Positions 1-64,000 of a stretch of 64,000 nucleotides of DNA are shown piece by piece. The notes under the pieces were generated by a model, which searched no databases, was not told the origin of the DNA, and worked only from the letters and a program-made list of their open reading frames with translations. The translations under genes and the position numbers were made by a program. Within the stretch, counting starts at the first letter, position 1; each line of letters starts with the position of its first letter. The DNA is from Porticoccaceae bacterium (GTDB taxonomy: Bacteria > Pseudomonadota > Gammaproteobacteria > Pseudomonadales > Porticoccaceae), in assembly GCA_024639885.1 (NCBI GenBank), contig JAHEGD010000005.1, positions 62,001 through 126,000 on the forward strand, given 5' to 3'.

Positions 1-609
1 GTACTCGGCTCGATACTGGCCGGCGCGGCCACCCCCACCGAGGCGGCCGGGGTCGGTGCGGTCGGCGCGCTGCTGTTGGCGCTCGGCAAGCGCCAGCTCA
101 GTGGCGCGCGGCTGCGCGAGGTGCTGCGCAACACCGTCGAGGTTACCTCGATGGTGTTTCTGATTTTGATCGGCGCGGCGCTATTCTCACTGGTGTTCCG
201 CGGCTTTGGCGGCGAGGAGCTGGTCAGCCACTACTTCACCAATATGCCAGGTGGCACGACCGGAGCGCTGCTGGTGGTGATGGCGGTAATTTTTCTGCTC
301 GGCTTTATTCTCGATTTTATTGAGATCACCTATGTGGTGATCCCGATCGTCGGGCCGATCTTGCTGGCGATGGGGGTCGACCCGATCTGGCTCGGGGTGA
401 TGGTGGCGATCAATCTGCAGACTTCGTTTTTAACCCCGCCGTTTGGATTTGCCCTGTTCTATCTGCGCGGCGTGGCGCCGGCCGATATCCCGACCGCGGC
501 GATCTACCGCGGCGTGCTGCCGTTTATTGTTATCCAGCTGCTGCTGCTCGCCCTGCTGGCGATCTGGCCGCAGCTGGTCACCTGGCTGCCGGCGCAAGTC
601 TACGGCTAG
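1..609 (+). CDS. TRAP transporter large permease (DctM family), C-terminal part
   Basis: The reading frame is already open at the first base, so the gene starts outside the window and about 202 C-terminal residues remain. The first visible residues contain GAATPTEAAGVGA, the conserved signature of the large membrane subunit of tripartite ATP-independent periplasmic (TRAP) transporters. Several hydrophobic segments follow, and LQTSFLTPPFGFALFYLRG is typical of the DctM C-terminus. The family imports organic acids with a sodium gradient, using a periplasmic binding protein and a small permease that are presumably encoded upstream. The substrate cannot be told from this fragment. Confidence 0.9.
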   Translation, partial: VLGSILAGAATPTEAAGVGAVGALLLALGKRQLSGARLREVLRNTVEVTSMVFLILIGAALFSLVFRGFGGEELVSHYFTNMPGGTTGALLVVMAVIFLLGFILDFIEITYVVIPIVGPILLAMGVDPIWLGVMVAINLQTSFLTPPFGFALFYLRGVAPADIPTAAIYRGVLPFIVIQLLLLALLAIWPQLVTWLPAQVYG

Positions 610-635
610 CCGGCCACCTTCACAGCGGAGCCCCT

Positions 636-1034
636 ATGACCGACACCCCAACGCAAGCCGACCAACCGAGCGGTGAACTGCTGCTGCAGACCGTGGCAAT
701 GCCCAAAGAGACCAACACCAACGGCGATATCTTTGGTGGCTGGCTGCTCAGCCAGATGGATATCGCCGGCGGGGTGATGGCCGAGCGGGTCGCCGGTGGC
801 CGCACGGTAACGGTGGCGATCTCGAGCATGGCGTTTATCCGCCCGGTGCCGGTCGGGGCGATTATCAGCTGCTACGGGCAGTTGGTGAGTGTTGGCCGCA
901 GCTCGATCAAGCTGCTGCTGACGGTCTGGTGCCAGCCGCGGCTGACCGGCGAGCTGCACAAAGTGACCGAGGGCGAGTTTGTCTTTGTCGCCATCGACGA
1001 GCGCGGCAACTCGCGGCCGATCGAGCGCGCTTAA
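636..1034 (+). CDS. yciA: Acyl-CoA thioesterase, YciA-like hotdog protein
   Basis: A 132-residue single hotdog-fold protein. Residues about 24-45 contain ETNTNGDIFGGWLLSQMD, with the N..GD.FGGW..S.MD pattern of YciA-type thioesterases, which hydrolyse short and medium acyl-CoA esters in the cytoplasm; the Asp of this segment is the usual catalytic residue. The ATG at 636 follows a GGAG at 627-630. The gene begins 26 bases after the TRAP permease and may be cotranscribed with it. Its stop codon shares a TTAA palindrome with the stop of the convergent hydrolase gene. Confidence 0.88.
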   Translation: MTDTPTQADQPSGELLLQTVAMPKETNTNGDIFGGWLLSQMDIAGGVMAERVAGGRTVTVAISSMAFIRPVPVGAIISCYGQLVSVGRSSIKLLLTVWCQPRLTGELHKVTEGEFVFVAIDERGNSRPIERA

Positions 1035-2002
1035 AACTTTATCTGGGCAAACGCCTCGGCGCGCAGCCGCGGCGATTCGTTGACCAGTTGATGGCCGGCG
1101 CCGCGGACCATGGCCACCTGCAGCGCCGGGAACTGGCGCGCAAAGTTGGCTAGATTGCGTCGCCGGGCGACCGTGTGGTCGCAGTCGCCCTGAATAATCC
1201 GCACCCCGGCCGGGCCGCTGCGCTGCTTGAAGGCGACGATCCAGCGCTGCATGGCGCGCAGCCAGGCGAGCGGGATGACCCGGGTCTGCAGCGGGTCGCG
1301 GTGGGCCAGAAAGTGGTTGAAGTCGGGGTTGCTGGTGTTGGGTTTAAAGCCGCGCGGAATGGTTGCCAGCAGCGGCCCGAGCAGTGCCAGCAGCCAGCGC
1401 TGCACCGGCCAGTGGGCCGGCTCAAGCAGCGGCGCAAACAGGTTGAGTGACTGCCACGGCGCCCCCGGCACCGGGTGGTCGACCAGGTGCTGGAGCAGAA
1501 TGGCGCCGCCGGTGCTCTGGCCGAGCCCGACCAGCGGCAGCGCCGGCCACTGCGCGACCGCCGCCAGCAGCGCGTCGAGCGCCAGCTGGTAGTGGTTAAA
1601 GTCGTCGATGCTGGCCCGCGGGCCGCTGCTTAAACCGTGGCCGGGCAGGTCGAAGCAGAGCACCTCGCAGTCGCGCGCCAACAGCTCTTTGATCAGGTGG
1701 TGGTAGAGCCCGCAGTGGTCCATGTAACCGTGCACCACCAGCGCCCGGCGCTTCGCCAGCGGCGGCTGCCAGCGGTACCAGACCACCCGCTCGGTCGCTT
1801 CGGTGGTCAGCGCCGCGCTGCTAAAACGCAGCTGCTCGCTCGGTGCGGGCAGCTGGTAGTAGGCGAGGTGGGCGGCCAACTCGGCGCTCAGCTGCGCTGG
1901 CTCGGTGGCCGCGTCAATCGCTGGCCAGGGCTGCTTGAGCAGCCGTTCGGCGCAGGCGCGGTGGTCGCTGTCGCGGGCAGGGGTGGCGGTCATGGCACTC
2001 AT
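1031..2002 (-). CDS. Alpha/beta hydrolase (serine aminopeptidase S33 / monoacylglycerol lipase type)
   Basis: A 323-residue cytoplasmic alpha/beta hydrolase. The nucleophile elbow is GLGQSTGG, the acid is in GDCDHT and the histidine in GAGHQLVNE near the C-terminus. The order and spacing fit the Hydrolase_4 group, which includes lysophospholipases and monoacylglycerol lipases; the oxyanion region VVHGYMDHCGLYHHL supports this. The substrate is not predictable. An ATG three codons inside the chosen start is an alternative. The gene is separated from exbD upstream by a terminator and so needs its own promoter in the 42-base gap. Confidence 0.8.
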   Translation of the reverse strand: MSAMTATPARDSDHRACAERLLKQPWPAIDAATEPAQLSAELAAHLAYYQLPAPSEQLRFSSAALTTEATERVVWYRWQPPLAKRRALVVHGYMDHCGLYHHLIKELLARDCEVLCFDLPGHGLSSGPRASIDDFNHYQLALDALLAAVAQWPALPLVGLGQSTGGAILLQHLVDHPVPGAPWQSLNLFAPLLEPAHWPVQRWLLALLGPLLATIPRGFKPNTSNPDFNHFLAHRDPLQTRVIPLAWLRAMQRWIVAFKQRSGPAGVRIIQGDCDHTVARRRNLANFARQFPALQVAMVRGAGHQLVNESPRLRAEAFAQIKF

Positions 2003-2044
2003 CGCAGTGGGGGTAGGGCTACCATAGCAGAATCACCGCGGCAC

Positions 2045-2069
2045 AAAAAAGCCCCGCAGAGCGGGGCTT
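2045..2069 (-). terminator. Rho-independent terminator of exbD
   Basis: On the minus strand a perfect 7-bp GCCCCGC/GCGGGGC stem with a 3-base loop is followed by six T residues. It sits 20 bases past the exbD stop codon. Confidence 0.9.
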
Positions 2070-2088
2070 GTTCGGTCTCGGCCAGCGG

Positions 2089-2508
2089 CTACTTCTTGTT
2101 GTCGGTGGCCAGCGAGATGTCGTAGACGCCAGCCTCGCGGGCTTGGTCGGCGATCAGTACGTAGAGCTCAGTCTTAGACTTCGGGTGAGCGTCGATGATC
2201 ACCTTCGCCTCTGGGTTTTCGGCGTGCATCCGCTCGACGTTGGCGCGCACCGAACGGATATCGACGCGGCGGCCATCGAGCAGCAGCTCATTGCTCTCAG
2301 AGATACGGAAAACAATATTGCGCTTGGTCGGGTCGTCTGGCGGCGGCGGCTGGTCAGTGGTCGGCGGACGGTTGACGTCGAGCCCCGATTCATTGACGAA
2401 GGAGGCGGTGACGATGAAGAAGATCAACATGATGAAGACAACATCGAGCATTGGGGTCAGATCAATCTCCGACTCCTCTTCGCTGTTGCGACGTTTTCCT
2501 AAAGCCAT
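2089..2508 (-). CDS. exbD: ExbD/TolR family biopolymer transport protein
   Basis: A 139-residue inner-membrane protein: short cytoplasmic N-terminus, one membrane helix at about residues 21-38 and a periplasmic domain. The helix starts with LTPMLDVVFIMLIFF, and Asp22 corresponds to the proton-pathway aspartate of ExbD and TolR. The family works with an ExbB or TolQ partner to energise TonB or Tol functions. No exbB or tonB gene is adjacent, so this is an isolated copy. The ATG at 2508 has AAAGG upstream on the minus strand. The gene is transcribed away from mutM and is monocistronic, being followed by its own terminator. Confidence 0.88.
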   Translation of the reverse strand: MALGKRRNSEEESEIDLTPMLDVVFIMLIFFIVTASFVNESGLDVNRPPTTDQPPPPDDPTKRNIVFRISESNELLLDGRRVDIRSVRANVERMHAENPEAKVIIDAHPKSKTELYVLIADQAREAGVYDISLATDNKK

Positions 2509-2658
2509 AGGTGTATTACCTTTACTCTTTTATGATGTAACCCCGAGGCGCGCATTCTACGCAGTCGGGGCCGATTTGCCAATGGCGGTTTTGTGCCGAC
2601 AAGTATGCCAGAGTTTGGCCGCCACGCTAAGAGAGTTTTACCCCTAACGAGTTATTTT

Positions 2659-3998
<1,340 letters not shown>

Positions 3999-4559
3999 CT
4001 ACGCAATAACGCCGCTGCCGACAACACGCCGGTAGAGCCGGCAGTCGACCCCGCCGCTGGTTTTTTGCCGGTGCAGCGACCAGCTCGGCGGTGCCGTGAA
4101 CTGCTGATCGCTGCCTTGCTCGACATAGATCCAGCACGGCTCGGCGAGCAAGCCACTCGCCTCTAGCTGATCGGCACAGCCCTGCAGCAGCGGCTCGCCA
4201 AACGGCGGGTCGAGAAACACCAGCTGGTAACCATTGCCCGGTGGGTGGCCGGCGATAAACTGTTCGGCGCGCGCCAGGTGGACGGTCGCCGCCGCCGCCA
4301 ACTTCACTTTGTTGGCGTTCAGCTGCAGCACCGCGGGGCGCTGGCTGTCGACAAAGTCGCAGTGCGCCGCGCCGCGCGACAGCGCCTCAAAGCCGAGCGC
4401 GCCGCTACCGGCGAACAGATCCAGGCAGTGGCTGCCGGCGACCGCCCCGGTCAGCCAGTTGAACAGTGTTTCGCGGAGCCGGTCACCGGTCGGGCGCAGC
4501 CCGGCCGCCTCGACCACCGGCAGTTTGGAATTGCGCCAGCGGCCGCCGATGATCCGCAC
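3999..4559 (-). CDS. rsmD: 16S rRNA (guanine(966)-N2)-methyltransferase
   Basis: SAM-dependent enzyme that methylates G966 of 16S rRNA in the small ribosomal subunit. The 186-residue protein has the N-terminal MRIIGGRWR signature of RsmD, the SAM-binding motif LDLFAGSGALGFEALSRGA and the catalytic FLDPPF motif (D/N-PP-Y/F type). It starts with GTG at 4559, the only start that keeps the conserved N-terminus. It is divergent from ftsY, with about 200 bases between them, as in many gammaproteobacteria. Confidence 0.95.
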   Translation of the reverse strand: MRIIGGRWRNSKLPVVEAAGLRPTGDRLRETLFNWLTGAVAGSHCLDLFAGSGALGFEALSRGAAHCDFVDSQRPAVLQLNANKVKLAAAATVHLARAEQFIAGHPPGNGYQLVFLDPPFGEPLLQGCADQLEASGLLAEPCWIYVEQGSDQQFTAPPSWSLHRQKTSGGVDCRLYRRVVGSGVIA

Positions 4560-4689
4560 ACTAGTCGGCGCCCCGGCCTGTTGCGGCGGGCGGGCGATTT
4601 GGCGCGGCGGGGTGCGAGAGCGGCGGATAGCGGTGGCCTATTTAAAGTGTAGAGCGCGCGGCGCGGCGATCAACCCGCCGCGCAAAGGG

Positions 4690-4698
4690 TGTTAGAAT
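4690..4698 (+). promoter_or_regulatory. Candidate extended -10 promoter of ftsY-ftsE-ftsX
   Basis: TGTTAGAAT fits an extended -10 element (TGn followed by TAGAAT, 5 of 6 to consensus), 67 bases before the ftsY start. The -35 region is poor, as is common with extended -10 promoters. The same nine bases recur before rpe. Confidence 0.4.
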
Positions 4699-4764
4699 AC
4701 ACCAGCACAGCCGCCGCGCGCCAAGCCGGCGTCACCGGACCGACCGATCGCAGTTAGAGCGCTT

Positions 4765-5805
4765 ATGAGTGAACAGAACCCCAGCCCCGCAGCGGGTACC
4801 GCCAAACCGTCGCTGTTTGACCGCCTGCGCGGCCGCACCGGCAGCGATCAGCCGGCTCCAGCGGCGCCGGCGCGCTCACTCGGCGCCAGGCTGCGCAGTG
4901 CGATCGGTCGCACCGGCAGCGGCCTCAGCACCCTGCTGCGCGGCGGCCGCGCGATCGACGACGAACTCTTTGAAGAGCTAGAGACCCACCTGCTGATGGC
5001 CGACGTCGGCGTCGAGCTGACCGCCGAGTTGCTCGCCGCGGTGACCCAGCGGGTCGCCCGCAACGAGCTGCGCGACAGCGACCAACTGCAGCGCGCCTTG
5101 ATGGCGCTGATGGTCGAGCGGCTAAAAGCGGTCGAGGCACCGCTCGCGCTGACCGCCAAACCGTTTGTGATGTTGGTGGTCGGCGTCAACGGGGTCGGGA
5201 AAACCACCACCATCGGCAAGCTCGCCCACCGCTACCAAGCGGCCGGTCAGCGAGTCATGCTGGCCGCCGGCGATACCTTTCGGGCCGCCGCGGTCGAGCA
5301 GCTGCAGGTCTGGGGCGAGCGCAACAGTGTGCCGGTGATCGCTCAGCAGACCGGTGCCGACAGCGCCTCGGTAGTGTTTGATGCGGTGCAGGCGGCGCGC
5401 GCCCGCAACACCGATCTGCTGATCGCCGACACTGCCGGCCGGCTACACAACAAAGGCCACCTGATGGAAGAGCTGGCCAAAGTGCGCCGCGTGCTCGGCA
5501 AGCTCGATAGCGACGCCCCCCACGAGGTGCTGCTGGTGCTCGACGCCGGCACCGGCCAAAATGCCGTCGCGCAGATGCGCGAGTTTCACAAAGCGGCCGG
5601 CGTCACCGGCCTGGCGGTCACTAAGCTGGATGGCACCGCCAAGGGCGGGGTGCTGCTGGCGCTGGCGGCTCAGTTTGGTGTGCCGGTGCGCTACATCGGG
5701 GTCGGCGAGGCGGTCGACGATCTGCAGCCGTTTGACGCCGAGCAATTTGTCGCCGCGCTGTGGGGGGTGGAGAGCACCGGCGCGAGCAGCGCGGTAGAGA
5801 GCTAG
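4765..5805 (+). CDS. ftsY: Signal recognition particle receptor FtsY
   Basis: GTPase that receives SRP-bound ribosomes at the inner membrane. The 346-residue protein has a short, Ala/Pro/Arg-rich acidic-poor N-terminal A region (about residues 1-45), an N domain, and a G domain with [15 protein letters not shown] (P-loop), [16 protein letters not shown] and [10 protein letters not shown]. It is shorter than E. coli FtsY because the A region is reduced. It leads an operon: ftsE begins two bases after the ftsY stop and ftsX overlaps ftsE. Confidence 0.97.
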
Positions 5806-5807
5806 CG

Positions 5808-6476
5808 ATGATCCGCTTTGACACCGTTAGCAAGCGTTATGTCGGCGGCAGCGAGGCGCTCAGCGGCGTCGATTTTGCGCTGGCCGGTGGCGAGATGGCG
5901 TTTCTTACCGGCCACTCCGGCGCGGGTAAAAGTACCCTGTTAAAACTGTTGATGGTGATGGAGCGGCCCTCAATAGGGGCGGTGCTGGTCAATGGCCACA
6001 ATGTCGGGCGGCTCGCCGCGCGGCAAATTCCCTACTACCGCCGCCAGCTCGGGGTGGTTTTTCAAGACCATCAACTGCTCACCGATCGCTCGGTGTTCGA
6101 CAACGTCGCGCTGCCGCTGCAGGTCAGCGGCGAGCGCACTAGCGAGGTCGCCAAACGGGTTCGTGCGGCACTCGCCGCGGTCGGTCTGGCCGGCTATGAA
6201 AGTAAGCGCCCACTGTCACTTTCTGGCGGAGAGCAGCAGCGGGTCGGTATTGCTCGCGCGGTGGTTCACAAGCCGCGGATTCTGCTTGCCGACGAACCGA
6301 CCGGCAACCTCGACCCCGAGCTGTCGGCCGAGATTATGGCGCTCTTCAAGCGCTTTCAGGAGAGTGGTGTGGCGGTGCTGGTCGCCACCCACGACGTCGA
6401 GCTGATACGCCAAGTCAACTGTCGCGTGCTCCACCTCGACCACGGCCGACTGCTCGAGGGCGGTATCGATGGCTAA
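5808..6476 (+). CDS. ftsE: Cell division ATP-binding protein FtsE
   Basis: ABC-type ATPase that, with FtsX, couples the divisome to peptidoglycan hydrolase activation. The 222-residue protein has Walker A GHSGAGKST, signature LSGGEQQRVGIARA and Walker B ILLADEPTGNLD. The ATG at 5808 gives MIRFDTVSKRY, the normal FtsE N-terminus. An upstream in-frame start at 5760 would lie inside ftsY and is rejected. The 3' end overlaps ftsX by 8 bases, which suggests coupled translation of the two partners. Confidence 0.97.
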   Translation: MIRFDTVSKRYVGGSEALSGVDFALAGGEMAFLTGHSGAGKSTLLKLLMVMERPSIGAVLVNGHNVGRLAARQIPYYRRQLGVVFQDHQLLTDRSVFDNVALPLQVSGERTSEVAKRVRAALAAVGLAGYESKRPLSLSGGEQQRVGIARAVVHKPRILLADEPTGNLDPELSAEIMALFKRFQESGVAVLVATHDVELIRQVNCRVLHLDHGRLLEGGIDG

Positions 6477-7476
6477 GGCTAAGTCCAACAGCCGTCGGCA
6501 GCCGCACCGCCAGAGCGGCGGCGCGCTGCTGCGCGGCTACTTCGCCCACCACTGGGCGACCCTGCGCCAGAGCGTGTCGCGGCTCTGGGCAGACCGCCTG
6601 CAGAGCAGCTTGACCGCGGTGGTGGTGGCGATCGCGATGACGCTGCCGGCGGCGCTCTACCTGACGGTTGAAAATATCGCCGCCCTGGCGCCGCCGCTCG
6701 AGCAGCCGGCACGGCTGTCTGTCTACGCCGAGGTGGCGGCCAGCGGCGCGCAGCTGGCCGCGCTGCGCAGCCAGCTGGCGGCGCGCCCCGAAGTGGCCGC
6801 GGTCGACTATATCTCTGCCGATCAAGCGCTCGCCGAGCTGGCCGCATCGGCTAGTTTCGCGACCGCACTCGACCAGCTGCCGAGCAACCCGCTGCCGGCG
6901 CTCTACGAATTGACCCTCAACCTTTCAATGTTGACCGCCGCCGAGCCGGCCGCCGGCCAGCCGATCGTGGCGCAACAACTCGAAGCGCTGCGCGCCGAGC
7001 TGGCAGCGCTGCCAGCGGTCGCCGAGGTAGAGCTGGATTCGCTCTGGCTGCAGCGGCTGCAGGCGATCATTGAGCTGGCCAAGCAGCTGCTCGCCGGGTT
7101 GGCACTGGTGCTGCTGCTCGGTGTGGTGGTGGTGATCGGCAACACGGTCAAAATGGCTATCGACCACCGCCGCGAAGAGATTGTTGTGGTCAAGTTGGTG
7201 GGCGGCACCGACGCCTATGTGCGCCGGCCGTTTATCTATGCCGGCGCCCTCTACGGGCTGGTCGGCGCAGCGCTGGCGCTGGCCGCGCTGTGGCTGGCGA
7301 CCGCCGTGCTCAACGCCGGTGTCACCGACCTGGCGCGCCTCTACCAGAGCCAATTTGTGTTGCGCGGCCCAACCTCGGTGGAGGCGCTGCTGCTGCTGGC
7401 GACCGGTATCGGCGTCGGCGTCGTCGCCGCCTATTTTGCGGTGGCCGACCAACTGCGCGCGATCGCCCCTAATTAG
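6469..7476 (+). CDS. ftsX: Cell division permease-like protein FtsX
   Basis: Membrane partner of FtsE. The 335-residue protein has a basic cytoplasmic N-terminus (about 40 residues), a first membrane segment around residues 45-65, a periplasmic domain of about 145 residues that would contact the hydrolase activator, and three C-terminal membrane segments (LALVLLLGVVVVIGNT and later). The architecture is that of gammaproteobacterial FtsX. It is the last gene of ftsY-ftsE-ftsX and is followed by a 227-base leader region before rpoH. Confidence 0.95.
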   Translation: MAKAKSNSRRQPHRQSGGALLRGYFAHHWATLRQSVSRLWADRLQSSLTAVVVAIAMTLPAALYLTVENIAALAPPLEQPARLSVYAEVAASGAQLAALRSQLAARPEVAAVDYISADQALAELAASASFATALDQLPSNPLPALYELTLNLSMLTAAEPAAGQPIVAQQLEALRAELAALPAVAEVELDSLWLQRLQAIIELAKQLLAGLALVLLLGVVVVIGNTVKMAIDHRREEIVVVKLVGGTDAYVRRPFIYAGALYGLVGAALALAALWLATAVLNAGVTDLARLYQSQFVLRGPTSVEALLLLATGIGVGVVAAYFAVADQLRAIAPN

Positions 7477-7591
7477 CCACCGCGACTGAATCTGAACAAT
7501 AGACTTTAACGAATGGCTAATCAGTGGTCGGTTGTATGGCCGTTTGGCCTCGACAGGGCCAACAAAATCATCGCTAAACCACCGTTTATAG

Positions 7592-7619
7592 GGAACTTAT
7601 CCGGCTGGAAAAGGACCAA
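7592..7619 (+). promoter_or_regulatory. Possible sigma-E type promoter upstream of rpoH
   Basis: GGAACTT at 7592-7598 matches the -35 consensus of RpoE-type sigma factors. Sixteen bases later is ACCAA (7615-7619), a partial match to the TCAAA/TCTGA -10 element. In E. coli one rpoH promoter is RpoE-dependent with the same GAACTT box and 16-base spacing. The site is 85 bases before the rpoH start. A small inverted repeat (TAAAC-CACC-GTTTA, 7575-7588) lies just before it. Function is inferred. Confidence 0.45.
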
Positions 7620-7703
7620 TAGATCGGCTAGACTATTTGCATAACCGCGTGCCCCAGGACCATTTTAAGTGGCGACCTGCGGCCAACAACCAGAGAGGAA
7701 GCT

Positions 7704-8558
7704 ATGAATCAGTCGCTTCAAACCATGGAGTGGATGACCCCCGGCAGCAACCTGAATGCCTATATTCAGGGCGCGGCGAGTATCCCGGTACTCTCCGCCG
7801 AGGAGGAGAGATCCCTCGCCGAGGCACTCTACTACAATGACGATCTCGATGCGGCGCGGCGCATGGTACTGTCGCACCTGCGTTTTGTGGTTCACATCGC
7901 ACGCTCCTATAACGGTTACGGGCTGCCGCTTGGCGACCTGATCCAAGAGGGCAATGTCGGCTTGATGAAGGCGGTGCGCCGCTTCAACCCCGAGAAGGGG
8001 GTGCGGTTGGTCTCGTTTGCAGTGCACTGGATTAAAGCCGAGATGCACGAATTTATTCTGCGCAACTGGCGGATAGTCAAAGTGGCGACCACCAAGGCCC
8101 AGCGCAAGCTGTTCTTCAACCTGCGCAGCGCCAAGAAAGAGCTCGAGTGGCTGTCGGCCGATGAGGCCAAGGCGGTCGCCGCTGATCTCGGCGTTGAGGT
8201 CAAAGACGTTATGGAGATGGAGAAGCGCCTCTACTCGCGCGATGCCACCTTTGATGCGCCGGCCGATGATGACGACGAGAGCGCCTACTTTGCCCCGGCC
8301 AACTACCTTGAAGACCACAGCCAAGACCCGGCACTGCTGGCCGAGGCCGACAACTTTGAGGACGACAACAGCAGCCGCCTGCACCTGGCATTGAGCTCAC
8401 TGGACGCGCGCAGCCAAGATATTATTCAGCGCCGCTGGCTCAGCGACGACAAGGCGACCCTGCACGAACTAGCCGCCGAGTACTCGGTCTCTGCCGAGCG
8501 GATTCGCCAGCTTGAGCAGAACGCGATGAAGAAGGTCCGCGCCCAGCTCGAAGCGTAA
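7704..8558 (+). CDS. rpoH: RNA polymerase heat-shock sigma factor (sigma-32)
   Basis: The 284-residue sigma-70 family protein directs core polymerase to heat-shock promoters. The RpoH box QRKLFFNLR (about residues 132-140) identifies it. Region 2 contains [22 protein letters not shown] and the melting segment [15 protein letters not shown]; region 4 ends with an HTH ([17 protein letters not shown]). An acidic insert (DDDDES) lies around residues 190-195. The ATG at 7704 has a strong AGAGGAAG upstream. Position directly after ftsYEX is conserved in gammaproteobacteria. The long leader could also carry thermosensor structure, but I could not fold it. Confidence 0.97.
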
Positions 8559-8574
8559 CCGCAGGCCAACGCTT

Positions 8575-8602
8575 AAAAAGACCGCCGCGCGCGGTCTTTT
8601 TT
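8575..8602 (+). terminator. Rho-independent terminator of rpoH
   Basis: AAAGACCGC and GCGGTCTTTT form a 9-bp stem with a CG-rich loop and end in six T residues, 16 bases after the rpoH stop codon. Confidence 0.9.
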
Positions 8603-8649
8603 ATTCACCCCACTTTTTTGAGCCGCAGCCGCGGCGGAGCCCGACCACG

Positions 8650-9042
8650 ATGTCTCAACGACAACTGCTAGCGGTGATTGCGATCAGCGGTGCGCTCGGT
8701 GTCGCGCTCGGCGCGTTTGCCGCCCACGGTCTATCGGCACAGCTGAGCGCGGCTCGGCTCGGCCAGTGGCAGACCGCGGTCAGCTACCAGTTCGTCCACA
8801 CCCTAGCCTTGGCGGTGGTGATGCTGGCGCCACTGGCGTCGGCCCAGCGGCGGCTTGCAGCACGGCTTTTTATCGCCGGGCTGGTGCTGTTCAGCGGCTC
8901 GCTCTATCTGTTGGTGCTGCTCGACCAGCCCAAATTTGGCATGCTGGCACCGCTTGGCGGCAGCGCCTTTATCGGCGGCTGGTTGACCCTACTTTATGCC
9001 GCGTGGCGCGGCCACCCCGAGGAGAGCGACGGTGGACAATGA
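8650..9042 (+). CDS. DUF423 family small membrane protein
   Basis: A 130-residue integral membrane protein with four hydrophobic segments. Residues near the N-terminus read GALGVALGAFAAHGL and are followed by WQTAVSYQFVHTLAL, the hallmark of the DUF423 family (E. coli YgdD relatives). Molecular function is unknown in the family. The 3' end overlaps trmB by 11 bases, so the two are probably cotranslated, although no functional link is known. Confidence 0.85.
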   Translation: MSQRQLLAVIAISGALGVALGAFAAHGLSAQLSAARLGQWQTAVSYQFVHTLALAVVMLAPLASAQRRLAARLFIAGLVLFSGSLYLLVLLDQPKFGMLAPLGGSAFIGGWLTLLYAAWRGHPEESDGGQ

Positions 9043-9760
9043 AACGGATGGTGTGGTGCTCAAGCCGGAGTTTCGCGACAAGAGCATCCGCTCGTTCGTG
9101 GTTCGCGGCGGCCGTATGACCGACGGCCAGCGGCGCGCCTTTGAGCTCGCCTGGCCGAGTTACGGGCTCAAGCTGGCCGATGGCGCGATCGACCTGGCCG
9201 GCTGTTTTGACGGCAGCGGCGCGCTGGTGGTGGAGGTCGGCTTTGGCATGGGTGACTCGCTGTTGGAGATGGCGCAAGCGGCCCCAGAGCAGCGCTTTGT
9301 CGGTATTGAGGTGCACCCACCGGGGGTTGGCCGGCTGATCAACGAGGCGCGCGAGCGCGGTATCAACAATCTCAAAGTGTATATGGCCGACGCCACCGAC
9401 GTGCTCGCCGAATGCTTTGCCGACAACACCATCGACCGCTTTCAGCTCTACTTTCCCGACCCGTGGCACAAAAAGAAGCACAACAAGCGGCGTATTGTGC
9501 AGCCGGAGTTTTTGCGGCTGATCACCGCCAAGCTCAAGCCGACCGGCAGCCTGCACATGGCTACCGACTGGCAGCCCTACGCCGAGCAGATGCTCGAGCT
9601 GCTCGAGGCCGCCGACGGCCTGGCCAACAGCGCGGTGGCAAGCCCCGCGCTTGAGCCCGGCTACTGTGCGCGCCCCGACTACCGCCCCGAGACCAAGTTT
9701 GAACGCCGCGGCGAACAGCTCGGGCACGGGGTCTGGGACCTAATTTTTACCAAAAGCTAG
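9032..9760 (+). CDS. trmB: tRNA (guanine(46)-N7)-methyltransferase
   Basis: SAM-dependent enzyme that forms 7-methylguanosine at position 46 of the tRNA variable loop. Visible motifs are RSFVVRGGRMTDGQ near the N-terminus, the SAM site VVEVGFGMGDSL, FVGIEVHPPGVG, and the family signature QLYFPDPWHKKKHNKRRI. I chose the GTG at 9032, preceded by GAGGAG at 9020-9025, which gives 242 residues. A start at 8996 would overlap DUF423 more and lacks a ribosome site. This places the start inside the preceding gene. Confidence 0.95.
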   Translation: MDNETDGVVLKPEFRDKSIRSFVVRGGRMTDGQRRAFELAWPSYGLKLADGAIDLAGCFDGSGALVVEVGFGMGDSLLEMAQAAPEQRFVGIEVHPPGVGRLINEARERGINNLKVYMADATDVLAECFADNTIDRFQLYFPDPWHKKKHNKRRIVQPEFLRLITAKLKPTGSLHMATDWQPYAEQMLELLEAADGLANSAVASPALEPGYCARPDYRPETKFERRGEQLGHGVWDLIFTKS

Positions 9761-9848
9761 CCGACCAGGGGTCGCTACTGGGCGGCGAATCGCCTAGTAT
9801 TAACCGCCTACTCATTATCCATCCGCGTTTATTTTAAAAGGAACTGCT

Positions 9849-10598
9849 ATGAACCATCGCCTCACCACTATCGCCAAAAGCCTACCGCTGGTTGCCGTCC
9901 TCGCCCTGGTCGGCTGCAACCAAGAGCCCGATATCGCAGCGGCGCCGGCACTCGACAGCCAGCAGCAAAAACTCAGTTATATGATGGGCTTTACCACCGG
10001 CAACCAGCTGCAGAGCAGCGGTGTTGAGGTCGACCTAGCGACCTTTAGCGCCGGCGTTCGCGATGGCCAAGCGGGTGGCGAGCCGGCCCTCAGCGAAGAG
10101 CAGATCGCCGAAGTGATCGGCACCTTTGAGAGCGAGATGGCCGCCAAGCAAGCCGCTGCTGCCGCCGAGCAAGAGGCCGGCATGGCCGAGCAGGGCGCCG
10201 CCAACGCCGCCGCTGCCGCGGCCTTCCTAGCTGAAAATGGCGCCCAGCAGGGTGTGGTGACCACCGCCAGCGGCCTGCAGTACAAAGTGCTGACCGCCGG
10301 TAGTGGCGCGCAGCCGACTGCCGATAGCGTGGTTGAGGTCCACTACGAAGGCCGTCTGCTCGACGGTACGGTGTTTGACAGCTCGCGGCAGCGCGGTGCC
10401 ACCGCCAGCTTTGGCGTCACCCAAGTGATCCCCGGCTGGACCGAGGCGCTGCAGCTGATGAGCGAGGGTTCAACCTGGGAGCTTTACATCCCCGCCGAGC
10501 TCGCCTACGGCCCGGGCGGTACTCCGGGCGGCCCGATCGGCCCCAACGCGGCGCTGATCTTTGAGGTCGAGCTGATCTCAGCCAACGCCGGCCAGTAA
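9849..10598 (+). CDS. FKBP-type peptidyl-prolyl isomerase, lipoprotein
   Basis: A 249-residue envelope protein of the FkpA/Mip type. Residues 1-22 are a lipoprotein signal peptide with lipobox LVGC, so Cys23 would be lipidated. A helical dimerisation region follows (about 35-130) that is very rich in Ala, Gln and Glu. The C-terminal FKBP domain (about 140-246) contains VEVHYEGRLLDGTVFDSS and GSTWELYIPAELAYG. It would help fold outer-membrane or periplasmic proteins. It is monocistronic, with an AAAAGGA ribosome site and its own terminator. Confidence 0.93.
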   Translation: MNHRLTTIAKSLPLVAVLALVGCNQEPDIAAAPALDSQQQKLSYMMGFTTGNQLQSSGVEVDLATFSAGVRDGQAGGEPALSEEQIAEVIGTFESEMAAKQAAAAAEQEAGMAEQGAANAAAAAAFLAENGAQQGVVTTASGLQYKVLTAGSGAQPTADSVVEVHYEGRLLDGTVFDSSRQRGATASFGVTQVIPGWTEALQLMSEGSTWELYIPAELAYGPGGTPGGPIGPNAALIFEVELISANAGQ

Positions 10599-10613
10599 GT
10601 ACCGATAAAAAAT

Positions 10614-10643
10614 AAAAAAGCCCCGCTTTGGCGGGGCTTTTTT
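10614..10643 (+). terminator. Bidirectional Rho-independent terminator
   Basis: AAAAAAGCCCCGC and GCGGGGCTTTTTT form a stem of at least 12 bp with loop TTTG. T runs occur in both directions, so it can end the FKBP gene (plus strand) and lrgB (minus strand). Confidence 0.92.
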
Positions 10644-10679
10644 GTAGTCTGTTGTGGGCCGCAACCGTTGCGCCACCCG

Positions 10680-11417
10680 CTAGGGCACCAGCCACGGCAC
10701 CAGCCACGGCAGCAGCAGCGAGCTCCAGATGCCGGTCAGCCCCATGCCGAGGGTGGCGAAAGCGCCACAGCGGCGGCTGGTCTCAAAGGCGCAGGCGGTG
10801 CCCACCCCGTGCGCACAGATCCCCAAAATCAGCCCCTGCCAACGGTCGTCGTCGACCCCCAGCGCGCGGTAGAGCGGGGCGGCGACGATACTGCCGATCA
10901 GCCCGGTCAGCAGCACCGAGACCGAGACCACCGCGACGATACCGCCGAGTTTTTCGGTGATGCCGATGGCGATCGGGCTGGTGACCGATTTGGCGGCGAT
11001 CGAGCGCAACAGCAGCGGCTCGATAGAGAGCGCCGTAGCCATCCCCAGCGCCAGCAGCGCGGCGACCGCGCCGCCGACGATGACCAGCAGCATCAGCGGC
11101 CGGTAGATCGCCGGCAGGTAGCGCGCCTGCAGCGCCAGTGGCAGCGCCAGGCCGACGGTGACCAGCTGCAGTCCCAGCATCAACCCACCGTTGCCGCTGT
11201 CGTAGCTGGCCAGCGGCAACCCAAAAAGCTCGACCAGTAGATAGATTGCCGGCGCCGCCACCAGTAGCGGGTGCAGGAAGCGGTTGCCGCCGCTGAGCCG
11301 GTAGACCGCCAGCCCGAGCAGATAGCCGGCGACAGTAATCAGCAGTGGCCACGAGCTGCTGGTCAGCAGCTGCGACTGCTGCGCGGCCACCGCAGAGAGC
11401 GAACTGGCGAGCGTCAC
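10680..11417 (-). CDS. lrgB: LrgB/CidB family membrane protein
   Basis: A 245-residue polytopic membrane protein. The conserved LrgB segments are present: AAKSVTSPIAIGITEKLGG and ICAHGVGTACAFE. Members act with LrgA/CidA holin-like proteins in murein hydrolase control or in export of glycolate or pyruvate-like metabolites; which applies here cannot be told. The GTG start at 11417 overlaps the lrgA stop in GTGA, which implies translational coupling. The C-terminus repeats LPWLVPWLVP, an odd but short duplication. Confidence 0.92.
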   Translation of the reverse strand: MTLASSLSAVAAQQSQLLTSSSWPLLITVAGYLLGLAVYRLSGGNRFLHPLLVAAPAIYLLVELFGLPLASYDSGNGGLMLGLQLVTVGLALPLALQARYLPAIYRPLMLLVIVGGAVAALLALGMATALSIEPLLLRSIAAKSVTSPIAIGITEKLGGIVAVVSVSVLLTGLIGSIVAAPLYRALGVDDDRWQGLILGICAHGVGTACAFETSRRCGAFATLGMGLTGIWSSLLLPWLVPWLVP

Positions 11418-11773
11418 CGCGGCCCACCGCGGCTGGCCAGCGCCCGCACCAGCAGCGCTAGCAGTGCCATCGCCAGCGCGGTGCCGGCCAGCAGCACAAA
11501 GAACAGCGGCAGCAGCTGTGCCTGCAGCGAGTCGGCGAGATAGAAGGCACCCAGCGTGGGGGCGATAAAAAACAGTGACAGGTGGGCGATCAGCGGCTCG
11601 GCGGCGGCGCCGACGGTGGTCTGCCAGCTGCGGCCGACCGTCAGCAGCGCGACCAGCAACAGCACCATGCCGATCAGCGCACCCGGCAGCGGCAGCTGCC
11701 AGTGGTGGGCGACCAGTTGGCCGACAAAGTTAAAAAGGAGCAATACCGCCAGGCCGGCGGGGATGCGGAGCAT
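11414..11773 (-). CDS. lrgA: LrgA/CidA family holin-like protein
   Basis: A 119-residue protein with four membrane segments: LAVLLLFNFVGQLVA, then LPGALIGMVLLLVALL, then HLSLFFIAPTLGAF, and a C-terminal helix. The P-G-(S/A)-(V/L)-(I)-GM pattern and FF(I)AP are typical of LrgA. I use the ATG at 11773; a longer frame to 11830 would run deep into dsbB. It begins two bases before the end of dsbB and overlaps lrgB by four bases, so dsbB-lrgA-lrgB may be one transcript. Confidence 0.88.
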   Translation of the reverse strand: MLRIPAGLAVLLLFNFVGQLVAHHWQLPLPGALIGMVLLLVALLTVGRSWQTTVGAAAEPLIAHLSLFFIAPTLGAFYLADSLQAQLLPLFFVLLAGTALAMALLALLVRALASRGGPR

Positions 11774-11774
11774 A

Positions 11775-12302
11775 TCAGCGCGCGGCGCGGCGCGCCCAGA
11801 GCCGCCACAGCGCCGAGGCGAGCACCGCACTGAACATCACCAACACCCAGCCGGGCATACTCAGGCCGAGCAGCTGCCACTGGATTGCGGCGCAGTTGCC
11901 GTCGCCCTGAATCAGCATGGTGATAATCTCGCCGGCCGGAAAGGCGTCAAACAGGTAGTCGACCGGCGGGCCGCAGACCGGCACCTGATCGGCCGGCAGG
12001 CTCTGCAGCCAGAGCTGTTTAACCGAAAAACCGGCACCGACCGCGGCCAGCACTGCGATGGCGCTGTGCAGCCAGCCCTGCATGCGGCTGGTCGGTTTGA
12101 ACAGCAGCCCAAGCGCTGCCACGACACCGATCGCGACCACAAAAAAGCGCTGGGTGATACACAGGTAGCAGGGCTCTAAACCGAGCCGGTGCTGAAAGTA
12201 ATAGACCGCCGCCAGCATCGAGGCGACCGCCCAAACGACCAGCGCGGCGTACCACGGCCGCGCCGCCAGTGGTGAACAGTAATCAGATAAACGGTTGGCC
12301 AT
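11775..12302 (-). CDS. dsbB: Disulfide bond formation protein B
   Basis: Inner-membrane enzyme that reoxidises DsbA and passes electrons to quinone. The 175-residue protein has four membrane segments, the first redox pair Cys45/Cys48 in CYLC after EP, and the second periplasmic pair Cys110/Cys137. ITQR after the first pair contains the Arg thought to contact ubiquinone. The ATG at 12302 overlaps the 3' end of acpH by 20 bases. dsbA is not in the window. Confidence 0.95.
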   Translation of the reverse strand: MANRLSDYCSPLAARPWYAALVVWAVASMLAAVYYFQHRLGLEPCYLCITQRFFVVAIGVVAALGLLFKPTSRMQGWLHSAIAVLAAVGAGFSVKQLWLQSLPADQVPVCGPPVDYLFDAFPAGEIITMLIQGDGNCAAIQWQLLGLSMPGWVLVMFSAVLASALWRLWARRAAR

Positions 12303-12921
12303 GTGGGCTCTCCTGTCGCGGTGTGGCAGCGCTGCGCGGCCACTCGCCGCGCCGCGTTGCGCTGAAGGTTAGCAGCCGCGGGAAGAGCTGAAAAAACTCC
12401 CGCTCGATAGCGGCATTATTGTAACTGAGATGGTCGGCCAGATGCCCGAGCGCGACCGGTTTTTTAAAGCGTTCGCCGACCCGGCTCAGAATCACCGGCA
12501 GGTGCTCGGCGTGGCGGTAGCCCTGCAGCCAACCGACCGCGGGTGCACGCTCGGCAAACTGCTGGGCGCGCGGCGGCAGCAGCGCGCGGTGCTGGTTGAG
12601 CTCGGCGTAAAACTGCTCGCAAAACAGCTCGAGCGGTTGGCTCTGGTAGCGCTGCCAGTGGCGCGCCAGCAGGTGGTCGTAGTAGATGTCGCCAACAATA
12701 CCGGCGTAGCGCCGCCACTGCGCCGGCAGGTAGCGGTGAAACTCGGCCAGCTCCGGCTGGCGGTCGACCCAGACGTCGATCTGGCGGTGCAGGGCGATAC
12801 CCTGCTCGACCGCGGCCGGCCGCTCGCCGCGCAGCGGGCCGCGCACAAAATCGCCGAGCAGCCCACCGACCCGATGGGCCGGCAGCGGGCCGGAGAGGAC
12901 AACATGGGCGAGGTAGTTCAC
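12283..12921 (-). CDS. acpH: Acyl carrier protein phosphodiesterase (AcpH-like)
   Basis: A 212-residue HD-superfamily hydrolase that removes the 4'-phosphopantetheine group from holo-ACP. The N-terminus MNYLAHVVLSG and GLLGDFVRGPL match AcpH, and GIALHRQIDVWVDRQPE carries the conserved His and Asp. It starts with GTG at 12921. It lies 15 bases after gshA in the same direction and overlaps dsbB, so it is probably in the middle of a gshA-acpH-dsbB-lrgAB transcript. Confidence 0.88.
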   Translation of the reverse strand: MNYLAHVVLSGPLPAHRVGGLLGDFVRGPLRGERPAAVEQGIALHRQIDVWVDRQPELAEFHRYLPAQWRRYAGIVGDIYYDHLLARHWQRYQSQPLELFCEQFYAELNQHRALLPPRAQQFAERAPAVGWLQGYRHAEHLPVILSRVGERFKKPVALGHLADHLSYNNAAIEREFFQLFPRLLTFSATRRGEWPRSAATPRQESPHGQPFI

Positions 12922-12936
12922 GCGCCGCGGCGCAGC

Positions 12937-14544
12937 TCAGTCGAGCTGGTACTGGCGGTAGTAGTCGGCCAGAAACTGCTCAAAGGAGGGCCCGGCGGCG
13001 CTGGCGCTCTCCAGCGCCGCCTGGTCGGCGAGGCTCTGTGCGGCGTCAGCGGCCAGCGCTTGTTGGCGCTCGGCCGGCAGCGGTCGCGCGCAGTAGTCGT
13101 CGCACTGCTCGACGGCGCGCGCCGCCGCCCACTGGTAAAAGGTCTCGCCGCGCTCGCGCAGCTGGGCGAGGATCTGTGCCGACGGGGTTAGCGCGCTGTC
13201 GGCGACGCGGGCGCGCATCGCCGCCAAGGCGGCGGCGTAATCGCTCGGGCCGCTGCCGCTGCCGTGGCTGTCCATCAGCGCGGCTATCGGCTCGAGCGCA
13301 TCGAGCAGCTCGCCGGCCCAGTCGCCGAAGCCCATTTCGCCGCCGTCGCGCTGCAGCGTCAACGCCGGGTCGCGGCCGCGGTAGACCATGCGCGACTGAT
13401 TTTCGAGGTTCTCGCGGTATTCGCGCTCGTCGACCAGTGGGCTGTCGGCGAGCAGACAGTGCAGCACAAACAGGTCGAGAAAGCGGATCGTTTCGGCGCT
13501 GATGCCGCCGGTGGTGAACGGGTCGAGATCGAGACAGCGCACCTCGATATATTCAATACCGCGCGCGCTAAGCGCATTGACCGGCGCCTCGCCCGACTTG
13601 GCGGTGCGCTTGGGGCGGATCGGGCTGTAGAACTCGTTCTCAATCTGCAACAGATGGGTGTTGAGCTGCAGGCGGCGGCCGCTGGCGTCGCGCAGGCCGA
13701 TCTGCTCATAGGCGGGGTAGGGTTTAACCAGCGCGCTGAGCAGCGTTTTGCGGTATTGGGCGAGGTTGTTGTAACAGACCACCAGCGAGCTCTGGGCGTC
13801 ACTCTGGTAGCCCAGGTTGCCCATCCGCAGCGAAGTGGCATACGGGCTGTGCAGAGTGTGTGGGTCGTCGCCAAATGCGACCAGCGGGTGGTCGCGGCCG
13901 GCCACAAAACTGCGGCAGACTGCCGGCGCGGCGCCAAACAGATAGAGCAGCAGCCAGAAGTTGCGTCGAAAGTTGCGGATCCCGGCGAGGTACTGCTCGG
14001 TCTTGTACGCTTGTAACTCCAGCGACGAGCCGCTCTGTTGGCGCAGTAGCTGCCAGGTCTGGTCGTCGAGCGAAATATTAAAGTGGACCCCGGCGATGGT
14101 CTGCATCAGCCGCCCGTAGCGGTGGCCGAGCCCCTCGCGGTAGAGGGTTTTCATCCGGCCGCTGTTAGAGCTGCCGTACTCGGCGAGCGGTATGTGGCTG
14201 TCGCCGCTGAGCTGGCAGGGCATACTGTTGACCCACAGCCGCTCATCGCCGATCGCGGTGTAGACATAGCGGTGAATCTCATCGAGCTGGCCGAGCAGGG
14301 CGCTGACCGAGTGGCTCGGCGCGGTGATAAATTCGAGCAGCGCCTCTGAGTAGTCGGTGGTAATCGAGGGGTGGGTAAGCGTCGAGCCGAGCGCGGTAGG
14401 GTGGGCGGTCTGCGCCAATTTTCCGGTCGGGGTGACCCGCAGGCTCTCTTTTTCCAGCCCGCGGCGGATCGCCGCCAAGCCGCTCTCTGCACCGGCCGCA
14501 GTCAGCGCGGCCAGCCGCTCAGCCAGCAGTGAGCGTTCGCTCAC
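12937..14544 (-). CDS. gshA: Glutamate-cysteine ligase (E. coli type)
   Basis: First enzyme of glutathione synthesis. The 535-residue protein has the proteobacterial GshA signature RRGLEKESLRV near the N-terminus, then SEALLEFITAP and YSEALLEF, and IEYIEVRCLDLDPF. The length fits the roughly 520-residue family. It uses a GTG start at 14544 that overlaps the stop of the small upstream gene in GTGA. The second pathway enzyme, gshB, is at 34963-35910. Confidence 0.96.
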   Translation of the reverse strand: MSERSLLAERLAALTAAGAESGLAAIRRGLEKESLRVTPTGKLAQTAHPTALGSTLTHPSITTDYSEALLEFITAPSHSVSALLGQLDEIHRYVYTAIGDERLWVNSMPCQLSGDSHIPLAEYGSSNSGRMKTLYREGLGHRYGRLMQTIAGVHFNISLDDQTWQLLRQQSGSSLELQAYKTEQYLAGIRNFRRNFWLLLYLFGAAPAVCRSFVAGRDHPLVAFGDDPHTLHSPYATSLRMGNLGYQSDAQSSLVVCYNNLAQYRKTLLSALVKPYPAYEQIGLRDASGRRLQLNTHLLQIENEFYSPIRPKRTAKSGEAPVNALSARGIEYIEVRCLDLDPFTTGGISAETIRFLDLFVLHCLLADSPLVDEREYRENLENQSRMVYRGRDPALTLQRDGGEMGFGDWAGELLDALEPIAALMDSHGSGSGPSDYAAALAAMRARVADSALTPSAQILAQLRERGETFYQWAAARAVEQCDDYCARPLPAERQQALAADAAQSLADQAALESASAAGPSFEQFLADYYRQYQLD

Positions 14545-14813
14545 GCGAGTTCAGCTAGATCGCTAACAGCGCAGTCGCTGTTGCTGGCGGGGTCGCTCTC
14601 GTCGATCACAATCGGTCGCTGGCGGGCGTCCAGCTGGACTTCGACCACGGCTGCGCGCAGCAGCGGCTGCTTGGCGTTGAGCTCGATCAGGTGGTTGAGC
14701 GCTTCGTCGCGGTGGCGAAATTGCGCCAGCGCCGTGCGCGCTGCGCTGCGCAGCCATTCACCGTGCTTGTCGAGGTACTCGGCGGCGGTGTTTTTAAGTA
14801 GGTAAGCGACCAT
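14541..14813 (-). CDS. Small protein of unknown function, translationally coupled to gshA
   Basis: A 90-residue soluble, acidic protein that I do not recognise. The N-terminal half is predicted helical (AAEYLDKHGEWLRSAARTAL) and the C-terminal end is acidic and Ser/Asp-rich (VIDESDPASNSD). There is no signal peptide or membrane segment. Codon use resembles the neighbours, the ATG at 14813 is plausible and the stop overlaps the gshA start by four bases, so it is probably translated and shares a messenger with gshA. A role in thiol metabolism would be a guess. Confidence 0.65.
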   Translation of the reverse strand: MVAYLLKNTAAEYLDKHGEWLRSAARTALAQFRHRDEALNHLIELNAKQPLLRAAVVEVQLDARQRPIVIDESDPASNSDCAVSDLAELA

Positions 14814-14934
14814 GGTGAACCTTACAGTGGGTAATCTTGCGCCACAGTTTACCCGATCATCGGTCGCTTAAAAACCGCCAAGTTGGCGTCGCCTTGGCCG
14901 CTTCAGGTACTCTTTTGGTGCCGCGCTGGCCGGC

Positions 14935-17900
14935 TCAATCGCGTACACCGGGTATGCTGCCGGGGCGGATCCGCTCGACGGTGCGGGCGCCGACATAGTA
15001 GAGGCACGGCACCAGAATCAGCGTCACCAGAGTGGCGAACAGCACCCCAAAGGCGAGCGAGACCACCATCGGAATCAAGAAGCGCGCCTGCATGCTGGTC
15101 TCGGCCATGATCGGCGCCAGCCCGGCAAAGGTGGTGATAGAGGTCAGCAAGATCGGCCGGAAGCGGTCGCCGGCGGCGCGCAGCAGCGATGCCTTGAGCC
15201 CGCCACCGGCATCGCGCAGGGCGCAGACCCGGTCGAGCAGTACCAGGTTGTCGTTGACCACTACCCCGGCGGCGGCTAGCACGCCGATAAACGACATAAA
15301 GCTGACTTCTAGGCCGAGCAGCAGATGGCCGAACAGCGCCCCCATGATGCCAAACGGCACCGCCACCAAGATGCCAAACGGCTTCAGGTAGGAGCGGAAC
15401 TCGACGGCCATAATCAGGTACATAATGCCCAGCGATAAAAAGAAGAATTTGGCAATGGCGCCACCGAGCTCCTCCTCTTCGCGCTGGTCGCCATCTTTGA
15501 CCACACGGACCGCCGGATAGAGACGTTGCAGCTGGTCCGCGATCGGCCCGTACAGCTCGGTCGAAATCTCGGCGAGGGTGAGCTCGCCCTTGGTGGCGCT
15601 GACGCTAACTTTGACACTGCGCTGGCGGTCTTGGCGGTTGATGCGCGAGTAGCCGGGCACATAGTCGGTCTCGGCGACGGTGTAAAACGGCACCTCGGTA
15701 CCGTCGCTGAGCCGCACCCGCAGGTCGTCGAGGGTGTCGACGCGCTCGCGGTCAGCCTGCGGGTAGCGCACCATCACCCGGATGTCGTCGCGGCCGAGCG
15801 GCACGCGTTGCGCTTCGGCGCCGTAAAAGGCTTGGCGAACTTGGCGGGCGACATCGCTGAGCCCGACGCCCAGCAAGCTGGCGCTGGGGCGCAAGTTGAT
15901 GTCCAGGTCGTAGCGGCCGGAGTGGATGTTATCGCGGATATTGCGCGCACCCGGCAGCAGCGCCGCCTGCTCCTTGACGAAGTGGGCGGCGGCACTCAGC
16001 TGGTCTAAGTCGTTAGAGGTGAGCAGCACCGACGAGGCGGGCACATTGCGGGTGATGCTGGCGTCGACGGTGAAGCTGCGTGCCTCCGGTATCTCGCCGA
16101 TATGGTGCTGCCAGCGCTCGCCGATCAACGCCGGCGAGACGTTACCGCTGACATCGTCCTGTAGCTCCAAGGCCAGCCGAATTTTGTCGCCAAACATAAA
16201 GCTGAGTTGATTCTTGACCATATTGGCGGTGTTGATTTGGTCGGTGATGAGCGGGTCGCTGAGCAGCTTCTGCACCGCCGCTTCGCCGCGCAGCGTGATC
16301 GCCTCTTTGTCCGCGTTCGGATGGCCAGACGGCATATCGATACGCATAAAGATAAAATCAGAGGCGACATTGGGCATAAAACTCTGCTTGATGTAGCCAG
16401 CGCCAACCAGTGACAGCGACAGAGCCAGTCCCAGTGAGAACAGTACCAGCGTCAGTGTCCGCCACTCCAGCGCGCGGGCCAGAAAAGGCTGATAGCGGTC
16501 GCGGCCGAAGGCGGTGAGGCCGTCGACACAGCGCATCCGCACACGGTGAAAAAACTTGCCGGCTCGGCTGGTCGGCTCGCGTTCGGGCCCCATATGGGCG
16601 AGGTGTGAAGGCAGTATGTAGAACGACTCAATCAGTGAAAAAGTCAGCGCGACGATGGTGACCATCGGGATCGCCCAGATAATCTTTGGCCACACTCCGG
16701 GCAGCATCAACATCGGCGCAAACACCACCATGGTACTGACCACCGCCAGTGTGACCGGCTTGGCCACCGCTTGGGCGCCGAGACGCGCCGCTTCGGTACC
16801 ATCGTAGCCCTGCTGCTGGTAGCTGTAGATACTCTCGCCGACCACGATGGCGTCGTCGACGATGATGCCGAGGATCAGCAGGAAAGCGAACATCGACAAC
16901 ATATTGAGTGTCAGCCCAACGCCGGGTAGCAGCCACAGCGCACCCATGTAAGCGATGGCGATACCGGCCGACACCCACATCGCCAACAGCGGCCGCAAAA
17001 ACAGCATAAGGGTGATGAAGACCAGAACCAAGCCGCCAAAGGCGTTCCGTGACAGCAGCTCCAGCCGTCCCTTGTACATACCGGACATATCCAGCCATGT
17101 GCCGGCATTCAGCCCATCGGGAAGCACGGCTGCGGCGTCGGCGACATAGGCTTTGACGGCATCGGTGCTGGCGACGATATCCGGTTGCTTGCCGACATAG
17201 ACACCCAAAAAGATCGCTTTTTGCCCATTAAACCGGGTCAGCCGGCTGGTTTCGGCGAAGGTGTCGTAGACCGTCGCGACATCGCCGAGCAGCAGCTGGG
17301 TGCCATCGGTGTTGCCGAATAGTGGTATCTGGTAAAACTGCTCGGGGGTGTAGGCTTGGCCGCGGGTCTGTATCTGCAGGTCGCCGTCACTGGCGCGCAC
17401 GGTGCCGGCCGGCAGGTTCAGCGAGCTGCGCCGTATCGCGGTCACCACCTGGTCGAACGAGAGGCCAAAGCGGCGCATCGCCAGCTCAGAGAGCTCGACC
17501 GAAAAGCGCCGCTCGGGCACCCCCCAAAGATCGACCGTGTCGACCCCGGGTAGTGCGGCGAGCTGGTCGCGGACCAGCTCGCCGTAGTGTTTTAGCACCA
17601 GCTCGTCAACGTCGCCGGCAATCGCCACGCGGATTACCTCGTTGCGCTCGAGCTGCTCGCTGACTATCGGTCGCTCGGCGTCGACCGGGAAGGTGGTAAT
17701 GGCGTCGACCCGGCCTTTGATGTCGTTGAGTACCTTGCTCATATCGGCGCTGGTGTCGACCTCCACCGAGACACTGCCGGAGCCCTGTCGCGCCGATGAG
17801 CTGATCCGCTTAATGCCGTCGAGGTTGTAGATCGCCTCCTCGATACGAATGACGATCTGCTCCTCTACCTCGCGCGGGCCGGCGCCGGGGTAGGGCATGC

Positions 17901-18045
17901 TGACCTGTATATAGTTGACCGGTATGGAGGGAAAAACCTCTTTGCCGATGCCGCGCATGCCGACAATGCCGCCGACGATGATCAAGATCATCAATAGGTT
18001 GGCGGCAATCGGGTTATCGATAAACCAGTCGATGGAGCGCTTCAC
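14935..18045 (-). CDS. RND efflux transporter permease subunit (AcrB/HAE1 superfamily)
   Basis: A 1036-residue proton-driven exporter of the inner membrane. The N-terminus (IDWFIDNPIAANLLMILI) and twelve hydrophobic segments in two halves, each with a large periplasmic loop, are typical. The proton-relay motif is in ILGIIVDDAIVVGE (two Asp in helix 4). GRAEDRE-type drug-pump details are not diagnostic, so the substrate is open; the type resembles the HAE1-like pumps of environmental gammaproteobacteria. The GTG start overlaps the stop of the adaptor gene in GTGA. No outer-membrane channel gene is present nearby. Confidence 0.93.
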   Translation of the reverse strand: MKRSIDWFIDNPIAANLLMILIIVGGIVGMRGIGKEVFPSIPVNYIQVSMPYPGAGPREVEEQIVIRIEEAIYNLDGIKRISSSARQGSGSVSVEVDTSADMSKVLNDIKGRVDAITTFPVDAERPIVSEQLERNEVIRVAIAGDVDELVLKHYGELVRDQLAALPGVDTVDLWGVPERRFSVELSELAMRRFGLSFDQVVTAIRRSSLNLPAGTVRASDGDLQIQTRGQAYTPEQFYQIPLFGNTDGTQLLLGDVATVYDTFAETSRLTRFNGQKAIFLGVYVGKQPDIVASTDAVKAYVADAAAVLPDGLNAGTWLDMSGMYKGRLELLSRNAFGGLVLVFITLMLFLRPLLAMWVSAGIAIAYMGALWLLPGVGLTLNMLSMFAFLLILGIIVDDAIVVGESIYSYQQQGYDGTEAARLGAQAVAKPVTLAVVSTMVVFAPMLMLPGVWPKIIWAIPMVTIVALTFSLIESFYILPSHLAHMGPEREPTSRAGKFFHRVRMRCVDGLTAFGRDRYQPFLARALEWRTLTLVLFSLGLALSLSLVGAGYIKQSFMPNVASDFIFMRIDMPSGHPNADKEAITLRGEAAVQKLLSDPLITDQINTANMVKNQLSFMFGDKIRLALELQDDVSGNVSPALIGERWQHHIGEIPEARSFTVDASITRNVPASSVLLTSNDLDQLSAAAHFVKEQAALLPGARNIRDNIHSGRYDLDINLRPSASLLGVGLSDVARQVRQAFYGAEAQRVPLGRDDIRVMVRYPQADRERVDTLDDLRVRLSDGTEVPFYTVAETDYVPGYSRINRQDRQRSVKVSVSATKGELTLAEISTELYGPIADQLQRLYPAVRVVKDGDQREEEELGGAIAKFFFLSLGIMYLIMAVEFRSYLKPFGILVAVPFGIMGALFGHLLLGLEVSFMSFIGVLAAAGVVVNDNLVLLDRVCALRDAGGGLKASLLRAAGDRFRPILLTSITTFAGLAPIMAETSMQARFLIPMVVSLAFGVLFATLVTLILVPCLYYVGARTVERIRPGSIPGVRD

Positions 18046-19190
18046 GGCGCGCTCTCCGCTAGCGCCACCCGCTGTCCTTCAATGGCTAGCGACAAGCGGC
18101 TCGACACCACCCGCCACCCCGCTTGTAAGCCCCGCACGACCACGCTGTCGGCGCGATTTTGCAGGACAATCACCGGCTGGTAGTGGATGCGGTTTTGGTC
18201 GTCCACGATCAGCACTTGGTCGCCCTGATAAATAGCGGTTAGCGGCAGTACCAGCGCATCACTCACGCTGCGGCCAGTGATGGTCGCCTCGACAAACGCC
18301 CCGACCGGTAGCGGCTCACTATCGCCGGTGTTTATCTCGACCGCGGCGATCAGCATACGGCTGCGCCGGTCGAGAGCCGCCTCGGTACGCACCAGTTGGC
18401 CGCGCCACTGGCGCGCGTCGAAGCCGCCGCTGAGCGTGATTGCCACGGTGGGTAACGGCTCGCCGGCAGCGCCGCTGGGTAGATCGATGAGCTCCGCCTG
18501 ACGAAGTGTTAGTGGCAGCCGCAGCAGTGCCACCTCGCCGCCAAACACGCTGGCGATCCGGCTGCCAGCGCTAACGAACTGGCCGCGGTTGACGCTGATC
18601 GACTCGATCCGGCCGTTGAATGGCAGGCGGATAGCGGTGCGGTCTAGGTCAAGCTTGGCCTTGGCAAGGTCGGCTTCGGCGGCAGCTCGGGTAGCCACGG
18701 CGGCGGCCAGTTGTGGCTCGCGCAGAAACAGCGCGTTGGCGATGTCGTCACCGAGATCACGCCATTCGCGCTTGGCTTGGCGCGCGCGGCCGCGCTCCAA
18801 TGCCAGCGCCTCATCGGCTTTGGCTAGCTGCGCGGCGGCGCGAACCACGGCAAACTCATAGTCGGCGCGCTCGATCTGGACCAGCGGCTCGGCGGCACTG
18901 AACTGCCCGCCGGCAGCAAATTGCGGCGCTACCGCGACCACTTGGCCCGAGACCCGCGCAACGACATCGACGCTCACCTTGGCCTCCACGCTGCCCTGCG
19001 CATCGATGGTCAAGGGCACGTCGCCGGGCGCTGCGATGATCACCGATACCAGCGGAGTCGCCGGCGCTCTGGGCGGCTGTGGGTGCGGTTTTGGCTTTAA
19101 CAGCACCACGCTCGTTATGAACATAACGCCAACGACCAAGGCGGCTAGCGCCAGCCGGTTGCGCTGGCGAATCGGGGTGGTTTTAGACAT
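18042..19190 (-). CDS. RND efflux periplasmic adaptor (membrane fusion protein)
   Basis: A 382-residue HlyD/MFP-type adaptor that bridges the inner-membrane pump and an outer-membrane channel. An N-terminal membrane anchor lies at about residues 12-32 (LALAALVVGVMFITSVVLL), then a barrel-lipoyl region (GSVEAKVSVDVVARVSGQVV), a helical hairpin, and RLPFNGRIESISVNRGQFV. The ATG at 19190 is preceded by AGGAAG on the minus strand. A longer frame back to 19397 overlaps the symporter and has low-complexity residues, so it is rejected. It is translationally coupled to the pump. Confidence 0.92.
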   Translation of the reverse strand: MSKTTPIRQRNRLALAALVVGVMFITSVVLLKPKPHPQPPRAPATPLVSVIIAAPGDVPLTIDAQGSVEAKVSVDVVARVSGQVVAVAPQFAAGGQFSAAEPLVQIERADYEFAVVRAAAQLAKADEALALERGRARQAKREWRDLGDDIANALFLREPQLAAAVATRAAAEADLAKAKLDLDRTAIRLPFNGRIESISVNRGQFVSAGSRIASVFGGEVALLRLPLTLRQAELIDLPSGAAGEPLPTVAITLSGGFDARQWRGQLVRTEAALDRRSRMLIAAVEINTGDSEPLPVGAFVEATITGRSVSDALVLPLTAIYQGDQVLIVDDQNRIHYQPVIVLQNRADSVVVRGLQAGWRVVSSRLSLAIEGQRVALAESAP

Positions 19191-19242
19191 TGGTCTTCCT
19201 TGTGCTCGGCGGACGTTGGGGGTCGGTTGGGCTAGCCAATAA

Positions 19243-19248
19243 AGTATA
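19243..19248 (-). promoter_or_regulatory. Candidate -10 element of the efflux operon
   Basis: TATACT on the minus strand (5 of 6 to TATAAT), 53 bases before the adaptor ATG. A TTGTCA lies 21 bases further upstream, which is too far for an ordinary -35, so only the -10 is supported. Confidence 0.35.
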
Positions 19249-19311
19249 ACGCCATGGCGCTCGAAAGGATGACAACGGCCAACCGCAGGCGACCATACTG
19301 CGGCTGCACCG

Positions 19312-20571
19312 TCAGTAGCTGTCGCGGTCGCTGGTGTCGTCGTAGACGGCGCGATCGTGGAGCCCCTCGCTGTGGGCGACCACAGTAGAGACGACACAGT
19401 CGCCGGTAATATTGACCGCAGTGCGGATCATATCCAGCAGCCGATCGACACCGATAATCAGCGCGATGCCCTCAACCGGCAGGCCGACCTGTTGCAGCAC
19501 CATCGCCAGCATGATCAATGCCGCACCGGGTACCCCGGCGGTGCCAATCGAGGCCAGCGTGGCGGTGGCGATCACCGCCAAGTAGCCCGACAGGCCGATA
19601 TCGATTCCGTAGGCCTGGGCGATAAACACGGTGGCGACGCCCTGTAATATCGCTGAGCCATCCATGTTGATAGTGGCGCCGAGTGGCACCGTAAACGAGC
19701 CGATCGACGGATTGACGCCGAGCCGGTTTTCGACCACCCCCAGGGTGATCGGCAGGGTGGCGTTGGACGAGGCGGTACTAAACCCAAACAGCGCCGCCGG
19801 GCGAACATTTTTAAATAGCGTAATCGGGTTGAGCCGGGTCAGTGCCACCAGCAGCAGCGGGTAGACCACCAAACCGTGGAACAGCAGCACCCCGACCACG
19901 GTAAAGAAGTACTTGCCGAGCGCGATAATGGCGCCAAACCCCTCGGCGCTGAACAGCGTGGTGAGCAGTGCAAACACCCCCCACGGCGCCAGGTGCATAA
20001 GAATGGTCACCATGCGCATATTGACATCGTTGATGCTCTCGAAAAACCGCAGGGCGGCCGCGCCCGGCTCGCCGACCTGGGCCAGTGCAATACCCACCAA
20101 CAGCGCAAAGACAATAATCTGCAGCATATTGCCGGCCGCCATCGCCGCGATCGGGTTGGTCGGGAAGATGCCGATCAGCACCTCTTTAACGGTCGGTGGC
20201 AGCGGCGCCGAGTAGCTGCCGTCAAAGCTGCGGTCGAGCCCGACACCGGGGTCGATGACGTTGGCAAAGATCACCGCGGCAGTGATCGCCAGCGCGGTGG
20301 TCAGCAAGTAGAAGGCGATGGTCTTGGTGGCGATCTTGCCCAAACTGACACCGGGGCTGATGGTGGCCGTGCCGACCACCAGCGAGACAAACACCAGCGG
20401 TACTACCAGCACCTTAAGCGAGGCGATAAAGACCTGCCCAACCAGGTCGAACACCGAATCGATCACCCACGCCACCAGCGGCGTCAGCTCTTGGCCGAAG
20501 GCGGCGTTGAGCAGTGAGCCGAGCAGCACGCCGGCAACCATGCCGAGCAAAATCTTGTTGGAGAGCGTCAC
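19312..20571 (-). CDS. Dicarboxylate/amino-acid:cation symporter (DAACS family)
   Basis: A 419-residue polytopic secondary transporter of the GltP/DctA family, importing acidic amino acids or C4-dicarboxylates with sodium or protons. Signatures are the Ser-rich GFSTASSNATLPIT, the ion-binding GATINMDGSAI and GVPGAALIMLAMVL. I select the GTG at 20571, eight bases after AGAGGGG. A frame open to 20679 lacks such a site and would enter the folE promoter region. The C-terminal tail (HDRAVYDDTSDRDSY) is acidic and cytoplasmic. It is divergent from folE. Confidence 0.9.
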   Translation of the reverse strand: MTLSNKILLGMVAGVLLGSLLNAAFGQELTPLVAWVIDSVFDLVGQVFIASLKVLVVPLVFVSLVVGTATISPGVSLGKIATKTIAFYLLTTALAITAAVIFANVIDPGVGLDRSFDGSYSAPLPPTVKEVLIGIFPTNPIAAMAAGNMLQIIVFALLVGIALAQVGEPGAAALRFFESINDVNMRMVTILMHLAPWGVFALLTTLFSAEGFGAIIALGKYFFTVVGVLLFHGLVVYPLLLVALTRLNPITLFKNVRPAALFGFSTASSNATLPITLGVVENRLGVNPSIGSFTVPLGATINMDGSAILQGVATVFIAQAYGIDIGLSGYLAVIATATLASIGTAGVPGAALIMLAMVLQQVGLPVEGIALIIGVDRLLDMIRTAVNITGDCVVSTVVAHSEGLHDRAVYDDTSDRDSY

Positions 20572-20739
20572 GCTGTTTACCCCTCTGTTTTGTATAGATA
20601 AAGAAGCGGCGGTTTGCCTTAAACTGGGCCCCCGGCGGCTCGCCTTATGAATCAGCGATGGTATCATAGCCGCCGCCACCGCTCGCGACCTCTATCGCTG
20701 AGAACATTTTACAGCGACGCTGTTCAACCGGAGACCACT

Positions 20740-21294
20740 ATGTCTGTAGAAAAATTCGAGCACGCCTACCGCACTATTATTGGCGAGGTCGACGACCTGG
20801 CCCGCCCGGGCCTTCTCGACACCCCGCTGCGCGCCGCCAAGGCGTTCCAGTATTTGACCCGTGGCTACCAGCAATCGGTTGAAGAGGTGGTCAACGGCGC
20901 GCTATTCCCCTCGCAGAGCAGCGAGATGATCGTCGTTCGTGATATCGAGCTCTACTCGATGTGCGAGCACCACCTGCTGCCGTTTATCGGCAAGGCATAC
21001 GTCGCTTATATCCCCCAGGGGCAGGTGATCGGTCTCTCTAAGGTGGCGCGGATTGTCGATATGTACGCTCGCCGCCTGCAGATTCAAGAGGACCTCACCG
21101 TACAGATTGCCAACGCCGTCAGTGAGCTGACCGGCGCGGCGGGTGTCGGCGTGATCGTCGAAGCCAAACACCTCTGCATGATGATGCGCGGCGTTGAAAA
21201 GCAGAACTCCTCGATGAAAACCTCGGCGATGCTCGGCAGCTTCCGCGACGACCTCGCCACCCGCAGCGAGTTTTTGTCACTGATACAGGGCTAG
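20740..21294 (+). CDS. folE: GTP cyclohydrolase I
   Basis: First enzyme of tetrahydrofolate synthesis: GTP gives 7,8-dihydroneopterin triphosphate. The 184-residue protein has the zinc site [18 protein letters not shown] with the second Cys in [13 protein letters not shown], and the [11 protein letters not shown] segment. The ATG at 20740 gives the standard short N-terminus ([13 protein letters not shown]); the frame is open further upstream but without a matching sequence. It is similar in size to one of the Pseudomonas FolE paralogues. Confidence 0.96.
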
Positions 21295-21328
21295 CGCGCA
21301 ACGCTACCGCCCCGGCCGTTCTTGCTCG

Positions 21329-21456
21329 CCCCGGCCTTGAGCCGGGGTGTAAAAAGCAGAGTAAAATCCGCTGGCTGACAGATACCCGTCGTTCTGGGCG
21401 CTGGCGGTGGCCTTTCAACAAAGTGTCTACTTTGCGGCCCCAGCGTTTTTGGGGGC
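21329..21456. repeat. Cluster of three perfect or near-perfect palindromes
   Basis: Between folE and vapC lie CCCCGGC-CTTGA-GCCGGGG (21329-21347), CAAAGT-GTCT-ACTTTG (21419-21434) and GCCCC-N10-GGGGC (21437-21456). None is followed by a convincing T run, so they are not ordinary terminators. The first resembles the short extragenic palindromes that are scattered in many proteobacterial genomes. The rest of the 222-base gap holds no gene I can support. Confidence 0.45.
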
Positions 21457-21516
21457 TGTGGACCATACTCAGTTTTGGGCGGCGGTCTTGGGTCGTGGGC
21501 CGACAGCAGCGTGGTG

Positions 21517-21918
21517 TTAGTGGGCCCAGTTCTCTACGCGCAAGCCGCCAACCCGTTCAAATTCGCGCTGATTATTGGTAACCATAATCAACCCAAGACT
21601 GCGCGCGTGGCCGGCAATCATTAAATCGTAGGGCCCGATCGGAGTGCCGGCGGCCTGCAGTTCGGCCCGCAGCTGGCCAGAGTGTTGGGCGGCGCGGAGG
21701 TCGTAGTCGAGCACCGCCAGCCGCGCCAGAAACGACTCTACCACGGCTAGGTTCTTTTCCGGAGCGGCCGACTTTTCGGCACCAAATATCAACTCCATGG
21801 CGCTCACTGTGCTGATACAGAGTTGCTCTTGATGGCGGATAAAGGCATCGCGAACTAATGACGGTCGGTTTTTGATGGTGTAAATACAGATGTTGGTATC
21901 GAGTAAAAACTTGTGCAT
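21517..21918 (-). CDS. vapC: Type II toxin, PIN-domain ribonuclease VapC
   Basis: A 133-residue PIN-domain protein. The N-terminus FLLDTNICIYTIKNRP carries the first catalytic Asp, MELIFGAEKS the Glu, and PYDLMIAGHARSLG plus LIMVTNNQREFERV the C-terminal Asp/Asn quartet. PIN toxins of this VapC/FitB type cut tRNA or rRNA when freed from the antitoxin. The start codon overlaps the vapB stop in TAATG, so translation is coupled and antitoxin is made first. Confidence 0.95.
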   Translation of the reverse strand: MHKFLLDTNICIYTIKNRPSLVRDAFIRHQEQLCISTVSAMELIFGAEKSAAPEKNLAVVESFLARLAVLDYDLRAAQHSGQLRAELQAAGTPIGPYDLMIAGHARSLGLIMVTNNQREFERVGGLRVENWAH

Positions 21919-22148
21919 TAAAGCGATTCGCGCGGCTGTTGTACTGGTTGATCGCGCTCGACCATAAAATCGTCGCTGACTGGGGCGCTATCAAACCACT
22001 GCTGCCAAGAGCTGCCCTCGGGGGTGATGATTCGGGTGGAGCCGATGGCAACGACATCAACGCGCTTGACACTATCGGGCAGGGCGACCGCCTTGGGCAG
22101 CCGCAGCGCTTGGCTTTTGTTGCTTTTGAAGACCGATGCTTTTTCCAT
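21918..22148 (-). CDS. vapB: Antitoxin VapB (AbrB/SpoVT-like DNA-binding)
   Basis: A 76-residue antitoxin. The N-terminal swapped-hairpin DNA-binding domain is seen in ASVFKSNKSQALRLPKAV (the typical KSNRSQAVRLP motif), and the C-terminal half (WQQWFDSAP) would wrap VapC. I choose the ATG at 22148: a frame extending to 22184 would translate the operator and lies upstream of the predicted transcription start. It would repress its own operon through the palindrome at 22160-22180, with VapC as co-repressor, as in known VapBC and FitAB systems. Confidence 0.93.
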   Translation of the reverse strand: MEKASVFKSNKSQALRLPKAVALPDSVKRVDVVAIGSTRIITPEGSSWQQWFDSAPVSDDFMVERDQPVQQPRESL

Positions 22149-22159
22149 AGAACGCCCTT

Positions 22160-22180
22160 GTATATCCCATTTGGATATAC
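22160..22180. promoter_or_regulatory. VapB operator palindrome
   Basis: Perfect inverted repeat GTATATCC-CATTT-GGATATAC, 11 bases before the vapB start and covering the predicted transcription start. GTATAT half-sites are typical of VapB/FitA operators. Confidence 0.8.
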
Positions 22181-22209
22181 ACATTAGGCCAGCCGCCCTG
22201 CGCTGTCAA
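22181..22209 (-). promoter_or_regulatory. vapBC promoter
   Basis: On the minus strand a perfect -35 TTGACA (22209-22204), 17-base spacer and -10 TAATGT (22186-22181). Transcription would begin around 22174, inside the operator, so bound VapB would block polymerase. Confidence 0.7.
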
Positions 22210-22291
22210 CGGTGGCTGGCTGGCGGGCAGTTGAATGGGCTGCGCCTAATTCGGGATGGGTGCGGACTGCAGCCTGGGGCCCGGTTTAAGC

Positions 22292-23755
22292 CTATAGCCC
22301 GAGCTCCTCCCACAGCGCATCGACGCGCGCCTTAACCTCATCGCTCATGGCGATCGGCGCGCCCCACTCGCGGCAGGTTTCACCGTCAACCTTGTTGGTC
22401 GCGTCGAAGCCGATCTTCGAGCCGAGCCCGGCCACCGGCGAGGCGAAGTCGAGATAGTCGATCGGGGTGTTCTCGATGATGGTGGTGTCGCGGGCTGGGT
22501 CCATGCGGGTGGTCATCGCCCAGATCACGTCCTGCCAGTTGCGTACGTCGACATCGGCGTCGGTCACCACGACGAACTTGGTGTACATAAACTGGCGCAA
22601 AAACGACCAGACGCCCATCATCACCCGCTTGGCGTGGCCGGCGTACTGCTTGTTCATGCTGACTACCGCCATCCGGTACGAGCAGCCCTCGGGCGGCAGG
22701 TAGAAGTCGACAATCTCGGGAAACTGCTTCTGCAGGATCGGCACAAACACTTCGTTGAGCGCCACGCCAAGAATCGCCGGCTCGTCGGGTGGCCGGCCGG
22801 TGTAGGTGCTGTGGTAGATCGGGTTGCTGCGGTGGGTGATGCGCTCGACGGTAAATACCGGGAACCGCTCGACCTCGTTGTAGTAGCCGGTATGGTCGCC
22901 AAAGGGCCCCTCGTCGGCGAGCTCGCCGGGCAGCAGGTGGCCCTCTAAAATGTATTCGGCACTGGCCGGCACCTGTAGATCGCTACCCAGGCAGTTGGCC
23001 ACTTGGGTCTTTTCGCCGCGCAGCAGCCCGGCGAAAGCGTACTCCGACAGGGTGTCTGGCACCGGCGTCACCGCACCGAGAATGGTCGCCGGGTCGGCGC
23101 CCAGCGCCACCGCGACCGGGTAGGGCTGGCCGGGGTTGCGGCGCTGAAACTCGCGGTAGTCCAGGGCGCCGCCGCGGTGGGCCAGCCAGCGCATAATCAG
23201 CTTGTTCTTGGCGGTCTTCTGCATCCGGTAGATGCCCAAATTTTGGCGCTCTTTATCTGGCCCGCGGGTGACCACCAGCGGCCAGGTGACCAGCGGCCCG
23301 GCGTCGCCGGGCCAGCAGGTCTGGATCGGCAGCAAGTCGAGATCGACGGCGTCGCCCTCAATAACGTGCTGTTGGCAGGCCGGCTTGCCAACCACTTTAA
23401 CCGGCATGTTGAGCACCTGCTTAAAGTCGTGGCGCTTCTCCCAGAGGTCGCGCAGCCCCTTGGGTGGCTCCGGCTCTTTGAGGAAGGCAAGCAGCGTGCC
23501 GACATCGCGCAGCGCGCTGACAGACTCTTGGCCCATACCCAGCGCCACCCGCTCGGGGGTGCCGAACAGATTGGTGAGTACCGGGGTGGTGTAGCCGACC
23601 GGGTTTTCAAACAGCAGCGCCGGGCCAGCGGCGCGCAGCACGCGGTCGCTGATCTCGGTCATTTCAAGATTGGGGTCGACCGGCTCGGTGATGCGCAGCA
23701 GCTCGCCGCGCTCCTCGAGCAGGTTGATAAAGTCGCGCAGGTCTCGCAGCTTCAT
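22292..23755 (-). CDS. ubiD: 4-hydroxy-3-polyprenylbenzoate decarboxylase UbiD
   Basis: Prenylated-FMN-dependent decarboxylase of ubiquinone synthesis. The 487-residue protein begins [22 protein letters not shown], the UbiD N-terminus, and contains [12 protein letters not shown] (active-site Glu/Asp region) and [21 protein letters not shown]. The length equals that of the family. Its partner UbiX, which makes the cofactor, is not in the window. It lies 13 bases after rho in the same direction and may be read through from the rho promoter. Confidence 0.96.
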
Positions 23756-23768
23756 CGCGGCTCCTTAT

Positions 23769-25028
23769 CTATTTGCGGCGCATCGCGCCGAAGAACTCGT
23801 CGTTAGATTTGAAGCCCTTGAGCTTCTCGACCAAAAACTCGGTGGCCGGCAGGTCTTCCATGTCGTGCAGCAGCTTGCGCAGGATCCATACTTTTTGCAG
23901 CTCGGCCTCGTCCATCAGCAGGTCTTCGCGGCGGGTGCCAGAGCGGCGCACGTTGATCGCCGGGTAGACGCGCTTTTCGGCGATCTTGCGGTCGAGGTGC
24001 AGCTCCATGTTGCCGGTGCCTTTGAACTCTTCGTAGATCACCTCGTCCATCTTGGAGCCGGTGTCGATCAGCGCGGTGGCGATGATCGTCAGGCTGCCGC
24101 CGTGCTCGATGTTGCGCGCGGCACCAAAGAAGCGTTTCGGTTTCTCCAGCGCGTGGGCGTCGACACCACCGGTCAGCACCTTGCCCGACGAGGGGATCAC
24201 GGTGTTGTAGGCGCGCGCCAGCCGGGTGATCGAGTCGAGCAGGATCACCACATCTTTTTTGTGTTCAACCAGCCGCTTGGCCTTCTCGATGACCATCTCG
24301 GCAACCTGCACGTGGCGGGTTGGCGGCTCATCAAAGGTTGATGCGATCACTTCGCCGCGCACGGTGCGCTGCATCTCGGTCACCTCTTCGGGGCGCTCGT
24401 CGATCAACAGCACGATGATGTAGCAGTCGGGGGCGTTGCGAACAATCGACTGAGCGATGTTCTGCATCATGATGGTTTTACCGGCCTTGGGCGGCGCCAC
24501 AATCAGTCCGCGCTGGCCTTTGCCGATCGGTGCAACCAGGTCGATGATGCGGCCGGTCAAATCTTCGGTCGAGCCGTTGCCGGCCTCGAGCCGAATCACA
24601 TCGTCGGGAAACAGCGGGGTGAGGTTTTCAAAGAGAATCTTGTTTTTCGAGCTTTCCGGCGCATCAAAGTTGATCTGGTCAACCTTGAGTAGCGCAAAGT
24701 AGCGCTCGCCATCTTTGGGCGGGCGGATCTTGCCAGAGATGCTGTCGCCGGTGCGCAGGTTAAAACGGCGGATCTGGCTGGGTGATACGTAGATATCGTC
24801 GGGGCCGGCCAGGTAAGAGGAGCCGCCAGAGCGCAAAAAGCCAAACCCATCGGGCAGGATCTCGAGCACGCCATCGCCGTAGATGTCCTCGCCACCTTTG
24901 GCGTGGCGCTTGAGCATAGCGAAGATGATGTCTTGCTTGCGCGAGCGGGCGATGTTTTCAAGGCCTGCGGTGGCGGCCAGTTCGACGAGCTCGTCGATCG
25001 GTTTTTGCTTCAGTTCAGATAGGTTCAT
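23769..25028 (-). CDS. rho: Transcription termination factor Rho
   Basis: Hexameric RNA-dependent ATPase. With the ATG at 25028 the protein is 419 residues, the same as E. coli Rho, and begins [18 protein letters not shown]. The RNA-binding OSB region includes DGFGFLRS, the P-loop is [12 protein letters not shown], the arginine-finger and Q-loop region reads [17 protein letters not shown], and the secondary RNA site region [11 protein letters not shown] follows. An upstream in-frame start at 25064 adds a non-conserved tail. The roughly 150-base leader could mediate Rho autoregulation, as known in enterics. Confidence 0.98.
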
Positions 25029-25185
25029 ACGGGCTTTTTTGTCGGTTGGAAAGAGGGGTGTCAAAACGCGAGCTGCGGCTCAGGGCGGCCGAGTTGGCGC
25101 GGTGAGCGGGCAAAAGAAACATTGTGGTCGCGCTGGGTATGCTAGCTGGGGGAGAGATAGAGCCGCATTGCGCGTCAGTGGCAGA

Positions 25186-25213
25186 AGTATAGCGCGGTGC
25201 GGGCAAACCGCAA
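25186..25213 (-). promoter_or_regulatory. Candidate rho promoter
   Basis: On the minus strand, -35 TTGCGG (25213-25208), 16-base spacer and -10 TATACT (25191-25186). This would give a leader of about 150 bases before the rho ATG. Confidence 0.45.
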
Positions 25214-25224
25214 CCGCTAAATGC

Positions 25225-25247
25225 GCCCCACACCAAGGGTGTGGGGC
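25225..25247 (-). terminator. Strong hairpin after trxA, probable terminator
   Basis: GCCCCACACC-CTT-GGTGTGGGGC gives a perfect 10-bp stem 10 bases past the trxA stop codon. Only a short T run (ATTT) follows on the minus strand, so termination may be partial or Rho-assisted. Confidence 0.7.
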
Positions 25248-25256
25248 GGGTTACTC

Positions 25257-25583
25257 TTAGAGCAGCGCGTCCATAAATTCGGTCAGCTGCGACTTCGACA
25301 GGGCGCCCACTTTGGTCGCTTCAATCGAGCCATTTTTAAATGCCAAGATGGTCGGGATACCGCGCACGTTGAACTTGGCGGCCGCTTCGGGGTTTTCGTC
25401 GACGTTGATCTTGCAGATCTTAACGCGGCCGTCGTACTCCTCGGCAACTTGGTCGAGCAGCGGGGCAATCATCTTGCAGGGGCCGCACCACGGCGCCCAG
25501 AAGTCGACCAGCGTCGGCAGCTCAGCTTGCTGGACGTCGGCCTCAAAATTGGCATCGGTAGTGTGAACAATCTTCTCGCTCAT
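25257..25583 (-). CDS. trxA: Thioredoxin 1
   Basis: The 108-residue cytoplasmic thiol-disulfide reductase carries the active site [10 protein letters not shown] and the cis-proline segment VRGIPTI (Ile-Pro-Thr). I use the ATG at 25583, giving MSEKIVHTT; a start five codons earlier is possible but adds MRGNT before it. The trxA-rho order is conserved in gammaproteobacteria. Confidence 0.97.
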
Positions 25584-25645
25584 CGTGTTTCCTCTCACTG
25601 TCTGCTAGGTAGGTTAAAGCGGGGTGGTGGCTGTGCCGGGCTGCG

Positions 25646-25675
25646 ATGATAACACCGCACGGGGCGCGGCAACAA
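25646..25675 (-). promoter_or_regulatory. Candidate trxA promoter
   Basis: On the minus strand, -35 TTGTTG (25675-25670), 18-base spacer and -10 TATCAT (25651-25646, 5 of 6), 63 bases before the ATG. Confidence 0.4.
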
Positions 25676-25689
25676 ATAGTCGCTGCGGT

Positions 25690-26649
25690 TCAGCTGGCCA
25701 GATAGGGCGGTGGTGGCTCCTGGCCGACGATCGACACCGGGTCGATGTGGATCAGCACCTCGGCGCCCGGGTGGACCGCCTCCAGCGCCTCTTCAACGCG
25801 GTCCGAGATGACATGCGCGGCGAGCAGATTGAGGTGGTCGTCGAGCTCAATGTGCACCTGAATAAAGGTGTCGGTGCCGGCCCGCCGAGTGCGCAGGTCG
25901 TGGTAGCCGCGCAGCTCTGGCTGGCCGTCCAGCACTGCCTTGATGGCGGCCCGCTCGTCGTCCGGCAGCTCGCGGTCCATCAGGTGGTCGCCGGCTTCGC
26001 GGACAATCTCCCAGGCGCTGTAGAGGATATAAAAGCCGACCGCCAGCGCCAGCAGCGGGTCAACAAGACCCCAGCCGCGGGCGGCGAAGAACAGCGCCAC
26101 AATGACCGCGGCATTGACCAGCAGGTCGCTCTTGTAGTGCAGCGCATCGGCCGAGATGGCGGTCGAGCCGGTCTTGGCGATGACGTGGCGCTGAAAGATC
26201 ACCAGCCCCAGCGTCAGCGCCATCGACACCACCATCACCAGTTGGCCGAGCGCGGTGGCGCCGACCGCGGCCGGGCTGATCAGCCGCTGCGCCGCCTCGA
26301 CCAACAGAAAGCCGGCGGAGCCGGTGATAAACGCCGCCTGACCGAGCCCGGCCAGCGCCTCGGCTTTGCCGTGGCCAAAGCGGTGCTCGTGGTCGGCCGG
26401 GGTCAGCGCGTGGCGTACCGCGGCCAGGTTGACCAGCGAGGCGAGCGCGTCCAGGCAGGAGTCGATCAGCGTCGCCAGCAGGCTGATCGAGCCAGACTGC
26501 GCCCAGGCGTAGAGCTTGATGGTGATCAGTACCAGTGCAACGCCAGTCGAGGCGTAGGTGGCGAGACGCATCAGCCGGCCGGCTTCGGCCGATGGCAGGC
26601 GCTGCGCGTGCAGAGGCGGGGGCGAGGGCGGTGTGGCGGGGTCAGTCAT
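25690..26649 (-). CDS. Cation diffusion facilitator transporter (FieF-like)
   Basis: A 319-residue inner-membrane metal/proton antiporter for divalent cations such as zinc or iron. Six membrane segments are visible. The metal-site motifs are DSCLDALASLVNLAAV (helix 2, DxxxD) and HYKSDLLVNAAVIVAL (helix 5, HxxxD), which is the His/Asp pattern seen in FieF-type members. DHEHRFGHGKAEAL lies in the loop between. The cytoplasmic C-terminal domain includes HIELDDHLNLLAAHVISDRVE. The metal cannot be told from sequence alone. Confidence 0.92.
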   Translation of the reverse strand: MTDPATPPSPPPLHAQRLPSAEAGRLMRLATYASTGVALVLITIKLYAWAQSGSISLLATLIDSCLDALASLVNLAAVRHALTPADHEHRFGHGKAEALAGLGQAAFITGSAGFLLVEAAQRLISPAAVGATALGQLVMVVSMALTLGLVIFQRHVIAKTGSTAISADALHYKSDLLVNAAVIVALFFAARGWGLVDPLLALAVGFYILYSAWEIVREAGDHLMDRELPDDERAAIKAVLDGQPELRGYHDLRTRRAGTDTFIQVHIELDDHLNLLAAHVISDRVEEALEAVHPGAEVLIHIDPVSIVGQEPPPPYLAS

Positions 26650-26675
26650 GCCGGCAGTCTACCAGATGCGGGTGG

Positions 26676-27818
26676 CTATGCGGTGTCGAAGGCGGCCACT
26701 ACGCTGTTTAAAAACCGGTAGCCCAGCGCCGTGGTCTGCAGCCGTTCGGCGCGCGCCTCGAGCAGCCCTTGGCGGCGCAGGGTCGCCAGTTGCGACCCGA
26801 TAGTGGCAAGCTCAAGGCCGGTGCGCTGGCTAAACAGGCTGGCGGCTACCCCCTCGCGCAGCCGCAGCGCGTTGAGCATAAACTCGAGCGGCAGCTCGGC
26901 GCGGTCGATAACCTGCTCGGCGGCGAGCGGGTCGCTGCGGCTCAGGTAGTCGTCGGGGCGGCGGCTATTGTTGCGTCGCCGCACGCTTAGCTGGCCGTCC
27001 ACCATGGCGCTCAGCTTGGCGTGGGCGCCGGCGCCGATCCCGAGGTAGTCGCCAAACTGCCAGTAGTTGAGGTTGTGGCGGGCGGCGCCACCGCGCTGGT
27101 AGGCCGACACCTCGTAGTGGTCAAAGCCGCTCTCCAGCAGCAGCGCGTGGCCGCGCTGGGCGATCGCCTCCAGCGTCGGCTCAGCCGGCAGCGCCGGTGG
27201 CCGCGAGTAGAACTCGGTGTTCGGCTCAAGGGTCAGCTGGTACCAAGAGAGGTGGTCGGCGCCGCTGTCGATGGCGCGCTGCAGGTCGGCCAGAGCGCCG
27301 TCGGCGGTCTGCTCGGGCAGGCCGTGCATCAGGTCGATGTTGATCCGCGCAAAGCCGGCCGCCTGCGCCATCGCCACCGCGGCGCCGGCCTCGCTGGCGC
27401 CGTGGACGCGGCCAAGCCGCTGCAGCTGGGTGTCGTCAAAGCTCTGTACGCCGATCGACAGGCGGTTGACGCCGGCCGCGCGGTAGCCGCTAAAGCGTGC
27501 CTGTTCGGCGGCGCCGGGGTTGGCTTCAAGGGTGATCTCGATGTCGTCGGCAAAGTCGATCAGCCGCTCGGCGGCGTCCAGCACACTGCCGATCGCCGCG
27601 GCGCTGAACAGCGACGGTGTGCCGCCGCCAAAAAAGATCGACTGCAGCGGCCGCCCAGCGGCGGTCTCAACACTGCGCTCCAGCTCGCCGACCAGCGCCG
27701 CCACATAGGTCGCCTCGGGCAGGGCGGCGGGGGCGCGGTGCGAGTTAAAGTCGCAGTAGGGGCACTTTTTTATGCACCACGGAATGTGCACATAGAGCGA
27801 CAGCGGCGGCAGTGTCAC
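26676..27818 (-). CDS. hemW: Radical SAM haem chaperone HemW
   Basis: A 380-residue radical SAM protein of the coproporphyrinogen-III-oxidase-like group, which carries haem to respiratory targets rather than oxidising coproporphyrinogen. The cluster motif is Cys15-Cys19-Cys22 in [14 protein letters not shown]; HemN proper would have an additional Cys four residues away. GGGTPSLF and a C-terminal HemN_C domain ([13 protein letters not shown]) follow. It starts with GTG at 27818, overlapping the rdgB stop in GTGA. Confidence 0.94.
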
Positions 27819-28426
27819 GCCGGCAAGAAGCCGTCGAGGGCGGCCAGCAGTTGGGCGCTGGCGACAGCGCGGTGGCTGAGCCGGTTTTTGGTCGCATCGT
27901 CGAGCTCGGCGGCGGTGCAGCCGAGCGCCGGTACAAAGAACAGCGGGTCGTAGCCAAAGCCGTTGCTACCGCGCGGCGTATCGGTGATCACCCCGCTCCA
28001 GCTACCGTGGCAGATCAGCGGGGTCGGGTCATCGGCGTGGCGCAGCAGCACCAGCACCGCGTGGTAGTGGGCGCTGCGCGCCAGATTGGGGTCGGCGGCC
28101 AGTGTCGCCAGCAGCTTGGCGCAGTTGTCGGCGTCGCTGGCGCCGGCACCGGCGTAGCGCGCCGAGTAGATACCCGGCGCGCCACCGAGCCCGTCAACCG
28201 CCAGCCCAGAGTCGTCGGCCAGTGCCGCCAGGCCGGTCGCGGCGGCCGCGTTGCGCGCCTTGAGCAGCGCGTTCTCGACAAAGGTCAGGCCGGTCTCGTC
28301 GGCCTCGGCAACCGCAAACTCCGCCTGCGCTACCACCTGCCAGCCGCGCGGCTGAAACAGGGCGGCCAGCTCGGCAATCTTTTTGCGGTTGCCGCTGGCC
28401 AGGACGATCTGGCGGTTACTGCTCAT
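27815..28426 (-). CDS. rdgB: dITP/XTP pyrophosphatase
   Basis: House-cleaning nucleotide hydrolase that removes dITP, ITP and XTP. The 203-residue protein has [11 protein letters not shown] at the N-terminus, [34 protein letters not shown] with the catalytic Asp, and [13 protein letters not shown]. The start overlaps DUF4426 by 11 bases and the stop overlaps hemW by four, so the three form one operon. The order metX-metW-DUF4426-rdgB-hemW is that of Pseudomonas. Confidence 0.96.
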
Positions 28427-28835
28427 AGAGACGCTGCTTAAAGTTAAAGGTTTTATTCGGTTGGCCGGCGCTGGTAACGCTGATGTGAAAGCTTAAAAAC
28501 TCCTCGCCGTCGATCTTAAATGGGGCCAGGTAGTAGATCGCATCGCCCTCGTCGATGGTGATGAAGTCGAGCGACTGCTGCTGTTGCAAGATGTTGCTGA
28601 CCCGGCCGCTGAGCTGCGCCGGTTGCGGCCGGTTGTCGCGGTCGATCACCGCGATATTGACCAGCCCGCGGTCGCGACCGCGGCTGAGCCCATACAGCGC
28701 GGCGATCTCGGGCTTTAGAAAGGTGGTGTTAAAAGCGCTGTAAACCACTTGGTAGCCGTCGCCAAGCGGCACCGTGGCGGCCTGGGCTGAGAGCGGCAGC
28801 AGCGCTGCCAGCAGCAATAGGATCACTCTTTTCAT
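28416..28835 (-). CDS. DUF4426 periplasmic protein
   Basis: A 139-residue exported protein. Residues 1-19 ([19 protein letters not shown]) are a clear signal peptide with an AQA cleavage site. The mature part contains [22 protein letters not shown], the typical start of DUF4426 proteins found between metW and rdgB in many gammaproteobacteria. The function is unknown. The strong conservation of its position suggests cotranscription with metXW rather than a proven role in methionine synthesis. Confidence 0.87.
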
Positions 28836-28844
28836 GGCGGGCTC

Positions 28845-29441
28845 CTAGGCGCTGCGGCTGAGGTGGTAGACCGCAGTCTCGGTAAATAGGTTGGGCATTG
28901 CGCCGGTCAGCCAGCGGTCTGGCCAGCCGCTGGCGATGCGCTTGCGGTTGAGCACGGCGATGCCGCGTTCGGCACACAGCTGCTCAAAGTCGCGGTAGGT
29001 AAAGAAGTGAATGTTGGGGGTGTCGTACCACTGGTAGGCGAGCTGTTTGGTGACCGGCATGCGGCCGCGCAGGGTCAGGTAAGCGCGCGCCCGCCACTGG
29101 CCAAAGTTGGGGAAGGTGACGATGCACTCGCGGCCGATCCGCAGCATCTCGTCGAGCACCAGGTGCGGGTAGCGCATCGCCTGCAGCGCTTGGGTCATCA
29201 CCACCGTGTCAAAACTCTGGTCGGCGAAGTTGTCGAGGCTGTTGTTGAGGTCCTGTTCAATCACGTTGACACCGCGCTCGATGCAGGCCTGGATAGAGTC
29301 GGCGTCGATCTCTAGCCCGTAGCCACGCACCGCGCGGCTGGCGGCTAGCTCGGCGAGCAGTGCGCCGTCACCGCAGCCCAAATCGAGCACCCGCGACTGC
29401 GGCGCGATCCAGCGCGCCAAAAAACTGAAGTCGTCTCTCAT
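28845..29441 (-). CDS. metW: Methionine biosynthesis protein MetW
   Basis: A 198-residue SAM-binding methyltransferase-like protein needed together with MetX in several proteobacteria. It has [18 protein letters not shown] (SAM motif I), [18 protein letters not shown] and [19 protein letters not shown]. The ATG at 29441 overlaps the metX stop in ATGA. A frame open to 29660 inside metX has no conserved residues and is rejected. Confidence 0.94.
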
Positions 29442-30595
29442 ATGCGCGCCTCCAGTGCGCTGGCGGCGCGCGCTAGGTAGCCGCCAAGCGCCTGCTGGTA
29501 GCGGCGGTTGGGCAGCAGGAAGGCGTCGTGGCCCTGGTCGGAGTCGATCTCGCAGTAGCAGACATCGCGGCCGGCGGCGACCAGTGCGTTGACGATCTCG
29601 CGCGAGCGCTGCGGCGCAAACCGCCAGTCGCTCGAGAACGAGATCACCTGATACTGGCACTGCGCTAGTGCAAACGCCTTGGCCGGATCGTTGTCGTACT
29701 CGCGGGCGAGGTCGAAGTAGTCGAGCATTTTGGTAATCAACAGATAGGCGTTGGCGTCAAACGCCCCCGAGAACTTGTCGCCCTGGTGGTTGAGGTAGCT
29801 CTCAATTTCAAACTGCACCGGCGCCGCCGTGCCGGTGGTGAAGTCGCCGATGCGAAGCTCGCGGCCAAACTTTTGCCCCATCAGCTCGTCGGAGAGATAG
29901 GTGACATGGCCGATCATCCGCGCCAGCGCGAGCCCCTGCTGGGGGCTGCTGCCGCTGTTGGCGTAGTCGCCGTCGCAGAAGTCGGGGTCGGACTTGATCG
30001 CCCGCCGGGCGATCTCGTTGAAGGCGATATTCTGTGCGCTGAGCTTCATCGCCGAGGCGATCACCACGCAGTGGTCGAGCAGCTCGGGGTACTCCAGCGA
30101 CCAGCGCATCGCCTGCATGCCGCCCAGGCTGCCGCCAACTACCGCCGCCCAGCGGTTGATCTGCAGCGCATCCATCAGCAGCCGCTGCGAGTTGACCCAG
30201 TCGCGGGCGCGCAGCGGTGGGAAGCTGGCCGCCCACGGCCGGCCGGTGGCGGGGTTGGTCGACAGCGGCCCGGTGCTGCCAAAGCAGCTGCCGATGTTGG
30301 TCGGGCAGACCACGTAAAAGCGGTTGGTGTCGATCGGCTTGCCGGGGCCGATGTAGTGGTCCCACCAGCCCGGCCGGCTGTCGCCCTGATGGTAGCCGGC
30401 GGCGTGGTGGTGGCCGCTGAGTGCGTGGCAGATCAATAGGGCGTTGTCGCCGCGCGCGTTGAGCTCGCCGTAGCACTCCACCTCCAGCTGGTGGCTGGCC
30501 AGCACTTCGCCGCAGGCGAGCGCCAGTGGCCGATCGATGGTGATCAGCTGGCTGGTGACGATGCCGACAGAGTCGGCGGGCAGTGGCTCGGGCAT
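29438..30595 (-). CDS. metX: Homoserine O-acyltransferase MetX
   Basis: First committed enzyme of methionine synthesis, transferring an acyl group to homoserine; in gammaproteobacteria with MetW it is often a succinyltransferase, which I cannot decide here. The 385-residue alpha/beta-hydrolase-fold protein has the nucleophile Ser156 in [38 protein letters not shown], and the catalytic DQGHDAFLL near the C-terminus. No riboswitch is seen in the 61-base gap upstream. Confidence 0.94.
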
Positions 30596-30656
30596 GGCGG
30601 TGGTTACCGGTTAAAGCAAGAGTCTACGGGGCGCGGGCAGCGGCGGCAAGCGGCGC

Positions 30657-31187
30657 TCAACCGAGCAGCGGCTGCAGTGCGTTGACCGCCATCGGCAGCA
30701 GTCGGTCGCGGATCATAATCAGCACCAACAGCGCCGCCATCGGCGACAGGTCGAGCATCCCCAGCGGCGGTATCACCCGCCGGAACGGCCCCACGTAGGG
30801 CTCCATCAACTGGCCGACCAGCTGCACGGCGGGGTGGCTCGGCGAGCCGATCCAGCTGGCTAGCGCCAGCAGCAAAATGCCCCAGAAGTAGATATCGGCC
30901 AACTGGACTAGCAGCCCGTAGAGCGCGCCGACCAGCGCCACCAGCGGCGGTGCGCCGTTGGCCGTCCAGGCAACAAAGTAGACCGCTATCGCCAGCGCCA
31001 GTGCGGCACTGTTAAAGCGCCCGACCGACGGCAGCAGGCGGCTGAGAGGCTCGACCGCTGGTGCGGTTAGCTTGAACACCGTCTGCGAGATCGGGTTGTA
31101 GAAATCGGCGCGCACCGCCTGGAGCAGAAAGCGCACCAGCAGCAGTGAACCGAGCAGCTGGACGATAATGGCGATTAGACTGTTCAC
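30657..31187 (-). CDS. yggT: YggT family membrane protein
   Basis: A 176-residue protein with two tandem YggT units, each with two hydrophobic segments. The PxxxLTAPxxxPLSRLLPSVG and YVGPFRRVIPPLGMLDLSPM segments are characteristic. The family is linked to osmotic tolerance and cell-shape or Sec-related roles, without a clear mechanism. It starts with GTG at 31187. It follows proC by 17 bases, as in E. coli and Pseudomonas. Confidence 0.92.
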   Translation of the reverse strand: MNSLIAIIVQLLGSLLLVRFLLQAVRADFYNPISQTVFKLTAPAVEPLSRLLPSVGRFNSAALALAIAVYFVAWTANGAPPLVALVGALYGLLVQLADIYFWGILLLALASWIGSPSHPAVQLVGQLMEPYVGPFRRVIPPLGMLDLSPMAALLVLIMIRDRLLPMAVNALQPLLG

Positions 31188-31204
31188 ACTGGGCTCCGTA
31201 GCGA

Positions 31205-32041
31205 TTAGGGGTTGGGCGTGGCGGCGCCGAGCTCGGCGGCCATCTCGGCGCTGCGGGCGGCGGCGCCGAGCATCGCCTCGCGGACGATCTGTTCGATGTT
31301 GTGTTCGGCAAAGATCGCCAGCGCGCGCTCGGTAGTGCCGGCCGGCGAGGTAACTTTGGCGCGCAATTCGGCGGCGCTATCGCCGCTTTCAACGGCCATG
31401 CTGGCGGCGCCGCGGGCGGTCTGCACGGCCAGCTGGCCGGCGACATCGGCCGGTAGCCCCATCTCCTCGGCGACCTTTTGCATTAGCTCGATAAGCAGAA
31501 AAAAGTACGCTGGGCCGCTGCCAGAAAGGGCCGTTACGGTGTCGATCAGCGCCTCTTCGGCCACCCACTGGGCAGTGCCGATAGCGGCAAACAGCTGCTC
31601 GGCGGCGGCGCGCTGTGGCGCGCTTACCGCGGCGCTAGCAAACAGCCCGGTGGAGCCCTGGCAGAGCAGTGCCGGCGTATTGGGCATCGCCCGCACCAGC
31701 GCGGTCTGGGCGCCCAGCCAGCCGCCGAGCGCGGCGCAATCGATGCCGGCGGCGATCGAGATCACCAGCGGCCGGTGGCCGAGCGAACCGCTCAGGCCGC
31801 TGGCGACCGCAGCCATCACCTGGGGTTTGACCGCCAGCACGATCACCTCGGCGGCGGCCGCACAGCGCGCCGATTCGCGCTCGCTGGCGACGCTGACGCC
31901 AAAATCTGCCGCCAGCGCCTGGCGGGCGGCTTCGTTCGGCTCGCAGACGGTGATCTGCGCTGGCGGGTGGCCGCCGGCGATCACACCGCCGATCAAGCTG
32001 CGCGCCATGTTACCGCCGCCAATAAATAGCAGAGAGTGCAT
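31205..32041 (-). CDS. proC: Pyrroline-5-carboxylate reductase
   Basis: Last enzyme of proline synthesis, using NAD(P)H. The 278-residue protein has the Rossmann N-terminus LLFIGGGNMARSLIGG, VLAVKPQVM, the loop MPNTPALLCQGSTG and the substrate region ALSGSGPAYFFLLIELM. The C-terminal KVTSPAGTTERAL is diagnostic. It belongs to a yggS-proC-yggT unit and is downstream of yggS by 35 bases. Confidence 0.97.
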   Translation of the reverse strand: MHSLLFIGGGNMARSLIGGVIAGGHPPAQITVCEPNEAARQALAADFGVSVASERESARCAAAAEVIVLAVKPQVMAAVASGLSGSLGHRPLVISIAAGIDCAALGGWLGAQTALVRAMPNTPALLCQGSTGLFASAAVSAPQRAAAEQLFAAIGTAQWVAEEALIDTVTALSGSGPAYFFLLIELMQKVAEEMGLPADVAGQLAVQTARGAASMAVESGDSAAELRAKVTSPAGTTERALAIFAEHNIEQIVREAMLGAAARSAEMAAELGAATPNP

Positions 32042-32076
32042 AGGGTTATCCGTGTTGGGCTGTCTGGCCGCCTATC

Positions 32077-32781
32077 CTACCGCAGTGGCGCGCGCGCGCC
32101 AAAAATATCGCTGCCGACGCGGACGATAGTCGCCCCCTCGGCGATCGCCGCCTCGAGGTCGGCCGACATGCCCATCGACAGGGTGTCGAGCGGGTTGGCT
32201 TGCAGCGCCGGTAGGCTGGCATTGAGCTGGTCGCGCAACTCGCGCAGCGCCGCAAAGGCGGCGCGTTGGCCGGCGCTATCGGTGCGCGCTTTGGGGATCG
32301 CCATCAGGCCGCGCAGCCGCAGCGCGGGCAGCTCGGCCACGGCACTGGCGACCTCGCTGAGCTGCTCGGCGAGCAGGCCGGCCTTGCTCGGCTCGCGGTC
32401 GATGTTGACCTGCAGGCAGATGTTGAGCGGCGGCCGCTGCGGTGGTCGCTGGGCGGCCAGCCGCTGCGCTATTTTGAGCCGATCGACGCTGTGCACCCAG
32501 TCGAACAGCTCGGCGGCCGGGCGGGTTTTGTTGGACTGCAGCGGGCCGATAAAATGCCACTCAAGCGGCTCGCTGAGCGCCGCGATCTTGGCCTCGGCCT
32601 CCTGCAGGTAGTTTTCGCCAAAGGCGGTGAGGCCGGCGCTGTAGGCGCTGCGGATCGCTTCGGCGGGTTTGGTTTTACTCACTGCCAGCAGCTGGACGGC
32701 ATCGGCGCTGCGGCCGGCGGCGCGCAGCGCGTCTTGCACCCGCTGCTGCACGGCGCTAATGTTGTCGGCGATTGAGGTCAT
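32077..32781 (-). CDS. yggS: PLP homeostasis protein YggS
   Basis: A 234-residue cytoplasmic PLP-binding protein with a single TIM-barrel domain like the N-domain of alanine racemase. The lysine motif is LLAVSKTKPAEAI; GENYLQEAEAKI, WHFIGPLQSNKTR and TLSMGMSADLEAAI follow. It keeps free vitamin B6 vitamers balanced. The ATG at 32781 is chosen since a frame open to 32898 would run into the pilT promoter area. It is divergent from pilT. Confidence 0.95.
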   Translation of the reverse strand: MTSIADNISAVQQRVQDALRAAGRSADAVQLLAVSKTKPAEAIRSAYSAGLTAFGENYLQEAEAKIAALSEPLEWHFIGPLQSNKTRPAAELFDWVHSVDRLKIAQRLAAQRPPQRPPLNICLQVNIDREPSKAGLLAEQLSEVASAVAELPALRLRGLMAIPKARTDSAGQRAAFAALRELRDQLNASLPALQANPLDTLSMGMSADLEAAIAEGATIVRVGSDIFGARAPLR

Positions 32782-32873
32782 CACTCCGGCTCTAGTTGTC
32801 TGTAGGCCGGCTAGCATACTGCACCGGCCCGCCGCGCGGGAACCGCGGCGCCAACTTGGATGGGAGAACCCCC

Positions 32874-33923
32874 TTGAATATTGACCAACTGCTGGCATTC
32901 AGCGCGGCGCAGGGCGCCTCGGATCTGCACCTGTCGGCCGGGCTGCCGCCGATGCTGCGCATCGACGGCGAGGTCAGCCAGGTTGACCTGCCGGCGCAAC
33001 AGAGCGACGCGGTGGCGGCGCTGATCGAGGCGACCATGGGCGCCGGTGCGGCCGGCGAGGCGCGCCGCGCCGAGTGGCGCCAGCAGTTAGAGTGCGACTA
33101 CAGCTACGAGCTGCCGGGCACGGCGCGGTTCAGGGTCAATGCCTTTCAGCACAGCCGCGGCCCCGGCGCGGTGTTTCGGACCATTCCCAGCGAGGTGCTG
33201 AGCCTCGAGCAGCTTGGGCTCGGCGAGACCTTTCGGCGCATTGCCGCGCTGCCGCGCGGCCTGGTGCTGGTGACCGGGCCGACCGGTTCGGGCAAATCGA
33301 CCACTTTGGCGGCGCTGATCGACTACATCAACAGCAGCCGCCAAGACCATATCTTGACCATCGAGGACCCGATAGAGTTTGTCCACCACAGCCGACTGTC
33401 GCTAATCAACCAGCGCGAGGTGCACCGCGACACCCACAGCTTTAGCAGCGCGCTGCGCTCGGCGCTGCGCGAGGACCCCGATGTGATTTTGGTCGGCGAG
33501 CTGCGCGACCTAGAGACTATCCGGTTGGCGCTGACCGCCGCCGAGACCGGCCACTTGGTGTTTGCCACCCTGCACACCTCATCGGCGGCCAAGACTATCG
33601 ACCGGATCGTCGATGTCTTCCCGGCGGCCGAGAAATCGATGGTCCGCTCGATGCTCTCGGAGTCGCTGCAGGCGGTGGTCGCCCAGACTCTGCTGAAGAA
33701 GGTCGGCGGCGGCCGGGTCGCCGCCCACGAGATATTGATCGGCACCGCCGCGGTGCGCAATATGATCCGCGAGGACAAGGTGGCGCAGATCTACTCGGCG
33801 CTGCAGAGTGGCGCAGCCGTCGGTATGCAGACCCTCGACCAGCACCTCCAACAGCTGGTTGCCAGCGGCAGCGTAGAGCCGGCGGTGGCCCGCCAGCAGG
33901 CGCGCCACCCGGAGTCTATTTAG
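32874..33923 (+). CDS. pilT: Type IV pilus retraction ATPase PilT
   Basis: Hexameric motor that disassembles the pilus for twitching. The 349-residue protein has GASDLHLSAGLPPMLRIDGE at its N-terminus, Walker A GPTGSGKST, the Asp box and Walker B/His box LVGELRDLETIRLALTAAE followed by GHLVFATLHT. I select the TTG at 32874, five bases after GGGAGA, because it gives the family N-terminus LNIDQLLAFSAAQGASD; no ATG or GTG fits. The second ATPase, PilU, usually next to it, is absent and the following gene is convergent. Confidence 0.95.
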   Translation: MNIDQLLAFSAAQGASDLHLSAGLPPMLRIDGEVSQVDLPAQQSDAVAALIEATMGAGAAGEARRAEWRQQLECDYSYELPGTARFRVNAFQHSRGPGAVFRTIPSEVLSLEQLGLGETFRRIAALPRGLVLVTGPTGSGKSTTLAALIDYINSSRQDHILTIEDPIEFVHHSRLSLINQREVHRDTHSFSSALRSALREDPDVILVGELRDLETIRLALTAAETGHLVFATLHTSSAAKTIDRIVDVFPAAEKSMVRSMLSESLQAVVAQTLLKKVGGGRVAAHEILIGTAAVRNMIREDKVAQIYSALQSGAAVGMQTLDQHLQQLVASGSVEPAVARQQARHPESI

Positions 33924-34348
33924 GCCGGCAGGCTGTTCAGGTAGCTCTGTACAATCTGGCTGGCGGCGAGATCGTCGATGCGGTCGTGGCGGCGCGGCTT
34001 GTCCAGCTCGCGGTTTTGTTCGCGGGCGGCGCGGCTGCTGTAGCGCTCGTCGACCAGACTCACCGGCAGGCCACAGCGGCCGTGCAGGCGGTTGCCAAAG
34101 CGCCGCGCCAAGCGGGTGATCTCGGCCTCGCTGCCATCTAGGTTGAGCGGCAGGCCAACCAACAGCCGGGCCGGCTGCCACTCGTCGATCAGGGCGTGGA
34201 TCGCCGGCCACGGCGGGCCGCCGTCGCGGCAGGTGAGGATCTCTAGCGGGGTGACCAGCCCGGTCGCCGAGTGGCCACTGGCGACGCCGATCTGGCTGAG
34301 ACCAAAATCAAACCCGAGCAGCTGCTCGCCGGCGGCCACCGCGCTCAA
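33920..34348 (-). CDS. ruvX: RuvX/YqgF nuclease (16S rRNA maturation)
   Basis: A 142-residue RNase H-like protein, known as Holliday-junction resolvase homologue YqgF and implicated in 16S rRNA 5' processing. The N-terminal catalytic LLGFDFGLSQIGVASG, LLVGLPLNLDGSEAEIT and VDERYSSRAARE are the conserved motifs. Its start is either TTG at 34348, overlapping the yqgE stop as TTGA, or GTG at 34339; neither has a strong ribosome site. It is convergent with pilT. Confidence 0.94.
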   Translation of the reverse strand: MSAVAAGEQLLGFDFGLSQIGVASGHSATGLVTPLEILTCRDGGPPWPAIHALIDEWQPARLLVGLPLNLDGSEAEITRLARRFGNRLHGRCGLPVSLVDERYSSRAAREQNRELDKPRRHDRIDDLAASQIVQSYLNSLPA

Positions 34349-34920
34349 CCGTGGCCGGCGCTGTGGGCCAGCGCGTTGAGATCGACGCCAATACTGCGCG
34401 CTGCGGCGGCGGCGCGCTGCTCCATCGGCGTGTTAAAGATAATTTCGCGGTCGGCCGGCACCGTCAGCCAGCTGTTGTCGGCCAGCTCGCGCTCCAGCTG
34501 GCCGGCCTCCCACGCCGAGTAACCGATCGTCACCAGCGCGGCCGGCGGCCCATTGCCGTGCGCCATATCGGCGAGAATGTCCTGCGAGGCGGTCAGGCAG
34601 ATGTCGCTCTCCAGCAGGGTGGTCGACTGCCACTGGCGCTCGCCTGCGGCGTGCAAAATAAACCCGCGGTCGCGCTGCACCGGGCCGCCATCAAACAGCG
34701 GCGCCGCACCGCACTGTTCATCAAACGACAGCTCTAGCTGTTTAAACACCGAGCTGATCGGTATATCCAGCTGGTGGTTGATGATAAAGCCCATCGCGCC
34801 GTCGGCGGTGTGCTCGCAGAGGTAGATCACCGCGTGGTCGAAGTTGGGGTCATTGAGCCCCGGCATCGCCAGCAGAAAGTGGTGTTTGAGCGAGGTAAAG
34901 CTGTCACTGTTCATAGTCAT
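34345..34920 (-). CDS. yqgE: YqgE/AlgH family protein
   Basis: A 191-residue DUF179 protein. LKHHFLLAMPGLNDPNFDHAVIYLCEH and GAMGFIINHQ near the N-terminus, and VTIGYSAWEAGQLERELADN towards the C-terminus are the conserved segments. It was linked to alginate regulation in Pseudomonas (AlgH), but its biochemical function is unknown. Two close ATG codons (34920 and 34914) could start it. It follows gshB and precedes ruvX, a conserved order. Confidence 0.94.
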   Translation of the reverse strand: MTMNSDSFTSLKHHFLLAMPGLNDPNFDHAVIYLCEHTADGAMGFIINHQLDIPISSVFKQLELSFDEQCGAAPLFDGGPVQRDRGFILHAAGERQWQSTTLLESDICLTASQDILADMAHGNGPPAALVTIGYSAWEAGQLERELADNSWLTVPADREIIFNTPMEQRAAAAARSIGVDLNALAHSAGHG

Positions 34921-34962
34921 ACGCTCAATATGGGGTTACCGGCCGGCCGCTGCAAGCCCCGC

Positions 34963-35910
34963 TTAACCCAGCCGCCGGGTAATCGCCGCCATCAACCGGT
35001 CGGCGATGGCGATGCCGGTGGCCGCCTCGATCTCGCGCAGGCAGGTTGGGCTGGTGACGTTAATCTCGGTCAGGTAGTCGCCGATGATATCCAGCCCGAC
35101 AAACAGCAGTCCGCGCTCGACTAGGCTCGGCGCCACCGCAGCGGCGATCTCGCGGTCGCGGTCACTGAGCGGCTGGACCACACCGCGGCCACCGGCGGCC
35201 AAATTGCCGCGAAACTCGTTGCCGGTCGGCAGCCGCGCCAGACAGTGGTCGATCACCTCGCCGTCGACCACCAGCACGCGCTTGTCGCCGGCGTCGATCT
35301 GGGCCAGAAAGCGCTGCGCCATGATCGTCTCACGGCCGTGGTTGGTGAGGGTCTCTAGAATCACATTGAGGTTCTGGTCGCCCTCGCGGACGCGAAAGAT
35401 CGAACTGCCGCCCATGCCGTCGAGCGGTTTAAAGACCACATCGCCGTGGAGCTGGTGAAAGCGCACCAGCCGCGCTTGGTCGCGGCTGACCAGCAGCGGC
35501 GGGGTGCAACCAGCAAACTGGGTGGCGAACACTTTTTCGTTGCAGTCGCGCAGGCTCTGCGGGCGGTTGACGACCAGCACGCCGGCGCGCTCGGCGGCCT
35601 CTAAGATATAGGTAGAGTAGATAAACTCACCGTCAAACGGTGGGTCTTTGCGCATAATTATGGCGTCCAGCTCGGTCAGCGGCGCATCGGTCGGCTCGCC
35701 CAGCTCAAACCACCGCTGCGGGTCGTCGAACACGGTCAGCGGGCGCTGCGCGGCGGCTGCCTCACCACCGTCTAGGTAGAGATCGCTCTGCTCCATGTAG
35801 ACCAGACTAAACCCCGCCCGCTGCGCCGCCAACAGCAGCGCCAGGGTGGTGTCTTTCTTGAAGTTGATAGTGGCGATAGGGTCCATCACCACACCGAGTC
35901 GTTTAGCCAT
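34963..35910 (-). CDS. gshB: Glutathione synthetase
   Basis: ATP-grasp ligase joining gamma-glutamylcysteine and glycine. The 315-residue protein starts at the ATG at 35910 with MAKRLGVVMDPIATINFKKDTT, the family N-terminus. KPLDGMGGSSIFRV is the ATP-grasp loop and NVTSPTCLREIEA is the C-terminal signature (usually NVTSPTGIQE or similar). A frame open to 36015 is not conserved. It is divergent from the pil chemosensory operon, with 125 bases between. Confidence 0.96.
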   Translation of the reverse strand: MAKRLGVVMDPIATINFKKDTTLALLLAAQRAGFSLVYMEQSDLYLDGGEAAAAQRPLTVFDDPQRWFELGEPTDAPLTELDAIIMRKDPPFDGEFIYSTYILEAAERAGVLVVNRPQSLRDCNEKVFATQFAGCTPPLLVSRDQARLVRFHQLHGDVVFKPLDGMGGSSIFRVREGDQNLNVILETLTNHGRETIMAQRFLAQIDAGDKRVLVVDGEVIDHCLARLPTGNEFRGNLAAGGRGVVQPLSDRDREIAAAVAPSLVERGLLFVGLDIIGDYLTEINVTSPTCLREIEAATGIAIADRLMAAITRRLG

Positions 35911-36035
35911 CTGGTTCGCTCCGGCGGTAAAAGTGTGCTGGCCGCCATTGTCGCTGTAGCAGCCGATATTTGCCACTGTGGTGGCCCGGCCAATAGCGTT
36001 AGAATAGCCGCACAAAAAAACGAGGCTACACCGCC

Positions 36036-36419
36036 ATGGATTTAACCCCCTACACCATCGCCGTGATTGACGACAGCCAGACGGTGCGCGGCGCCGCTTG
36101 TGCGGTGTTGGAGCGCGCCGGCGCCACGGTACTAGAGGCCCAAGACGGCTACGACGGCCTGGCGCTGATCGTCGCTGAACGCCCCCAGCTGGTGCTGTTG
36201 GATATCATGATGCCGCGCTTAGACGGCCTGCAGTTGACCGCGTTGCTGCAGAGCCACGCCGAGCTCGCCGGTTTGCCGGTGGTGTTGGTGTCGAGCAAAG
36301 ACAGCCTATTTGACCAGGCCCGCGGCAAGCTCAGCGGCGCAGTCGGCTACCTGGTTAAGCCGTTTAGCGCCGACGAGCTACTGACCGCGGTGGGCGCCGC
36401 GCTGGAGCCGCAGCCGTGA
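36036..36419 (+). CDS. pilG: Response regulator, PilG-like
   Basis: A 127-residue single-domain receiver. The acidic pair is Asp12/Asp13, the phospho-acceptor Asp56 (LLDIMMPRLDGLQ), the switch Ser86/Ser87 and Lys108 in YLVKPFS. LSSKDxLFDxARG, here VSSKDSLFDQARGKLSG, is closest to PilG of the Pil-Chp system, which in Pseudomonas controls pilus extension and cAMP. It heads a five-gene operon next to gshB, as in Pseudomonas. A TAGAAT at 36000-36005 may be its -10. Confidence 0.88.
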   Translation: MDLTPYTIAVIDDSQTVRGAACAVLERAGATVLEAQDGYDGLALIVAERPQLVLLDIMMPRLDGLQLTALLQSHAELAGLPVVLVSSKDSLFDQARGKLSGAVGYLVKPFSADELLTAVGAALEPQP

Positions 36420-36889
36420 GCCAGCCAGAGCCGGTCGCCACCGCCGAGCAGCGCTACGCTACCTTTACCGCGCTTGGCCAGCCGCTGGCGCTGCCGCTTG
36501 AGCAGCTCGCCGGGGTGGTAGCGCCCGGCCCGCTGCAGCCGCTGCCGCACGCGGCGGCCTGGGTGCTGGGCGTGACCGCTTGGCGCGGCCGCGCCATCAC
36601 TGTTATCGATTTGGCCGAACTGGTCGGCGCCGCCAGAGGCACCGCGCGCAAGTGGTTGATGCTGGAGTGGCAGGGCCAGTGGCTGGCCGTTGCGGTCAGC
36701 GAAGTGGGGGCGATCATCACGGCCAGCCCAGCGCCCGGTGAGGCGGCGCTACTGCCGGCTGAGCTGGCCCCGCTGTGCGCAGCCGCCCCGTTGAGTGGCG
36801 CCCCGCAGCACGCCGAATTACAGGTCGCCGCGCTGTTTGCTGCACTGGCCACAACCAGCCCGTTTCGACGCGACCCTATTGAACAGTAA
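36416..36889 (+). CDS. pilI: CheW-like adaptor, PilI position
   Basis: A 157-residue CheW-domain protein that would link the receptor to the kinase. ALPLEQLAGVVAPGPLQPLP and VLGVTAWRGRAITVIDLAELVG correspond to the strands and the L-G-x-x-x-x-R-G motif of CheW. The GTG start overlaps the pilG stop in GTGA. In Pseudomonas PilH lies between PilG and PilI; here it is absent. Confidence 0.85.
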   Translation: MSQPEPVATAEQRYATFTALGQPLALPLEQLAGVVAPGPLQPLPHAAAWVLGVTAWRGRAITVIDLAELVGAARGTARKWLMLEWQGQWLAVAVSEVGAIITASPAPGEAALLPAELAPLCAAAPLSGAPQHAELQVAALFAALATTSPFRRDPIEQ

Positions 36890-36928
36890 AAGGCCGCCGC
36901 GCGGCCGCCAACCGGTGGAAGAGAGACG

Positions 36929-39013
36929 ATGACAATCTGGATAAAGCGTTTGATGTTGACCGTGGCGGTAGTCGCGCTGGCCGTGACCGGGCTGTTTGCC
37001 GAGCGGCTCTACCGGGCCCAGTTGGCCGACCAGCGCCAGCTAGATAACGCCGCACTGTTGCGCAGCGAGCTGCGCCGGCTGCCCAGCTTAGCGGCTGGAG
37101 CGGCGGCGGCGACAGCGCAGGCATTTGACCAGTTGGCCGCCAGCGACGCCCAGCTCTATCGCAGCTGGGGCCAGCTGTATAAACAGCTGCACAGTGAGAG
37201 CGCCGGCCAAGCCAGCCCAGTGCCGGCCGCCGCGGTGCGGTTTGCCGGCGAGCTCAAGGCGTTGCGCAGCGATGTCGCCAGTTTAATTGCCGAGCGCGCC
37301 GGGCCACAGCAGTGGCAGCAGTTGGCCAGCAGCTCGGCGGCCGCACTGCCGCAGTTGGAGGCGGCGCTGGCGCCGCAGGTCGAGCGGTTGATTGCCAGCG
37401 GCGCGCGCTCGGCAACGGTGGTGCTGGCCCAGCAGCAGCTCTGGTGGCTACAGCGGCTTGACCGCGGTATCGCCGCGCTGGTGACCACGCCGGCGGTCGA
37501 CGGGTCGGCGCTAGCGGCGCTCGAAACGCGCGCCGAGCAGATAGCCCAAGCGCTGCAGGCACTGCAGTCGCTCGGCGACGACGATGCTGCGCTCGATACC
37601 GCACTGGCTCAGTTTGCCGCTGTCGGCCAGGCGCTGTTCGCGTTCAAGCAACAGCTGCCGGCTTTTCTGGCGGCCCAACGGGCGGCCGACCGGTTGCGCG
37701 CCCAAGAGCAGCCGCTGCTGGCTGAGCTAGAGCAGCTCGAACAGCAGATCCGCCGCCGCGCCGCCCAGCCACTCTGGCAGCGCGCCGCGCCGCCGCTGCA
37801 GCTATCGGTAGCGGTCAGCGCTGCTGCGCTGCTGGTCTACCTGCTTCTGGTCTGGCGCCAGAGTGCTGCCGGCCGGCGCGCAGAGCGCCACCGCCACGCC
37901 ACCCAACAAGCAGAGCTAGAGCAGTTGATCGGCGCCCTAGCCGCGGTCGGTGAAGGTGATCTGACCCGCCAGCTGCACGCTGAAGGCGAGACAGCCGCGG
38001 TGTTGGCTGCTTCTATTAACAGCGCGGTAGAGGCGCTGCGGCGGCTGGTCGCCGCGGTGGCACGCCAGTCAGAGCAGCTTGGCGGCCAGAGCGATAGCCA
38101 CCAGCGCGCTTCGCAAGCGCTCGCTGAAGGGGCCAACAGCCAACTCGAACAGCTGGCTGCTGCCAGCGCCACACTCGGCCAGCTAGCCAGCTCAATCGAT
38201 GCCATCGCCAGCCGCGCCGGCCAGTCTCAGTCAGCTGCCGAGCAGGCCCGCGACAACGCCGCCGAGGGGGTGCGGCGGGTTGCCGAGAGCTCGGCCAGCG
38301 TCGACCAGATTGATGCCGCGATAAGCGTCGCCGCCGGCTCGCTAGAGGCACTGCAGGCGGGAGCGGCAGAGATTGGCAAGGTCGCCGCGGTGATCACCGA
38401 GATCGCCGACCAGACCAACGTGCTAGCACTCAATGCCGCTATTCAAGCGACCGGCTCCGGTCAAGAGGCGCGCGGCTTTGCCGTCGTTGCCGACGAGATT
38501 CAGCGGCTCGCCGAGAGCGCCGCCGGTGCCGCCGCCGAGATTGGTGAACTGATCGGCAGCGTGCAGTCGCACAGTGCCAAGGCCGGTAGCGCGATGGCCA
38601 ACAGCTGCGCCGAGCTGGCCACCGGCAAGCAGCGTATTGCTGCGGCCGGCAGCGCGTTGGCGGCGATTGAGCAGGGTGCCCAGACACTGCTGCCGTTGAT
38701 CGCCGAAATCTCGACAGCCAGCGCCGAGCAGGCCGAGCAATCCAAGCGGATTGCCAGCGGTGTTGCTGAAGTCCAGCAGCAGGCGGCGGCAACCTTGTCG
38801 CGCAGCCATGCCAATGCCGCCAGCATTGAGGAGCTGGCCCAGTTGGCGGTAGAGATGCGCCGCTCGGTCAGCCACTTTCAGCTCGGCGAGCTCGGCGCTG
38901 CAGAGCCGCAAGCGGAGCCACAGAGCGAGCCAGAGAACCCACTGGAGGCGTTTGAGCGGGAGATAGAACAGCTGCTGGCCAACACCCCCAAGCCGGGCAC
39001 GGCAGCTGAGTGA
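36929..39013 (+). CDS. pilJ: Methyl-accepting chemotaxis protein, PilJ-like
   Basis: A 694-residue chemoreceptor. Membrane segment 1 is at about residues 8-27, a long helical periplasmic region to about 288, and membrane segment 2 at about 290-309, then a HAMP-like part and the cytoplasmic hairpin. The tip reads [19 protein letters not shown] and continues [15 protein letters not shown], which fits PilJ. The protein is unusually rich in Ala and Gln. No methyltransferase (PilK) or methylesterase gene is present nearby, so adaptation may be absent or encoded elsewhere. Confidence 0.9.
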
Positions 39014-40371
39014 GCAGCCCCCAGCCAGCCAGCTATATTGCCGAGCTGACCGCCGCGGTCGCCGCCGCGCTTGGCAGCGGCGATAGCAGCGCTGAACAGT
39101 GGCCGCAACTTTATGCGCTGCTCTGGCTGGGCGGCCGCGAGGCGGCTGCCGCGCAGTTGGCGGCGCTCTGTGAGCCGAGTCTTGATGGGGGCGTCAGCAG
39201 TGCGCCGGGGCGGGCACAGCTATTGGCGCAGCTTGCCGAACAGCGTACCGCGCCGCCGCAGTCGGCAGCGCCTTTAGCGAGTGTGAGCACGGCGCTGCGG
39301 CGCAGCTTGGTGGCCTTTTACCGCCAGCCCAGCAGCCCCTGGCTGCCGCCACCAGAACTGGCTGAGCTGGTCGCCGCACCGCGCCCGGTGGCGCAATTGG
39401 CAGCGCAGCTGTGCGCGCTGGCGCCGCACAGTGCCGAGCTATTCGAGCGCAGCAGCGTTGAGCGCAGCCAGCTAATCCAGTTGCTCGCCTGCCTAGACCA
39501 ACCGCTGGCGGGCGGCGAGTGGGCCGCCCCTGACGCCGCGCTGCGTGCGGCACTGGCGGCGTGGCAAGCGCAGTGGCAGCTGCCGCAACCGGCCACGGCG
39601 GGAGATCGCCAGGCGGTGGCGGCGCTAGCCGAGGCTGCGGTGCAAGAGTTGACGGCGCTGGTTGCCCAGTTGGAGGGTGCCGGTCGCGGTTTATCAGCGG
39701 CCGCCCCGGCCGCCGTGGAGCCGTTTGCCCGCAGCCAGCTCGGCCACCTCAGCGCGGTGCTGACGGTGTTGGCGGCAGAGTTGGCCGGTTTGTCATTTGC
39801 ACCATCGCAAATGCTCACCTACATTGAGTTAAATGCCAGCTTAGAGCCGCACCAGCGCGAGCAGTTGATGGCCATGCTGGCCGAGTGCGACACCCTCATG
39901 CGCGCCCTTGGCGGCGGCTTGCCGGGGTTGGTGGGCAGCGCCCAGCAGGCGGCCGGCTACCGCGCCAGGCGACAGCTGGCCGAACAAGTTGCGGTCTCTA
40001 TTGTTGGTATTGAGCGGCTGCTCGACCACCACCAGCTACAGGCCATTGATGCCGACCTGTGCGAGCAGTTGGAGCGCCAGCTACTGCAGCTGGCGGCTGC
40101 GGTAGAGCTGCTTGATGAGCCGCACTACAGCGCCGCGTTGCGCCGCCTTGGCAGCCAACTAGAAGAGCGCCAAGCGGCGGTAGACCATCGTCTTAAGCGC
40201 CACGAGTTACAGTGTTTAACCGAGTTGTTGGTGGCCCTAGAGGCAGTACTGGGCCGTCAGTTTAATGGCGGGGTGTGGCGGCTAGCAGCGCTGGCGCCCG
40301 CCACAACTGAACAGCTGCGCCAGCGCGCAGCGACGGTCGCCGAGCGCGGCTGGCAGAGAGTGGAGCCGTAG
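39010..40371 (+). CDS. Protein of unknown fold in the pil chemosensory operon
   Basis: A 453-residue, Ala/Leu/Gln-rich, probably all-helical cytoplasmic protein that I cannot assign by motif. It has no signal peptide, membrane segment or obvious Hpt histidine motif (no HxxKG). It begins with GTG overlapping the pilJ stop in GTGA and its own stop codon touches the ATG of the kinase gene (TAGATG), so it is made together with PilJ and the kinase. Position suggests a stand-alone counterpart of the N-terminal helical part of ChpA/PilL or of FimL; this is inference from gene order only. Confidence 0.7.
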
Positions 40372-41922
40372 ATGGCCGAGAGTGACCGAGAGCCGTTAGC
40401 CGCCGTGTTCGCCGAAGAGGCGGCCGAGCGCATTGCCGCGCTCTTACAGCTGGTCGAGCCGGTCGATGCCCCGCGCCCGCTCAGCCGCAACGAGGTCGAA
40501 CAGTTCTGCCACCAGCTGCACGCGCTCAAGGGCGGCGCCCGGATGGTTGGCCAAGTGCAGTTGGCCGATTTCGCTCACCGCCTAGAGGGCGAGCTGGGCG
40601 ATCGCCAGCATGTGTTGCTGGTCAGCCGCCAACAGTGGCGCAACCACATAGACCAGCTGCACAGCGCGCTCACTGCCCCAGCGGCGCAGCCACTGGCTGC
40701 GGCCGCCCCTGCGCTGGCGCTTAGCCAGCAGCGGGTGGCAGTGGAGCCGGCCGCGTTGGATACCCTGATCCACCAGATGGTCGAAGCGCGGGTCGGCCAA
40801 CAGCAGCTGCTCGGCCAGCTTGAGCAGCTGGCCGGTGAGTTGCCGAGCGCCGCCCAGCGCAGCCTGCGGCTCGCCAACCAGCGCCAGCTGGTACTGTTGG
40901 AGGCGCAGCAGCGCCAGCTGTTGGCGCTGCGCATGGTGCCGATCAACAGCGTGCTGCCGCGCTGGCGCGAACTGGTCCGCAGTGTCGCTGCCGAGCTCGA
41001 CCGCTCGGTAGAGCTGCGGGTGGATATCGACACCCGCGCGCTGGTCGACCGCACCGTGCTAGAGCAGCTGATGCCGCTGGTTGAGCACCTGCTGCGCAAC
41101 GCCATCGGCCACGGTATTGAGCCGCGCCAGCGGCGCAGCGAGCTCGGCAAACCGGCTACCGGCCTGTTGCGGGTGCGCTGCGGCTGCGCCGACGGGCTGC
41201 TGACAGTGGTGGTTGACGACGACGGCGGCGGCATCGACTTTGACCGCTTGAGCGCGATCGCCGAGCAGCGCGGTCTGCTCAGCGGCAGTGACGCCCAGCG
41301 CCAACCACTGCTGTTGGCGGCGCTATTGCGCGGCGGGCTGAGTGGCGCCGAGCAGCTGTCGACCATCGCCGGCCGCGGCATCGGCCTGGCCGCCGTGGCG
41401 GCGACCGCGCGCGATCTTGGCGGGGCGCTGTTGGTCGAGAGCGAACCGGGTGCCGGCAGCCGGTTTAGCTTGCAGCTGCCGATCTCGGTTGAGCTGCGCC
41501 GCGTGCTCAGCGTAGAGGTGGGTGGCGCCCCCTACCTGCTCAGTGGTCGTGCGGTGCAGCGCGTGGTTACTTTTAGCGGCCCAGAGCAGGCCAGCCAAGC
41601 GTGCGGTAGTGAGTACCCACTAGCCGATATGGCCACGCTGTTTGGTTTGCCACCTAGCCATGCCGACAGATCACGGGCGGCGGTACTAGTCGATTGCGAC
41701 GGCTGGCAGCTGGCCCTGCGGGTCGATGCGGTCGGCGACTTCAGCGAGCAGCGGGTGGAGCCGCTCGGGTCGCCGGCGGCTGGCATTCCCGGTGTGGCCG
41801 GCGCCCTGCTGGGCGACGACGGTCAGCCGCGGCTGGTGCTCGATCTGCTCGATCTGCTGCGCGCAGTGCGCGCCGGCCAGCTACCGGTAGGCAGCGCGCG
41901 GCTGCTAGATAGCGCCGACTAG
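40372..41922 (+). CDS. CheA-like histidine kinase, short ChpA counterpart
   Basis: A 516-residue kinase. One Hpt domain is at the N-terminus with His50 in [13 protein letters not shown] dimerisation region (about 120-180) follows, then the HATPase domain with N-box [13 protein letters not shown]1 DDDGGGID (about 281-288) and G2 [10 protein letters not shown] (about 332-341), and a CheW-like domain (about 370-505). It ends there, without the receiver domain and multiple Hpt domains of Pseudomonas ChpA. It would phosphorylate PilG in response to PilJ. Confidence 0.88.
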
Positions 41923-41935
41923 CGGCACCGTTTGT

Positions 41936-41944
41936 TGTTAGAAT
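41936..41944 (+). promoter_or_regulatory. Candidate extended -10 promoter of rpe
   Basis: TGTTAGAAT, identical to the element before ftsY, 35 bases before the rpe ATG. No good -35 is seen. Confidence 0.4.
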
Positions 41945-41978
41945 AGCCACCGCTAACCGGCCTCTACAAGGACACCCC

Positions 41979-42647
41979 ATGTCAGATTTTCTTATCGCCC
42001 CCTCGATCCTCTCTGCCAACTTCGCCAAGCTTGGCGAAGAGGTCGACAACGTGCTGGCCGCCGGTGCCGATATCGTCCACTTCGATGTGATGGACAACCA
42101 CTACGTGCCCAACCTGACCATCGGACCGATGGTCTGCTCGGCGCTGCGCAAGCACGGCGTTACCGCGCCGATCGATGTCCACCTGATGGTGCAGCCGGTC
42201 GATGACCTGATCCGTATGTTTGCCGATGCCGGCGCCACCTACATCACTTTCCACCCCGAGGCCTCGGCCCATGTCGACCGCTCGCTGCAGTTGATCCGCG
42301 ACCTCGGCTGCAAGGCCGGCCTGGTGCTCAACCCAGCGACCGGGCTGGACAACATCGAGTGGGTGATGGAGCGGCTGGATATGCTGCTGCTGATGTCGGT
42401 CAACCCCGGTTTTGGTGGCCAGAAGTTTATCCCGGCAACGCTGCAAAAATTGACCCAGGCCAAGGCCTTGATCGAAGCCAGCGGTTACCCTATTCGCCTG
42501 GAAGTAGACGGCGGCGTGGGTGTCGCCAACATTGCCGAGATCGCCGCAGCGGGTGCTGACACCTTTGTCGCCGGCTCGGCGATTTTTAACCAAGCTAACT
42601 ACGCCGAAGTGATCGGCGCCATGCGCGCCGAGCTGGCCAAAGCTTAG
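41979..42647 (+). CDS. rpe: Ribulose-phosphate 3-epimerase
   Basis: Pentose-phosphate enzyme interconverting ribulose- and xylulose-5-phosphate. The 222-residue TIM barrel begins [17 protein letters not shown], has [18 protein letters not shown] and [11 protein letters not shown], the phosphate/metal region [14 protein letters not shown] and LEVDGGV near the C-terminus. rpe next to trpE is conserved in Pseudomonas, although there phosphoglycolate phosphatase lies between them. Confidence 0.97.
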
Positions 42648-42678
42648 CCCCCAGCCGGCGCCTGTTGAGGAGCCCTGT

Positions 42679-43242
42679 ATGTTGAGTAGCGTCACGCCCC
42701 GCAAAGTAATCATCCTGTTAGCCAGTGGCCTGCTGGCGTTCGCGCTCAACGCCAGCGCCCAGCAGCCCCCCAGCGAGGCGCAGCTAGCGGAGCAGCTCAA
42801 GCCGTTTAAAGTGTTGCTCAAAGGGGCGCTGCAAAACGGCCTGACAGGCGGCACTCTCGCCGCCATGGAGGCCTGCCAGCTGATGGCGCCGGCGCTGCAG
42901 ACCAATCTAACCAGCGCCGTCGTCGAGGTAGGCCGGGCCAGCCACCGGCCGCGCAACCCTGCCAATACCGTGCAGCCGTGGATGCAGGCCGCCCACCAAG
43001 GCTACCTGAACGGCAGCGATAGTAGCCCGCAGCGGCTAGAGCTGGCCGACGGCGCCACCGGCTATATCGAGCCGATCTATGTTCAGCCCGGCTGCCTGCA
43101 GTGCCACGGCAGCGTGTTGGCCCCCGAGGTGCGCGACTACCTAACCGCCAACTACCCCGCCGATCAAGCGACCGGCTTTGCACTGGGCGACTACCGCGGG
43201 CTGTTCTGGCTTAAATCGATACCGCCCAAACGGCCGCAGTAA
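42679..43242 (+). CDS. Exported haem-binding protein, Tll0287-like (DUF3365)
   Basis: A 187-residue periplasmic protein with a signal peptide (residues 1-28, ending ALNASA). One c-type haem motif is seen, Cys139-Leu-Gln-Cys142-His143 in GCLQCHGS, and the end reads TGFALGDYRGLFWLKS, typical of the Tll0287-like domain. Such proteins bind a single haem c and may sense redox or gas, or carry electrons; the role is unknown. GAGGAG at 42667-42672 precedes the ATG. It sits between rpe and trpE. Confidence 0.82.
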   Translation: MLSSVTPRKVIILLASGLLAFALNASAQQPPSEAQLAEQLKPFKVLLKGALQNGLTGGTLAAMEACQLMAPALQTNLTSAVVEVGRASHRPRNPANTVQPWMQAAHQGYLNGSDSSPQRLELADGATGYIEPIYVQPGCLQCHGSVLAPEVRDYLTANYPADQATGFALGDYRGLFWLKSIPPKRPQ

Positions 43243-43257
43243 GCGGCCACTGCAGAT

Positions 43258-43280
43258 AGCCAACCGCGCGCCGGTTGGCT
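43258..43280 (+). terminator. Hairpin between the haem protein gene and trpE
   Basis: AGCCAACCG-CGCGC-CGGTTGGCT is a perfect 9-bp stem, 15 bases past the stop. Only TT follows, so it is a weak terminator at best; no Trp-rich leader peptide is seen that would make it an attenuator. Confidence 0.45.
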
Positions 43281-43319
43281 TAAACTGTCAGCCCTGAATC
43301 CACACCCCCAAGGCCCGAC

Positions 43320-44783
43320 ATGACCCCCGATCAGTTCGCCGCGCTGGCGACTCAAAACTACAACCGGATACCGGTCACCCGCTGCCTACTGGCCGACACC
43401 GAGACGCCGCTGTCGGCCTACCTCAAGCTCGCCGGCGGCGCCAACTCCTACCTGTTTGAGTCGGTGCAGGGCGGCGAGAAGTGGGGCCGCTATTCACTGA
43501 TTGGGCTGGCCACCTCGACGGTGCTGCGGATCAGCGGCGACCACCTCAATATTGTCCGCGACGGCAAACCGCTGGTCAGCCGCACCACCGCCGACCCGCT
43601 CGGCGAAGTCGAACGTTTTCGGCGGCTGTTCCGAATGCCCGACCTGCCCGACCTGCCGCGCTTTACCGGCGGCTTGGTCGGCTATTTTGGCTACGACACG
43701 GTGCGCTTTGTCGAGCCGCGGCTGGCCGCCAGCGCCCCGCAGGACGATCTCGATAACCCCGATATTCTGCTGATGGCCTCGGACGAGGTGGCGGTGTTTG
43801 ACAACCTCGCCGGTACCCTCACGCTGATTGTTCACGTCGACGCCCGCGAGCCAGAGGCGTGGCAGCGCGCCCAACAGCGGCTCGACCAGATCGAAGCGAT
43901 GCTGGCGGTGCCACTGCCGGCGCAGAGCCAGTTAACGCTCAACCCAGAGCCGATCGACCAGCGTTTTCACTCCAGCTTTGGCGAGCAGCCGTTCAAAGCC
44001 GCCGTCGATAAAATTAAACAGTATGTGATGGCCGGCGATGTAATGCAGGTGGTGCCCTCGCAGCGACTCAGTGCACCGTTTAGCGGCGCGCCGGTCGATC
44101 TCTACCGCGCCCTGCGCCACACCAACCCATCGCCCTATATGTACTACCTCAACCTTGGCGATCACCACATTGTCGGCTCTAGCCCCGAAGTGTTGGCCCG
44201 CCTGGAAGACGGTGAAGTGACCGTGCGGCCGATAGCCGGCACCCGCCGCCGCGGCCACAGCGAGGCCGAAGACCAAGCGCTAGAGGCCGAGATGCTGGCC
44301 GACCCCAAAGAGATCGCCGAGCACCTGATGTTGATCGACCTCGGCCGCAACGACGTCGGCCGTATCAGCGAGACCGGCAGCGTTAAAGTGACCGAGCAGA
44401 TGGTAGTCGAACGCTACTCCCACGTGATGCATATCACCAGCAATGTGGTCGGCACCGCCGCCCCCGGCGTCGGCCCGATGGAGACCCTGCGCGCGACCCT
44501 GCCGGCCGGTACACTCAGTGGCGCACCGAAGATACGCGCCATGCAGATCATTGACGAAGTCGAGCCAGTTAAACGCGGCATCTACGGTGGTGCAGTCGGC
44601 TACATCGGCTGGAACGGCACCATGGACACCGCTATCGCCATCCGCACCGCCGTCATTAAAAACAACACGCTCTATGTGCAAGCCGGCGCCGGTGTGGTCG
44701 CCGACTCCGACCCCGAGCTGGAGTGGAAAGAGACCATGAACAAGGCGCGCGCGGTCATGCGCGCCGCCGCGATGGTCGAGTAG
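43320..44783 (+). CDS. trpE: Anthranilate synthase component I
   Basis: Converts chorismate to anthranilate with ammonia from TrpG. The 487-residue protein has the N-terminal tryptophan-binding region [18 protein letters not shown], then [43 protein letters not shown] and [14 protein letters not shown]. TrpG lies 6.2 kb downstream, beyond the accessory segment, as in Pseudomonas, where the two subunit genes are also separated. Confidence 0.97.
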
Positions 44784-44796
44784 TTAGCCGCCACTA

Positions 44797-45351
44797 ATGA
44801 CCGCCTGTGGGCTCATCTTTTATATCACCGGTGCCGGCGGCGACCATCGCAACGGGCTTGGCGCACATCTGGCCAGCCTCAATTTTGCCTATGGCGGGTT
44901 GTCGCTCTCCGCTGGCTTTGTGCGCCATTCGTTTGATCAAAAGTTGGCCATCATCCGCAGTGCCATAGAACAGATCGACCGCCCTGAAGCGGCGATCATC
45001 GCCAATTCAATGGGCGCTTATTACCTACTGCACAGTTTTATCGACCGCCAGCCATTCAGTGGCCGCGTGTTACTGTTGTCGCCGGTGCTTGGTGCCGCCA
45101 GCCACGGCTTTAACTACTCGCGCCCACCGATGGCCGCTAACTTTGCCAATGCGCTACAAAAACGGCGGTTGCCCAAACCGGCACGGTTAGAGATCGCCAC
45201 GGGTATGGCCGACACCAGCTGCGATTACTGCCAAGCCGAACAGGTCGCAGCGGCACTCGCCGCCGATCAGTTAACCCTGGTCGAAGGCCAAGGGCACACT
45301 CTTGATCACACCACTGTGCGGCAACTGGTCGAGCGGTTTTTGCACCGCTAA
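44797..45351 (+). CDS. Small alpha/beta-fold hydrolase (YqiA/UPF0227-like)
   Basis: A 184-residue protein with a minimal alpha/beta hydrolase fold. The nucleophile elbow is IANSMGAYY (Ser after Asn, as in YqiA/YcfP-type esterases), the acid is probably in ATGMADTSCDY and the histidine in GQGHTLDH. No signal peptide is present. It starts 13 bases after trpE. Base composition is less GC-rich than trpE but higher than the following helicase, so it may or may not belong to the accessory segment. The substrate is unknown. Confidence 0.7.
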   Translation: MTACGLIFYITGAGGDHRNGLGAHLASLNFAYGGLSLSAGFVRHSFDQKLAIIRSAIEQIDRPEAAIIANSMGAYYLLHSFIDRQPFSGRVLLLSPVLGAASHGFNYSRPPMAANFANALQKRRLPKPARLEIATGMADTSCDYCQAEQVAAALAADQLTLVEGQGHTLDHTTVRQLVERFLHR

Positions 45352-45429
45352 CGGCTCGTATAGCCTGTTGTTAGCAGGGCAGTAAAAGCAATTTTTGGGC
45401 GGCGTCGAGCGCGTCTGGCTGGTAGCAAA

Positions 45430-45473
45430 ATTCGCTTATTGTGTTGTACGATAATTCGCTTATTGTGCTTAAA
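45430..45473 (+). repeat. 44-bp repeat, copy 1
   Basis: Contains the 14-mer ATTCGCTTATTGTG twice, starting at 45430 and 45454 (24-base step), joined by TTGTACGATA. A second copy starts at 45541 with three differences over 44 positions. Confidence 0.85.
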
Positions 45474-45540
45474 AGGTAGAGTTTACGATCCGTATTAGGC
45501 CGTTTTTCCCGTATCCACGAGCGTTGAGACTGTATGCAAG

Positions 45541-45584
45541 ATTCGCTTGTTGTGTTGTACGATAATTCGCTTATGGTGTTTAAA
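45541..45584 (+). repeat. 44-bp repeat, copy 2
   Basis: Same layout as copy 1, 111 bases downstream: ATTCGCTTGTTGTG at 45541 and ATTCGCTTATGGTG at 45565, again 24 bases apart and joined by TTGTACGATA. The regular arrangement suggests binding sites or a duplication. Confidence 0.85.
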
Positions 45585-45745
45585 GCCTTTCAGTCGTAAC
45601 TCTCTCAGGGCTTCCCAATCTTCTTATGAGCTTGAGGAGCGCTGATATATCGCGGTGTTATTCGCAAAGTGTGCAAAATAGAGTTAGGGTCTAGTGACCA
45701 CAGGTTTCGTGGCGGGATAGTACGGTAGGTGAGACAAGGGACGCC

Positions 45746-48700
45746 ATGCAGACAACAGGGATTTACGAGCAGTTAATCACCAAATTGCTAGAGCAAGAAC
45801 TGGACCAGGATCGGTTCTACATCGGTGAGCGCGAGCTTGATGGCAGTGAGGCGGCGACCTGGCTGTCACGATTTCTCGCGGGTCTTGTCGAGCACGCGAT
45901 GGAGTCCATTCCCACTGGTAACGACAGGCTTAATCACCAGCTTGATTTGGCAAACCAGCTGCTACTTTGGTTGACTACTAAGGTTAAAGATAAAGGCTTC
46001 ATTGAAGAGAATTTGCTGAGTAGTCAGGGAAAAATATTGACGGCACTTTACGAACTAGAGAACCCTGTTGCCGCCGATATGAAGACCTATGTGGAGGAGA
46101 TTTTTCCGCTGACAGGCCTGACCCAAAGCGAGCTTTTTTGCGGGAGTAATGCAGGTTTGTCACTAGAGGCTGAGTTAAAGCGCGAAATACTCTCCGCCGA
46201 CAAAATTTATTGGCTTGTATCGTTTGTAAAGTGGACAGGCATTCGGATTTTTAGGCGAGAGCTAGAGTCTTTCGCTGCTAGCGGCAGGGAGCTGAAGGTA
46301 ATTACCACCTCCTATATGGGGGCGACGGATGCAAAGGCAGTCGAATATCTAGCTAGCTTGCCGAACGCCGAGGTGAGAATGAGCTACAACACTGAGCGCG
46401 AGCGACTGCACGCCAAGAGCTATCTGTTTTTCCGCGAGACAGGATTCCATACCGGTTATATCGGTTCTTCTAACTTGTCGCGCTCAGCTTTGACCAACGG
46501 GCTGGAGTGGAACCTAAAGATAACGTCCAAGGAAATACCACATATCATTGCTAAAACGTTGAGCACTTTCGAGACCTATTGGGCTTCGAAAGAGTTTGAA
46601 CAGTTTGATGGCGATCAGGGTGCTGTTGCAAAGCTGAACAGGGCGCTTAATAAAGAGCGAACTATTGGCGAGCAAGCGGCAACGTACTTTTTTGACCTTA
46701 CCCCTTTTCCACATCAGCGAGAAATGCTGGAACAATTGGCTGTCGAGCGAAAAGTATTTGATCGCTACAGAAACCTAGTAGTGGCCGCCACAGGAACCGG
46801 GAAAACCCTGATATCCGCATTTGATTTTGCCGCGTATGTTAAGTCCAATCCGGGGGCTAGATTTCTTTTCGTAGCGCACCGGGAGGAGATTCTCAAGCAG
46901 GCAAGGGCGGCCTACCGTGGCGTGCTGCGCGATAGTCATTTCGGCGAGTTGTGGGTTGGCAACCACCGACCTGAGCACTATCAGGAATTGTTCGCATCCA
47001 TCCAAACGCTTAATAACAATATTAAAGATATCAACTTAACGCCGGGCTTCTATGATTACATTGTAATAGATGAGGTTCACCATATTACAGCGCACAGCTA
47101 CCGTGCGCTGATAGACTACTTCTCGCCAAAAATACTGTTGGGTCTCACCGCCACCCCTGAGCGACACGACGCCTCCGACATTCTCGCCGATTTCGGTGGT
47201 GTAATTGCCGCAGAGCTCCGCCTGCCGGAGGCTATTAACCGACGATATTTGTCACCATTTCAGTATTTTGGCGTCGACGACGAGACAGATCTACGTACGA
47301 TTCCCTGGAGCCGAGGCCGTTATGAGATATCGCAGCTGACTAACTTGTATACGCATAACCAGGCTAGAGTTGCCAAAATAGTGATGAGTCTACGCGAGAT
47401 TGTTACTGACCTGGCGGGAATGAAAGCGTTGGCGTTCTGTGTTGGTCGGGAGCACGCGCAGTACATGGCGGATCAGTTCAATCTCCAAGGCATTAAATCC
47501 GACATACTCACCAGCGATAACAGCCAGGACCGGCAGCTCAAACAGCAGGCGATCCGTGGCGGTGACATTAATATTTTGTGTGTGGTCGACATTTTCAACG
47601 AGGGCGTAGATATCCCCGAAGTGGACACCCTGCTATTTTTACGGCCAACTGAGAGTCTGACAATTTTTCTCCAGCAGCTTGGCCGTGGTCTTCGCTTAGC
47701 TGAAGGGAAAGAGTGCTGTACGGTCTTAGATTTCGTCGGTAATTCCCGACCCGAGTATGATTTTGCCAACAAATTTAGAGCGCTGATAGGCAAGAGCTCG
47801 CGCGCGATCAGCGAAGAGATTAAGCAGGGATTCCCGCATGCACCGCTAGGTTGTCGAATCGAGTTAACCAAGCAGACCCAAGAAATGGTATTGAGTAACA
47901 TCCGGCAGGCGTCGCTAACTGTGGGCCGATTAGTGGCTATGATTAGACAGTTCCCTGCACACTCTTCGGCCCCGCTAACGCTGGAAAACTTTCTGACCCA
48001 GCACCCGCATCTAGACCTTAATGAATTGTATAAGCGTGCTAGTTGGAATGACCTGGTTGCAAAGGCGCAGCGCCAAGACGAGTCGGGCGGAGAGGTTAGT
48101 GTCGTCGCTGGTCGGATCAAGCGCGCGGTGTACAACCGCGTTCTTAGCTGTGACGATAGAGCTTACTTGCTGTTTTTGAGGCAGCTCTGCGAAGATAACT
48201 TTGTGATTCCAGCGGGGTGCGAGCGGAAGGCATTAATGTGGCACTATGATTACTGGCAAAAAACCGGTGCTAAAGCAGGCTTTACAGCCCTTGAAGAGAG
48301 CATTTCAGAGCTCTGTAACCATGGTATTAAAGAGGAGCTGACTGCCGTACTGGATTGGCAGCTCAAGGTTACAAAATATGAACAACTGCCTATCTGTAGG
48401 CTGCCCGATGTTCCGTTACTGGTCCACGCACGTTATGCGAGGGAGCAGATACTAGTGGCGTTCGGGGCCGCTAGCTTTAACGTCCAGCCGACGGCGCGTG
48501 AAGGAGTTTATATTGTTAAGGAGAAAAATATTGAGTTGCTATTTGTCACGTTAAACAAAAATGAAAAGCGGTTCTCGCCGACCACGATGTATCAAGATTA
48601 TGCGATTAGCGAGACGCTCTTCCATTGGCAATCACAGAATAGCGCCCGGCCAGACCGTGGGCGGGGCGAGACTTATGTAAAGCACAAGACTAGCGGCAAG

Positions 48701-48886
48701 CGGCTGTTTTTGTTCGTTCGCGAAGAGAGCAAAGACCGATACGGGCGCACCATGGGTTTCGTTAACTACGGCGAGGTAGAGTATGTCTCTCATGTCGGCT
48801 CGCAGCCAATGAGTATAACTTGGCGCCTCGCAACACCGATCCCCGATTTTATGTGGCAACAAGTGAGTAAGCTTGCGGTAGGCTAG
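45746..48886 (+). CDS. PLD-domain / superfamily 2 helicase / DUF3427 protein
   Basis: A 1046-residue protein. Order of parts: an N-terminal helical region (1-130); a phospholipase-D-like domain (about 135-285) with a single HKD-type motif, His222/Lys224 and Gly240-Ser-Ser-Asn243; an SF2 helicase core with Walker A ATGTGKT (348-354), DEVHH (442-446), LTATPERHD (467-475), NEGVDIPEV (618-626) and QQLGRGLR (643-650); and a C-terminal DUF3427 region (about 915-1040) with RFSPTTMYQDYAIS. This layout is known for DUF3427 helicases that occur sporadically on islands; roles in DNA repair or phage defence are suspected but unproven. Codon use and base composition are unlike the core genes, indicating transfer. 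Confidence 0.9.
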   Translation: MQTTGIYEQLITKLLEQELDQDRFYIGERELDGSEAATWLSRFLAGLVEHAMESIPTGNDRLNHQLDLANQLLLWLTTKVKDKGFIEENLLSSQGKILTALYELENPVAADMKTYVEEIFPLTGLTQSELFCGSNAGLSLEAELKREILSADKIYWLVSFVKWTGIRIFRRELESFAASGRELKVITTSYMGATDAKAVEYLASLPNAEVRMSYNTERERLHAKSYLFFRETGFHTGYIGSSNLSRSALTNGLEWNLKITSKEIPHIIAKTLSTFETYWASKEFEQFDGDQGAVAKLNRALNKERTIGEQAATYFFDLTPFPHQREMLEQLAVERKVFDRYRNLVVAATGTGKTLISAFDFAAYVKSNPGARFLFVAHREEILKQARAAYRGVLRDSHFGELWVGNHRPEHYQELFASIQTLNNNIKDINLTPGFYDYIVIDEVHHITAHSYRALIDYFSPKILLGLTATPERHDASDILADFGGVIAAELRLPEAINRRYLSPFQYFGVDDETDLRTIPWSRGRYEISQLTNLYTHNQARVAKIVMSLREIVTDLAGMKALAFCVGREHAQYMADQFNLQGIKSDILTSDNSQDRQLKQQAIRGGDINILCVVDIFNEGVDIPEVDTLLFLRPTESLTIFLQQLGRGLRLAEGKECCTVLDFVGNSRPEYDFANKFRALIGKSSRAISEEIKQGFPHAPLGCRIELTKQTQEMVLSNIRQASLTVGRLVAMIRQFPAHSSAPLTLENFLTQHPHLDLNELYKRASWNDLVAKAQRQDESGGEVSVVAGRIKRAVYNRVLSCDDRAYLLFLRQLCEDNFVIPAGCERKALMWHYDYWQKTGAKAGFTALEESISELCNHGIKEELTAVLDWQLKVTKYEQLPICRLPDVPLLVHARYAREQILVAFGAASFNVQPTAREGVYIVKEKNIELLFVTLNKNEKRFSPTTMYQDYAISETLFHWQSQNSARPDRGRGETYVKHKTSGKRLFLFVREESKDRYGRTMGFVNYGEVEYVSHVGSQPMSITWRLATPIPDFMWQQVSKLAVG

Positions 48887-48933
48887 AGTGTGTAATGTAT
48901 TGGCGGCGGCTCGATGACTGCAAAGGACAGCAC

Positions 48934-49740
48934 ATGACTCGATCAACAGCTACTCTCCTAGTGCTATTGATACTGTTCAGCTGGGCGGGGCTCGACGCCA
49001 ACCGTTTTCGCGTCGACAGCGTGACGCTGTCCGACCTCATTGCGCCAGTAGCGCCTGCGCTTGCCGGCTACCGTATCGTGGTAGTGAGCGACCCACACCT
49101 GACCGGCAGTGAGAGTAGCTGGGCAGATTGGCGCAAGGTTCTAAACAGCGTCAACGCCGAGCAGCCAGACTTTGTCTTCATCCTTGGCGATTTTACCTAC
49201 CACGAGCTGAGCGGCGCGGCACTGGCCGGCTTTCAAGCGCGCTTCGCCGCGTCGTTGGCTGTGCTAGAGCGCGCGCCTTATCTGGTGCTGGGTAACCATG
49301 AAACCTGGGGCGGCAGGGCAGGCTGGCAAGCGGCATTGGTCGGCGCGGGTGTAACAGTGCTAGAGAACCGCGCGGTAGCCACGTTAGTACCCAAGCCACT
49401 CTGTATCGTTGGTATCGGCGACGCCTACACCGGCCACGCCCAACAGCCGATAGCCAACCCGAGCTGTAGCGGCCTGCCGGTGATACATATTACCCACGAC
49501 CCCGCTGCAATGTTTGACTTGGCGCTGCCGGGGGTTTGGCTGGCAGGCCACACCCACTGCGGCCAAATTAAACTGCCGTGGCTGCCGCCGCTGGTGGCCC
49601 CAACCAGTGCCCCCAAACGCGCCCAATGCGGTGTCTACACAGCACCAGGGCAGTTGCTGTTTGTCTCTAGCGGGGTTGGTAACAGTATCCTGCCGCTGCG
49701 CTTCTTCGCCGGCAGTCAGGTGGAGCTATTGACTTTTTAG
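48934..49740 (+). CDS. Calcineurin-like metallophosphoesterase, membrane-anchored
   Basis: A 268-residue protein. An N-terminal hydrophobic segment (residues 5-20) probably anchors it, with the enzyme outside the cytoplasm. Metal-binding motifs in order: VVSDPHLTG, FILGDFTYHE, LGNHETWGG, ITHDPAA and GHTHCGQIKLPW. The last motif, GHTHxGQ, groups it with YkuE/UDP-2,3-diacylglucosamine-hydrolase-like enzymes. I use the ATG at 48934, which follows AAAGGA; a frame from 48895 is weaker. It is 47 bases after the helicase and richer in GC than it, so a shared origin is uncertain. Confidence 0.85.
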   Translation: MTRSTATLLVLLILFSWAGLDANRFRVDSVTLSDLIAPVAPALAGYRIVVVSDPHLTGSESSWADWRKVLNSVNAEQPDFVFILGDFTYHELSGAALAGFQARFAASLAVLERAPYLVLGNHETWGGRAGWQAALVGAGVTVLENRAVATLVPKPLCIVGIGDAYTGHAQQPIANPSCSGLPVIHITHDPAAMFDLALPGVWLAGHTHCGQIKLPWLPPLVAPTSAPKRAQCGVYTAPGQLLFVSSGVGNSILPLRFFAGSQVELLTF

Positions 49741-49796
49741 GGGGGCATCACAGCGGTCGGTTGTCGGCTAGAGATTAACTAGCGAAGAACAAACAG

Positions 49797-50065
49797 GCGA
49801 CAGTCTCGTCGTTAACCGAGAGACATCTCTAATAGTTGGCGCATTAGCCACAATCGTACACTGTGTTGCACAAAGCTATGTCGCAGTGCGCCAGCGCTCA
49901 GCTAATAAGCCTAACCGACGAAAGTAAGTCGTAACGACTAGACAGGCTAATAAGGTCATCAATGCCATTGAGTTTCAGGCTTGTTATCGATATTGTGAGA
50001 ATGAATCTGAAACTTGGCCTATCCAATTAGTAGGATTCCTCCGGGGGCCGCAAGGCCCCTTTTTT
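49797..50065 (+). ncRNA. Candidate structured non-coding RNA ending at a terminator
   Basis: Five elements in series could fold: CGAC/GTCG near 49799-49812; AGAGA-CA-TCTCT (49820-49831); TGGCGCA (49837-49843) pairing with TGCGCCA (49887-49893), enclosing TAGC/GCTA; AGCCT (49908) with AGGCT (49944), enclosing CGAC/GTCG; and GCCA plus AGTTTCAG (49964-49978) pairing with CTGAAACT plus TGGC (50007-50018). A strong terminator closes the series at 50044-50065. No promoter is obvious and the 5' end is a guess. It could instead be a long 3' untranslated region. No known RNA family was recognised. Confidence 0.35.
50044..50065 (+). terminator. Rho-independent terminator
   Basis: GGGGCC-GCAA-GGCCCC with six T residues. 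It ends plus-strand transcription 12 bases before the stop codon of the convergent DUF3800 gene, 304 bases after the metallophosphoesterase stop. Confidence 0.92.
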
Positions 50066-50076
50066 GTTATCTGGCG

Positions 50077-50838
50077 TTACAGCCTTACGATTCCTAGTGG
50101 ATCGCTGCTTGATGCGGAAGAGCACAGCACTGGCCGTAAGTTTTTAAAGTAATTGCGAGCGCTTTTTTTCCTGACATAGGAGCATGGCGTAAGCATTTGA
50201 CAGAGTGAGTAGGCGGCGACATCGGCCGCTTGTATGAAAAGAGACTTTCGTGAATCCTTGAAGTGTGGATCTTCAATAATGTTAATTGTCTCGAGTCGTC
50301 TGTAGCCATCAGACTGCTGATTGGGTACAGGGTTGTATCTTCGCATGCGTCTAGCCAATGCTGTAATTTTTGCTGTATCCGATTGATCCGGAATAACGAT
50401 GCCGCTCTCGCTAAGGGATGATGAACCGTTGAAGTTGCCGTGAAGCATGGTGTTTGAAAACCGTTGTAGCAGTGCGGTCCAGGCCCGGCCAACAACGTCG
50501 TAACTATCAGGTTTTCCCTCTTTGTTTACGACGATATTAATAATGCTAATGCCCTCTAGCGATGCTATCTCTCTGGTGAATAGCCTAAGAATTGTCAGCC
50601 TATCGTTGCGTTTTATCCGTTTTAGTGCCCCGGGCTTGGAAATCATTGCAGAGGCGTGAATCTCTTCACGCAGCCGCATACCGAATGTGCCTAGCATCTT
50701 TTTTCGAAATAGCAGAATGGCATCTTGGCAATTCCGCCAGTGGTCTTCGTGCACTACTAGTCCGGTTAAAATGAAATATTGTGATGGGCTATGGCGTAGC
50801 CCGGGATCGCCGCTTTCATCGACGTACATCAAGAACAT
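50077..50838 (-). CDS. DUF3800 domain protein
   Basis: A 253-residue protein of a family with a predicted RNase H-like fold and sporadic, island-linked distribution. The N-terminal [10 protein letters not shown] carries the first acidic residues, and the C-terminal [16 protein letters not shown] is the second conserved segment (usually IQxADxxA). The function is unknown. I choose the ATG at 50838, preceded by AGAGGA; a longer frame to 50997 would span the trpG promoter. A TATATT at 50876-50871 could be its -10. It is AT-richer than its neighbours and transcribed against the rest of the region. Confidence 0.85.
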
Positions 50839-50946
50839 GGGTAATCCTCTTTGATCGTTATTGTCAGTTGAATATAGCTGAGAAATGCCAAAGTGCACGG
50901 TGGTCGGCCAGTCGTTGGTGGCTGGTTTTGCTACGCTCGCCGCCCG

Positions 50947-50975
50947 TTTATACCCGCCCGCTTCTAGGGCATAAT
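50947..50975 (+). promoter_or_regulatory. Probable trpGDC promoter
   Basis: -35 TTTATA (50947-50952, 4 of 6), 17-base spacer, -10 CATAAT (50970-50975, 5 of 6). Transcription would begin about 36 bases before trpG. This marks the right edge of the accessory segment. Confidence 0.6.
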
Positions 50976-51017
50976 GGCGCGCTGATATTACTGGCACTCT
51001 GCCGTGCGGGCCCTTAC

Positions 51018-51599
51018 ATGCTGTTGATGATCGACAACTACGACTCCTTTACCTACAACGTGGTGCAGTACCTGGCCGAGCTGGGTGCCGATGTGCGGGT
51101 GTTTCGCAACGACGAGATCACCGTTGAGGAGATCCGCGCACTGGCACCGGAGCGGCTGGTGATATCGCCGGGCCCGTGCGATCCCGATCAGGCCGGTGTG
51201 TCGATGGCGGCGATTGAGGCGTTTGCCGGGGTGATCCCGGTGTTGGGCATCTGCTTGGGCCACCAGAGTATTGGCCAGGTTTACGGTGGCGAGGTGGTGC
51301 GCGCCCGCCAGGTGATGCACGGCAAGGTGTCGCCGATCTACCACACCGGCGAGGGGGTGTTCGCCGGCCTGCCCAACCCGTTTAGCGCCACCCGCTACCA
51401 CTCGTTGGTGGTGGCCCGGCAGTCGCTGCCGGCGACGCTAGCGGTGACCGCGTGGACGCAGTGCGATGATGGCAGTGTTGACGAGATTATGGGCCTTAAA
51501 CACAGCCAGTTGGCGGTCGAGGGGGTGCAGTTTCACCCTGAGTCGATTCTCTCTGAGCACGGCCACGCGCTGCTGCAAAACTTTTTAAAGCAAGGTTAG
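51018..51599 (+). CDS. trpG: Anthranilate synthase component II (glutamine amidotransferase)
   Basis: Supplies ammonia to TrpE; in many bacteria also to PabB. The 193-residue class I amidotransferase begins [18 protein letters not shown], with the nucleophile Cys in [13 protein letters not shown] and the His/Glu pair in [13 protein letters not shown]. The ATG at 51018 is used, since the frame upstream is in the promoter. It is the first gene of trpG-trpD-trpC. Confidence 0.97.
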
Positions 51600-51604
51600 C
51601 CGGT

Positions 51605-52648
51605 ATGAATATTGTCCAGGCACTCAGCCGTATCGCCGATGGCGGTCACCTTAGCCAAGCCGAGATGGTGGCGGTGATGGGTGAGGTGATGGGCGGCGCA
51701 GCCAGCGATGCACAGATTGGCGCACTGCTGATGGCGCTGCGTATGAAGGGCGAGACGATCGATGAGATCTGTGGTGCAGTAGAGGTGATGCGCGCGCTGG
51801 TTAGCGTCGTTGCGGTCGGCGGTGAGCACCTGGTCGATATCGTCGGCACCGGCGGCGATGGCGCCAATTTATTTAATGTCTCTACCGCCTCTAGTCTGGT
51901 GGTGGCCGCCGCCGGTGGCCGGGTTGCCAAGCACGGCAATCGCTCGGTGAGCAGCAAGAGTGGCGCCGCCGATCTGCTAGAGGCAGCCGGTGTGGCGATC
52001 AACCTAAGCAGCGACGATGTGGCCGCCTGCGTCGATGAGCTGGGCATCGGCTTTATGTTTGCGCCGGCCCACCACAGCGCCATGAAGTACGCCATTGGGC
52101 CGCGCAAAGAGCTTGGGTTGCGGACTATTTTTAATATCTTGGGGCCGCTCACCAACCCGGCTGGGGTCAAACGCCAGCTGGTTGGCTGCTTCTCGGCGGC
52201 ACTGTGTCGGCCGATGGCCGAGGTGCTCGGCCGGCTCGGTGCCGAGCAGGTGATGGTGGTCCACTCCAGCGATGGTTTGGACGAGATTAGCTTGGCCGCC
52301 CCAACCCACGTCGCAGAGTGGCGAGACGGCGCTGTAAGTGAATACACGCTTACGCCAGAAGATCTGGGACTAGAGCGGCAGACGCTGGCAGGGCTGATGG
52401 TCGATAGCGCCGACGAGTCGTTGGCTTTGATCCGCGACGCACTCGGTAAGCGGCGCACCGAGGCGGGCCAAAAGGCCGCCGATATGATTGCCCTGAACGC
52501 GGGCGCAGCGCTCTACGTGGCCGGCTTGGCGAGCAGCCCAGCGCAGGGCGTGGCACTGGCCGGCGACACTATCGCAACAGGGCTGGCGCTGAATAAATTA
52601 ACTGACTTGGTGGCTTTTACCCAGTGCCAGGCCGACCGCCCCGCGTAA
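51605..52648 (+). CDS. trpD: Anthranilate phosphoribosyltransferase
   Basis: Joins anthranilate and PRPP. The 347-residue protein has the PRPP loop [34 protein letters not shown], the substrate region [13 protein letters not shown] and [14 protein letters not shown]. It starts five bases after trpG, so the two are cotranslated. Confidence 0.97.
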
Positions 52649-52670
52649 GCGGGGCCGCAGCGAGATAACC

Positions 52671-53477
52671 ATGAGCATTCATCCCGATACCCCGACCGTA
52701 CTGCGCAAGATTTTGGCGCGTAAACATGAAGAGGTCGCCGAGCGTCGCCGCCTAGTCAGTATTGAAGAGCAGCGCGAGCGCGCTGCTGCGGCCAGCCCGG
52801 TGCGCGGCTTTTATGCCGCCATGCGCCGCAGTGTCGAGCAGGGCCGCGCCGCGGTGATTGCCGAGATCAAAAAAGCGTCGCCCAGCAAAGGGGTGATCCG
52901 CGAAGCGTTCGACCCGGTTGCGATTGCCCAAAGCTATCAAAAAGGCGGTGCTAGTTGCCTTTCGGTATTAACCGATGTCGATTTTTTTCAGGGCCACGAC
53001 GACTACCTAGTGCAGGCGCGGGCGGCGACCCAGCTACCTGTGATCCGCAAAGACTTTATTGTCGATAGCTACCAAATAGCCGAAGCGCGGGCGCTGGGTG
53101 CCGATGCGGTGCTGCTGATTGTCGCTGCCTTGAGCGATGCGGAGTTGGCGCAGTTCCACGCCGAGGCAGTCGCACTGGGGCTGGATGTGTTGGTCGAGGT
53201 GCACGGCGCCGATGAGCTGACGCGGGCGCTGGCCATTGATAACCCGATGCTGGGTATTAACAACCGCGATCTGCACACTTTTGATACCTCGCTGGACAAC
53301 ACCTACGACCTGCTCGGCCAGATCCCCGCCGGGCGCATGGTAGTGACCGAGAGCGGCATTCACACTGTCGACGATGTGGCGGCGATGCGCGGCCACGACG
53401 TCAACGCATTTCTAGTCGGTGAGGCGTTGATGCGCCACGCCGACCCCGGCCAGCGCCTAGTTGAGATGTTTAACTAG
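52671..53477 (+). CDS. trpC: Indole-3-glycerol phosphate synthase
   Basis: Ring closure step of tryptophan synthesis. The 268-residue TIM barrel has [58 protein letters not shown] (catalytic Lys), [10 protein letters not shown] and VTESGIH. It lacks a fused TrpF domain, as expected outside the enterics. Spacing to trpD is 22 bases. Confidence 0.97.
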
Positions 53478-53501
53478 CCGATCGCAACAGGAGTACAACC
53501 G

Positions 53502-53924
53502 ATGCAAGCAACCGTAAAGTGGGTGGATGGCCGAATGTTCCTCGGCGAGTCGGGCAGTGGCCACACCGTTGTGATGGACGGCCCGCCGGAGCTGGGCGGT
53601 CGCAATTTGGGTGTGCGGCCGATGGAGATGTTGCTGCTGGGGGTGGGTGGTTGCTCGTCGTTTGATGTGATGAACATGCTCGATAAGTCCCGCCAGCAGG
53701 TGACCGACTGCCGGGTAGAGATGAGCGCGGAGCGCGCCGACGCCGTGCCGGCGGTATTTACCAAGATCCACCTGCACTTTGTGGTAACCGGCCACGATCT
53801 AAAAGAGAACCAAGTGCGCCGCGCGGTCGAGCTGTCCGCTGAGAAGTATTGCTCAGCGTCAATTATGCTGGGTGCCGCCGGCGTAGCGGTGACTCATGAT
53901 TTTGAGATAGTGGCGGCAGGGTAG
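53502..53924 (+). CDS. OsmC-like peroxide-reducing family protein
   Basis: A 140-residue OsmC/Ohr-superfamily protein. The two redox cysteines are in LLLGVGGCSSFDVMNML and in SAEKYCSASIMLG; the family reduces organic hydroperoxides by these thiols. The subgroup (YhfA-like, next to trp or crp genes) has no proven substrate. It follows trpC by 24 bases. In Pseudomonas the same gene follows vfr after trpC; vfr is absent here. Confidence 0.88.
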   Translation: MQATVKWVDGRMFLGESGSGHTVVMDGPPELGGRNLGVRPMEMLLLGVGGCSSFDVMNMLDKSRQQVTDCRVEMSAERADAVPAVFTKIHLHFVVTGHDLKENQVRRAVELSAEKYCSASIMLGAAGVAVTHDFEIVAAG

Positions 53925-53957
53925 CGCCTGGGCGGTGTGAGCAGTGCTTGTGCGGCC

Positions 53958-53995
53958 AAAAAAAGAATAAAAAAAAGGAGCCGGGGAGGCTCCTT
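53958..53995 (-). terminator. Rho-independent terminator of the 46-codon gene
   Basis: On the minus strand AAGGAGCC-loop-GGCTCCTT forms a perfect 8-bp stem followed by eight or more T residues and a second T run. It has no T run on the plus strand, so it marks transcription coming from the small gene at 54135-54275. Confidence 0.82.
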
Positions 53996-54109
53996 AAAAA
54001 GTCCTTGGAAGGATCACAAGGGAGGGGTCTGGGGTCCAGCGCCGATTGCGCGTCGCTGGTGAATCTCATCAATCTGTTAAGTATATTACTGAGCTAGCCG
54101 GTATACATC

Positions 54110-54128
54110 AAATGCATTGTTTGCATTT
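54110..54128. repeat. Inverted repeat with ATGCATT-type element
   Basis: AAATGCA-TTGTT-TGCATTT, six bases past the stop of the small gene. Its inner 12-mer AATGCATTGTTT occurs again at 54403-54414. Confidence 0.6.
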
Positions 54129-54134
54129 TAGTCA

Positions 54135-54275
54135 TTACGCAGCGGTATTATTAACCGCTGCATCGTTGGCCGCTACGCGGACTGAACCGGTATGATTGGC
54201 TTTGGCCAGCTCGTCGCGGGCGATCGCTACGCCAGTCAAACCTGCAAAACTCATCATTAAGTAAACTAGTGCCAT
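54135..54275 (-). CDS. Small protein, 46 residues, with N-terminal membrane segment
   Basis: The frame reads MALVYLMMSFAGLTGVAIAR and continues DELAKANHTG to an Ala/Asn-rich end. Residues 2-19 are hydrophobic and would form one membrane helix; the rest is polar. The ATG at 54275 is preceded by a very strong AAAGGAGA seven bases away. A promoter (TTGGAA-18-TATAGT at 54404-54375) lies upstream and a terminator downstream (53995), so it has all parts of a gene. I recognise no family. It is divergent from a LysR regulator and is probably its target. Confidence 0.62.
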   Translation of the reverse strand: MALVYLMMSFAGLTGVAIARDELAKANHTGSVRVAANDAAVNNTAA

Positions 54276-54369
54276 GGTTGCTCTCCTTTCAAAGTGAGCT
54301 GATGTTCCGCGGCGTTTTACGTTAACGTCTTGGTTCAGCTCTTGGCGCTTTATTGCGCTGTTTCAATGG

Positions 54370-54404
54370 TTGTTACTATAAGAACTGGTCCTCTATAATT
54401 CCAA
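54370..54404. promoter_or_regulatory. Overlapping divergent promoters of the small gene and lysR gene
   Basis: Plus strand: TTGTTA (54370-54375), 18 bases, perfect TATAAT (54394-54399) for the regulator. Minus strand: TTGGAA (54404-54399), 18 bases, TATAGT (54380-54375) for the small gene. The two overlap completely, so they exclude one another, as in classic LysR divergons. Confidence 0.6.
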
Positions 54405-54448
54405 TGCATTGTTTTAATATTTCCTATGCATTATTGGTATGCAATAAT
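54403..54448. promoter_or_regulatory. Candidate LysR-type operator
   Basis: AATGCATTGTTT (54403-54414) is followed by TATGCATTATT and a perfect inverted repeat ATTATTG-GTATG-CAATAAT (54430-54448), which contains the T-N11-A pattern typical of LysR-family sites. It overlaps the -35 of the small gene and the start of the regulator transcript. Confidence 0.5.
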
Positions 54449-54477
54449 GGCGGCGTATTTAACGCTTGGAGAACGGT

Positions 54478-55443
54478 ATGAACCTGCAACGGCTGTCACG
54501 CTTAGACCTCAACCTGCTGGTAGCGCTGCAGGCGCTGCTCGAAGAGCGCAGTGTTACCCGCGCCGCCGAGCGGTTATTTGTCACCCAGCCGGCGATGAGC
54601 AGAATCCTACAGCGGCTTCGCGACCACTTGGGCGACCAGCTGTTTACCCGCCGCGGCAACACCTTAGTGGCGACCCCGCGCGCCGAGGAGTTCGCCCGCC
54701 AACTGCCGAGCCTGCTCGATGGCATTATGGCGATGCTCGCCCAAGAGGAGTTTGACCCGGCAACTTACGAGGGTGAGATTGCGCTGGCGATCCCCGAGTT
54801 CTTCGCCTTTGAGTTGGCCGCCCACATCACCGAAAAACTCTCGCAGGTGGCGCCCGGCTTAACGCTGTCGGTGTCCAGCGATACCGACTCGACGGTGGAG
54901 GAAGAGCTCGCCTCTGGGGTGTTGGACTTTGCCATCGACTTAGAGCGCCCGCACGAAGATGACATTATCAGCGCGCCGCTTACCCAGGTTACCCCGGCGG
55001 TGTGGATGCGCGGCGACCACCCGCTGGCCAGCCGCGACGAGCTGAAGCTGGCCGACCTACTAGACTACCCGTTTGTTCAGTACTACCTGCTGATCTCCAA
55101 ACGGGTCAGCGCCACCACCGCCGCGCGGTTTGACCGCACGCTGGGAGAGATGGGGCTAAAGCGACGCAAAATCTTGGTCACCAACCAGCTGATGACAGCG
55201 ATGGAGACCGTCTGCCGCTCCGATGCGCTGATGGTCGCCACCCAGTACGGCCTGAGCACCGAGCGCGAGTTCTTCTCGATTGCGCAGCGCCCATTCCCGG
55301 CCGATTTGCCCCACCAAGGCACCATCTCGTTTATGTTGATGCAGCACCGCCGCACCGCCCACTCGGCGGTTCACAGCTGGTTGGCGGCGGCGTTGCAGGC
55401 CGCGGTAAAAGAGATGGACAAAGAGCTCGCCAAACCCTGGTAG
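54478..55443 (+). CDS. LysR-family transcriptional regulator
   Basis: A 321-residue regulator. The N-terminal winged HTH reads RLDLNLLVALQALLEERSVTRAA and continues with TQPAMSRILQRLR; the effector domain (about 90-310) is of the NodD/LeuO-like group. The ATG at 54478 has GGAG eight bases upstream; an in-frame TTG four codons earlier is less likely. It is divergent from the 46-codon gene, with overlapping promoters. The ligand is unknown. Confidence 0.92.
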   Translation: MNLQRLSRLDLNLLVALQALLEERSVTRAAERLFVTQPAMSRILQRLRDHLGDQLFTRRGNTLVATPRAEEFARQLPSLLDGIMAMLAQEEFDPATYEGEIALAIPEFFAFELAAHITEKLSQVAPGLTLSVSSDTDSTVEEELASGVLDFAIDLERPHEDDIISAPLTQVTPAVWMRGDHPLASRDELKLADLLDYPFVQYYLLISKRVSATTAARFDRTLGEMGLKRRKILVTNQLMTAMETVCRSDALMVATQYGLSTEREFFSIAQRPFPADLPHQGTISFMLMQHRRTAHSAVHSWLAAALQAAVKEMDKELAKPW

Positions 55444-55449
55444 CCGCGG

Positions 55450-56094
55450 CTAAACCCGGTAACTGGCCTGGGTCATCAACTTAGAGACCCCGCTCATCGC
55501 CCGCAACACGGGCGCGGGGAACTGCCAGCCACCCGCTTGCAGGGCGCTCTCGGCGTGGTCTGCTTCATCGGCGCGCATCGCCGCCACCACGGCGCGGCTG
55601 GCGTGGTCGGTCTCTGGCAGGGCGGCTAAGTGGTCGTCGAGATGGGCGCAGACCTGCTGCTCTGTGGCGGCGACAAACCCCAGGCTGAGCTTGTCGCTGA
55701 CCAACCCGGCGCCGGCGCCGATGCCAAACGACAGCCCGTACCAGAGCGGGTTGAGCAGGCTCGGCCGGCTGCCAAGTTGGGCTAGGCGCTGCTCGCACCA
55801 GGCTAGGTGGTCGATCTCTTCACTGGCGGCCTGCTCCATGTCGGCGCGCACCTCGGCCAGCTTGGCGGTGAGCGCTTGGCCCTGATAGAGCGCTTGGGCG
55901 CAGACCTCGCCACTGTGGTTGACCCGCATCAGCCCGGCGGCGTGGCGCCGTTCGCTGTCGTCGAGCGGGCCGCTGTCGAGCGCTTCGGCTGGACTGGGCC
56001 GCTGCGGTGCCGGCGCCGGTGCCGCCAGTGTGCGCAGCGCCCGGTCTAGCCCGCTGATCAGTTGGTCAACTCTGGTCAATTGTCGCTCTGCCAT
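55450..56094 (-). CDS. coq7: 2-nonaprenyl-3-methyl-6-methoxy-1,4-benzoquinol hydroxylase
   Basis: Di-iron hydroxylase of ubiquinone synthesis (UbiF-equivalent). The 214-residue ferritin-like protein has [19 protein letters not shown] with the first Glu, [13 protein letters not shown] (ExxH), [12 protein letters not shown] and DEADHAE (second ExxH). The order trpC ... coq7 is that of Pseudomonas. Its stop is six bases from that of the convergent LysR gene. Confidence 0.94.
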
Positions 56095-56202
56095 AACATC
56101 CCCGCTGGCGGTGTCACTGGTGGATAGAATCTTGGATAATAGCGCTCAATTTTAAGCAATCTGCGCCGCTGCTGCCAGCGCCGGCGCACAGGAGCGAGCA
56201 CT

Positions 56203-57168
56203 ATGCAGCAGCGACAACCGGTCACTGATCTCGGCCACGGCATTGTCTGTTTAGACACCGGCTACATTCGCAGCGGGCTGGCCTGCTTCTACCTGATCGA
56301 GGGCGGCGGCGAGTACGCGGTAGTCGAGTGCGGCACCCGCTACAGCGTCGCCCAGCTCAACGACTATATGGCGGAACACGGCATTAGCCCAGAGGCGGTG
56401 CGCTACGTGATCCCCACCCATGTCCACCTAGACCACGCCGGTGGCGCCGGGGTGATGATGGCGCAGTTCCCGCAGGCACAGCTGGTGGTGCATGGCAACG
56501 GCGCCCGCCACCTGATCGACCCGACTAAATTGGCCGCCGGTGCCCGCGCGGTCTATGGCGACGCCCGCTTTGACGAACTCTACGGCGAGATTGTACCGGT
56601 TGATGCAGCGCGCGTGGTCAGCCCCGCCGACGGCGAGGTGCTGCTTTTGGGCGACCGGCCGCTACAGTTTTTTGACACCCCCGGCCACGCCAACCACCAC
56701 TTTTGTCTCTGGGACGAGCGCAGCCGCAGCTGGTTTAGCGGTGATGTGTTTGGTCTGCGCTACCCCGAGTTTGCCGCCACCGACGGGCAGCTCGACTACC
56801 TGATTACCACCACCACCCCGGTCCAGTTTGACCCGGCCAAGTTGATTGCGTCGGTCGAGCTGTTGGCCGCCAACAACCCGGCGCAGATACTGCTTACCCA
56901 CTACGGCGCGGTCAGCGACGTGGCGCGCTGCGCGGCGCTGCTCTGCGAGCAGATTAACGACCACTGCGCGATCGCTGAGCGCCACGCCGCGCTGCCTGCC
57001 GGGGCCGAGCGCTGCGCCGCCATTGAGGCGGAGCTGCTCAGTTACTTCGCCGGCCAGATCGCCGACCAGCGCCCCGACTTAGACGGCGCAGCGCTGCTGC
57101 CGCTGCTGGCGATGGACATCAACCTCAATGCGCAGGGGCTGGATGTCTGGTTGGCGCGGCGCGGCTAG
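56203..57168 (+). CDS. Metallo-beta-lactamase-fold hydrolase
   Basis: A 321-residue cytoplasmic hydrolase. The metal motif is THVHLDHAGGAG (HxHxDH), a further His is in FFDTPGHANHHF and the bridging Asp in WFSGDVFGLRY. The C-terminal third is helical and could bind substrate. YLIEGGGEYAVVECG at the start is typical of glyoxalase-II-like or quorum-quenching-like MBL proteins, but the substrate cannot be named. It is divergent from coq7 and convergent with purD. Confidence 0.85.
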   Translation: MQQRQPVTDLGHGIVCLDTGYIRSGLACFYLIEGGGEYAVVECGTRYSVAQLNDYMAEHGISPEAVRYVIPTHVHLDHAGGAGVMMAQFPQAQLVVHGNGARHLIDPTKLAAGARAVYGDARFDELYGEIVPVDAARVVSPADGEVLLLGDRPLQFFDTPGHANHHFCLWDERSRSWFSGDVFGLRYPEFAATDGQLDYLITTTTPVQFDPAKLIASVELLAANNPAQILLTHYGAVSDVARCAALLCEQINDHCAIAERHAALPAGAERCAAIEAELLSYFAGQIADQRPDLDGAALLPLLAMDINLNAQGLDVWLARRG

Positions 57169-57176
57169 CCGGCCGC

Positions 57177-58460
57177 CTATTGTTCGCGGGCGATCGCGCG
57201 CCAGCCGATGTCGCGGCGGTAGAACGACCCCTCCCAACTGATCTGCTCGGCGAGCCGATAGGCCTGCTGCTGGGCGCTGCCGATGGTGTCGCCGAGTGCG
57301 GTGGCACACAGTACCCGGCCGCCGCTGGTGACAACACGCTCGCCGGCCAGCGCGGTACCGGCGTGGAACAGCTTGCTATCGGCCGGTGCCGGCTCCGCTA
57401 AGCCGTTGATCGGCAGCCCTTTGGCGTAGTCGCCGGGGTAGCCGCCGGCGGCCAGCACCACGCCGACTGCCGGGCGCGGGTCCCACGCTGCGTGCTCGGC
57501 GTCGAGCCGGCCGTCGATGGCGGCCAGACAGTGGTCGACCAAATCAGACTGCAGCCGCATTAAAATCGGCTGGGTCTCGGGGTCGCCAAACCGGCAGTTG
57601 TACTCAATCACTTTGGGGGTGCCGTCGGCCATAATCATCAGCCCGGCGTAGAGGAAACCGCGGTAGCGGTTGCCCTCTGCCTGCATACCGGCCACGGTCG
57701 GCTCGATCACTTCACTGAGGATGCGCTGGTAGATGGTGGCGTCGACCACCGGCGCCGGGCTGTAGGCACCCATGCCGCCGGTGTTGGGGCCGCTGTCGCC
57801 CTCGCCAACCCGCTTGTGGTCTTGGCTGGTGGCCATCGGCAGCAGCTGCTGGCCGTCGACCATTACGATAAAGCTCGCCTCTTCGCCATCGAGAAACTCC
57901 TCGATAACTACCCGGTGGCCCGCCTCGCCAAAGGCGTTGCCGGCCAGCATGTCGTGTACCGCGGCCTCGGCCTCGGCCAGTGTCATGGCGACAATCACCC
58001 CTTTGCCAGCGGCCAGGCCGTCTGCCTTAACCACTATCGGCGCGCCGTGCTGGCGCAGGTAGGCGAGCGCCGGCTCGACCTCGGTAAAGTTACCGTAAAA
58101 AGCAGTGGGGATATTGTGGCGCGCCAAAAAGTCTTTGGTAAACGCCTTCGACCCCTCCAACTGGGCGGCGCCGGCGCTGGGGCCGAAGATCTTCAGGCCG
58201 CGCTCTTCAAAGTAGTCAACTACCCCCTCTACCAGCGGCTGCTCGGGGCCGACGATGGTCAGGCCGACAGCGTTGGCGGTGGCAAACTCGGCCAGTGCGG
58301 CAAAGTCACTGACGCCGATCTCAACGTTGCGCACTTTCGCTTCAGTGGCGCTGCCGGCGTTGCCGGGGGCGACAAACACGGTCTCTACGCGGGCGTTTTG
58401 CGCCGCCTTCCAGGCCAGCGCGTGCTCGCGGCCGCCACTGCCAATAATCAGTACGTTCAT
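57177..58460 (-). CDS. purD: Phosphoribosylamine-glycine ligase
   Basis: Second enzyme of purine synthesis. The 427-residue ATP-grasp protein begins MNVLIIGSGGREHALAWKA and has GPEQPLVEGVVDYFEERGL, IVVKADGLAAGKGVIVA, DHKRVGEGDSGPNTGGMGAYSP and NCRFGDPETQ. The ATG at 58460 is chosen; a longer frame to 58568 runs into purH. It follows purH by 16 bases. Confidence 0.97.
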   Translation of the reverse strand: MNVLIIGSGGREHALAWKAAQNARVETVFVAPGNAGSATEAKVRNVEIGVSDFAALAEFATANAVGLTIVGPEQPLVEGVVDYFEERGLKIFGPSAGAAQLEGSKAFTKDFLARHNIPTAFYGNFTEVEPALAYLRQHGAPIVVKADGLAAGKGVIVAMTLAEAEAAVHDMLAGNAFGEAGHRVVIEEFLDGEEASFIVMVDGQQLLPMATSQDHKRVGEGDSGPNTGGMGAYSPAPVVDATIYQRILSEVIEPTVAGMQAEGNRYRGFLYAGLMIMADGTPKVIEYNCRFGDPETQPILMRLQSDLVDHCLAAIDGRLDAEHAAWDPRPAVGVVLAAGGYPGDYAKGLPINGLAEPAPADSKLFHAGTALAGERVVTSGGRVLCATALGDTIGSAQQQAYRLAEQISWEGSFYRRDIGWRAIAREQ

Positions 58461-58476
58461 AACAGCTCCTAGCAGC

Positions 58477-60051
58477 TTAGTGGCGGAAGTGGCGCATGCC
58501 GGTGAAGACCATCGCCATGCCGTGCTCATCGGCGGCGGCAATGGTTTCGTCGTCGCGCATCGAGCCACCCGGCTGGATCACGCAGGAGATACCCGCGGCA
58601 GCGGCGTTGTCGATGCCGTCGCGGAACGGGAAGAAGGCGTCCGAGGACATCACCGCCCCCTTCACCTGCAGCCCGGCGTGCTCGGCTTTAATGCCGGCGA
58701 TACGGGCCGAGTTGACGCGGCTCATCTGGCCGGCGCCAACGCCGATGGTGCGCTGGCCGCTGGCGTAGACGATGGCGTTGGATTTAACCATCTTGGCGAC
58801 CTTCCAAGCGAACAGCAGGTCGGCGATCTCGGCGTCGGTCGGCTGGCGCTTAGTGACAATCTTGAGGTCGGCGGCGGTGATCACACCGTTGTCGCGTTGC
58901 TGAATCAGCAGCCCGCCATTAACCCGCTTGTAGTCAAAGTCATCGGGGCGCTCGGCCGGCCACTCGCCGCAGGCGAGCAGGCGCACATTCTTCTTGGCGG
59001 CCACGACCGCGACGGCGGCGTCGCTCACCGACGGGGCGATGATCACCTCAACAAACTGCTGGGCGCAGATCGCCTCGGCGGTGGCAGCGTCTAGCTCGCG
59101 GTTAAAGGCGATGATGCCGCCGAATGCCGACTCACTGTCGGTGGCGTAGGCCGCTTGGTAGGCGTCCAGCAGGTTGTCGGCAATCGCCACGCCGCACGGG
59201 TTGGCGTGTTTGACGATGACACAGGCCGGCTCGGCAAACTGCTTTACGCACTCCAGCGCCGCGTCGGTGTCGGCGATATTGTTGAACGACAGCTCTTTGC
59301 CCTGCAGCTGGGTGGCGGTTGCCACGCTCGCCTCAACCGGGTTGGCTTCGGTGTAGAAGGCCGCCGCTTGGTGGGGGTTCTCGCCGTAGCGCATCTCTTG
59401 GCGCTTGTGGTACTGGCTGTTGTAGGTGGCCGGGAACAGCCCGGCGACATTGTCGGTGGTGCGCGCACCAAAGTGGTTGGCGATCATGCCGTCGTAGCCG
59501 GCGGTGTGCTCAAAGGCGCGCACCATCAACTGGTAGCGGGTCTGGTAGCCGAGTTGGCCGGCGTTGGCAGCCAGCTCGTCGAGCACCGGTTGGTAGTCGC
59601 CGGCGTTGACCACAATCGCCACATCGCGGTGGTTTTTAGCCGCCGAGCGGACCATGGTTGGGCCGCCGATGTCGATATTCTCAATGGCGCGCGGCAGGTC
59701 GCAGTTGGGGTCGGCGACGGTGGCAGCAAACGGGTAGAGGTTGACCACCACCATATCGATCGGGGCGATGCCGTGCTCGGCCATGACCGCGTCGTCGGTG
59801 CCGCGGCGGCCGAGGATACCACCGTGGATTTTCGGGTGAAGGGTTTTTACCCGGCCGTCCATCATCTCGGCAAAGCCGGTGTAGTCGGCCACCTCGGTGA
59901 CCTCGATGCCGTTGTCGCCGAGCAGCTTGAAGGTGCCGCCGGTCGACAGCAGCTCGACACCGTGGCCGCGCAGGGCGCGGGCAAAGTCGACAATGCCGGT
60001 TTTATCGGAAACGCTGATCAGCGCGCGGCGGACGGGTTTTAGATCGCTCAT
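58477..60051 (-). CDS. purH: Bifunctional AICAR transformylase / IMP cyclohydrolase
   Basis: Last two steps of IMP synthesis. The 524-residue protein has an N-terminal MGS-like cyclohydrolase domain ([18 protein letters not shown]) and a transformylase domain with [22 protein letters not shown], and the end [18 protein letters not shown] and [10 protein letters not shown]. It follows fis by 32 bases, the order fis-purH-purD seen in Pseudomonas. Confidence 0.97.
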
Positions 60052-60083
60052 GAATGCCTCGGGTAGGGTGGGTAACAGGGTGT

Positions 60084-60365
60084 TTAAAGTAAGTTGTACT
60101 GCTTGAGTTTTTTGCGCAGCGTGCCGCGGTTTAAGCCGAGCATCTCGGCGGTGCGGCTCTGGTTGTTGCGGGTCTGTTTCATCACCGCTTGCAGCAGGGG
60201 CGGCTCTACCTCGCTCATCACCAAGTTGTAGAGGTCGACCGGTGGCTGGCCTTCAAGGCTGTCGAAGTAGTTGGCCATGGCGTTGGCAACGTGGTCGCGC
60301 AGTGTCCGCGGCGGGGTCAGGTCGCCGTAGTCGGGCTGCTGCTCGGGGAGGCTGTTGTTGAGCAT
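60084..60365 (-). CDS. fis: DNA-binding protein Fis
   Basis: Nucleoid-associated regulator. The 93-residue protein is close to E. coli Fis in length, with the C-terminal HTH in [19 protein letters not shown]. Its ATG overlaps the dusB stop in TAATG. The dusB-fis operon is conserved in gammaproteobacteria, with fis levels set by the dusB promoter. Confidence 0.96.
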
Positions 60366-61384
60366 TAGGCGGCTCTCTCGGTGGTGGCCGGCGGCTGGTT
60401 GAAAAACTCAGCGAGCGCGGCGATCTGGCTGGCGGCACTGTCGAGGCGGTTAAACTGCCCGCGAAACTCGGCGCCGCAGCCGGCAAAGTGGGCGTCCAAA
60501 TACCAGCCGATGTGTTTGCGGGCGATCCGCAGCCCGCCCAGCTCGCCATAGAACCGGTGCAGCGCAGCTAAGTGGGCCAGTGCCGTGTTGGCAATAGTAT
60601 CGCCGCTCGGCGCGGCCAGCAGCTCGCCGCTGGCTAGGTAGTGGTTGATCTGGCTGAACAGCCACGGGTTGCCCTGCGCGGCGCGGCCGATCATCACCGC
60701 GGCGGCGCCGGTCTCGGCGATCACTGCGGCGGCCTGTTGCGGGGTGCGGATATCGCCGTTGGCGATAACCGGCAGCTCGGTGGCGGCCACCACCGCAGCG
60801 ATGGTGGCGTATTCGGCGCTGCCGTTAAAGCGGCAGGCGCGGGTGCGGCCGTGGATAGCCAGCGCGGCGATGCCGGCCTGCTCGGCGATTTTGGCGATCT
60901 CGACCGCGTTGCGGTTGCCGGTATCCCAGCCGGTGCGGATCTTTAGTGTCACCGGCACCTCGACGGCGGCGACCACTGCACTGAGGATCTCGCCGACCAG
61001 CTGGGGGTGTTGCAGCAGTGCCGAGCCGGCCGCTTTGCGGCAGACCTTTTTGGCCGGGCAGCCCATGTTGATATCGATGATCTCTGCGCCTTCGTCGACA
61101 TTAAACCGCGCCGCGGCGGCCATAGTGGCCGGCTCGGTACCGGCGATTTGCACCGAGCGCGGCGCCGGCTCGCCGGCAAATTGGCGGCGCAGCGACGACT
61201 TGCGGGTGGCGCGCAGATCGGGGTTGCTGCTGACCATCTCGCTGACTACCAGCCCGGCGCCGTGTTGGCGACAGAGCTGCCGAAACGGCAGGTCGGTTAC
61301 GCCGGCCATCGGCGCCAACACGGTCGGCTCGGTTATCTGGTAGGGGCCAATCGCAAACACGGCGCTCTCGCAGGTCGGTGACAC
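60365..61384 (-). CDS. dusB: tRNA-dihydrouridine synthase B
   Basis: FMN enzyme that reduces uridines in the tRNA D-loop. The 339-residue protein has VLAPMAGVTDLPFRQLCRQ, EIIDINMGCPAKKVCRKAAG with the catalytic Cys, VTLKIRTGWD, IHGRTRACRFNG and VIANGDIRTPQQA. The start is GTG at 61384; an internal GTG at 61363 is possible. It is first of dusB-fis and probably read into purHD. Confidence 0.95.
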   Translation of the reverse strand: MSPTCESAVFAIGPYQITEPTVLAPMAGVTDLPFRQLCRQHGAGLVVSEMVSSNPDLRATRKSSLRRQFAGEPAPRSVQIAGTEPATMAAAARFNVDEGAEIIDINMGCPAKKVCRKAAGSALLQHPQLVGEILSAVVAAVEVPVTLKIRTGWDTGNRNAVEIAKIAEQAGIAALAIHGRTRACRFNGSAEYATIAAVVAATELPVIANGDIRTPQQAAAVIAETGAAAVMIGRAAQGNPWLFSQINHYLASGELLAAPSGDTIANTALAHLAALHRFYGELGGLRIARKHIGWYLDAHFAGCGAEFRGQFNRLDSAASQIAALAEFFNQPPATTERAA

Positions 61385-61641
61385 CGCGCCTGGGTGCGGC
61401 GGCGGTCAAAAAAGGGTCGCCATCATACCCAAAAACTGCCTGATTAAAAAGTGATCAATTGGGTGTTGGGGCTATGAAGTATGCAATGCTGTGATCAGAT
61501 CTCGACCAGAAGGTGGAGTAGGCGCTTTGGTTGATTGGGGCAATGAGAAATTTGCGCCGTCGGCACTTTTGCCCCGCCCTCGTTCGGGGTAAGCTATAAA
61601 CAATGTTTATGCTTTAATAAACCACAACTAAGGGAAATACT

Positions 61642-62031
61642 ATGTTTAGTCACGTAATGCTCGGTGCCACCGATATTGAAGCCTCTAAAGTTTTTTATGA
61701 CGCCGTGCTCGGCGCGCTGGGCATCGGCCCGGGTGCAGAGAACATTACCGACAGCGGCATTAAGCGCTATATGTACATGACCCCGACCGGCATTTTTGCC
61801 ATCACCCAACCGCTCGATGGCCAGCCGGCCAGCTGTGGCAACGGCAGCACCATCGGCTTTGCGGTAGAGAGCGCTGAGCAGGGCGATGCCTGGCACGCCG
61901 CTGGGCTGGCCAACGGCGGCAGCGATTGTGAAGATGCGCCGGGCACGCGAGAGGGCAGCATGGGCAAACTCTACCTGGCCTACCTGCGCGACCCGTCTGG
62001 CAACAAGCTCTGCGCGCTGAAGCGACTCTAA
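61642..62031 (+). CDS. VOC-family (glyoxalase/dioxygenase fold) protein
   Basis: A 129-residue protein with the paired beta-alpha-beta-beta-beta units of the VOC superfamily: MFSHVMLGATDIEASKVFYDAVL at the N-terminus and YLAYLRDPSGNKLCAL at the C-terminus, where a metal ligand is usual. Members act on diverse substrates, so the role is open. It has an AAGGGAA site before the ATG, its own terminator and is monocistronic. Confidence 0.87.
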   Translation: MFSHVMLGATDIEASKVFYDAVLGALGIGPGAENITDSGIKRYMYMTPTGIFAITQPLDGQPASCGNGSTIGFAVESAEQGDAWHAAGLANGGSDCEDAPGTREGSMGKLYLAYLRDPSGNKLCALKRL

Positions 62032-62046
62032 AGCCGCACGGTTAAC

Positions 62047-62083
62047 AAGCCGCTGGCCGCCGTGTGTGGTCGGCGGCTTTTTT
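62047..62083 (+). terminator. Rho-independent terminator of the VOC gene
   Basis: AAGCCGC (62047-62053) pairs with GCGGCTT (62073-62079), with further pairing inside, and six T residues follow. It also lies 13 bases before the prmA stop codon but lacks a good T run for that strand. Confidence 0.85.
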
Positions 62084-62095
62084 GTAGGCCAGTTT

Positions 62096-62989
62096 TTAGC
62101 TGCGCCGTGTACCGGCTATCTGCACCCAGCCCTGCTCGATCGATGCCGGCTGGAAGGCCACCGCGCTCCGGTAGGGGGCGGTGACCGCTTCGAGCTGGCT
62201 GTCGAGTAGCCCCGACAGGCAGAGCTGGCCGCCGTCGTTGAGCAGCGCGGTGAGGGTGTCGGCGAGCTGGATGAGCGGCTCGGCAAGGATGTTGGCAAAC
62301 ACGATATCGGCGCGGCTGCCGGCCGGCAGCTGCTCGGGCAGGTAGGTGACCACCCGCTCGGCAGCGATCTGGTTGTTGACCGCGTTGTCGGCGGTGGCGA
62401 TCAGCGCCAGCGGGTCGTTGTCGACCGCGATCACCCGCTCGGCGCCGAGCAGCAGTGCGGCGATTCCTAAAATGCCCGAGCCACAGCCGTAGTCGATCAC
62501 GGTGGCGCCGGCCAGCGGCAGCTGCTCGAGCCAGCGCAGGCAGAGGTGGGTGGTCGGGTGGCTGCCGGTACCAAAGGCGAGGCCGGGGTCGAGAATCAGG
62601 TTGACCGCGTCGGGCTCAGGCGGCGCCATCCAGCTCGGGCAGATCCACAGCCGCTGGCCGCACTGGATCGGCTCAAAGTAGCGCTTCCACTCTTGGCTCC
62701 AATCTTTGTTCTCGAGCTCGACCCACTGCTGCTGGTGGGCGGCGGTCGGCATCTCGGCGGCCAGCGCCGCTTCGATCGGGGCGCGCTCGACACCGCCCTC
62801 AAACAGCCCTTTAACAATCACCCGGTCCCACAGCGGCGTTTCGCCGATGGCCGGCTCAAGCAGCGGCTGGTCGGCGGCATCTTCAAGGCTGACGGTGGCG
62901 GCGCCGACCGCCATCAGCAGCTCTTCAACTAGCTCGCACTGCTCGCGCGACAATTCAAGTTGTAGCTCGATCCACTCTGGGGCAGACAC
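62096..62989 (-). CDS. prmA: Ribosomal protein L11 methyltransferase
   Basis: Trimethylates ribosomal protein L11. The 297-residue protein has an N-terminal substrate domain (QLELSREQCELVEELLMAVG), DPGLAFGTGSHPTT, the SAM motif VIDYGCGSGILGIAALLLGA and NILAEPLIQLA. The GTG start shares one base with the accC stop (TAGTG). The accC-prmA-dusB-fis order is the gammaproteobacterial one, though the VOC gene on the other strand lies between prmA and dusB. Confidence 0.96.
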   Translation of the reverse strand: MSAPEWIELQLELSREQCELVEELLMAVGAATVSLEDAADQPLLEPAIGETPLWDRVIVKGLFEGGVERAPIEAALAAEMPTAAHQQQWVELENKDWSQEWKRYFEPIQCGQRLWICPSWMAPPEPDAVNLILDPGLAFGTGSHPTTHLCLRWLEQLPLAGATVIDYGCGSGILGIAALLLGAERVIAVDNDPLALIATADNAVNNQIAAERVVTYLPEQLPAGSRADIVFANILAEPLIQLADTLTALLNDGGQLCLSGLLDSQLEAVTAPYRSAVAFQPASIEQGWVQIAGTRRS

Positions 62990-64000
62990 TATTTGCCCAG
63001 TTTCTTTTCAAGGTAGTGAATGTTAACTCCGCCGGCTTGAAAGGCCTCGTCGAGAACTAGCTCTTTGTGCAGGGGGATATTGGTCTTGATGCCGTCGATG
63101 ACGGTCTCATCGAGCGCGTTGCGCATACGGGTCAGCGCGGTGGCGCGGTCGTCACCGTGGGTGATGATCTTGCCGATCAGCGAGTCGTAGTTGGGCGGCA
63201 CCCGGTAGCCGGCATAGATGTGCGAGTCGACCCGCACGCCGAGCCCGCCGGGGGCGTGGTAGCCCTTGATCAAGCCGGGCTGGGGCAGAAAACTGACCGG
63301 GTCCTCGGCGTTGAGCCGGCACTCGAAGGCGTGGCCGCGGAAGACGATGTCCTCTTGGCGCAGGCTCAGCGGTTGGCCGCTGGCAATTTTGAGCTGCTCT
63401 TTGACGATGTCGACGCCGGTGATCATCTCTGAGACCGGGTGCTCGACCTGGACGCGGGTGTTCATCTCGATAAAGTAGTAGCGGCCGTCTTCGTAGAGAA
63501 ACTCGAAGGTGCCGGCGCCGCGGTAGTTGATCTGTTTGCAGGCGTTGACGCAGGCGTCGAACACCCCCTGGCGGACATCGTCGGCGATACCGGGTGCCGG
63601 CGCCTCCTCAAGCACTTTCTGGTGGCGGCGCTGCAGCGAGCAGTCGCGGTCACCGAGGTGGATAGCGCCCCCTTGGCCATCGGCCAACACCTGCACCTCG
63701 ACGTGGCGCGGGTTGGTGAGAAACTTCTCCATGTAGACGGTGCCGTCGTTAAACGCGGCCGCCGCCTCGGTCTTGGTCACGCTGACGGCGTTGACCAGCG
63801 CCGCTTCGCTCTCGACCACGCGCATGCCGCGGCCACCGCCGCCGGCCGCGGCTTTAATGATCACCGGGTAGCCGATCCGCAGTGCGGTCGCCTTGAGCTC
63901 GGCGGGGTCTTCGCTGAGCGGGCCGTCGGAGCCCGGCACGGTCGGCACACCGGCCGCCTTCATGGCGCGGATCGCCGCCACTTTGTCACCCATAATACGG
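62989..64000 (-). CDS. accC: Acetyl-CoA carboxylase, biotin carboxylase subunit (C-terminal part)
   Basis: The gene continues past the right edge; about 336 C-terminal residues are here, equal to residues from about 115 on of the roughly 450-residue family. [26 protein letters not shown] at the edge is the start of the ATP-grasp region; the Gly-rich loop [14 protein letters not shown], the [21 protein letters not shown] segment and [14 protein letters not shown] follow. It carboxylates biotin on AccB with ATP and bicarbonate, the first step of fatty acid synthesis. Confidence 0.97.

Follow-up and report, generated by a model that had tools for sequence, protein, structure and literature searches.

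A DUF3800 gene paired with a convergent small structured RNA at the trpE-trpG junction of a Porticoccaceae bacterium, and solitary copies of this RNA in viral contigs

The window, i.e., the whole stretch of 64,000 nucleotides that was analyzed, carries an inserted segment (44784-51017) between trpE (43320-44783, plus strand; 90% identical to that of the same-genus genome G001) at its left edge and trpG (51018-51599, plus strand) at its right edge. On the plus strand, an alpha/beta-hydrolase-like accessory ORF of 184 aa (44797-45351) is followed by the gene of a putative SauUSI-like type IV restriction enzyme of 1046 aa (45746-48886) and by a metallophosphoesterase gene (48895-49740). A putative promoter (TTGAGT-N17-TATTGT; 49968-49996, plus strand) lies 6 nt before the first base of a small RNA (50003-50069, plus strand). 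The core of this RNA (50003-50038), which is common to 11 other DUF3800 loci, consists of an outer helix, a GAA/AGUA internal loop and an inner hairpin, and its intrinsic terminator, a GC hairpin with a U run (50043-50069), ends about 8 nt from the stop codon of a DUF3800 gene (50077-50838, minus strand; 253 aa). The RNA and the DUF3800 gene are thus arranged tail to tail. The gene content agrees with that given in an earlier note on this DNA (a hydrolase, a DUF3427 helicase, a metallophosphoesterase and DUF3800), with the match of the hydrolase-like ORF to Abhydrolase_6 (20.4 bits) staying below the Pfam cut-off of 26.3.

Accessory genes make up this segment as a patchwork at a site of gene gain; in P. 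aeruginosa, the trpE-trpG junction is home to pyocin genes. In G001, trpE and trpG are separated by about 80 nt, a near-empty junction to which the match resumes at about 50945 on the right side of the segment, and the 15 kb read there gave no tblastn match (E<=1e-5) to any of the four genes of the segment. Among 29 trpG loci of relatives (L005-L033), trpE was found within 1.5 kb of trpG in 23, with gaps of at most about 115 nt in 21 of these and of about 0.85-0.9 kb in the other two (L009 and L018, one genus). In the remaining six (L006, L016, L021, L024, L025 and L032), trpE was not found within the 1.5 kb read, and larger inserts or separated genes are possible. The comparison of the interval in relatives therefore bears out the accessory segment that the earlier note had proposed. 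Its genes were rare among relatives: at E<=1e-60, no helicase match was obtained in 56 of 57, G001 included, G043 being the only one with a match (partial, 33% identical); the metallophosphoesterase had no match at E<=1e-30 in any of 37; and DUF3800 was matched in one of 57 (G005, 58% identity). The search for the hydrolase ORF covered the loci compared by tblastn only. As the note had stated, the G+C content drops over the helicase (0.48-0.52) and over the RNA and DUF3800 (0.47-0.48), compared with about 0.60-0.71 at 40-44.7 kb and 0.61-0.64 at 51-53.5 kb in the flanks, a composition that marks the segment as foreign. The metallophosphoesterase, unlike helicase and DUF3800, is host-like, with values of up to 0.62. 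Also in agreement with the note, no integrase was present among the four ORFs of the segment, and the repeat search revealed no flanking direct repeats, the only repeat (49 nt) being internal to the segment.

The helicase protein combines an N-terminal PLD nuclease with an SF2 helicase (PLDc_2, ResIII and Helicase_C, all above the Pfam cut-off). It matched PADLOC mREase_IV with 731.6 bits and PDB 7clg with an E value of 1.3e-82, the main block (residues 146-671) spanning the nuclease and helicase parts. Towards the C-terminus, DUF3427 was recognized (94.9 bits), and a second block of 7clg (residues 803-919) matched weakly (i-E 0.013). Judged by these matches, the protein is probably a defence enzyme of a known kind, a SauUSI-like type IV restriction enzyme, which supports the defence flavour earlier ascribed to the segment.

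The DUF3800 protein matched PF12686 with 72.6 bits (gathering cut-off 21), and the alignment placed its start at about 50838 ([11 protein letters not shown]) and not at 50997. Its structure was predicted from the window protein together with sequences of related loci (A5, 11 rows), with a pLDDT of 86.8. The best solved folds for this model were RNase HII, H2 and H3 (1eke_B: Z 10.5, 160 aligned residues, rmsd 3.4, about 9% identity; Foldseek: 2dff, E 1.8e-4), and Argonaute chains ranked below them with Z of about 6-7. No sequence match to the PDB was obtained. No ToxN-like entry appeared among the fold matches listed, which does not amount to an exclusion. Five residues (D7, E8, D151, D190 and D206) were invariant in the 11 rows of A5 and could form a putative active site. 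The predicted fold of DUF3800 is therefore of the RNase H type (RNase HII-like), as also predicted in passages of PMC10910872, and the protein is presumably a nuclease. Among the papers listed by a full-text literature search for DUF3800, titles and abstract openings pointed to no functional study of the family, to which the Pfam name itself assigns no function.

The cassette of DUF3800 and RNA comprises about 0.9 kb, of which the RNA takes about 65 nt. DUF3800 proteins close to that of the window, with 37-58% identity to it, were found in G005, in five genome contigs (L038-L042) and in five viral contigs (L045 and L055-L058). In 11 of the 12 close relatives found by protein, the window included, the same RNA is encoded on the opposite strand immediately behind the stop codon of DUF3800 (window, L043, L038-L042, L045 and L055-L057); the close relative in L058 is without it. 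A twelfth linked locus (L047) came from the search with the RNA model only; of 13 close relatives of DUF3800 in total, 12 thus have the RNA as neighbour. Together with the window's own phylum, the titles of the relatives name Chloroflexota, Ignavibacteria, KSB1 and Planctomycetota, i.e., five phyla, where Anaerolineae and Aggregatilineales were counted by us as Chloroflexota.

In an alignment of eight RNA sequences, an outer helix of 6 bp and an inner helix of 5 bp enclose an internal loop with an invariant GAA strand opposite a near-invariant AGUA strand, which to us looks like a bulged-G (loop E) module. In the two helices, 96.6% of the cells were paired and two-sided changes occurred in 5 of 11 pairs. 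The covariation of 0.455, compared with 0.150 after shuffling, was reached in none of 500 shuffles and fell to 0.17 or less when the partners were slid by 1-3 columns. One pair is U-G in six sequences and C-G in two, which fixes the strand of the folded RNA. The structured non-coding stretch of the earlier note was thus partly upheld: a real RNA adjoins DUF3800, while the region 49741-49990, taken by itself, showed no folding beyond that of shuffled sequence (z -1.49; equalled by 15 of 200 shuffles), and a structured RNA of 330 nt was rejected. Over the whole non-coding stretch, the z value was -3.25; since the opposite strand scored as well (-3.49), folding energy was not used as evidence.

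When 398 genomes of the window's phylum were searched with the RNA model R1, the window copy and one further copy (G379, 40.7 bits), tail to tail with a DUF3800 gene, were recovered. The DUF3800 profile A3 found the same two at more than 200 bits and a distant member in G067 at 59 bits, which had no R1 match. An exact pattern of the RNA likewise matched only the two DUF3800 carriers, and its reversed control matched none. Among 301 genomes of the phylum of G453, R1 recovered only G453 itself; scans of this size evaluate 15-20 candidates in each genome, and copies may escape them. One RNA copy each was present in the seven carriers searched whole (G005, five genomes and one viral record). A further DUF3800 relative (L110) was obtained by protein search with A6. 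In distant DUF3800 loci, the class defined by R1 was not found (nine loci and L058 without a match). RNA-like units of other DUF3800 lineages, known from 2-4 sequences each and unmatched by R1, are alike in their two-helix plan and convergent position. In an E. coli plasmid (L061) and in Burkholderia (L069), a terminator-bearing unit was seen by eye upstream of DUF3800 instead.

No match over the window RNA was obtained among 4227 Rfam families, neither at the gathering cut-offs nor at E<=10, nor over the RNA in 14 further DUF3800 loci at E<=1. Matches elsewhere were set aside: those in the window at E 0.13-10 (snoRNA models, BjrC68, psbT-asRNA and SraG) were taken as chance, a sub-threshold match of Acido-Lenti-1 in L042 lies away from the RNA, and SorY and Leu_leader just upstream of DUF3800 in L061 (about 34 bits) stay below their cut-offs of 111 and 50. 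Weinberg et al. (2017) reportedly described DUF3800-associated RNA motifs DUF3800-I to -XI. The present RNA class may already be drawn in that set. DUF3800-I and DUF3800-IX correspond to RF02969 and RF02968, respectively, according to a passage of PMC11701678. DUF3800-linked RNAs are a kind already known, since passages of PMC10910872 associate DUF3800 domains with putative ncRNAs, giving no role there; the present class has no match among the Rfam models.

The neighbours of the cassette vary. In L038, a type I HsdR gene lies directly beyond the RNA (REase_I, 790 bits), and in L040 a DrmD-like (DISARM-like) helicase gene lies about 20 nt before DUF3800 (711 bits). L039 has an integrase-core protein gene upstream, in L041 the cassette is flanked by HypD on one side and an AIR-synthase-family gene on the other, and L042 has a topoisomerase VI B-related gene as neighbour; no defence gene was found among the neighbours scanned in these three. 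Next to the cassette of the viral contig L045, an ORF reads by eye as a tyrosine integrase. Distant DUF3800 genes follow the immunity repressor in a Gordonia phage, lie within about 2.2 kb of the integrase in a Rhodococcus phage and occur in 26 plasmid records, 18 of which are enterobacterial and smaller than 13 kb.

The earlier note had further suggested that helicase, metallophosphoesterase, RNA and DUF3800 may form one module. All of these genes lie inside one insertion, and a low G+C content is common to helicase and DUF3800. However, the helicase had no match at E<=1e-5 in the seven other DUF3800-RNA loci that this test covered (L038-L042, L043 and L045), so that co-occurrence elsewhere, which the note had named as a check, was not seen in them; G005 has DUF3800 and no helicase match at E<=1e-60, and the metallophosphoesterase differs in G+C. 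Since the neighbours differ among DUF3800-RNA loci and the helicase was not found in the seven covered, a single helicase-DUF3800 module was rejected, and it is highly improbable that the whole segment acts jointly as one defence system. The recurring unit is DUF3800 with its convergent RNA, not the helicase set. The restriction enzyme next door would be a defence gene independent of this cassette.

The RNA also occurs apart from DUF3800. In IMG/VR, the exact pattern matched 40 stretches with 32 distinct inserts. The inner helix reached 4 bp or more in 30 of the 32 inserts, compared with a mean of 5.2 and a maximum of 12 in 500 rounds of shuffling, and both unselected outer pairs were present in 28, each of which also has this inner helix. 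Four matches with one or both outer pairs missing (L079, L081, L083 and L108) were dropped as chance. One copy (L076) belongs to the DUF3800-linked contig L045; the other 27 distinct copies are solitary, with no DUF3800 within 1.5 kb or in the locus. PF12686 was found in none of 29 whole solitary records, which as viral records are mostly fragments, compared with three of three linked records. A second pattern gave six matches, of which three without an RNA-model match (L112, L115 and L116) were dropped, one (L111) is the contig of L057, and two (L113 and L114) are further copies with no DUF3800 match within the locus. The solitary set came from a pattern that fixes the conserved letters, and the identity of the core in these copies is therefore no evidence. 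When 28 solitary sequences were aligned separately, 93.0% of the cells were paired, and the covariation of 0.465, compared with 0.151 after shuffling, was reached in none of 500 shuffles; the signal from pairs with two-sided changes was weak (7 compared with 5.3, reached by 36 of 500 shuffles).

A tRNA gene was located within 350 nt of the RNA in six of 29 solitary loci (random mean 1.6, P 2e-4), the limit of 350 nt having been chosen after the distances were seen and the tRNA of L080 added by hand. tRNA genes adjoin the RNA in L100, where it lies inside an array of 15, and in L085, L090 and L080. L088 and L105 also touch tRNA-like sequence, as seen by eye. In 12 solitary loci, Rfam models (E<=0.1) gave nothing over the motif and detected tRNAs and one weak Actino-pnp match elsewhere. 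Searches by blastn of named phages and plasmids with the short RNA gave partial matches only (E 3-9); with larger solitary regions they gave either none or 53 and 350 records, in which the matches listed (eight each) fell outside the RNA, mostly on tRNA genes. For this reason, no named phage is reported as carrying a solitary copy.

Linked and solitary copies were also compared for transcription signals. The sigma70-like promoter score of the window was reached by 3.5% of shuffles, and 7 of 12 linked copies, compared with 4 of 29 solitary ones, had a full promoter score above that of 95% of shuffles. In 10 of 12 linked copies, a -10-like box (TAnnnT) precedes the RNA at a near-fixed distance of 4-8 nt; this box is present in 6 of 29 solitary copies. 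Runs of four or more T follow within 50 nt downstream in 11 of 12 linked copies, and a T run is present in 10 of 29 solitary ones. For the linked copies, these signals suggest short RNAs that are transcribed autonomously.

The notion of an RNA-restrained toxin agrees with a presumed nuclease that has a small RNA tightly linked to it and that occurs on chromosomes and viral contigs and, in distant lineages, on plasmids and phages. We tentatively favour a reading, possible and still short of probable, in which the RNA restrains the DUF3800 nuclease in the manner of an RNA-regulated toxin or abortive-infection system, and in which the solitary copies are phage decoys. The RNA would bind the nuclease and keep it inactive, infection would upset the balance between the two so that the nuclease acts, and phages with the RNA and without the protein would thereby provide a decoy, under which the nuclease would stay silent. 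Decoys would agree with the solitary viral RNAs, and a phage RNA decoy has a precedent in the pseudo-ToxI of phage PhiTE (PMC3475682). Also counted in favour of this reading are the restriction and DISARM-like neighbours in L038 and L040, the type IV enzyme near the cassette of the window, and the phage and plasmid settings of distant DUF3800 genes. Counted against it are the single-copy, convergent RNA in place of the tandem repeats usual upstream of type III toxins, the distant DUF3800 genes without this RNA class, the proximity to tRNA genes in a minority of solitary loci, the promoter score that exceeds 95% of shuffles in no more than 7 of 12 linked copies, and the neighbours scanned in L039, L041 and L042, among which no defence gene was found. 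More doubtful is the wider picture of DUF3800 cassettes as anti-phage RNA-restrained nucleases that phages answer with solitary RNAs, some among their tRNA genes; each DUF3800 lineage would have its own RNA class in this standing RNA arms race, which would extend over at least five bacterial phyla.

The main rival to restraint by the RNA is that the RNA is a required cofactor, with DUF3800 and RNA forming a ribonucleoprotein nuclease and solitary phage RNAs competing for it or redirecting it. RNase H folds serve in RNA-directed enzymes, Argonaute chains come after RNase H2/H3 in the fold list, and the close pairing and the core common to linked copies would be expected of a cofactor. Some class 2 CRISPR loci moreover include DUF3800 as an accessory, according to passages of PMC10910872 and PMC12669027. 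However, the RNA leaves no room for a guide: its variable letters lie in stems, where they mostly stay paired, or in a loop of about 5 nt, the core having no other long stretch that is both variable and unpaired, and a guide RNA was rejected. A cofactor alone does not explain the solitary copies either, and we regard it as somewhat unlikely. The 27 distinct solitary copies, compared with four DUF3800-linked viral loci, and the tRNA genes adjoining four of them would suit an RNA that is primarily a phage RNA with its own job, e.g., a tRNA-region transcript, captured by DUF3800 cassettes, perhaps as a sensor or self-label. This origin appears unlikely, since the exact pattern was confined, among the 398 bacterial genomes, to the two DUF3800 carriers and the box at fixed distance is commoner in linked copies. 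From its convergent position directly downstream of the stop codon, the RNA might also be a cis-encoded antisense RNA that pairs with the DUF3800 mRNA at its 3' end and lowers the amount of this mRNA. Yet the compensatory changes and the U-G/C-G pair show selection on the fold of the RNA strand, and solitary records hold no DUF3800 mRNA to pair with, which makes antisense action very improbable. For the favoured reading, in which the RNA restrains the nuclease, the RNA class (recognizable by a blind model match), the promoter box and the solitary viral copies make the function of DUF3800 directly testable. If it is true, tRNAs are not the only RNA counter-defence that the tRNA regions of phages can hold.

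Several known systems resemble parts of the locus. The order of PLD nuclease and SF2 helicase in the window enzyme is that of SauUSI (7clg), which cuts DNA with modified cytosine and whose target domain has an SRA fold, according to passages of PMC7913695; its C-terminal target-recognition part, however, matches that of SauUSI weakly (i-E 0.013). DUF3800 resembles RNase HII in its predicted fold and in the Asp-Glu pair (YVDESG) of its first strand and differs from it in its low identity (about 9%) and in being genetically linked to an RNA. We take this Asp-Glu pair to correspond to the RNase HII motif. With the DUF3800 RNA motifs, the RNA shares that it is small, structured and adjoins DUF3800 genes; it differs, as compared with the Rfam models, in lacking a match, and in occurring also as solitary copies in viral contigs. 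Type III toxin-antitoxin systems (ToxIN) likewise pair a small RNA with a nuclease, here a presumed one. Type III antitoxin RNAs are usually tandem repeats upstream of the toxin gene, whereas the window RNA is single-copy, convergent and downstream, without tandem repeats, and its partner has a predicted RNase HII-like fold. With the pseudo-ToxI of PhiTE, finally, the solitary viral RNAs have in common that they are phage copies of the RNA, which are proposed to act as decoys.

Upstream of the gene encoding the SauUSI-like type IV restriction enzyme, a pair of 49-nt direct repeats was present (window positions 45425-45473 and 45536-45584; 92% alike). Each repeat contains the motif ATTCGCTTATTGTG twice with at most one mismatch, and when up to two mismatches were allowed, four copies were counted in the window versus 0.16 expected. 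The ATTCGCTTATTGTG copies 5' of the restriction-enzyme gene are possibly operator sites.

With respect to the trpE-trpG junction in relatives, the gap between the two genes was about 0.85-0.9 kb at L009 and L018, loci of two genomes of one genus. At L006, L016, L021, L024, L025 and L032, trpE was not found within the 1.5 kb from trpG, i.e., the stretch examined. Elsewhere in the window, a gap of low G+C content (minimum 0.47) was observed at 53925-54465, flanked by ORFs labeled by eye as OsmC-like and LysR-type regulator.

The most distant viral relative of the DUF3800 protein (37%), encoded at L058, carries a TATATT box after position 3577, followed by a convergent hairpin-terminator of different sequence, as judged by eye. 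Further lineages of DUF3800, from Rhodococcus, a Gordonia phage and Streptomyces, have convergent two-helix RNA-like units that differ from the window class in sequence and are followed by a terminator (L062 3259-3297, L063 3263-3301, L064 3264-3302, L066 3307-3350, L067 3311-3354, and L110). None of these six loci was matched by R1, the model of the window's RNA class, and an Rfam search of two of them, L062 and L063, gave no match at E≤1. In genome G379, an ORF just upstream of the DUF3800 gene (L047 404-715) encodes what we take to resemble a DUF2442 protein.

On plasmids of E. coli and Burkholderia, inspection by eye showed the DUF3800 gene to be preceded, on its own strand, by an RNA-like unit that includes a terminator (upstream of 2449 in L061 and of 2501 in L069). 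Compared with known RNA families in Rfam, the L061 unit yielded matches to SorY and Leu_leader, both sub-threshold.
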